From: a virus
Length of the DNA: 24,936 bases
Virus record (IMG/VR): IMGVR_UViG_3300034812_000267
Coordinates: 1-24,936 of that record
Reading direction: 5' to 3' (one strand)
This document shows, piece after piece, positions 1 through 24,936 of the stretch. Position 1 is the stretch's first letter. Each line of letters starts with the position of its first letter. The position numbers and the translations under genes are program-made. The notes below the pieces were generated by a model that saw only the letters and a program-made list of their open reading frames with translations, made no database searches and was not told where the DNA came from.

Positions 1-377
1 CCTCTGTTGTTTAAACAATGAAGAACCTTGTCAAGAAAAAACATAATCTCTTCATAATAATTTATACGAGTTTGTAGAAGCTGTAATTCAGGATCGGAAT
101 CCATATACAGTCCTAGATCTTGTTTTAGTATTTTTAGATCAAAAGGTTTTTCTTGGTACACACTTGGTTCTGCTTTACCTGTGTAATACTCAAACTTATC
201 TCTGAGTAGAGATTTATATTCATATTCTTTTTTTATTTTCAACAACCTTACATCAGACAAGTAGTTTAGATACTTGCTGTGTAGTTGTGGAATTTTGATT
301 GATTCTTCGTCTAATAGATCTTGTTCAATTTTTGAGTCTTCAGCCCATTGGGATTTAATATCGTCAAGTGTGATCAT
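1..377 (-). CDS. uvsY: UvsY-like recombination mediator (partial, runs off left edge)
   Basis: I translated this frame from the minus strand: an ATG at 377-375 opens a frame that stays open to base 1, giving 125 residues. The protein starts MITLDDIKSQWAED and holds the features I associate with T4 and cyanophage UvsY: an acidic N-terminus, a basic helical middle (RLLKIKKEYEYKSLLRDK), a YYTG motif where T4 UvsY has YYSG, and a C-terminal amphipathic stretch (INYYEEIMFFLDKVLH). T4 UvsY has 137 residues, so only a short C-terminal piece is missing. In T4 it loads the recombinase UvsX onto Gp32-coated single-stranded DNA during recombination and recombination-dependent replication. The start overlaps the upstream gene by ATGA and has no clear Shine-Dalgarno, so translational coupling is likely. 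Identification rests on motif memory, not a search. Confidence 0.82.
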   Translation of the reverse strand, partial: MITLDDIKSQWAEDSKIEQDLLDEESIKIPQLHSKYLNYLSDVRLLKIKKEYEYKSLLRDKFEYYTGKAEPSVYQEKPFDLKILKQDLGLYMDSDPELQLLQTRINYYEEIMFFLDKVLHCLNNR

Positions 378-2359
378 AGTGGAGTATCAAATGATGAAAT
401 CCAGTCTTCGGAAGGATTTTCTACAACTACAATAGAAATGTTTCTGGGTTGTAATCTAAGCAATAGTTTGTTGATAGATGCTCTAATTGTACCAGTAGTC
501 ATACTACCAGAGTTATCAACAAAGATTGCAATTTTTCCGCCGTCTGGTACACTATCTAGGCCACAAATTGTGTAGTAGTCTGAAGCATATTGTTCAAGAT
601 TATTGTCTCTAGCAACTGTAATAGGACCAAATGTTTTATTATCTTGTCTCGATCCAACAAAAGATGTATCTGTAACTGTAATAGTGGGAGATGTAATTAC
701 TGTATCTCCAGAAGTGTTTCTAAATTTGAGATTCATTGTTTCAACACCTTCAGTCCTTGCATCCCTAACTATGGTTGCAGTTACTGTTGCCGTGTTGTTG
801 TTTATTATTATAGAAGAAGATGACAAACTAATATCTAAATTATTTCCCGTTGAAGGTAATACACTTAAAACAGTGCCATCCCCAACTCCAGTAGTTGTTA
901 TCGTAAATGTGGTGGATGTAGTAGAACCTAATATAGATTCATCTATATTGAATGGTTGATCGGGCGTTACAGCAATAGTAAATGGTGTGTCTGTAATTGA
1001 AACTGTAGATGTAGTTGCTACAGTAGTACCACCAGTTTTTATGTCAAGATAAAAATTTTCACCAGTATCTACTTTTAAATCTTGTAATGCTTTTATTGTT
1101 ATAGAGGCAGTATTATTATTGATTGTAAAACTACCAGTTGATGGGGAAAGATCAATATTGTTCAAACTTGCTGCATAATTTAATACCGTTCCATTTGGAA
1201 TTCCAGTAGTGTTAATAGTAAAAGTTACTTCATTATTTTCACTAATTGTTGTTGCGGATGTAGTAAAAGTATATGATGTAGTGTTTTGAATAGTTGCTTC
1301 GCTACTAGTTGCAAGAACATTATTAGCATATTTTACATCTACAGTAAATGTTTCATCACTTTCTACAAAAACGTCTTCTGCAGCTGCAACCGTAAATGAT
1401 GCAGTGTTGTTGTTTATGGTTATATTTCCAGATGCTGGAACAACGTCAGATGTATTTGATGATTGAAAAGTTAGAACTGTGCCATCATCCAATCCAGATG
1501 TAGTAACAGTATATGTAATAGAAGATCCTTCAGCAATTGATGTTGCAGATTCTGCAATTGAACAAGTTACAACTTTATCAACTAATTGAATAATATCACT
1601 AGATGCAACTATAGGACCATTATTAGATTCTCTTAATTTTAAACTAAAATAATCGCTCTCGAAATTTGATGTATCAAATTGTGATGTAGTTGTTATAGTT
1701 GCCGAATTGTTTATGACTGCGACAGAACCACCAATACTAACAAAATCATCAGCGTCAATTGATCCTTCTAAAGACCAGTACAGCGGACCATTACCGTTTG
1801 TTCCAAAGTTAGTAGTAGTTATATTAAAGGTAATAGAATCGCCTTCTGTTATAAAATTTTGATGAAATAAATTTTCTACATTTGCGTTGTGTGTTATTGT
1901 GTATGTTGCCGCATCTTCTACAGAAAGTAATAATCCACCAAAAGCTTTTACTGTTACATTTTTAGCTCCAATATTGATAGTCTCATTTAAAGATAAAGTA
2001 TTATAACCGCCATTATTAAGAACTAATCTTGAATCCCCACTAGAACTAGCAAAATATAAAGTAGCATAATTATCAGTATTATCAGTTTTTAATTTTACAT
2101 AATCAGTCTCAGCTCCAGGTAGATATAATAGTTCACCATTTGAAAGTGAACTAATATCTAATTCTTCATCACCCAATTTTCCACCAAATAATCCAACTTT
2201 TACTGTTTGAGTGCCTATAGTTAAAGTATCACTAGTAGTTACAAAAACATTTTGTATGTCAGATAAATTTATTTGTTGTAGTGGACTTGTAAATTTTTTC
2301 CTATGTTCTTTTAAATATAATTTAAAATAATTTTTATTTGTAGAGGTAATTGCTGGCAT
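374..2359 (-). CDS. Virion protein with Calx-beta-like repeats and C-terminal vWA-like domain
   Basis: This 661-residue protein has a start supported by AGGAGA eight bases upstream of the ATG. Residues 1-160 are an unrecognised beta-rich N-terminus. Four related repeats of about 95-105 residues follow (about 165-260, 266-358, 361-456, 458-565). Each has an early acidic SIAEG/ISENN/IDES motif, a DGTVL or NGTVL turn, an xITINNNTAxxT strand and a late E-containing strand (ESDETFTV, EGVETMNL), as in Calx-beta and other Ig-like folds. Residues about 575-661 look like a short von Willebrand A domain: a hydrophobic strand, then DNSGSM at 615-620 (MIDAS-type DxSxS), a helix, a second strand ISIVVVEN and the ending EDWISSFDTPL. 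It has no evident signal peptide or membrane segment. I infer a late virion adhesin or decoration protein. The organ of the virion to which it belongs cannot be told. Confidence 0.72.
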   Translation of the reverse strand: MPAITSTNKNYFKLYLKEHRKKFTSPLQQINLSDIQNVFVTTSDTLTIGTQTVKVGLFGGKLGDEELDISSLSNGELLYLPGAETDYVKLKTDNTDNYATLYFASSSGDSRLVLNNGGYNTLSLNETINIGAKNVTVKAFGGLLLSVEDAATYTITHNANVENLFHQNFITEGDSITFNITTTNFGTNGNGPLYWSLEGSIDADDFVSIGGSVAVINNSATITTTSQFDTSNFESDYFSLKLRESNNGPIVASSDIIQLVDKVVTCSIAESATSIAEGSSITYTVTTSGLDDGTVLTFQSSNTSDVVPASGNITINNNTASFTVAAAEDVFVESDETFTVDVKYANNVLATSSEATIQNTTSYTFTTSATTISENNEVTFTINTTGIPNGTVLNYAASLNNIDLSPSTGSFTINNNTASITIKALQDLKVDTGENFYLDIKTGGTTVATTSTVSITDTPFTIAVTPDQPFNIDESILGSTTSTTFTITTTGVGDGTVLSVLPSTGNNLDISLSSSSIIINNNTATVTATIVRDARTEGVETMNLKFRNTSGDTVITSPTITVTDTSFVGSRQDNKTFGPITVARDNNLEQYASDYYTICGLDSVPDGGKIAIFVDNSGSMTTGTIRASINKLLLRLQPRNISIVVVENPSEDWISSFDTPL

Positions 2360-2374
2360 AGTATTATTCTCCTA

Positions 2375-3811
2375 TTAAAAATATCTACCAGTTATAGCAA
2401 CCAGTGGAATGAGAGCAAACAAATCTACACTTCCGAATGGAGATGAACTTATTGGATAATTAGGACCCCATACATTTTCTGCACCTGGTCCATCAAATGA
2501 TTCAACAGCAACTTTAACTGGCGTCATAGGTCTCTCAGAAAATAATAAATTTGGAACTGTAACTTCAATCTTCCTAGTATTGTCCCACCAGTCTTTTTTG
2601 GATGAATATTGGATACCATCTGCATCTACGTTATAATTTCCGTCATCAAAATCATCCCAACATTGCGCTATAAAACCTTTTTGTCCACTATTAACACCAC
2701 CAACAATTAAACATATACGTCCAGCTATAGGACCCCACATTGCATATGGTCCTAAAAAATTTGTATTATTAGTTATCTGTTGTTGGAAACTAGTAAACGG
2801 AGATGGGTATTTATCATTTGTTCCGACATTCCAAGAGCTTGGACTAGAACCTATTACCATTACTCTTGGTGTATAATATGGAAATCCTAACAATGGCAAT
2901 GGTTGAGCTTGACCCACTGGAACAACATTATTTGCACCATTAAGACATTCAGCTTGTTGACTAATATTAGAACATGATCCACCTGCAGTTGCATCCGCTT
3001 CTAGATATCCTTTAGAAACAGCATCTCTGTATAATTCTGGGTTGTGTTTACATATTTCTGACGCTGGAAATCTTAATTCTATAAATAAATTTCTTGCAAA
3101 AGAAACTTGTCTATCACCTCGTCTCCATTGTGTAAATGGAGCTCCATATTCTGATATAGGTGTTCCATCAGCAAACTCACCAGTATTTGGATTAAATCCC
3201 TGGTCAACCATAATTTGTCTAGCCATAATTGTAGGACCTACTGCAACACCAGCTGCCAAAGCAATAGTACCACTAGCAATAAGATAAAAAAGCTCCGCAA
3301 CAGGATGCATCTGTGCAGTTGGCTTTGAAAGTCCAAAATCACCAAAACCTTCAAAATTATATCTATCGAAATAAATTAATTCATCTCTTTCTTTATCCCA
3401 ACGAATGCCGCCGTGTGGATCAGGAGCAAAATTAAAAAATACATTTCGGACTGATGGATGCCATCTAGTTTTTTTCTCATAAAGATCTAGTAATACAGGA
3501 ATATCTGCGTTAGTTCCTAAAGTTTCTATTACTTCTTGTCTATTTGATTGATCCACTGGCACTACAAATGGATCTTGTGCCGTTAATCCTGGTCCACTAT
3601 ATCCAGCCTTATTAATATCAAGCCATTGTATCAAAGATATTGCCGCAGAAAAAGTAGATCCTGCTTGGTTTGCAGCTGGTTGTAAAAAATTGGGAAGTCC
3701 ACTGAAGTCTGTTTCACTAGTGTAAAAGTCAGCAATTGAACCAGCAAGTCCCTGAACTGCAGGAGACAAATTTGCTCCTGAAAATGTATAAACTGGGGTA
3801 TAATTTGGCAT
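2375..3811 (-). CDS. Unrecognised 478-residue protein, probably virion-associated
   Basis: I do not recognise this family. The start is well supported: GAGGT lies just upstream of the ATG, overlapping the stop of the previous gene, with only two bases between stop and start. The N-terminus is rich in Ala, Ser and Gly. Residues about 111-160 are aromatic and charged (TRWHPSVRNVFFNF, IYFDRYNFEGFGDF). Residues about 171-197 form a long hydrophobic, small-residue stretch that could be a membrane-active or buried helix. Two cysteines near 280 and 289 flank an SNISQQAE segment. The C-terminal half is rich in Pro, Gly and Trp. It sits between two genes with adhesin-like domains and shares their late promoter, so a virion role is inferred from context only. 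Confidence 0.6.
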   Translation of the reverse strand: MPNYTPVYTFSGANLSPAVQGLAGSIADFYTSETDFSGLPNFLQPAANQAGSTFSAAISLIQWLDINKAGYSGPGLTAQDPFVVPVDQSNRQEVIETLGTNADIPVLLDLYEKKTRWHPSVRNVFFNFAPDPHGGIRWDKERDELIYFDRYNFEGFGDFGLSKPTAQMHPVAELFYLIASGTIALAAGVAVGPTIMARQIMVDQGFNPNTGEFADGTPISEYGAPFTQWRRGDRQVSFARNLFIELRFPASEICKHNPELYRDAVSKGYLEADATAGGSCSNISQQAECLNGANNVVPVGQAQPLPLLGFPYYTPRVMVIGSSPSSWNVGTNDKYPSPFTSFQQQITNNTNFLGPYAMWGPIAGRICLIVGGVNSGQKGFIAQCWDDFDDGNYNVDADGIQYSSKKDWWDNTRKIEVTVPNLLFSERPMTPVKVAVESFDGPGAENVWGPNYPISSSPFGSVDLFALIPLVAITGRYF

Positions 3812-3813
3812 AA

Positions 3814-4830
3814 TTACCTCGATCCGTTATACGTTGATGGGTCTGTTGTTTCTAGGAAATCTATTGGAACATTGAGTTGATTGCCCCAACCACCTCCTAC
3901 AGGTTGCAATAGATAAAATTTTCTATTAGGCCAATTTGTTCTAAACTGTGCCCATTTAGATTCCATAGCCGCAAGACTATTGTTATCATTTTCGTCAATG
4001 ATAGCTATGCAAGTTATGTTTGCACTTAAGACAGGATTAGCAACATTTACTACAGTAGATGCAGTTGCTTTTCCACCTTTACCAAATGCTGTTGCTGTGT
4101 ACGTTATGTATCCATTATTAGCACTACTTTCAACAGTAGTTCTTGCAATCGTATCAGTTCCAGAAGTTGCAACCTCACCAACTCCCTGATCTATAGTTAC
4201 ATAATCAGCATTTTCTGATGTCCATGTTAAAGATAAAGTTGTACTATCTAAAACATGAGAGAGTGATATTGTTGGTTTCTCTCTAGGTTCGGTAAAAAAA
4301 CCAGTCGCTCCTACCTCCTCGATATCGAATATAGTGAACTTAAAGGTAGCATCAACAGCAAAATATTCTGTATCTGTATATGTAGAATCAAAATTTAAAC
4401 CAGATAAAGATACTGGAAAAAGATCTTTAAAGTAAATTCTAAATTTTCTATTAAAATTAGAATCTAGAACAAATAATACTCCGTCACTATATTGTTTTTC
4501 TTGATAAGACTCTCCATCAGCATAAGTACTCCAGTCATCTGCTGATTCTGGATGACCTAGATATCTAATCCAATTATGAATAGATCGATAATTTTTTAAA
4601 TCTTCGTCTACCAGGAATCTAATTGTCAGGTCATCGTAATTTACTTCATCACCTGGTTCTGGTATTGTATTGAATCTAGTTGCTTGAGTTGCTACAGCTA
4701 AATTCTGTGAGGGTACATTAGCAGATTGACAGTAAAAAGATACACCTGGCAATTTTTTTAGACTAAACTGAAATCCAGCTCCCGACAGGAAGTTAGACGG
4801 ACAGTTTGGATTGTCAGCAAAATATGCCAT
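3814..4830 (-). CDS. Tail-tube-like virion protein with Ig-like domain and truncated vWA-like tail
   Basis: This 338-residue protein is in three parts. Residues 1-172 have the pattern of T4 gp19-type tube proteins: F-S-L strand, CQSANVP, GDEVNYDDLTIRFLVDEDL, HNWI, a YSDGVLFVLDSNF strand, FKDLFPVSLSGLNFD, and a final FKFTIFDI strand. Residues about 185-264 form an Ig- or PKD-like domain (PTISL, LTWTSENADYVTI, YTATAFGKGGKATASTVVNV). Residues about 268-338 begin a vWA-like strand and helix (CIAIIDEND, then FYLLQP) but stop without a MIDAS motif. It is the first gene after the gp23 terminator and lies 14 bases from a perfect TATAAATA. A T4 gp3-type tail completion role is possible by position, but length and architecture fit a tube-like structural protein better. 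Confidence 0.68.
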   Translation of the reverse strand: MAYFADNPNCPSNFLSGAGFQFSLKKLPGVSFYCQSANVPSQNLAVATQATRFNTIPEPGDEVNYDDLTIRFLVDEDLKNYRSIHNWIRYLGHPESADDWSTYADGESYQEKQYSDGVLFVLDSNFNRKFRIYFKDLFPVSLSGLNFDSTYTDTEYFAVDATFKFTIFDIEEVGATGFFTEPREKPTISLSHVLDSTTLSLTWTSENADYVTIDQGVGEVATSGTDTIARTTVESSANNGYITYTATAFGKGGKATASTVVNVANPVLSANITCIAIIDENDNNSLAAMESKWAQFRTNWPNRKFYLLQPVGGGWGNQLNVPIDFLETTDPSTYNGSR

Positions 4831-4843
4831 AACGTTTTGGAAC

Positions 4844-4851
4844 TATTTATA
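4844..4851 (-). promoter_or_regulatory. Late promoter core TATAAATA of the post-gp23 cassette
   Basis: It matches the T4 late promoter core (TATAAATA) exactly on the minus strand, 14 bases before the ATG of the tail-tube-like gene. It starts on the last base of the preceding terminator U-tract. A T4-type late sigma factor would read it. Confidence 0.75.
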
Positions 4852-4878
4852 AAAAAAGAGGGCCCCTTTGGGACCCTC
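4851..4878 (-). terminator. Rho-independent terminator after gp23
   Basis: On the minus strand a nine-base-pair stem (arms 4870-4878 and 4858-4866, one G-U pair) with an AAA loop is followed by seven T residues (4857-4851). It lies 21 bases after the gp23 stop codon. It is the only strong terminator I find in the window and separates the capsid gene from the cassette downstream. Confidence 0.9.
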
Positions 4879-4899
4879 CAGAAATATGTGAAAAATGGA

Positions 4900-6273
4900 T
4901 CACATAAGGTTGAGAACGCGAGTACGTCTGTAGTAGTTGTTCGCGTTTGCAACGAGAGCGTTGCTGGACTGAGTAGTTCCACGGGAGAATGGGTTCGCGA
5001 CCATGCCGTAGCGAGTCTTGAAGCCAATCTTTGGTTGGAAGGTGTCCTGACCGATGGAGCGGACCATCTGGAGAGGAACGTATGGGCAGTAGAAGAGACC
5101 TGCATCATATGCAGAAGTACCCTTATAACCCATGACATAGAAGTGGTCATCTGCAATGTTAGCAGAATATGGGTCAACATAGACCTTGATACGACCGTTA
5201 AGAGTACCAACTAGAGTGGACTCGGTGTCGTCAACGCCGGTTAGACCGTTGTTACCACCAAGAGCAGGAGCGTAGTCAAGAACGCCTGCCATACCTAGAG
5301 CACTTGCAACGTCTGCAGAACAGACGATGAAGTTGCCCTTCCCGCGACGAGTCTCTTGACCGATCGCGTTAGCATCTCTTTCAATCTGGTAGATAAGTCC
5401 TTTGAACTTCTCTGCCATCCAGCGACCGTTGGAGTCAACGTCAAGGTCGAATGAACCTGCGTTAGCAACGTTGTTCTGAGCACCAGGCTTAGCAGTTACG
5501 TAGATGGTACGAACGACTTCGCGGTTGATTTCAGCAAGAACTTCAGCAGAAAGAATGTTAGCAAGTTCTGCTTCAGCGTCAAGACCATGGATCGCCTTGA
5601 GGTCTTGAGCGAGTTCTAGTGAGTACTCAGCTTTTAGAGCGCGACCTTTTGCTTCAACAGCAACTTTCTCGATCGAGAATGACATCTCGCGGAAAGCGGT
5701 TCCAGCAGAAGATCCAAGTGCTTCCTGAGTAGCGGTGTTCATGCCGCCGACAGCAGCATAATCACCAGGTGATGATGCGTTAAGAACTGCAGGGTTGGTT
5801 GCGTTCTCACCAGTTGCAGCAGAATATGCACCGTCGTCTGCAGAGAATCCAGAAGGAGTCTCGTTGTAGAATGCTTCGTTGGTGAATACGTTTGGAGTTG
5901 CACCGTTACCATCGCGGTCAGTGCCACGGTGGGAGCGCATTGCGAAGATGAGTCCAGTAGGACCAGACATTGGTTGGACACCGCAGATGTCATATGCCAT
6001 CAACTTAGGCATAGAACGGCGGATGAGGCTGATTAGAACAGGGTCGAAACCAGCAACTGGTGGGTTAGCGCCTGAACCTGAGAAACCACCAGTACCAGCA
6101 GAGTTGGTTGGTGCTGCTTCAGTTACGAGACCACGCTCTTCACGCATGAAGCGCTCTTGGTTCTCTAGAAGTACAGCGGTGACTGCACGTCTGTGATTAT
6201 CTTTAATGTTATCAAGACCAGAGTGCTCGAGTACGGGAGCCCACTTCTCTTGAAGGGATTCTGAATTATACAT
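4900..6273 (-). CDS. 23: Major capsid protein gp23
   Basis: This 457-residue protein carries the hallmark block of the T4 gp23 family at about residues 77-108 (FDPVLISLIRRSMPKLMAYD, then ICGVQPMSGPTGLIF), with further family strands through to the C-terminal NPFSRG and NYYRRTRVLNLM. It is shorter than T4 gp23 (521 residues), as expected for marine relatives. The N-terminal 50 residues are charged and helical, like the part removed by the prohead protease; a candidate cleavage is after Glu52 (GLVTE/AAPT). It builds the hexamers of the head. The ATG has AAGGAG upstream, and a late promoter core lies at 6317-6324. Base composition is clearly richer in G+C than that of the adhesin genes to its left. 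A strong terminator follows the stop codon. No gp24 vertex gene is seen beside it. Confidence 0.97.
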   Translation of the reverse strand: MYNSESLQEKWAPVLEHSGLDNIKDNHRRAVTAVLLENQERFMREERGLVTEAAPTNSAGTGGFSGSGANPPVAGFDPVLISLIRRSMPKLMAYDICGVQPMSGPTGLIFAMRSHRGTDRDGNGATPNVFTNEAFYNETPSGFSADDGAYSAATGENATNPAVLNASSPGDYAAVGGMNTATQEALGSSAGTAFREMSFSIEKVAVEAKGRALKAEYSLELAQDLKAIHGLDAEAELANILSAEVLAEINREVVRTIYVTAKPGAQNNVANAGSFDLDVDSNGRWMAEKFKGLIYQIERDANAIGQETRRGKGNFIVCSADVASALGMAGVLDYAPALGGNNGLTGVDDTESTLVGTLNGRIKVYVDPYSANIADDHFYVMGYKGTSAYDAGLFYCPYVPLQMVRSIGQDTFQPKIGFKTRYGMVANPFSRGTTQSSNALVANANNYYRRTRVLNLM

Positions 6274-6316
6274 TTGGGATGTTCTCCTTATTGTTTGTTA
6301 TGTTAGGAATCTGAAT

Positions 6317-6324
6317 TATTTATG
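6317..6324 (-). promoter_or_regulatory. Late promoter core (CATAAATA) of gp23
   Basis: Seven of eight bases match the T4 late core. It lies in the gap between the gp22 stop and the gp23 ATG, 44 bases upstream of the start. High demand for capsid protein makes a dedicated promoter plausible. Confidence 0.65.
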
Positions 6325-6331
6325 GAAAAAC

Positions 6332-7351
6332 TCACTTAGACCACTTGGAAAGTGCAGCGGCATACGCAGCCATTGGACCTTCTTCCGCGATTACTTGAGT
6401 TTCTGTTACAAGATCCTCAGAAGAAGATGCTTGTGTTTTGGGGAAATAGTTTTCCTTGATCGTTTCGATCTTTTCACGATAAGATTCTTCACTAACGAAC
6501 TCAACACCTTCTGCGAGAGAGGCAAGCTTTTCTTTTTGTGTCTGAGCAAGACCTTCGGAAATATCTGCAATTACTCCATTTTTAATATAAGTTCCGAGAG
6601 TCGAATTGAGCTCAACGTTAGTTTCGATTTGCTCGTTGAGTTTCTCTTCCATTTGATCTAGTTTCTCGGACATTTCTCCGAGAACGTCATACTTATCTTC
6701 AGGGATATCGACATAATGTTGTTCAAAGAGTCCCTTGAGGCCAAGGATGAACTCTTCACTCAATTCACTGCGGAGACCGTTGTCAACCGCGAGTTGATTT
6801 TCCTTGACCCATTGTTCTGCAACGTAGTCAAGATGTGATTCAACTCTAGTTTCGACGGACTCCTTAACCTCAGCAACTTCTTGCTGAAGTTTTTCTTCAA
6901 AAGTTTTTTGAATTTTTTCTACTTCTTCAACAACCTTTGCTTTAACAGCGGCTTCAAAGATGGTTGCTGCTTTAAATTTAAACTCGTCGGAGAATTCTTC
7001 TCCTTGTAGAAGTGCTTCAACGTCTTGAGCGACATCGATTTTGATTTCTTCTACTTCTTCGGTCTCTTCCTTAACGCCTTTTTGTCCAGGTGCGGAACCT
7101 TGAAGGGTTGGCATTGGATCTGGTGCGCCGCCAGTCTTGTTAACCACGTTTGAAACTTTCGATGCTTTCGCAGAAACTTTCTTACCTGGTGTTTCTTCAG
7201 TACCTGGTGAAGGCTTAGTTAGTGGACCACCAAGATCTTCAGCAGAACCAGTCTGACCTGGTACAGTGTTGTCAATCTTTGGCATAGGATCACCGGCTTT
7301 TGCGTTAGCAGTTACCGAAGATTCCTCTAATTCAATATTTTGTTCGGACAT
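6332..7351 (-). CDS. 22: Prohead scaffold core protein gp22
   Basis: This 339-residue acidic, highly charged protein lies between the protease gene and the capsid gene, exactly where T4 gene 22 sits. Residues about 1-100 are low-complexity and contain two copies of a Pro/Gly motif: DPMPKIDNTVPGQ at about 22-34 and DPMPTLQGSAPGQ at about 77-89. The rest is mostly predicted helix and coiled coil (long runs of E, K, Q and V), ending MAAYAAALSKWSK. T4 gp22 (269 residues) forms the internal core on which gp23 assembles and is degraded by gp21 during maturation. The start has GAGGAG seven bases upstream, and a late promoter core lies at 7387-7394. The N-terminal low-complexity tract explains the greater length. 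Confidence 0.9.
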   Translation of the reverse strand: MSEQNIELEESSVTANAKAGDPMPKIDNTVPGQTGSAEDLGGPLTKPSPGTEETPGKKVSAKASKVSNVVNKTGGAPDPMPTLQGSAPGQKGVKEETEEVEEIKIDVAQDVEALLQGEEFSDEFKFKAATIFEAAVKAKVVEEVEKIQKTFEEKLQQEVAEVKESVETRVESHLDYVAEQWVKENQLAVDNGLRSELSEEFILGLKGLFEQHYVDIPEDKYDVLGEMSEKLDQMEEKLNEQIETNVELNSTLGTYIKNGVIADISEGLAQTQKEKLASLAEGVEFVSEESYREKIETIKENYFPKTQASSSEDLVTETQVIAEEGPMAAYAAALSKWSK

Positions 7352-7386
7352 GGTTTCTCCTCGAAGAAAATGGTATTTTCTAATAA

Positions 7387-7394
7387 TATTTATG
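7387..7394 (-). promoter_or_regulatory. Late promoter core (CATAAATA) of gp22
   Basis: Seven of eight bases match the T4 late core. The TAA within it is the stop codon of gp21. It lies 36 bases upstream of the gp22 ATG. Confidence 0.62.
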
Positions 7395-8043
7395 AAATTT
7401 TTAAGTTACGAAGGAAGCTTTCAAACACTTTTAACTTCCTATCAGTCAAGTCGTTCATGGAAGAAGACTCGATGTGGTGCTTGGCTTTCTCTAAATCTGA
7501 ATGTTGCCAGATTCCATTATCCCAAACCCACTCTGTTCCCTCCATAATACCTTCAACAAAAGCATCAGGTGCGGAAGGATCTGCTACAATATCTGCAGCA
7601 GTAGAGAGCATAAAATCATCTTTAACGATATTGACATCACCCTTCCTTTCAATGGATCCAAGTCCTCTAGAAGATACGCCAAGTTTCACTCCCTCGTCTA
7701 ACAAGTTCTTCGCGATTTTACCCATTGGGGTTTCGAGAAGTTTTGCTTTACCGATAAAGTTCTTACCTTCAGCGCGTAATGATACGATTTTATGTGATAC
7801 TCGATCTAAATTGATGGTTGGACCATCAGGATGACCAAGTTCACCCAAGGCCCTACCTCTTTGAATGTAGCTTTCGTTATACTTGGAAACTTCACGGTTT
7901 AGAGTATCGAAAGGATACATCCTACCGTTGCGGTTTCTGATATCTGATTGAAGGAATACTCCCTCAATAAAGTGACTCTTCTTACCGCTAGATTCTTCGG
8001 TAATAAACTGAACGTCTACAATTTCTTCGGAGATAAGTTTCAT
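7390..8043 (-). CDS. 21: Prohead protease gp21
   Basis: This 217-residue protein matches the T4 gp21 maturation protease in size and motifs. The conserved GELGHP places the catalytic His at residue 71, and GVSSRG places the Ser at 124 or 125; between them lie VSHKIVSL and GKAKLLETPMGK, and after them the DIVADPSAPDAF block at about 151-162. It cleaves scaffold and the capsid protein N-terminus in the prohead, and gp22 and gp23 follow it directly. The start overlaps the end of the gp67-like gene by ATGA, so the two are translationally coupled. Its stop codon TAA forms part of the late promoter core of gene 22. Confidence 0.95.
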   Translation of the reverse strand: MKLISEEIVDVQFITEESSGKKSHFIEGVFLQSDIRNRNGRMYPFDTLNREVSKYNESYIQRGRALGELGHPDGPTINLDRVSHKIVSLRAEGKNFIGKAKLLETPMGKIAKNLLDEGVKLGVSSRGLGSIERKGDVNIVKDDFMLSTAADIVADPSAPDAFVEGIMEGTEWVWDNGIWQHSDLEKAKHHIESSSMNDLTDRKLKVFESFLRNLKIS

Positions 8044-8303
8044 TGTTCTGTTGTTTCCTCGGGTTCTTGTTCTTCAGGTTCTTCATTATCAACAGACGCC
8101 TCTGGAGTTTCATCCGCGAGGTTAGTTTCAGAGTCCTGAGTCTTTTCAGCATCAGGATCAAAGAAGTGTTTCGCAATTTCTACCTTGCGAGCCTGTAATT
8201 GCTCAGAACTTTTTCCGTAAAGAGCATCATAAATTTTTTCGTTAGCATTGAAATTATCTTTGCTTAGAATCGCGTCAACAATTTCTTTTGATGGTGTAGT
8301 CAT
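8040..8303 (-). CDS. Small prohead core protein, gp67-like by position
   Basis: This 87-residue protein sits between portal and protease, where T4 has the small core proteins gp67 and gp68. The N-terminal 50 residues are compact (KEIVDAILSKDNFNANEKIY, then DALYGKSSEQL and the basic ARKVEIAKHFF). The C-terminal 37 residues are strongly acidic and rich in Glu, Pro and Thr, which fits an internal scaffold peptide destined for gp21 cleavage. It resembles a short conserved cyanophage protein I have seen at this place, but the assignment to gp67 or gp68 is by position. The Shine-Dalgarno is weak (AGG 13 bases upstream); a late promoter core at 8327-8334 is close by. It is coupled to gp21 by ATGA. 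Confidence 0.72.
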   Translation of the reverse strand: MTTPSKEIVDAILSKDNFNANEKIYDALYGKSSEQLQARKVEIAKHFFDPDAEKTQDSETNLADETPEASVDNEEPEEQEPEETTEQ

Positions 8304-8326
8304 AATGTATAATCAACCTACTCTTT

Positions 8327-8334
8327 TATTTATC
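8327..8334 (-). promoter_or_regulatory. Late promoter core (GATAAATA) of the gp67-like/gp21 pair
   Basis: Seven of eight bases match the T4 late core. It overlaps the TGA stop of the portal gene (TGATAAATAA) and lies 24 bases before the ATG of the small core protein. The next gene, gp21, has no promoter of its own. Confidence 0.6.
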
Positions 8335-9976
8335 AAATATTTCCTTTGTTATAGTCAGAAGGTGAGATGGCAGCAGCAAAAGCACTATCTAAGTCACCCC
8401 CGCCTCCACCATTTTCCGCACCACCTTCCGCTGGAGGAAGTTGACCACCGCCCATTTCATCACCCATCATTGCCATGGGATCTTGAATAATTCCAAGTGA
8501 TTTCTCTTTCTCAATTTGAATATCCATTTCCTCAATTTCCTCATCAGTAAAGTGAAGAACTTGTTTGCGGACATACTCCGCAGAGAAATATTTGCCGAGG
8601 TATGGTTCAATCATTCCAACAGAATTTAATCTCTCAGTTAGAAGTTCATTATCTTTTAATTCTGTAAAATGATTGTCAAAGATGAAATCATATTGAATAT
8701 TTTCTTTGAGATCTTCCCAATCTTCTAGGGTCATGATACCTTTAAGTACCAATTGAGTCTTTAAAAGATCGTGAAATAGTTCGGAGAATTTTTTGCGGAG
8801 ACGACCAACAAACTTAGCAAACTTAAGTTCATCACGGGTAATTTCATTTGTTCTTCCAATAGTGAAAGACGATTCTTGCTCTAGTCTTGAAAGTGGAATA
8901 TTCAATGACTTGTAGAGTTTCTTCTGGAAATACTTAACGTCTTCTAGTTCTCCAAGGTTCTGACCACCAGGTAGAGTTGTAATTTCAGTGCCACGACCAC
9001 CTTCTCTACGTGGTAACCAGAAGTCTTCAAGCATACTCATATGCTTACGATCATCACGAACTTCACCAGTGTTTGAATCATAAACTAACTTATTACGATA
9101 GCGATTCATAACCTCTCTGAGGTATTGTTCCGCTTTCATCTTAGGTAGATTACCAACATCAATATAGAAAATACGGCGTTCTGGAGCACGTGACAATCTA
9201 TAGATAACAAGACTATCTTCAATCATGCGGAGTTGATTGACAGATTTAATTGCTTTGTGTAGGAATGATAGAACAGTGTTTCTGTTATGATCCATCAAAC
9301 CAGAGTTAACGGAACAGATTGCATCATTAGCAATCTTCAATCCTTTTGCTTGTTGTGCTTTATATCCATGTGGGAAGTACATATAGTATTCAAGTACTTC
9401 TCCATAATCAAACCTTTCTCCGTTTGGTCCTTTTTCTACGTTATCGATAGTTGCTTTTTTCTTTACAACTTCTCTAACCTTTTTAATTTTAAGTGCATCA
9501 ATATATCTTAGTTCTTTGATTCCTTCTTGAGGATTTTCAAAGTCAATCATTTTATGGTAGTGCATTCTACCATCGATATACCAACGACGGAAAATATCAT
9601 GACACTTCTTATCAAAATCCAATAACTTAAGAATGAGTCTAAATTCTTCTCTAATCTGTTTCTTAATCTTATCACCAACTTCCAAGTTAGACAGCTCAAT
9701 ATTTACGGGAGCAAAGTCTAAGTCACTACTAATAGATTCATTGATGATATCATCAATAGCACTATCACACTCTGGGTGGAGTGCAATCTCCCTGTACTTT
9801 TTGATTAACTCAAAATCATTATTATTTTTAGGAATGCCATCAAGATCTACATATTGACCAAAGTAGGCACCTGCAGCAACTGTGCTGGTGCCTTCATCAT
9901 TATTTGGAGGAGCGGGTGAGTAAAGTTTTTCTTTCTTCTTGCGCTCCTCAATTGAGAACCCAAATAACTGAGTCAT
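8333..9976 (-). CDS. 20: Portal vertex protein gp20
   Basis: This 547-residue protein is close in length to T4 gp20 (524) and carries portal motifs: HPECDSAIDDIINE at about 68-80, RRWYIDGRMHYHK at about 130-142, SLVIYRLSRAPERRIFYIDV at 255-274, a KAEQYLREVMNRYRNKLVYD helix at 281-300, and FWLPRREGGRGTEITTLPGG at 319-338. The last 60 residues are acidic and then Gly-rich. The dodecamer forms the unique head vertex, starts head assembly and is the channel through which the terminase pumps DNA. A late promoter core at 10002-10009 lies 26 bases upstream of the ATG, while the Shine-Dalgarno is weak. The TGA stop is followed at once by an in-frame TAA. Confidence 0.96.
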   Translation of the reverse strand: MTQLFGFSIEERKKKEKLYSPAPPNNDEGTSTVAAGAYFGQYVDLDGIPKNNNDFELIKKYREIALHPECDSAIDDIINESISSDLDFAPVNIELSNLEVGDKIKKQIREEFRLILKLLDFDKKCHDIFRRWYIDGRMHYHKMIDFENPQEGIKELRYIDALKIKKVREVVKKKATIDNVEKGPNGERFDYGEVLEYYMYFPHGYKAQQAKGLKIANDAICSVNSGLMDHNRNTVLSFLHKAIKSVNQLRMIEDSLVIYRLSRAPERRIFYIDVGNLPKMKAEQYLREVMNRYRNKLVYDSNTGEVRDDRKHMSMLEDFWLPRREGGRGTEITTLPGGQNLGELEDVKYFQKKLYKSLNIPLSRLEQESSFTIGRTNEITRDELKFAKFVGRLRKKFSELFHDLLKTQLVLKGIMTLEDWEDLKENIQYDFIFDNHFTELKDNELLTERLNSVGMIEPYLGKYFSAEYVRKQVLHFTDEEIEEMDIQIEKEKSLGIIQDPMAMMGDEMGGGQLPPAEGGAENGGGGGDLDSAFAAAISPSDYNKGNI

Positions 9977-10001
9977 AGTATAAAGTCTAATCTTTCTCTA
10001 T

Positions 10002-10009
10002 TATTTATC
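10002..10009 (-). promoter_or_regulatory. Late promoter core (GATAAATA) of gp20
   Basis: Seven of eight bases match the T4 late core. It overlaps the TGA stop of gp19 in the same TGATAAATAAT arrangement as at the gp20 stop, and lies 26 bases before the portal ATG. Confidence 0.62.
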
Positions 10010-10649
10010 AAACCCCAGTATCGAGGCTTGCCTTAGAGACTTCATAGTAGTTATACTGGAATTCTACGGTGAATTCTTCAATCTGATCATTCGACTCATA
10101 AGAGAGATCGATTGCAGATAGTGAAGAAGGCCATGCATCGTAGAACTTATATGCACGGATAACTTCCATACCATCGCGACCCTGAGCAGTCATTGACTGT
10201 GGGGTCTTGTTTGGTTTCTGTTGATCTCTACCTAGTTGGAAGACCTCAAGGTCTACACAGTAACCAGGATTGTCATCACCAAAACCAAGTTGCGATACGT
10301 TTTCAGTTAGTGCATTGATACCTCTTGACCAGGTTTCAAACGCTTTACGGATACCGAACTGACCGTCATTGACAACAGTTACGGACCATGGTTCAAAGGT
10401 TCTGTCTCCAGCAACCTTGAGCATTCTACCTCTGAAAGGAACATCGATTGTTCCGATCGTTGATGCGGGTAGTTGAGCAGTCTTCACAAGGAATTCTGCT
10501 CTTTCTGTAATAACGTTTGATGAATCTACTGATTCAATATCAGCGATTGTATTGAGCGTTGTTGGGAAGTTGAGGCGGACCAAGAACAGATTAGGCCTTG
10601 CGCCACCATTGATGAGTTTAGTCTTAAACTCTGAAATACCTCTTGCCAT
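10008..10649 (-). CDS. 19: Tail tube protein gp19
   Basis: This 213-residue protein has the gp19 signature AGDRTFEPWSVTVVNDGQFG at about 95-114, preceded by FRGRMLKV, and the C-terminal pair YKFYDAWPSSLSAIDLSYES and EEFTVEFQYNYYEV. T4 gp19 is 163 residues; the extra length lies in an N-terminal loop (about 35-55) and a middle loop (about 125-165). Stacked hexamers form the inner tube of the contractile tail. The start has AGGAGA at good spacing. No clear late promoter precedes it in the 41 bases after gp18, so it is probably transcribed with the sheath gene. Its TGA stop abuts the late promoter of gene 20. Confidence 0.95.
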   Translation of the reverse strand: MARGISEFKTKLINGGARPNLFLVRLNFPTTLNTIADIESVDSSNVITERAEFLVKTAQLPASTIGTIDVPFRGRMLKVAGDRTFEPWSVTVVNDGQFGIRKAFETWSRGINALTENVSQLGFGDDNPGYCVDLEVFQLGRDQQKPNKTPQSMTAQGRDGMEVIRAYKFYDAWPSSLSAIDLSYESNDQIEEFTVEFQYNYYEVSKASLDTGV

Positions 10650-10690
10650 TTTTCTTTATCTCCTAGTGTAATTTAGCGAAAGGGAACGAA

Positions 10691-12955
10691 TTAGTTTGTA
10701 AGTTCGTTGAACGAAACACCAGTTCTAGTGGCGACAAACGTGATAGTAATATAGTTAATTGTACGAGCTGGTTTGATGAAGATTTCAGCAACTAACTCAT
10801 TTCTATCAATAACATCTGAAGTGTTGTTTGTTGTGTCACAAACAACTAGGAAATCATAGATACCTCTTCTACCTTGAACACCTCTTAGATAAGGTTCGAT
10901 AGCAGATCTGAATCCAGATCTTGTGAGTTCATCGTTGATCTCAAAGAGTTGATATTTGGAGAAGTTCGCAATGTTCTTCTCAAGTTCAATGAATAGGCGA
11001 CGAACGTTAATTCTGTCGAATGCGGAAGGAGATGCAAGAGCGGTTTTATCACCGAACAATACGATACCCTGACCTGGGAATGCAACGATTGGGTTGATTC
11101 TGTCGGTGTAGAGTCTATCTCTTTCAGCCTGTTTTGGACTGTATGCAAGTTTGGTTGCGTTACGGACTTGTCCTCTGTTGTATCCAGCAGGTGAGAACCA
11201 AGTTTCTGCGTTGTTGGTTGTGGAAACACAAAGACCAGCAACGTCAGCAGCACATGGTACATAACGATAAACATCATTGTACTTATCGTAGATGTACTTG
11301 TAACCAGAATCAAACATCGCATAAGAAGAACTTGGTAGAGTTCTGAAGAATGCGATTACATTATCGGTCTTAACTGATGATGAACTGGAGTTAACAACAT
11401 CAGATCTCTCTGGTGAAGCAACTACAACACAATCTCTTCTCTTTTCAGCAATTGCAATTAGTCTTGCAATCATTGTTGTACTCATGTGACCAGGGACTAG
11501 GAAGTCGATGTCACCGAATAGTTCAGGATCTTCGATTAGATCATAACCAGAAACTAGACCTGATCTAACAGCTGCAGCACCACTACCTGCATAGGTATAG
11601 TCTGCACCAGCAGCGAGAGTCAATGAACCAACTGAACCAGTTGAGGTAAAGTTGAATAGTTTGAATGTACTTCCTTGTGCAGTACCAATATTGACGTTAG
11701 TACCAGCAGTAGTACCTGCAAGTGTCAACTGATTAGCACCAGCATCTCCGATTGGATTTGTATCACCAGGATAGATGTACTCTGATTGATCTGCAACTAC
11801 TGTTTTGTAGTAAGTAGCGGATCCTTCTGCACTCTTAGCATCAGATGCCTTAGAAGCAAAAGCGAGTGTTTCTAGAACAGTACCAGGAACTCCAGAAACC
11901 GTACCGTTAACGTCTAGAACTGCGATATGCATTTCATCAAACTTACCACCCTGAGCAGCTGCTGAAGCAGAAGTTCCGGGTTGTGGTGCAAGAGAAGACC
12001 ACTTTCTATTTGCAGCAAACTCTAGTTCACCGTAAACATCGTTACTTGCAATTGCGGATACAGTCTTGATGGTTGCATCACTTGCATCTTTAAGAACTTC
12101 GTTTCCAGTGAGTCTCTTTGTGCTATCCCATAGAGTAATTTCTAGTTGATTAGTACCAACTACCTTGTAGACGTTACCTTCACCACCAGTCCACTTAACG
12201 TATGTTCCAGCGGTAGGAAGTGCGGATCCAACGCCATTTGCAACAACAGTGATGTCTGTAGCACCTAGGTAAGCACCAGCTCTTGGTAGAGTTAGTACAT
12301 CGTCATCTGCGTATCCAGAACCACCGCTTGTTAGTTGGATTGTAGCAGCACCATTTGCAGCGATTGTAACCGAGAACTTAGCACCAGTTCCACCACCACC
12401 AGTAGCGGTGATTGCGTATGTACCAGCGGTTCTTGATGCGGTTGCACCACCGTTTGTTGTGCCATCAAAATCGAGTACCTGTCCAGCACCTTCGCTGACG
12501 GTAACTCTTTGGTCAGCGCCGTGGTCAACAACTACTACCTTGACAGCGTTGTTAAATCCTCCAGCAGTTCTTGCTGCCCAAGTATAATCTTTGGTTACTG
12601 TTGACTCGAAGTCATCTTTGTTTTTAATTACGAGTGTTGATAAGGAAGTTGGGGATCCAGCTTGCTTAATGTTGGAATTTCTAAGACCAAGATCTGTAGC
12701 GCCAGTTGGTCTGATTACCGCAACGACAGCACCATACTGAATTAGGGTTGCAGCTGCAAACCATGATTCGTAGTTATTATTATTTGGATTACCAAATGTT
12801 TCTACGAGTTGTCTTTCACTCGAAACGTAAGTTACCTGATCGGTAGGACCACGCTCTGCGTCGATAGCAACAACACCAATGTTCTGATCAGCTACTTGAA
12901 CGGTAGCTGTAAAATCCACTTCTTTAACAAGTACTCCAGGTGAAGCTAATGTCAT
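10691..12955 (-). CDS. 18: Tail sheath protein gp18 with an inserted Gly-rich module
   Basis: This 754-residue protein is the contractile tail sheath (T4 gp18 is 659). The N-terminus LASPGVLVKEVDFTA and the C-terminal block (SPAGYNRGQVRNATKLAYSP at about 588-607, NPIVAFPGQGIVLFGDKTAL at 621-640, RRLFIELEKNIANFSKYQLF at 652-671, and the final strand ITITFVATRTGVSF) are typical. The middle is the variable, surface-exposed part. Within it, about residues 160-245 hold a Gly/Thr-rich segment with a TSGGSGYADDDVLTL unit, of the same type as the repeats inserted in gp14. A second Ala/Gly/Thr-rich segment spans about 405-465. A perfect TATAAATA lies 39 bases upstream of the ATG, with AGAGGT as ribosome binding site and a small hairpin between the two. 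Confidence 0.96.
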   Translation of the reverse strand: MTLASPGVLVKEVDFTATVQVADQNIGVVAIDAERGPTDQVTYVSSERQLVETFGNPNNNNYESWFAAATLIQYGAVVAVIRPTGATDLGLRNSNIKQAGSPTSLSTLVIKNKDDFESTVTKDYTWAARTAGGFNNAVKVVVVDHGADQRVTVSEGAGQVLDFDGTTNGGATASRTAGTYAITATGGGGTGAKFSVTIAANGAATIQLTSGGSGYADDDVLTLPRAGAYLGATDITVVANGVGSALPTAGTYVKWTGGEGNVYKVVGTNQLEITLWDSTKRLTGNEVLKDASDATIKTVSAIASNDVYGELEFAANRKWSSLAPQPGTSASAAAQGGKFDEMHIAVLDVNGTVSGVPGTVLETLAFASKASDAKSAEGSATYYKTVVADQSEYIYPGDTNPIGDAGANQLTLAGTTAGTNVNIGTAQGSTFKLFNFTSTGSVGSLTLAAGADYTYAGSGAAAVRSGLVSGYDLIEDPELFGDIDFLVPGHMSTTMIARLIAIAEKRRDCVVVASPERSDVVNSSSSSVKTDNVIAFFRTLPSSSYAMFDSGYKYIYDKYNDVYRYVPCAADVAGLCVSTTNNAETWFSPAGYNRGQVRNATKLAYSPKQAERDRLYTDRINPIVAFPGQGIVLFGDKTALASPSAFDRINVRRLFIELEKNIANFSKYQLFEINDELTRSGFRSAIEPYLRGVQGRRGIYDFLVVCDTTNNTSDVIDRNELVAEIFIKPARTINYITITFVATRTGVSFNELTN

Positions 12956-12969
12956 TTTCTATACCTCTA

Positions 12970-12985
12970 TGAGATTTTTTTCTCA
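12970..12985 (-). other. Short hairpin in the gp18 leader
   Basis: Five-base-pair inverted repeat (TGAGA/TCTCA) with a six-A loop in the transcript, between the late promoter core and the ribosome binding site of the sheath gene. It might protect the 5' end or affect translation; it is too weak to be a terminator. Confidence 0.4.
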
Positions 12986-12993
12986 AAACTATT

Positions 12994-13001
12994 TATTTAT
13001 A
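12994..13001 (-). promoter_or_regulatory. Late promoter core TATAAATA of gp18
   Basis: An exact T4 late core on the minus strand, 39 bases before the sheath ATG. A second partial copy (AAATAG) continues directly from it. It probably serves gp18 and gp19 together. Confidence 0.75.
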
Positions 13002-13036
13002 TCGACTTTTTAGTGGGGAACTAATGCATGAACACA

Positions 13037-13261
13037 CTACCAGTCTGGGTAGTTCCAGTTTCCTATATCTACTTTTCTATTTTTGATTATTCTCTTCTTT
13101 GTACACTCCTTACATTCATATGAATATGATGATGGTATATCGCCTCTATCTTTTCGTATCAAATAAAACCCATCCATAAGGTCTTTCACCTCTCCACAGG
13201 TTCTACATTTTCTTTGTTGAAATAATAAATGTTCTAGAGAAATCTCCTCATCTAAATCCAT
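13037..13261 (-). CDS. Small CxxC zinc-finger protein
   Basis: This 74-residue protein starts at the ATG that overlaps the gp17 stop (TGATG), with GGGAG eight bases before it. A GTG one codon further upstream is possible but less likely. It has two CxxC pairs, Cys19/Cys22 in CRTCGEVK and Cys50/Cys53 in CKEC, separated by 27 residues including GFYLIRKDRGDIPSSYSYE, then a basic stretch and the ending NWNYPDW. The spacing suggests a single four-Cys zinc ribbon like those at the N-terminus of some phage HNH proteins, but no HNH residues follow. I recall similar small proteins in marine T4-like phages. Function is unknown. It is coupled to gp17, between terminase and sheath. Confidence 0.75.
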   Translation of the reverse strand: MDLDEEISLEHLLFQQRKCRTCGEVKDLMDGFYLIRKDRGDIPSSYSYECKECTKKRIIKNRKVDIGNWNYPDW

Positions 13262-14907
13262 CACTTATACTCCCACATGTACGTCATGTCTCCATACTCA
13301 TCTGCTTTATTCCATGTATCACCTTGTTCATCCACAAAACTATCTTCATCAGTTCCATCTAGAATAAACCCAAACGGAGCCATATCTTCCTCAATAGATT
13401 CTCTTTGATCTTCAAAAATTCTTTTTCTAACATCATCTGATGTCAATTCTCTGAAATAATCTTGTACAGACAACCATGCAAATATAACAAGACACATAGC
13501 AAGGTCATCATTACACCCTTCTTCAGCTTCAAATGATTGTTTCTTTTGAATGAATGTTGTCATTTCAGCAATAATATCATAATCACTAATCAGTAATTTA
13601 TCATCTTCAATTAATGCTTTGAGGTTTGAACATCCAGTCTTTTTGACAGTAGATGTCATTTTAATACCTAACTGTGACTTATGAGAGAATCCCTGACCTA
13701 CAATCTGTCCAGCACGTCCTCTCATTGCACACATAAGAAGATTGTCATACTCCAAATCAAACTGCATAATATCTGCAACTTGTCCACCAATATCATTTAC
13801 TTCACACAAAACAAATGCATGATTATAACTCATTGCCACTGGGTGTATGATATTAGGAAATAACAATGGTTTAATATTATTGTTTTTATATTTTGCAACT
13901 ACTTTATATGGAATAGTTGTGATATCTACTACAACAAATGCTGAGTAGTCATTACTGACACCTCTAGACACGTCTACTGTCATTACATATTCATGATCTG
14001 GAATGGGTAACTCATATACATCTAAACCATTTTTCCTCTCTATTGGTTCTTCATAAACCATAGTCCTGAGTTTAGACGCAGCGATAAGAGTATCAACAGA
14101 TCCTAAGAACTCGCATTCAAATTCCTGAGTAAACTGACGTTGTGATGTATTCTTAATCGTCTGCTCTTTCCAGTCGGCGTCTCTACCAGGTACTTGAGAC
14201 CAATGTACTTCTGTAGTCGTATATTCGTTCTTACCCCTCTCAGCATCATGCCAGAGTTTGTAGAACATGTTCATCCCGTTTGGGGTGGAGATGATAATAA
14301 CTTTGGTAGACTTACCAGATGAAATAGTAGGATATACAGACGAGAAAAACTGTTCTGCAATATGATTTGGAACGAACGCAAATTCGTCCAAGAAAATAAT
14401 ATTGAATGACATACCTCGGACGGCAGAACTAGAGGTTGATGCTGCAAGGATCTTAGATCCATTCTCTAGTTCTACGTTACCTTTGTTCCATGCAAGAATA
14501 CCATGTTGCATCCATCGTGGTAAATTCTCATATGCTAACTGAAGACGAGATAATAGTTCTCTAGATGTAGATGCTTTGTTAGCAAGAATACCAATATTTA
14601 CATTGTCGTTAAATATGATATAATGAAGCAAGTAAGAAACAACAGTAGTAGACTTACCAGTTTGTCGGGGTAGTTTCGCAATGTTAAACCTATTTTCATG
14701 AAAACAACGTACCATGTCCTCTTGGAAATCGTACATATTGAAAGGCACTAGACCTTCGTCAAGTGAAACAATTTTGATATAATTTCTAGCAAAATATACA
14801 GGATCTCCTTTGCATTTGATAAACTCCTGAACTTGATCGGGAGTAAATTCAATTGCAGTGTTTGCTTTCTTTAGATTAGGATTACCAAGATATACGCTAT
14901 CAGTCAC
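13261..14907 (-). CDS. 17: Terminase large subunit gp17
   Basis: This 548-residue protein is the packaging motor ATPase and headful nuclease (T4 gp17 is 610). The ATPase domain shows Walker A PRQTGKST at 80-87, Walker B IIFLDEF at 170-176 with Asp174 and catalytic Glu175, and coupling motif STPNG at 207-211. The nuclease domain has the acidic residues in MTVDVSRG (Asp312), LCEVND (Glu369) and CNDDLA (Asp467 or Asp468), as in the RNase H-fold nuclease of T4. It docks on the portal gp20. The Shine-Dalgarno is weak. A degenerate late promoter core (TCTAAATA) at 14930-14937 overlaps the end of the upstream gene. Unlike T4, three small genes separate it from gp16. Confidence 0.97.
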   Translation of the reverse strand: MTDSVYLGNPNLKKANTAIEFTPDQVQEFIKCKGDPVYFARNYIKIVSLDEGLVPFNMYDFQEDMVRCFHENRFNIAKLPRQTGKSTTVVSYLLHYIIFNDNVNIGILANKASTSRELLSRLQLAYENLPRWMQHGILAWNKGNVELENGSKILAASTSSSAVRGMSFNIIFLDEFAFVPNHIAEQFFSSVYPTISSGKSTKVIIISTPNGMNMFYKLWHDAERGKNEYTTTEVHWSQVPGRDADWKEQTIKNTSQRQFTQEFECEFLGSVDTLIAASKLRTMVYEEPIERKNGLDVYELPIPDHEYVMTVDVSRGVSNDYSAFVVVDITTIPYKVVAKYKNNNIKPLLFPNIIHPVAMSYNHAFVLCEVNDIGGQVADIMQFDLEYDNLLMCAMRGRAGQIVGQGFSHKSQLGIKMTSTVKKTGCSNLKALIEDDKLLISDYDIIAEMTTFIQKKQSFEAEEGCNDDLAMCLVIFAWLSVQDYFRELTSDDVRKRIFEDQRESIEEDMAPFGFILDGTDEDSFVDEQGDTWNKADEYGDMTYMWEYK

Positions 14908-14929
14908 ATCAAATTATTCTAACTACAAT

Positions 14930-14937
14930 TATTTAGA
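14930..14937 (-). promoter_or_regulatory. Degenerate late promoter core (TCTAAATA) before gp17
   Basis: It has seven of eight T4 late core bases, with the mismatch at the second, normally strong, position. The TAA within it is the stop of the four-Cys gene. It may be weak or inactive. Confidence 0.35.
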
Positions 14938-15232
14938 GGTCACCAAATTTATCTCGTAGTTCTTCCAGACTTCTCTTTTTCTCGGTAATCATACCGTCGA
15001 TATATCCAGCACGATATTCCCAAGTCTGACCACCATCTTTCCCTTTCATAGGATTGATGCATGTATGATCACCTAGCTTGTTGCAAACAAGACCAGCAAG
15101 GTCAAGCTCACTAGAATCAGATGTATTGCCAGTGCCACGCCAGATATGTTGACCATTGATCCACGCCGCTCCACATTTTTCACACTCCTTTCTTTCCAGT
15201 TTAAGATCGGATAGTTGTTTTTCGTTTTCCAT
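14933..15232 (-). CDS. Small four-cysteine protein, conserved hypothetical
   Basis: This 99-residue protein has Cys17 and Cys20 in CEKCGAAW, and Cys50 and Cys58 in LVCNKLGDHTC, which could bind one zinc ion. Between them is a Trp- and Gly-containing segment (INGQHIWRGTGN); after them comes INPMKGKDGGQTWEYRAGY and a charged C-terminal helix (about 77-97). I have the impression of a conserved small protein near the terminase of marine T4-like phages, but I know no function. It may bind nucleic acid or a packaging protein; that is a guess from position and the putative zinc site. The start codon is the only good one in the frame. Its TAA stop forms part of the putative gp17 promoter. Confidence 0.68.
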   Translation of the reverse strand: MENEKQLSDLKLERKECEKCGAAWINGQHIWRGTGNTSDSSELDLAGLVCNKLGDHTCINPMKGKDGGQTWEYRAGYIDGMITEKKRSLEELRDKFGDL

Positions 15233-15311
15233 TAAAGTTCCTATGGTAAATGGTATTCATATTATACCCAACTATTTAACAAAGTCTGTATAGCTTAAAA
15301 CTTAAATTAGA

Positions 15312-15578
15312 TTATGCAGACACAACATTATTATTTTTGTCTCTTCTCTGGTATGCTGCAGGAGTTCTGGTTGAATTGTCTGAATTCCTTGCTTGATATG
15401 TTCCAGGAGTTCTGGTTGTGTTATTAGATTTTCTTGCTTGATAATCTCCGTTAAAATCTTTCCACTGTCTTTGTGTCCACCCTTCGTTACCATTGAAGTG
15501 TGTAACAGTTGTTGATGCGGGTTGAGTGGAGTCTGGAGTATTTGATGAGTCGTGTCTTACGTAAGAAGTATTAGCCAT
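15312..15578 (-). CDS. Small repeat-containing hypothetical protein
   Basis: This 88-residue hydrophilic protein begins one base after the stop of the previous gene (TGATATG), which supports coupled translation. Residues 1-45 are rich in Ser, Thr, Asn and Asp with a central HFNGNEGWTQRQWKDFNGD. Residues 46-79 contain a 15-residue unit in tandem: YQARKSNNTTRTPGT, YQARNSDNSTRTPAA, then the partial copy YQRRD. The repeats are basic and probably unfolded. I recognise no family. Composition suggests a virion or packaging accessory, but nothing in the sequence proves it. Confidence 0.6.
   Translation of the reverse strand: MANTSYVRHDSSNTPDSTQPASTTVTHFNGNEGWTQRQWKDFNGDYQARKSNNTTRTPGTYQARNSDNSTRTPAAYQRRDKNNNVVSA
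15339..15443 (-). repeat. 45-base tandem repeat in the 88-residue gene
   Basis: Two full 45-base units (15443-15399 and 15398-15354) and a partial third encode a 15-residue repeat (YQARxSxNxTRTPxx). The repeats share the sequence GGAGTTCTGGTTG on the plus strand. Confidence 0.75.
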
Positions 15579-15579
15579 A

Positions 15580-16011
15580 TCAGCAATTCCAAGCTCTTAG
15601 TGATTTGTTGATTCTGCTATCTGGATCAGATGCAGTTTTTTTAGATGTTAATTTTTTCTTCATTCCTTTCATTCTAGCGCAAAACGATGAGCGACGGGGA
15701 TTTCCAACCTTCTTGCTTGGTGCTTTAAGGTCGCTTCCTGGATTTTCTCTCTCGTAAGACTTTCTTCCTTTTTCGTTGAGACCACCTGACTTGGATTTCC
15801 CTGCTTTCCTTGTCCAGGCTGCTGCTTCCTGTGTGAGTTCAAAACTTTCTTTGGCAGTCCTCGCCGCCTTTTTGAAAGCATCCTTTGCTGGGTAATCTGA
15901 CTCTCCAGGACGTGCAGGACGCTCTCCTCGTTTCCGCTTTGCGTGTATATTTGCGTAGAGACCACGCTTAGCTTCAGCTAATTCTCTAAACTCTCTAAAA
16001 TTTTTCATCAT
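15580..16011 (-). CDS. DUF6321-like basic protein
   Basis: This 143-residue, strongly basic protein has two recognisable parts. The N-terminal GLYANIHAKRKRGERPARPG (about residues 17-36) is a motif that recurs in phage and bacterial small proteins. The C-terminal part (about 66-143) fits DUF6321 as I remember it: AWTRKAGKSKSGGLNEKGRK, then a NPGSDLKAP segment, RRSSFCARMKGMKKKL, and the ending SDPDSRINKSLRAWNC. The charge suggests DNA binding. Its place directly after gp16 suggests a role linked to packaging, but the function is unknown. Two adjacent ATG codons begin the frame. A late promoter core at 16034-16041 lies just upstream, formed from the last codons of gp16. Confidence 0.75.
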   Translation of the reverse strand: MMKNFREFRELAEAKRGLYANIHAKRKRGERPARPGESDYPAKDAFKKAARTAKESFELTQEAAAWTRKAGKSKSGGLNEKGRKSYERENPGSDLKAPSKKVGNPRRSSFCARMKGMKKKLTSKKTASDPDSRINKSLRAWNC

Positions 16012-16032
16012 AAACGACGAGGGTTTACCCTA

Positions 16033-16443
16033 TTATTTATCATTTCCCATCTGTTTAAGCATCTTTTGTAGTTCTGCTGTACTACCTACAAACATTGCAT
16101 TATTAGTTACAGTTGTTGGACCTTTCTTCTCTTCATCTAGGTCTTTCATTTTCTTCTGTAAATCTACTAGTTTATCGGATATATCAGCGACGTTTTTAAT
16201 GAGGTTGCCTGCGACCTCATACGCTCTAGGATGGTCCGAATTCTGTGCTACGTCTAAAATACCATTAATCGCTTCTTGACCCTTCTCTATGAGGTTATAG
16301 AGTTGTCCTCTAGTGTACTCATAGTCATTCTCTACATCCTTATCTGTTTTTGCTTTTTTAATGTCAACAACAGTTTCCTCTGCTTTCTCGATTGCAGATT
16401 CGATATTAAATGTTTTATCTAAATTTTCAAATGTATCAGACAT
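16033..16443 (-). CDS. 16: Terminase small subunit gp16
   Basis: I place the start at the ATG at 16443-16441, giving 136 residues beginning MSDTFENLDKTFNIE; it lies one base beyond the gp15 stop. The open frame extends upstream into gp15 but that extension is antisense-free overlap with no family resemblance. The protein is mostly helical, with a central region (KAKTDKDVENDYEYTRGQLY, then NLIEKGQEAINGIL) and a coiled coil at about 90-113 (LIKNVADISDKLVDLQKKMK). This is the pattern of T4 gp16 and its marine relatives (T4 gp16 is 164 residues). It forms rings that recognise DNA and regulate gp17. The last codons GAT AAA TAA make up the next late promoter core. Confidence 0.85.
   Translation of the reverse strand: MSDTFENLDKTFNIESAIEKAEETVVDIKKAKTDKDVENDYEYTRGQLYNLIEKGQEAINGILDVAQNSDHPRAYEVAGNLIKNVADISDKLVDLQKKMKDLDEEKKGPTTVTNNAMFVGSTAELQKMLKQMGNDK
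16034..16041 (-). promoter_or_regulatory. Late promoter core (GATAAATA) before the DUF6321-like gene
   Basis: Seven of eight bases match. It is built from the final codons of gp16 (GAT AAA TAA) and lies 23 bases before the ATG of the basic protein, at the head of the three-gene insert between gp16 and gp17. Confidence 0.55.
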
Positions 16444-16444
16444 A

Positions 16445-17500
16445 TCAATAATCAGTCCAGTTTTCATTAAATCCGAAGTTATCATCTGGTTCGACAAACG
16501 CATCATCAAGTGTATTGATGACAGAGAATGATTGAGATCCAGAACCAACAGAAGTGATATCTAGTGCATAACCACGGGTAGCATTATATTTTGTACCAGA
16601 AACTCTGAAGTTATCATTATCTATTTTGATAATATAATACTCTTTCCCATCTACTAATCCACCTGGTGCAGATCCACCCGTTCCAACTCTTAATGTAACA
16701 AAATCATTAGTTACATATCCATGATTTGCTAATGTAAATGTATTACTATTAATATTGACAGAGGTAACTGCAGTTCCATCATTATTATAATCTTCAGTTG
16801 CTTTTGGTGTAGCACTGTATCTTACATATCTAGCACCCTTATCAATTGCTGCACCAATATCAACATTAACGGTTCTGATGACATCTGTTGTAGCAACAGG
16901 ACCGTATAGATAAGTTTTAGCAGTAAATGTAAGTGTGTGAATTAGTGATCTCCTCGTTCTAAAATCACCCTCATAATCATCTTGCATACTTACATTATTT
17001 AAAATAATAGGTACGTCTTTAGTTTCTTTTGTCAACTCTACCAGTTTAATACTAATATTAAACATGGGTTGAAAATAAGGCAAAATCTGTTCTAAAATTT
17101 GAACAGAATCATTATTGTTTTTACTAATAATATTTAATTCAAAATCTAAATTGTATGGTACTGGCGAGTACTGTTTATATACTGCGTCTGTAGTATCAGT
17201 TTTAGGAGAAGTGCAAATTTGTATCGGACCTAATTTTCTAGATGGATCATATGTAATACCTTGCATCTCAAATGCAATTCTAGGTAAAGTAATCTGAGTT
17301 TCTGAACGACCATCTAATTGTGGTTCAGCTTCAATTCTCGCCAAGAATTTTTCTCTTGGTCCATATGAAAGAGGAATCTTTTGAGTCTGGACAACATTAC
17401 CAGCACTATCAGTTCTTCTCAGTTCAATATTATTGAACAGAGTTCCAAATCCTACAATTGTTTTACGTATAATTTCGTGATAAAAATGTGTTCCTAACAT
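16445..17500 (-). CDS. 15: Tail sheath terminator (proximal sheath stabiliser) gp15 with inserted module
   Basis: This 351-residue protein starts MLGTHFYHEIIRKTIVGFGT and continues FNNIELRR, IPLSYGPREKFLAR and LPRIAFEMQGITYDPSRK, which is typical of the T4 gp15 family. The core runs to about residue 240 (DYEGDFRTRRSLIHTLTFTA, then KTYLYGP and a degenerate PKATEDYN). Residues about 243-329 are an inserted beta-rich module (NTFTLANHGYVTNDFVTL, GGLVDGKEYYIIKI, FRVSGTKYNA), after which the family's acidic C-terminus resumes (EPDDNFGFNENWTDY). T4 gp15 is 272 residues, so the insert accounts for the extra length. It caps the tail tube and sheath and joins the tail to the neck. Start and gp14 stop overlap as TAATG. 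Confidence 0.92.
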   Translation of the reverse strand: MLGTHFYHEIIRKTIVGFGTLFNNIELRRTDSAGNVVQTQKIPLSYGPREKFLARIEAEPQLDGRSETQITLPRIAFEMQGITYDPSRKLGPIQICTSPKTDTTDAVYKQYSPVPYNLDFELNIISKNNNDSVQILEQILPYFQPMFNISIKLVELTKETKDVPIILNNVSMQDDYEGDFRTRRSLIHTLTFTAKTYLYGPVATTDVIRTVNVDIGAAIDKGARYVRYSATPKATEDYNNDGTAVTSVNINSNTFTLANHGYVTNDFVTLRVGTGGSAPGGLVDGKEYYIIKIDNDNFRVSGTKYNATRGYALDITSVGSGSQSFSVINTLDDAFVEPDDNFGFNENWTDY

Positions 17501-18825
17501 TAAAAGACTCCTTGATTACCATATTCTCCGAAAGGATTACCCTCGGTCCAGTCTATAATACTGTCTCCTTCAGTTTCAAAGAATAGATTCTCTGCTTCAG
17601 GTTCGTTCTCATTCTCAATCGAACTAAACGTATTTATCGTCCATTCAGCTCCACTAGTTAGTCCAACTAATGTGTCATTATCTGTAAAAGAACCGACAAT
17701 ATCGGTTACTTCTAATTCTTTATTTGTAGTATCAAATCTAACTACTTTAGCAGTTGCCTCATCTGGTGATGCTTGTATAGTTACAGTTGGTTCTGATGTA
17801 TACCCAGAACCAGTTGCAGTAAGATTAACTCCAGATACTTGACCCACAGAATTTATAGTAGCAACTGCAGTAGCTCCAGTTCCTCCCCCACCACTGATAG
17901 TAACTGTTGGTGCGGAAGTATATTTAGCACCATTATCGTGTAATATTATTGACGAAATTTGATCAAAAGTTTTTACAGCTACTGCTTTCGCAGTATTTGA
18001 CTGAGATTTAACTGTTTCACCAGTCTTGAAATTACCTTTAGCAGCAATTAAAGCAGTGACTGAAGCACCACTTCCGCTTCCGATTACACTAACAGGAGGT
18101 GCAGATGTATAACCAAGACCTGGTTCAATAACATTTACTGATGTCACTGCACCACTAGTAAGACTTACTGTAGCAGATGCTCCTGTTCCAGTTCCACCTA
18201 TAGTAACTGTAGTTCCAGATCCATATCCAGTACCACCAGAGGTAACAACAAAGTCTTTGATACCGTCCGTAATTTTAAATGTTGTGGTGTAACCAGTGAT
18301 TCTTGTGAGATTATCAATTTCAGGAACACCAGTCTCTAATCTCTCATTAGAGAATTCCATCAACTCAGCAACTAGACCATAGGTTTGAATTCCATCTAAT
18401 TGTCTGAATGGTTTTTCGTGTTCTACAAATTTAATTTGGAATAATTGATCCGTAAGTGGTAAGTAAATTGCATCACCTTCATTAGGTCTGAAAGATGACA
18501 CTAGATTGTTTGAAGATGAAATCAAATCTTCCCATCTTCTCTTTGAAATTATAAACGTTGCTTCATCAGCAATTCTTACACCAAATTTTGTTAATAAAGC
18601 TCCATCTCCTTCAAATCCTTCGTAATTAGAGATGTACATCTCAATCATATAATTTTCATCAAACTTGGAAAGAACGTCTTCTGTAAATAGGTCATCCTTA
18701 TTTACAATTTCTCTTGGTAGATAATAAACGTCATGACCATAAATCTTCAAAGATTCTATAATTAGATCTTCGTAAAGTCTTTGTTCTGATCTGGTTCCAC
18801 CAGAGAAGTAAACATTTTTTGCCAT
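17500..18825 (-). CDS. 14: Neck protein gp14 with a four-repeat Gly-rich insertion
   Basis: This 441-residue protein begins with the gp14 signature (FSGGTRSEQRLYEDLIIESL, then YGHDVYYLPR and ISKRRWEDLI) and ends with the family's C-terminus (EGDSIIDWTEGNPFGEYGNQ, then GVF). T4 gp14 is 256 residues. The difference is an insertion at about residues 187-362 made of four units of the pattern SGxGYTSxPTVTIxGxGxGAxA, at about 192-221, 230-262, 292-322 and 330-360. gp13 and gp14 form the neck collar that seals the packaged head and connects the tail. AGGA precedes the start, which follows the gp13 TGA stop by one base. The insert is probably displayed on the collar, by inference. Confidence 0.93.
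   Translation of the reverse strand: MAKNVYFSGGTRSEQRLYEDLIIESLKIYGHDVYYLPREIVNKDDLFTEDVLSKFDENYMIEMYISNYEGFEGDGALLTKFGVRIADEATFIISKRRWEDLISSSNNLVSSFRPNEGDAIYLPLTDQLFQIKFVEHEKPFRQLDGIQTYGLVAELMEFSNERLETGVPEIDNLTRITGYTTTFKITDGIKDFVVTSGGTGYGSGTTVTIGGTGTGASATVSLTSGAVTSVNVIEPGLGYTSAPPVSVIGSGSGASVTALIAAKGNFKTGETVKSQSNTAKAVAVKTFDQISSIILHDNGAKYTSAPTVTISGGGGTGATAVATINSVGQVSGVNLTATGSGYTSEPTVTIQASPDEATAKVVRFDTTNKELEVTDIVGSFTDNDTLVGLTSGAEWTINTFSSIENENEPEAENLFFETEGDSIIDWTEGNPFGEYGNQGVF
17740..18267 (-). repeat. Four diverged Gly-rich units inside gp14
   Basis: This is the coding segment of the gp14 insertion (residues about 187-362). Four units share the protein pattern GxGYTSxPTVTIxGxGxGAxA. The DNA copies have diverged, so the repeat is seen mainly at protein level. 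Confidence 0.7.
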
Positions 18826-18826
18826 A

Positions 18827-19804
18827 TCATCCTACAAAATCAAGAGGTGGAAGTTCGTATGTACTCAACATCTTACTCTCTAGTTTTTCTAGTTCAGCAA
18901 GTGCATCATCGTAGAGTTGTCTTCCATTAAATTCAACTCCACCTGGCATTTTAATGCCAGTAAATTTTAGTAAATTTTGACCCCATTGTTTTTTAATCAA
19001 AGAAGTCAAGTATTCTTTTACAAATCTTTCATTATATATCTTAGTAAACGTAGTTGGGTCAAGAGCTCTATAACAATCAATTAATACGAAGTCATTTGCA
19101 GCAACTCTATTCCAATCTACGTCCAAATATAATCTATTCTGCGTTTTGTTATATCTAATTGGTTTTTGACCTTCTAATAAAAACTCCATCGTTGACAAGT
19201 ATTGCATTGTCATTTCTAAATTTAGAATGTCATATGCATAAAAATTATAAAAATCATTTAGGAAAAATTGATATCTAAAACCAAACATGTTATTAACATA
19301 GGTGCTTGCCATCGGCAACACACCTTGAATACCTATAATATGATCAGGTACTGTTAAATATCCCCTACCCTCCTCAAAACTCATTGTTCTGCATTTATCA
19401 GCAGTTCCAGTACCAGCACCAGGTCCGGTTGCAGTGAAAATTACACCTACAGTATTTGCAGATGCGCCAATCGCAGTAAAATCAGTAGTACCTATACTAG
19501 TAATTTTGTAACTAGTTCCATTAGCAAAGGATCCAGCAGTCACTGATGGATTATCACTGGTGTTTTGATCTTTTTTTGTGGTATCACTATTCCTAGACTT
19601 ACCGTTATCAATATCGTCTTGAGTAATTTTGTATTTTAAATATACTCGCTCGACTCCATCATAAACCCTTTCATTGAAAAGTTGAATCGTATCATCAATT
19701 AGATCTTCTACCTGATCGTCATCAACATTTATTTCAATAACTGGTTTACCTAATTTGCGGAGAGAATACTCCTTTAGTTCAGTCCTGCTGCTTGGTTTTG
19801 CCAT
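18827..19804 (-). CDS. 13: Neck protein gp13 with inserted small beta module
   Basis: This 325-residue protein begins with the gp13 signature ELKEYSLRKLGKPVIEINVD at about 9-28 and continues LYDDTI-like QVEDLIDDTIQLFNERVYDG and RVYLKYKITQDDID. After about residue 85 the family sequence is broken by an insertion of some 50 residues (SFANGTSYKITSIGTTDFTA, then a VGVIFTATG segment and GAGTGTA), and resumes at about 140 with MSFEEGRGYLTVPDHIIGIQ. The C-terminal half has NDFYNFYAYDILNLEMTM and VLIDCYRALDP. gp13 forms the neck with gp14 and stabilises the filled head. The start overlaps the previous gene by 26 bases. Confidence 0.93.
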   Translation of the reverse strand: MAKPSSRTELKEYSLRKLGKPVIEINVDDDQVEDLIDDTIQLFNERVYDGVERVYLKYKITQDDIDNGKSRNSDTTKKDQNTSDNPSVTAGSFANGTSYKITSIGTTDFTAIGASANTVGVIFTATGPGAGTGTADKCRTMSFEEGRGYLTVPDHIIGIQGVLPMASTYVNNMFGFRYQFFLNDFYNFYAYDILNLEMTMQYLSTMEFLLEGQKPIRYNKTQNRLYLDVDWNRVAANDFVLIDCYRALDPTTFTKIYNERFVKEYLTSLIKKQWGQNLLKFTGIKMPGGVEFNGRQLYDDALAELEKLESKMLSTYELPPLDFVG

Positions 19805-19988
19805 TATTTTGCTTTACTGGTGGTTCTTCATCATAATTTCCACCATCACTTGATTCATCTTGTTTCATACTCTCAATCGCGGCGGTTAGTGTCATCACAC
19901 GGGATTCAAGAATTATGTTCTGTTGTGTCAGTTGATTAATTTTATTGTTCATGACTTGCATGATATTGTTCGCTTCTTCAGGAGACAT
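19779..19988 (-). CDS. Small coiled-coil hypothetical protein
   Basis: This 69-residue protein starts MSPEEANNIMQVMNNKINQL and carries a heptad-like helix at about residues 5-45, then a Ser/Asp/Glu/Lys-rich tail. GAGGT sits five bases before the ATG. A late promoter core at 20009-20016 lies 21 bases upstream. I recall a short protein of this kind directly before gp13 in marine T4-like phages. It may form an oligomer and act with the neck or fibre proteins. The 3' end overlaps gp13 by 26 bases, which indicates coupled expression. Function is unknown. Confidence 0.75.
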   Translation of the reverse strand: MSPEEANNIMQVMNNKINQLTQQNIILESRVMTLTAAIESMKQDESSDGGNYDEEPPVKQNNGKTKQQD

Positions 19989-20008
19989 AATTACCTCATA
20001 ATTTTAAT

Positions 20009-20016
20009 TATTTATC
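20009..20016 (-). promoter_or_regulatory. Late promoter core (GATAAATA) of the neck operon
   Basis: Seven of eight bases match. It overlaps the TGA stop of the fibre gene (TGATAAATAAT) and lies 21 bases before the ATG of the small coiled-coil protein. gp13 to gp16 follow with overlaps or one-base gaps, so they form one unit. Confidence 0.62.
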
Positions 20017-22060
20017 AGTATGTGCCACCGTCCAAAGTAGTGGTCCAAACAGGAACACCAGTTGCACCATTGGTTGTCAAGATCTTATCTGATGTAGTAA
20101 TATCAGCAGAACCTGGAGTAGCAGTAGAAGTTAATCTCTTATACTGATCAAAGAATGGAACACCTTTATTGTTACCAATTTCTAGTTTTACAGTATCGAA
20201 GTATGCTTTACCAACTGTACCACTGAATACTTGTGAAGTATTCGTTGCATCTGGGATATATGTGAAGTAATAGGTTGTTGATCCACCCTCGGAAGTTCCA
20301 GACTCATCGTATCCAAAGAAACCTGTCTTGAGTCCACCGTTGTAATACTTAAATTCAATACCACGATCTTGGTTATCGTCAGCACCTTGTGTAAACGTTA
20401 GTGTTACAACTGCTTCGTTTGCACTTGCTGCAATACCACTGGTTAGGTTTGCACTAAGAGTAATAGTCTTAGTTCCAGTGTTGATAGAACTAATAGTAGT
20501 TCCATTGGGAACTGCTGCACTTCCAGAAACAACATCACCAGCATTTAGACCATCTACACTGTCAAGAACAACATTTGCTTGACCACTGTTTGCAGCTGTA
20601 GTAACAGTTTTCTCACTAATACTATCTCCCAATGTGAAGACAGGATCATTAATGGTCATCTGTGTGGAGTTGACCGTTGTTGTAGTACCAGCAACTTGGA
20701 GGTTACCACGAACAACAACATTACCACCAGCATCACCACCTGCTGGGAATGGGTCAATAGTAATAGTTTGAGCATTACTATTATCACTATAGATGGTTGA
20801 TCCAAGAATTCTTAAATCACCAAAATCAACTTCAGTAGCTGCATTACCAATGTTTAATGTAGTTGCTGCACCAAATGCATTAACTGTAGTAGCAGTTGCA
20901 TTGAATACGTTTTGAGTTGTCTCAGTACCAACTAAAGTACCAGAACGTAGTGTAGTTGTTCCAGCAGCTGCACCGATATTTAATGTAGAAGCAGCACCAA
21001 ATGCATTTACCGTTGTAGCGGTAGAGTTGAATACATTCTGTGTTGTCTGACTACCAACCAAAGTTGGATTGTTTAGAGTAAACGTACCAGTGTTAGCACC
21101 AACGTCAATCGCGGTAGCAGCACCGAATGCATTAACGGTAGTAGCGTTTGTTTCTAGTAGGTTAAATGTGGTTTGGTTGGTGGTTAAATCTCCACCATCA
21201 ATGTTTAGATCGTTATCGATATCAACATTACCAGTTCCAAGAGTAATTAACTCAGAACCATTGTTTGTGTCAATATCGATGTACTTATTAGCACCTTCTT
21301 TGACAGTGAATGCGTCTGTGGTGTCATCTTTAATATCGAAACTAGTTTCATTAACAAAAGTAATACCACCATGCATGGAGATATTACCTGTCAAATCGAT
21401 ATTGAACTTGTCAGAACCACCTACAGATAAATTAAGTAGTCTGGAGTTAGCACCAGAAGCACTATTGGTTACATCAACATCAATACCATAGAATGTTGCA
21501 CCAGCATTATTCCATGTTGCTCCAATATTTAATGCAGTGTCTGCACTACTCAATGATGGAGTTGTGATGTCTAAAGCACCAGAGAATGAGTCAACTACAA
21601 ATCTGTCAGTTGAACCATCAGTGATTTTAAATGTGTTAGTTCCTAGAGTAGCAGCACCAGCAATAATTACATCACCAGTTCCATTGGTGTCTACTGTAAG
21701 ATCACCATTTGAGTTTGTTGTGGAAATTGTATTTCCGTTTAAAGTAATATTATCTACGTTCCACTCATTAACCTTCTTAGCAGAGTCAACAATTGCTGCA
21801 GAGTTTGCAGTGATTGTTCCATGACCATGATCTAACAGGTCGGTGAAATACTTACCACCAATAATATCAATATTAGCGGCTTCACCGTTTGTCTCGGTTC
21901 CTCTACCAACAAATAGTTTACCGAAAGAAGTTACTGAAGCACTCTGTGCATCTGTGTACGTACTAGTACCTTCACCATAGGCAAGTTCACCTTGCCCAAG
22001 CGCAGAAGGTGTTGCTGTTGGGTTAGTACTAGATCTTTTGATCTTTAAAATAGTTGCCAT
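20015..22060 (-). CDS. Tail-fibre-like virion protein with 42-residue repeats
   Basis: This 681-residue protein begins LKIKRSSTNPTATPSALGQG, a start typical of marine phage fibre-like structural proteins, and is rich in Thr, Asn, Gly and Asp. Residues about 100-295 are beta-structured with repeated sets such as TDxFxVxxxxxxIDI. Residues 297-418 are three tandem copies of a 42-residue unit (TTQNVFNxTATTVNAFGAAx, then TLNIG). Residues about 497-556 form another small module (VDGLNAGDVVSGSAAVPNGT, then a TITLSAN strand), and about 564-620 hold a conserved-looking block (DRGIEFKYYNGG, KTGFFGYDESG, YIPDATNTSQVFSGT). Position before gp13 is that of T4 whisker and fibre genes. It is probably an elongated trimer used for host contact or as a neck whisker; which of the two is not clear. 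Confidence 0.82.
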   Translation of the reverse strand: MATILKIKRSSTNPTATPSALGQGELAYGEGTSTYTDAQSASVTSFGKLFVGRGTETNGEAANIDIIGGKYFTDLLDHGHGTITANSAAIVDSAKKVNEWNVDNITLNGNTISTTNSNGDLTVDTNGTGDVIIAGAATLGTNTFKITDGSTDRFVVDSFSGALDITTPSLSSADTALNIGATWNNAGATFYGIDVDVTNSASGANSRLLNLSVGGSDKFNIDLTGNISMHGGITFVNETSFDIKDDTTDAFTVKEGANKYIDIDTNNGSELITLGTGNVDIDNDLNIDGGDLTTNQTTFNLLETNATTVNAFGAATAIDVGANTGTFTLNNPTLVGSQTTQNVFNSTATTVNAFGAASTLNIGAAAGTTTLRSGTLVGTETTQNVFNATATTVNAFGAATTLNIGNAATEVDFGDLRILGSTIYSDNSNAQTITIDPFPAGGDAGGNVVVRGNLQVAGTTTTVNSTQMTINDPVFTLGDSISEKTVTTAANSGQANVVLDSVDGLNAGDVVSGSAAVPNGTTISSINTGTKTITLSANLTSGIAASANEAVVTLTFTQGADDNQDRGIEFKYYNGGLKTGFFGYDESGTSEGGSTTYYFTYIPDATNTSQVFSGTVGKAYFDTVKLEIGNNKGVPFFDQYKRLTSTATPGSADITTSDKILTTNGATGVPVWTTTLDGGTY
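20807..21172 (-). repeat. Three tandem 126-base repeats in the fibre gene
   Basis: The fibre gene contains three units with a period of 126 bases, seen at DNA level by the recurring CC(A/G)AATGCAT at 20871, 20997 and 21123. They encode residues 297-338, 339-380 and 381 to about 418. The third copy diverges after its first 25 residues. The units are in frame, so the repeat adds whole 42-residue segments to the protein. Confidence 0.88.
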
Positions 22061-22078
22061 TTTTGATACCTATGGGAA

Positions 22079-22285
22079 TTAGAAGTTACCACCGTTAATT
22101 TTAAGGCCACTCTTTTCAATCACATTTTCAGCAATCCAGGTGTTGCTTGCTGCATCATATTGTAAAAGTGCGCCATCGGTTGCATTATTAAAATTCACGT
22201 CAGATAAATTTGAAAGAGTATTAACTCCTCCAGATGTGACCTTGATTACTTGGGGTTGATTTGATACTGTAACTTTGGTGTTCAT
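22079..22285 (-). CDS. Small fibre-associated protein
   Basis: This 68-residue protein carries the motif NLSDVNFNNATDGALLQYDA followed by ASNTWIAEN at about residues 26-54, a pattern widespread in phage fibre and fibritin-like proteins, where it marks short beta repeats of a trimeric shaft. It ends KSGLKINGGNF. The start lies one base beyond the stop of the previous gene, so translation is coupled. It probably belongs to the same fibre or whisker complex as the larger fibre protein that follows. No separate function can be assigned. Confidence 0.75.
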   Translation of the reverse strand: MNTKVTVSNQPQVIKVTSGGVNTLSNLSDVNFNNATDGALLQYDAASNTWIAENVIEKSGLKINGGNF

Positions 22286-22286
22286 G

Positions 22287-22613
22287 TTACGTTGTTACTC
22301 CTGGGTTTATAGTTACTAAACCTTCTATGACTCTGGTCTTACTTCCACCAGCTGATGTAATCACAACGTCATACAAATATCTTCCCTCCGAGAGAGTTGA
22401 CGTATTAGCTGCTGTTAGAGCTAATGTTATAGTTCCAGCAGCATTTACAGAAACTGTAAATGGTGTTGATGTAGAACTATAGTATGACTTCTTAATTTTA
22501 GCCGCACCAGTGTATCCAGTTAAATCCCAAGCCGTATTGAAATCATCGAAGATTCCAATATCTGCAGAAAAATCTGCACCTTGGTCAATATAAAGATTGT
22601 GAACAGCCGCCAT
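22287..22613 (-). CDS. Small Ig-like virion protein, baseplate-type
   Basis: This 108-residue protein has the beta-sandwich pattern of baseplate upper-protein N-terminal domains: HNLYIDQGADFSADIGIFDD at about 5-24, WDLTGYTGAAKIKKSY at about 29-44, TITLALTAANTSTLSEGRYL at 61-80, then YDVVITSAGG and VIEGLVTINPG. That fold serves as a docking domain in several phages. A structural role in tail or fibre attachment is inferred from fold pattern and neighbours. Two late promoter cores lie between this gene and the one upstream, suggesting that a new transcription unit begins here. Confidence 0.72.
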   Translation of the reverse strand: MAAVHNLYIDQGADFSADIGIFDDFNTAWDLTGYTGAAKIKKSYYSSTSTPFTVSVNAAGTITLALTAANTSTLSEGRYLYDVVITSAGGSKTRVIEGLVTINPGVTT

Positions 22614-22633
22614 AGGAGTTTACCACTTGTTTT

Positions 22634-22641
22634 TATTTATA
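22634..22641 (-). promoter_or_regulatory. Late promoter core TATAAATA before the Ig-like small gene
   Basis: An exact T4 late core, 21 bases before the ATG of the 108-residue protein. It is the nearer of two cores in this gap and probably drives the three fibre-region genes. Confidence 0.7.
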
Positions 22642-22653
22642 TGATCTCCTTAA

Positions 22654-22661
22654 TATTTATC
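22654..22661 (-). promoter_or_regulatory. Second late promoter core (GATAAATA) in the same gap
   Basis: Seven of eight bases match the late core. It overlaps the stop codon of the 73-residue gene and lies 20 bases upstream of the exact TATAAATA, so the two could be used in tandem. Confidence 0.45.
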
Positions 22662-22878
22662 TATTAGTTAAACTTAAAAGGAGAGATTTTATCTCATCTA
22701 GTTCATTCTTTATATTTTTCATATCAGTTTCCATAGAATCCATTCGATCATTCTTCATCTTGCGGATTCTATAGTTATTCATATATTCTTCATAATCTTG
22801 TCTACTGTTGTTTATTACAGCAGTAGACTTTGGATCTCGTACAAGGTCTGGGTGACCATCAACTTTTAATTTATTCAT
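22657..22878 (-). CDS. Small charged coiled-coil protein
   Basis: This 73-residue protein starts MNKLKVDGHPDLVRDPKSTA, then YEEYMNNYRIRK, and ends in a charged helix with heptad-like leucines (KNIKNELDEIKSLLLSLTNR). I recall a small protein with the same VDGHPxLVRD opening in cyanophage structural clusters. It has no known function; a role in assembly or in the virion is likely from context. The ATG overlaps the TGA stop of the upstream gene (TGATG), giving coupled translation. Its stop codon TAA forms part of a late promoter core. Confidence 0.75.
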   Translation of the reverse strand: MNKLKVDGHPDLVRDPKSTAVINNSRQDYEEYMNNYRIRKMKNDRMDSMETDMKNIKNELDEIKSLLLSLTNR

Positions 22879-24936
22879 CAGATTGCTAGTGCCATCGCTC
22901 TAAGGTTTTTGATTTTAGGAACACTACTTTGATCATTTCCTATCATTACTATCTTAATACTAAATTCCTGGAACTCAATTATATTTTTAAGTTCAAAGTC
23001 AAATGCACGATATTGTTTATCTGTCTCTGATGCTGGATAAGAAACAGCAGGTATTTCAATATAATTCATGTTATTAAATGATCCAGGTTGACTATCACCT
23101 TTAATCTTTGCAAAGACTTTTATATCATTATTTCCAGTTCTGATGGCATCAAACAAGACTTTGATCGATGTTGATTCATTTTCCAACGATACCTGTTTAG
23201 TGATATAAGAAGAATGTTTTCCACCAGATGGTAGTAATTCTGACGTTAGATCTAAAGCACCAGTGTTTGTAGTTTCTTTGTTTATTCTATTTGATATAGT
23301 AATAATAGAAGAACCTTGTAAATCAATTACCGGACTTAAATAATCATTTGTGGTTGACAAATTAATTTGAGTATTCAAAGTACCAGGAGAACCAGAAGCA
23401 TATGTAGTATTATTAATTGGTGATAATGCAATTCTTGGATCTGACAAATTATTTTCTACATAATTCTCAATTGATTCATATCCTTTTTGTACAAAAGATT
23501 TTTGAGAATTATTTCCAATACTAGTTCCAGATACAGAACCCAACTTAACTTGACATACAGTATCTTGTGGTACTAGTGTAGAAATTCTTGGTGTAATTGA
23601 TTCGTAAGAAATATTTCTAGATGCACGAATGTCATTTCCGCCGCCTCTCTTTGTAGAATTAGCAGAATAACTCATTGTAATTTCATATTCATCTAAACTA
23701 ATAACATTTGTTACTTGTACATCAGTATTAATCTGATTCAAAGGAATTCCATTTAATTGGAAACATTGTACTGGTGTTTCTTTAAGGTGAATTGTGGCGG
23801 TAGTTCCTAAAGCACCTCTAAGACAACCAGTTAATGTATTACCTGATAGTCCGGTATAAGAGATTACCTCATCTTGAATTTTAATAAATCCAGCGTTTGA
23901 TCCCGATACTAAAGCGTTGTTAATAGTACCCCAACCTTCAACCGCACCTAGATCTGATATTGGAGAATTTGTAATATCATTAATAGTAATAGTAGTTGTA
24001 GATGTTGATATATCTGCAGATAGCAGACCGGATGAAGTATCTGACTGAACTCCAGTTATAGTAACCTTATTATCATTTTGATGCATACCATGATTTGGTT
24101 GGGTTACTTTAATTACAGATGATCCATCTACCATGTAGAGTGCATTTTTCTGTAATTTTTGTGCTGGAATAGTTTTATTGTTTAAAATTGCCGTATAAGT
24201 TGTTCCAGTTGTGAACTTTGCTCTATTCAATACGAATTTAACATCTTCATATTGATCAGAAATCCATGTTGACTCGTTTGCAGACTTAAATACAACACCA
24301 ACATGAGGTTGTCTATCAATTGTAACTCCAGATGAAATATCTGTTTCACCTACTCTAGATACCCACAAATTATATTTTGTAGAACTACTCTTGATAGTGA
24401 AAGCATATTCATTTAAATCAGAGAGATATATGGGATTTGCAAACGTAAATTTAGTAGCAACAGTAGAATCATTAGAAGTAAATATACTAGAAGGAGGTAA
24501 TGTTACCACGGATCCAGGAACAATATTAGCAGTTGGAGTACCATTAATGACTGTTCTTAATTCAATTGTAACTGGTTCAACTTCATCTTTAGTCAAGAAG
24601 TACAATTCTAGAGATGTAATAAACACACCACCAGTTTCTTCAATAAGGAAAGATTGAGCAAGTGGGTCACCACCGCCATTATTTGGTGGTGGTGGAGGTG
24701 GATCAGGAATAAATCTAGTATTAGTTTCTTGTACAGAGTAAATTGATAGTTCTGGAGTTTCTAGTGTAGTTACAGTAGAAGTTACATCCAACTGCGTTCC
24801 CTGTGAATAATAAACACCAGTTGCATAAGAACCAGTTAAATTCTTAACCTGGAAATTATCTGGGTCATCAGATAACTTAAATTCTAAATCTCCAGTTTCA
24901 AAAGTATTTGGTGGAATAATAACAAATGCTTCTAGA
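22878..24936 (-). CDS. Large tail/baseplate virion protein (5' part beyond the window)
   Basis: The frame is open to the right edge, so about 685 residues of the C-terminal part are visible and the true start lies outside. I read 48 further residues upstream of the TTG at 24791-24789 (for example FVIIPPNTFETGDLEFKLSD), so that TTG is not the start. A proline and glycine linker (DPPPPPPNNGGGDPLAQSF) is followed by a domain opening GGVFITSLELYFLTKDE, which I associate with large structural proteins of marine T4-like phages. A motif VIKVTQPNHGMHQNDNKVTI and a long beta-rich C-terminus ending KIKNLRAMALAI follow. It may correspond to a baseplate wedge protein such as gp10, but I cannot confirm that. 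Confidence 0.78.
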   Translation of the reverse strand, partial: LEAFVIIPPNTFETGDLEFKLSDDPDNFQVKNLTGSYATGVYYSQGTQLDVTSTVTTLETPELSIYSVQETNTRFIPDPPPPPPNNGGGDPLAQSFLIEETGGVFITSLELYFLTKDEVEPVTIELRTVINGTPTANIVPGSVVTLPPSSIFTSNDSTVATKFTFANPIYLSDLNEYAFTIKSSSTKYNLWVSRVGETDISSGVTIDRQPHVGVVFKSANESTWISDQYEDVKFVLNRAKFTTGTTYTAILNNKTIPAQKLQKNALYMVDGSSVIKVTQPNHGMHQNDNKVTITGVQSDTSSGLLSADISTSTTTITINDITNSPISDLGAVEGWGTINNALVSGSNAGFIKIQDEVISYTGLSGNTLTGCLRGALGTTATIHLKETPVQCFQLNGIPLNQINTDVQVTNVISLDEYEITMSYSANSTKRGGGNDIRASRNISYESITPRISTLVPQDTVCQVKLGSVSGTSIGNNSQKSFVQKGYESIENYVENNLSDPRIALSPINNTTYASGSPGTLNTQINLSTTNDYLSPVIDLQGSSIITISNRINKETTNTGALDLTSELLPSGGKHSSYITKQVSLENESTSIKVLFDAIRTGNNDIKVFAKIKGDSQPGSFNNMNYIEIPAVSYPASETDKQYRAFDFELKNIIEFQEFSIKIVMIGNDQSSVPKIKNLRAMALAI

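Follow-up and report, generated by a model that had tools for sequence, protein, structure and literature searches.

Three closely packed genes between gp23 and uvsY in an uncultured T4-like phage are an extended version of the core gene gp3 and two further genes lodged in the gp3-uvsY interval, rather than an insertion beside gp3, and the two outer proteins of this set end in what look like complementary halves of one domain. We propose, with a probability of roughly 0.58, that this split domain clasps an appendage made of the second and third proteins (P2 and P3) onto gp3 at the neck, its halves joining in trans. The window, that is, the whole stretch of DNA analysed, is the 24,936-base IMG/VR record of an uncultured virus, whose structural genes are of the T4-like cyanophage type by sequence matches. 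What is new here is the arrangement, with an Ig-like domain and a first half-domain (half1) on gp3, then P2, then P3 ending in the second half-domain (half2); the literature searched contained no paper describing an extended gp3, a docking domain split in two or Calx-beta in structural proteins of phages.

Judged by its sequence, gene 1 (3814-4830, minus strand, 338 aa) encodes gp3, the tail terminator and a core protein, lengthened at its C-terminus. Residues 1-176 (4303..4830), corresponding to the tail terminator domain (tail completion, sheath stabiliser), match phrog_45, the gp3 of T4-like phages, with an E value of 9e-35, and along their whole length they align to gp3 of cultured cyanophages at 37-47% identity (tblastn). 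The gene also sits between gp23 and uvsY, where gp3 is annotated in four reference cyanophage records (S-SZBM1, S-WAM1, ACG-2014d and P-SSM2), and the tail tube gene, gp19, is found separately in the window (10008-10649). While gp3 is bare in the reference cyanophages examined (177-191 aa), that of the window has 162 residues added, which comprise an Ig-like linker domain (residues 177-268, 4027..4302), recognised from sequence and from weak PHROG matches to virion structural proteins, and half1 at the end (profile residues 269-332, 3817..4026, minus strand as are the two preceding domains). Half1 is a beta-alpha-beta unit with the pattern IAIIDEN...W..FR..WP.R.FYLLQP...FLE. The Ig-like domain occurs without half1 on gp3 of two relatives (L033 and L043). 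In four others (L024, 6001-8028; L027, 194-1828; L022, 1454-2968; L054, 2381-4066) gp3 is 505-676 aa long, with extra domains placed after half1, at the split point.

The genes downstream of gp3, on the same minus strand, are P2 (2375-3811, 478 aa, two modules), 2 nt away, and, after another 15 nt, P3 (374-2359, 661 aa), the stop of which overlaps by 4 nt (374-377) the start of uvsY (3..377, minus strand), itself outside the module and truncated by the window end; the tight spacing remarked on in an earlier note, made from the letters alone, is thus confirmed by the coordinates. Upstream, between gp3 and the major capsid gene gp23 (4900..6273, minus strand, also outside the module), the terminator and late core described in that note are indeed present, as an intrinsic-terminator-like hairpin after gp23 (4857..4879, minus strand) and a T4-type late promoter core, TATAAATA (4844..4851, minus strand), 21 nt ahead of the gp3 start. 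Since TATAAATA is frequent by chance (four copies in the window against 2.3 expected from shuffles), only its fixed position at -21 is informative. The same hairpin and the same TATAAATA at -21 precede cassette-free, bare gp3 genes (L038, L041 and L045-L049), so the boundary belongs to gp3 and not to the cassette, and the overlap between P3 and uvsY leaves no boundary on the other side. It is because these elements and the gp23-gp3-uvsY order are common to bare-gp3 phages that the set has to be seen as a gp3 extension plus two inserted genes. The independent adhesin cassette with a terminator-promoter boundary of its own that had been suggested, in which gene 1 counted as a separate accessory adhesin, is ruled out, gene 1 being gp3.

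That the three genes behave as one linked accessory module, with gain and loss affecting all of it at once, is supported by their distribution in relatives, which were gathered from IMG/VR using each protein and the C-terminal domain of P3 as queries, with one profile per module. Complete gp3-uvsY intervals were available for 35 distinct gp3 genes; half1 is present in 23, in some of them followed by additional domains, and missing from 12. Half2 is encoded downstream in all 23 loci of the former kind (intact in 22, behind an in-frame stop in one, L031/L101), and none of the 12 loci of the latter kind has half2, P2 or P3. P2 and the N-terminal domain of P3 (P3N) accompany half1 in 21 of the 23 loci, the other two (L134 and L088) lacking both and keeping half2. 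The extreme is L134, a minimal form in which gp3 with its Ig-like domain and half1 is followed by a 93-aa gene consisting of half2 alone and then by uvsY. Part of the locus set was found via the half2 search, which favours the presence of half2; in the subset retrieved with the gp3 query only, half2 is present in 9/9 loci with half1 and 0/11 without. On the gp3 tree five gains or losses are needed, at least three of them on well-supported branches, and half2 changes along with half1 in every independent pair (sign test p 0.25, three supported pairs being a number at which significance is unreachable). Co-occurrence in relatives had been named beforehand as the check, and its outcome upholds the earlier idea of a co-expressed accessory virion module as regards a linked unit whose parts resemble virion or tail families; among the parts not supported is the treatment of gene 1 as an added protein. 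In the searched collection the gp3-borne cassette was not found in cultured phages. The P3 gene of L031 (6836-8896), the product of which is 68% identical to P3 of L032, has its in-frame stop upstream of half2, and this is either a sequencing error or a broken gene.

Half2, the C-terminal half-domain of P3 (377..640, minus strand, delimited by profile and alignment), has the pattern TFGPI.V.RD...DYYTICGLD..PDGGKIAIFVDNSGSMT...EDWI..F. Both halves are detectable by profile in the window, half1 on gp3 and half2 on P3, thus not in one polypeptide, and yet they look like a single domain that would have been cut at its middle linker, with the cargo genes inserted at the cut. We base this reading on a natural fusion, on a single-domain model and on loci in which the pair is passed on with neither P2 nor P3N. 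The fusion, half1 followed by half2 in one protein, is found in the cultured phages S-PM2 (T4-GC737) and Syn1 as well as in their relatives from IMG/VR. In proteins of this type (also ACG-2014e/i/j, S-RIM32 and S-RIM44; phrog_2155 and phrog_29022) the pair is N-terminal or internal, ahead of Ig-like repeats in a single chain encoded among tail-fibre genes, whereas in the window it is distributed over two proteins, one of which is gp3. GC737 is annotated in its record as a virion structural protein, and its virion assignment rests on that annotation, GC737 not being named in the text of a virion proteome study that pooled S-SM1, S-PM2 and Syn9 data (PMC3037559).

In an alignment of seven fused, 18 half1-only and 21 half2-only sequences, each half maps onto its own part of the fused domain. 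AlphaFold2 predicts for a fused S-PM2-type pair a single compact alpha/beta domain (pLDDT 90.3, pTM 0.87) with strands contributed by both halves. The best PDB match of this model is 3rag (VIA Z 9.2, 135 residues, 3.0 Å), followed by Rossmann-like entries, with no clear Foldseek match, and these comparisons span residues 1-149 of the fused domain, as would be expected if both halves build a single domain; the PDB fold comparison assigns it to no established family. In BFVD the model matches virion proteins of ACG-2014i and ACG-2014j and, partially, a 198-aa protein of P-SSM2. Inheritance of the pair without P2 or P3N is seen in the 93-aa half2 gene of L134 and in adjacent genes for a BppU-like protein with half1 and for half2 in P-SSM2, L112, L126 and L131. 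A search for a cellular origin of half2 returned no relative in the species-genome collection.

P2 consists of modules A (residues 54-272) and B (residues 312-437), both defined by profiles and encoded on the minus strand. The order of the modules is either A-B or B-A, as a comparison of the genes of L026, L055 and L087 with that of the window (2375-3811) shows. As profile comparison of the two types pairs B with B (probability 100, E 9e-45) and A with A (probability 96, E 2e-9) in swapped order, the relationship is, at the level of sequence, a circular permutation. In L022, L103, L114 and L118 the stretch corresponding to P2 is made of three consecutive genes. No Pfam or NCBIfam family covers P2, its sole PHROG match being a weak one to a tail protein (E 8.5e-4), and comparisons with BFVD and PDB yielded nothing useful for its AlphaFold2 model, itself of moderate quality (pLDDT 66). 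P3 starts with P3N (residues 1-145, 1925..2359, minus strand), which co-varies with P2, and continues with four Calx-beta/Ig-like repeats seen in the translation (650..1867, minus strand). The assignment of Calx-beta to this protein finds no backing in Pfam, in which no Calx-beta model reaches P3 or three of its relatives, two of the relatives giving weak Ig_3 or I-set matches. The vWA reading also proposed for the set is weak. Half2 of the window does contain a DxSxS MIDAS motif (DNSGSM), placed after a strand as in vWA domains, which is near-invariant in 13 aligned half2 sequences and absent from P-SSM2, where SGS is lacking. In contrast to vWA domains, half1 and half2 would form a two-part domain of ~145 residues in which the later MIDAS residues were not identified. 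The vWA profile matched no window protein, VWA_2 in Pfam was hit by two of 46 family members (best E 0.0054), short of the cut-off, and no VWA entry stands out among the PDB matches listed for the fused domain.

Co-variation, measured from distance matrices of 47 non-redundant cassettes, points to two interacting pairs, half1 with half2 and P2 with P3N, although co-transfer of DNA could contribute to the signal, even if some 3 kb that include P2 and P3N separate half1 from half2. Half1 and half2 correlate with r 0.59, and the partial correlation given P2 module B (P2B) and P3N is 0.46 (p <= 0.0005), more than that between half2 and P3N (r 0.45, partial 0.20), which belong to the same polypeptide; P2B and P3N reach r 0.79. 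It is this excess of half1-half2 over half2-P3N co-variation, together with the high value for P2B and P3N, that suggests the two partner pairs. The half1-half2 partial correlation is 0.46 after control for gp3 itself (p 3e-4), and within carriers it is 0.37 for gp3 and 0.60 for BppU-like proteins.

This second type of carrier is found at about two dozen distinct loci (e.g. P-SSM2, L057 and L109), where half1 is joined to a BppU-like domain (phrog_3304) and not to gp3. Such loci have further BppU-like genes on their flanks, and half2 is adjacent or comes after P2, usually with P2 and P3N. In cultured P-SSM2 the two halves are split between adjacent genes, as in the window, with PSSM2_216 (phrog_3304, annotated as L-shaped tail fiber protein assembly) carrying half1 and PSSM2_215, a hypothetical protein, carrying half2; the differences are its BppU-like carrier, the lack of P2, a short repeat part and a bare gp3, against gp3 as carrier and the presence of P2 in the window. 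A bare gp3 is also combined with a BppU-type cassette in G003 (98.7 kb). Of 13 larger records, 12 have each half exactly once, and the remaining one (G013, 87 kb), with a bare gp3, has no half2 and no half1. A 93-aa ORF in L074 (1389-1667) retains the C-terminal end of another half1, of the BppU type, beside an intact gp3-borne half1 and looks like a relic of recombination.

How might these parts work together? In T4, gp3 forms the head-proximal end of the tail. We propose that the extended gp3 would keep this place and hold out an Ig-like arm ending in half1, while P3 would be a rod of Calx-beta/Ig-like repeats with, at its C-terminus, the complementary half of the same alpha/beta domain. Half2 would fold onto half1 in trans, forming a non-covalent split-domain clasp that hangs P3 on gp3, and P2 would ride on the N-terminal domain of P3 as outward cargo, possibly with a role in adsorption to hosts, in tethering particles or in binding surfaces. 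Since gp3, P2 and P3 are late genes of a gp3-uvsY operon, the appendage would be built into the neck of the virion. Capsid decoration, which the earlier note had entertained, is not borne out because with gp3 the anchor lies at the upper end of the tail. A broader version, for which the odds seem to us slightly below even, is that of a portable docking system in which one fold is divided between anchor and cargo and held together non-covalently, the anchors being swapped (gp3 at the neck, BppU-like proteins at tail fibres) and the cargo too, at the split point, including permuted and gene-split P2.

The same halves could also be self-standing domains that dock on a third partner or on their own copies, their linkage reflecting a shared late operon and not complementation. 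Each half does have its own beta-alpha-beta core and D-rich loop, and half2 exists as a separate 93-aa gene in L134, but this reading, which we consider unlikely, has to contend with a fused form that is predicted with high confidence to be one domain and with PDB comparisons that cover both halves, as well as with half1 never occurring without half2 in complete gp3-uvsY intervals and co-varying with it more strongly than P3N, which is in the same chain as half2.

Two further explanations appear clearly less probable still. Phage fibre chaperones often lie at the extreme C-terminus, which is where half2 is found in split-type P3 proteins, and half2 might accordingly serve the P3 rod as an intramolecular chaperone or as a tag for assembly, with half1 as a transient assembly platform and neither as a permanent anchor. 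This is hard to reconcile with the N-terminal or internal position of the fused pair in S-PM2-type proteins, annotated as virion structural, and with half1 being built covalently into gp3, which stays in the virion permanently. The strong variation of P2 and of the P3 repeats, and the L074 relic, would in turn suit an ordinary host-interaction module, a variable and exchanged appendage whose shared C-terminal domains are mere recombination sites; such anchors would be expected to be similar in DNA and to lie at gene edges, whereas half1 and half2 are different, diverse and co-varying protein sequences, which makes this reading improbable as well.

If the clasp on gp3 is real, (i) T4-like marine phages would have evolved a snap-fit for accessory proteins that can be moved between the neck and the tail-fibre region, (ii) the families phrog_2155, phrog_29022 and phrog_3304, whose annotation goes no further than virion structural protein, would gain a function, (iii) a natural split-domain pair would become usable as a protein coupling tool and (iv) cyanophage neck appendages could be tested in the cultured clasp carriers P-SSM2 and S-PM2. 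A known likeness would be with the whiskers and collar of T4 formed by fibritin (wac), the proposed module being likewise a neck appendage, with the differences that no fibritin match was seen for the module proteins, that the anchor is gp3 and that the rods are repeat proteins.

In the phage of the window, decoration may extend to the whole neck, which is plausible in view of the domain types of the module and of additions to two other neck proteins. Both gp14 (441 aa, 17500-18825) and gp15 (351 aa, 16445-17500) contain extra stretches, rich in beta structure and in glycine, that match families of baseplate wedge and tail fibre proteins. The alignment of gp13 (18827-19804) to its own family reveals a longer internal stretch. 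Elsewhere in the window, a small endonuclease VII-like ORF (13037-13264, phrog_4723) lies between the gp18 and gp17 genes.
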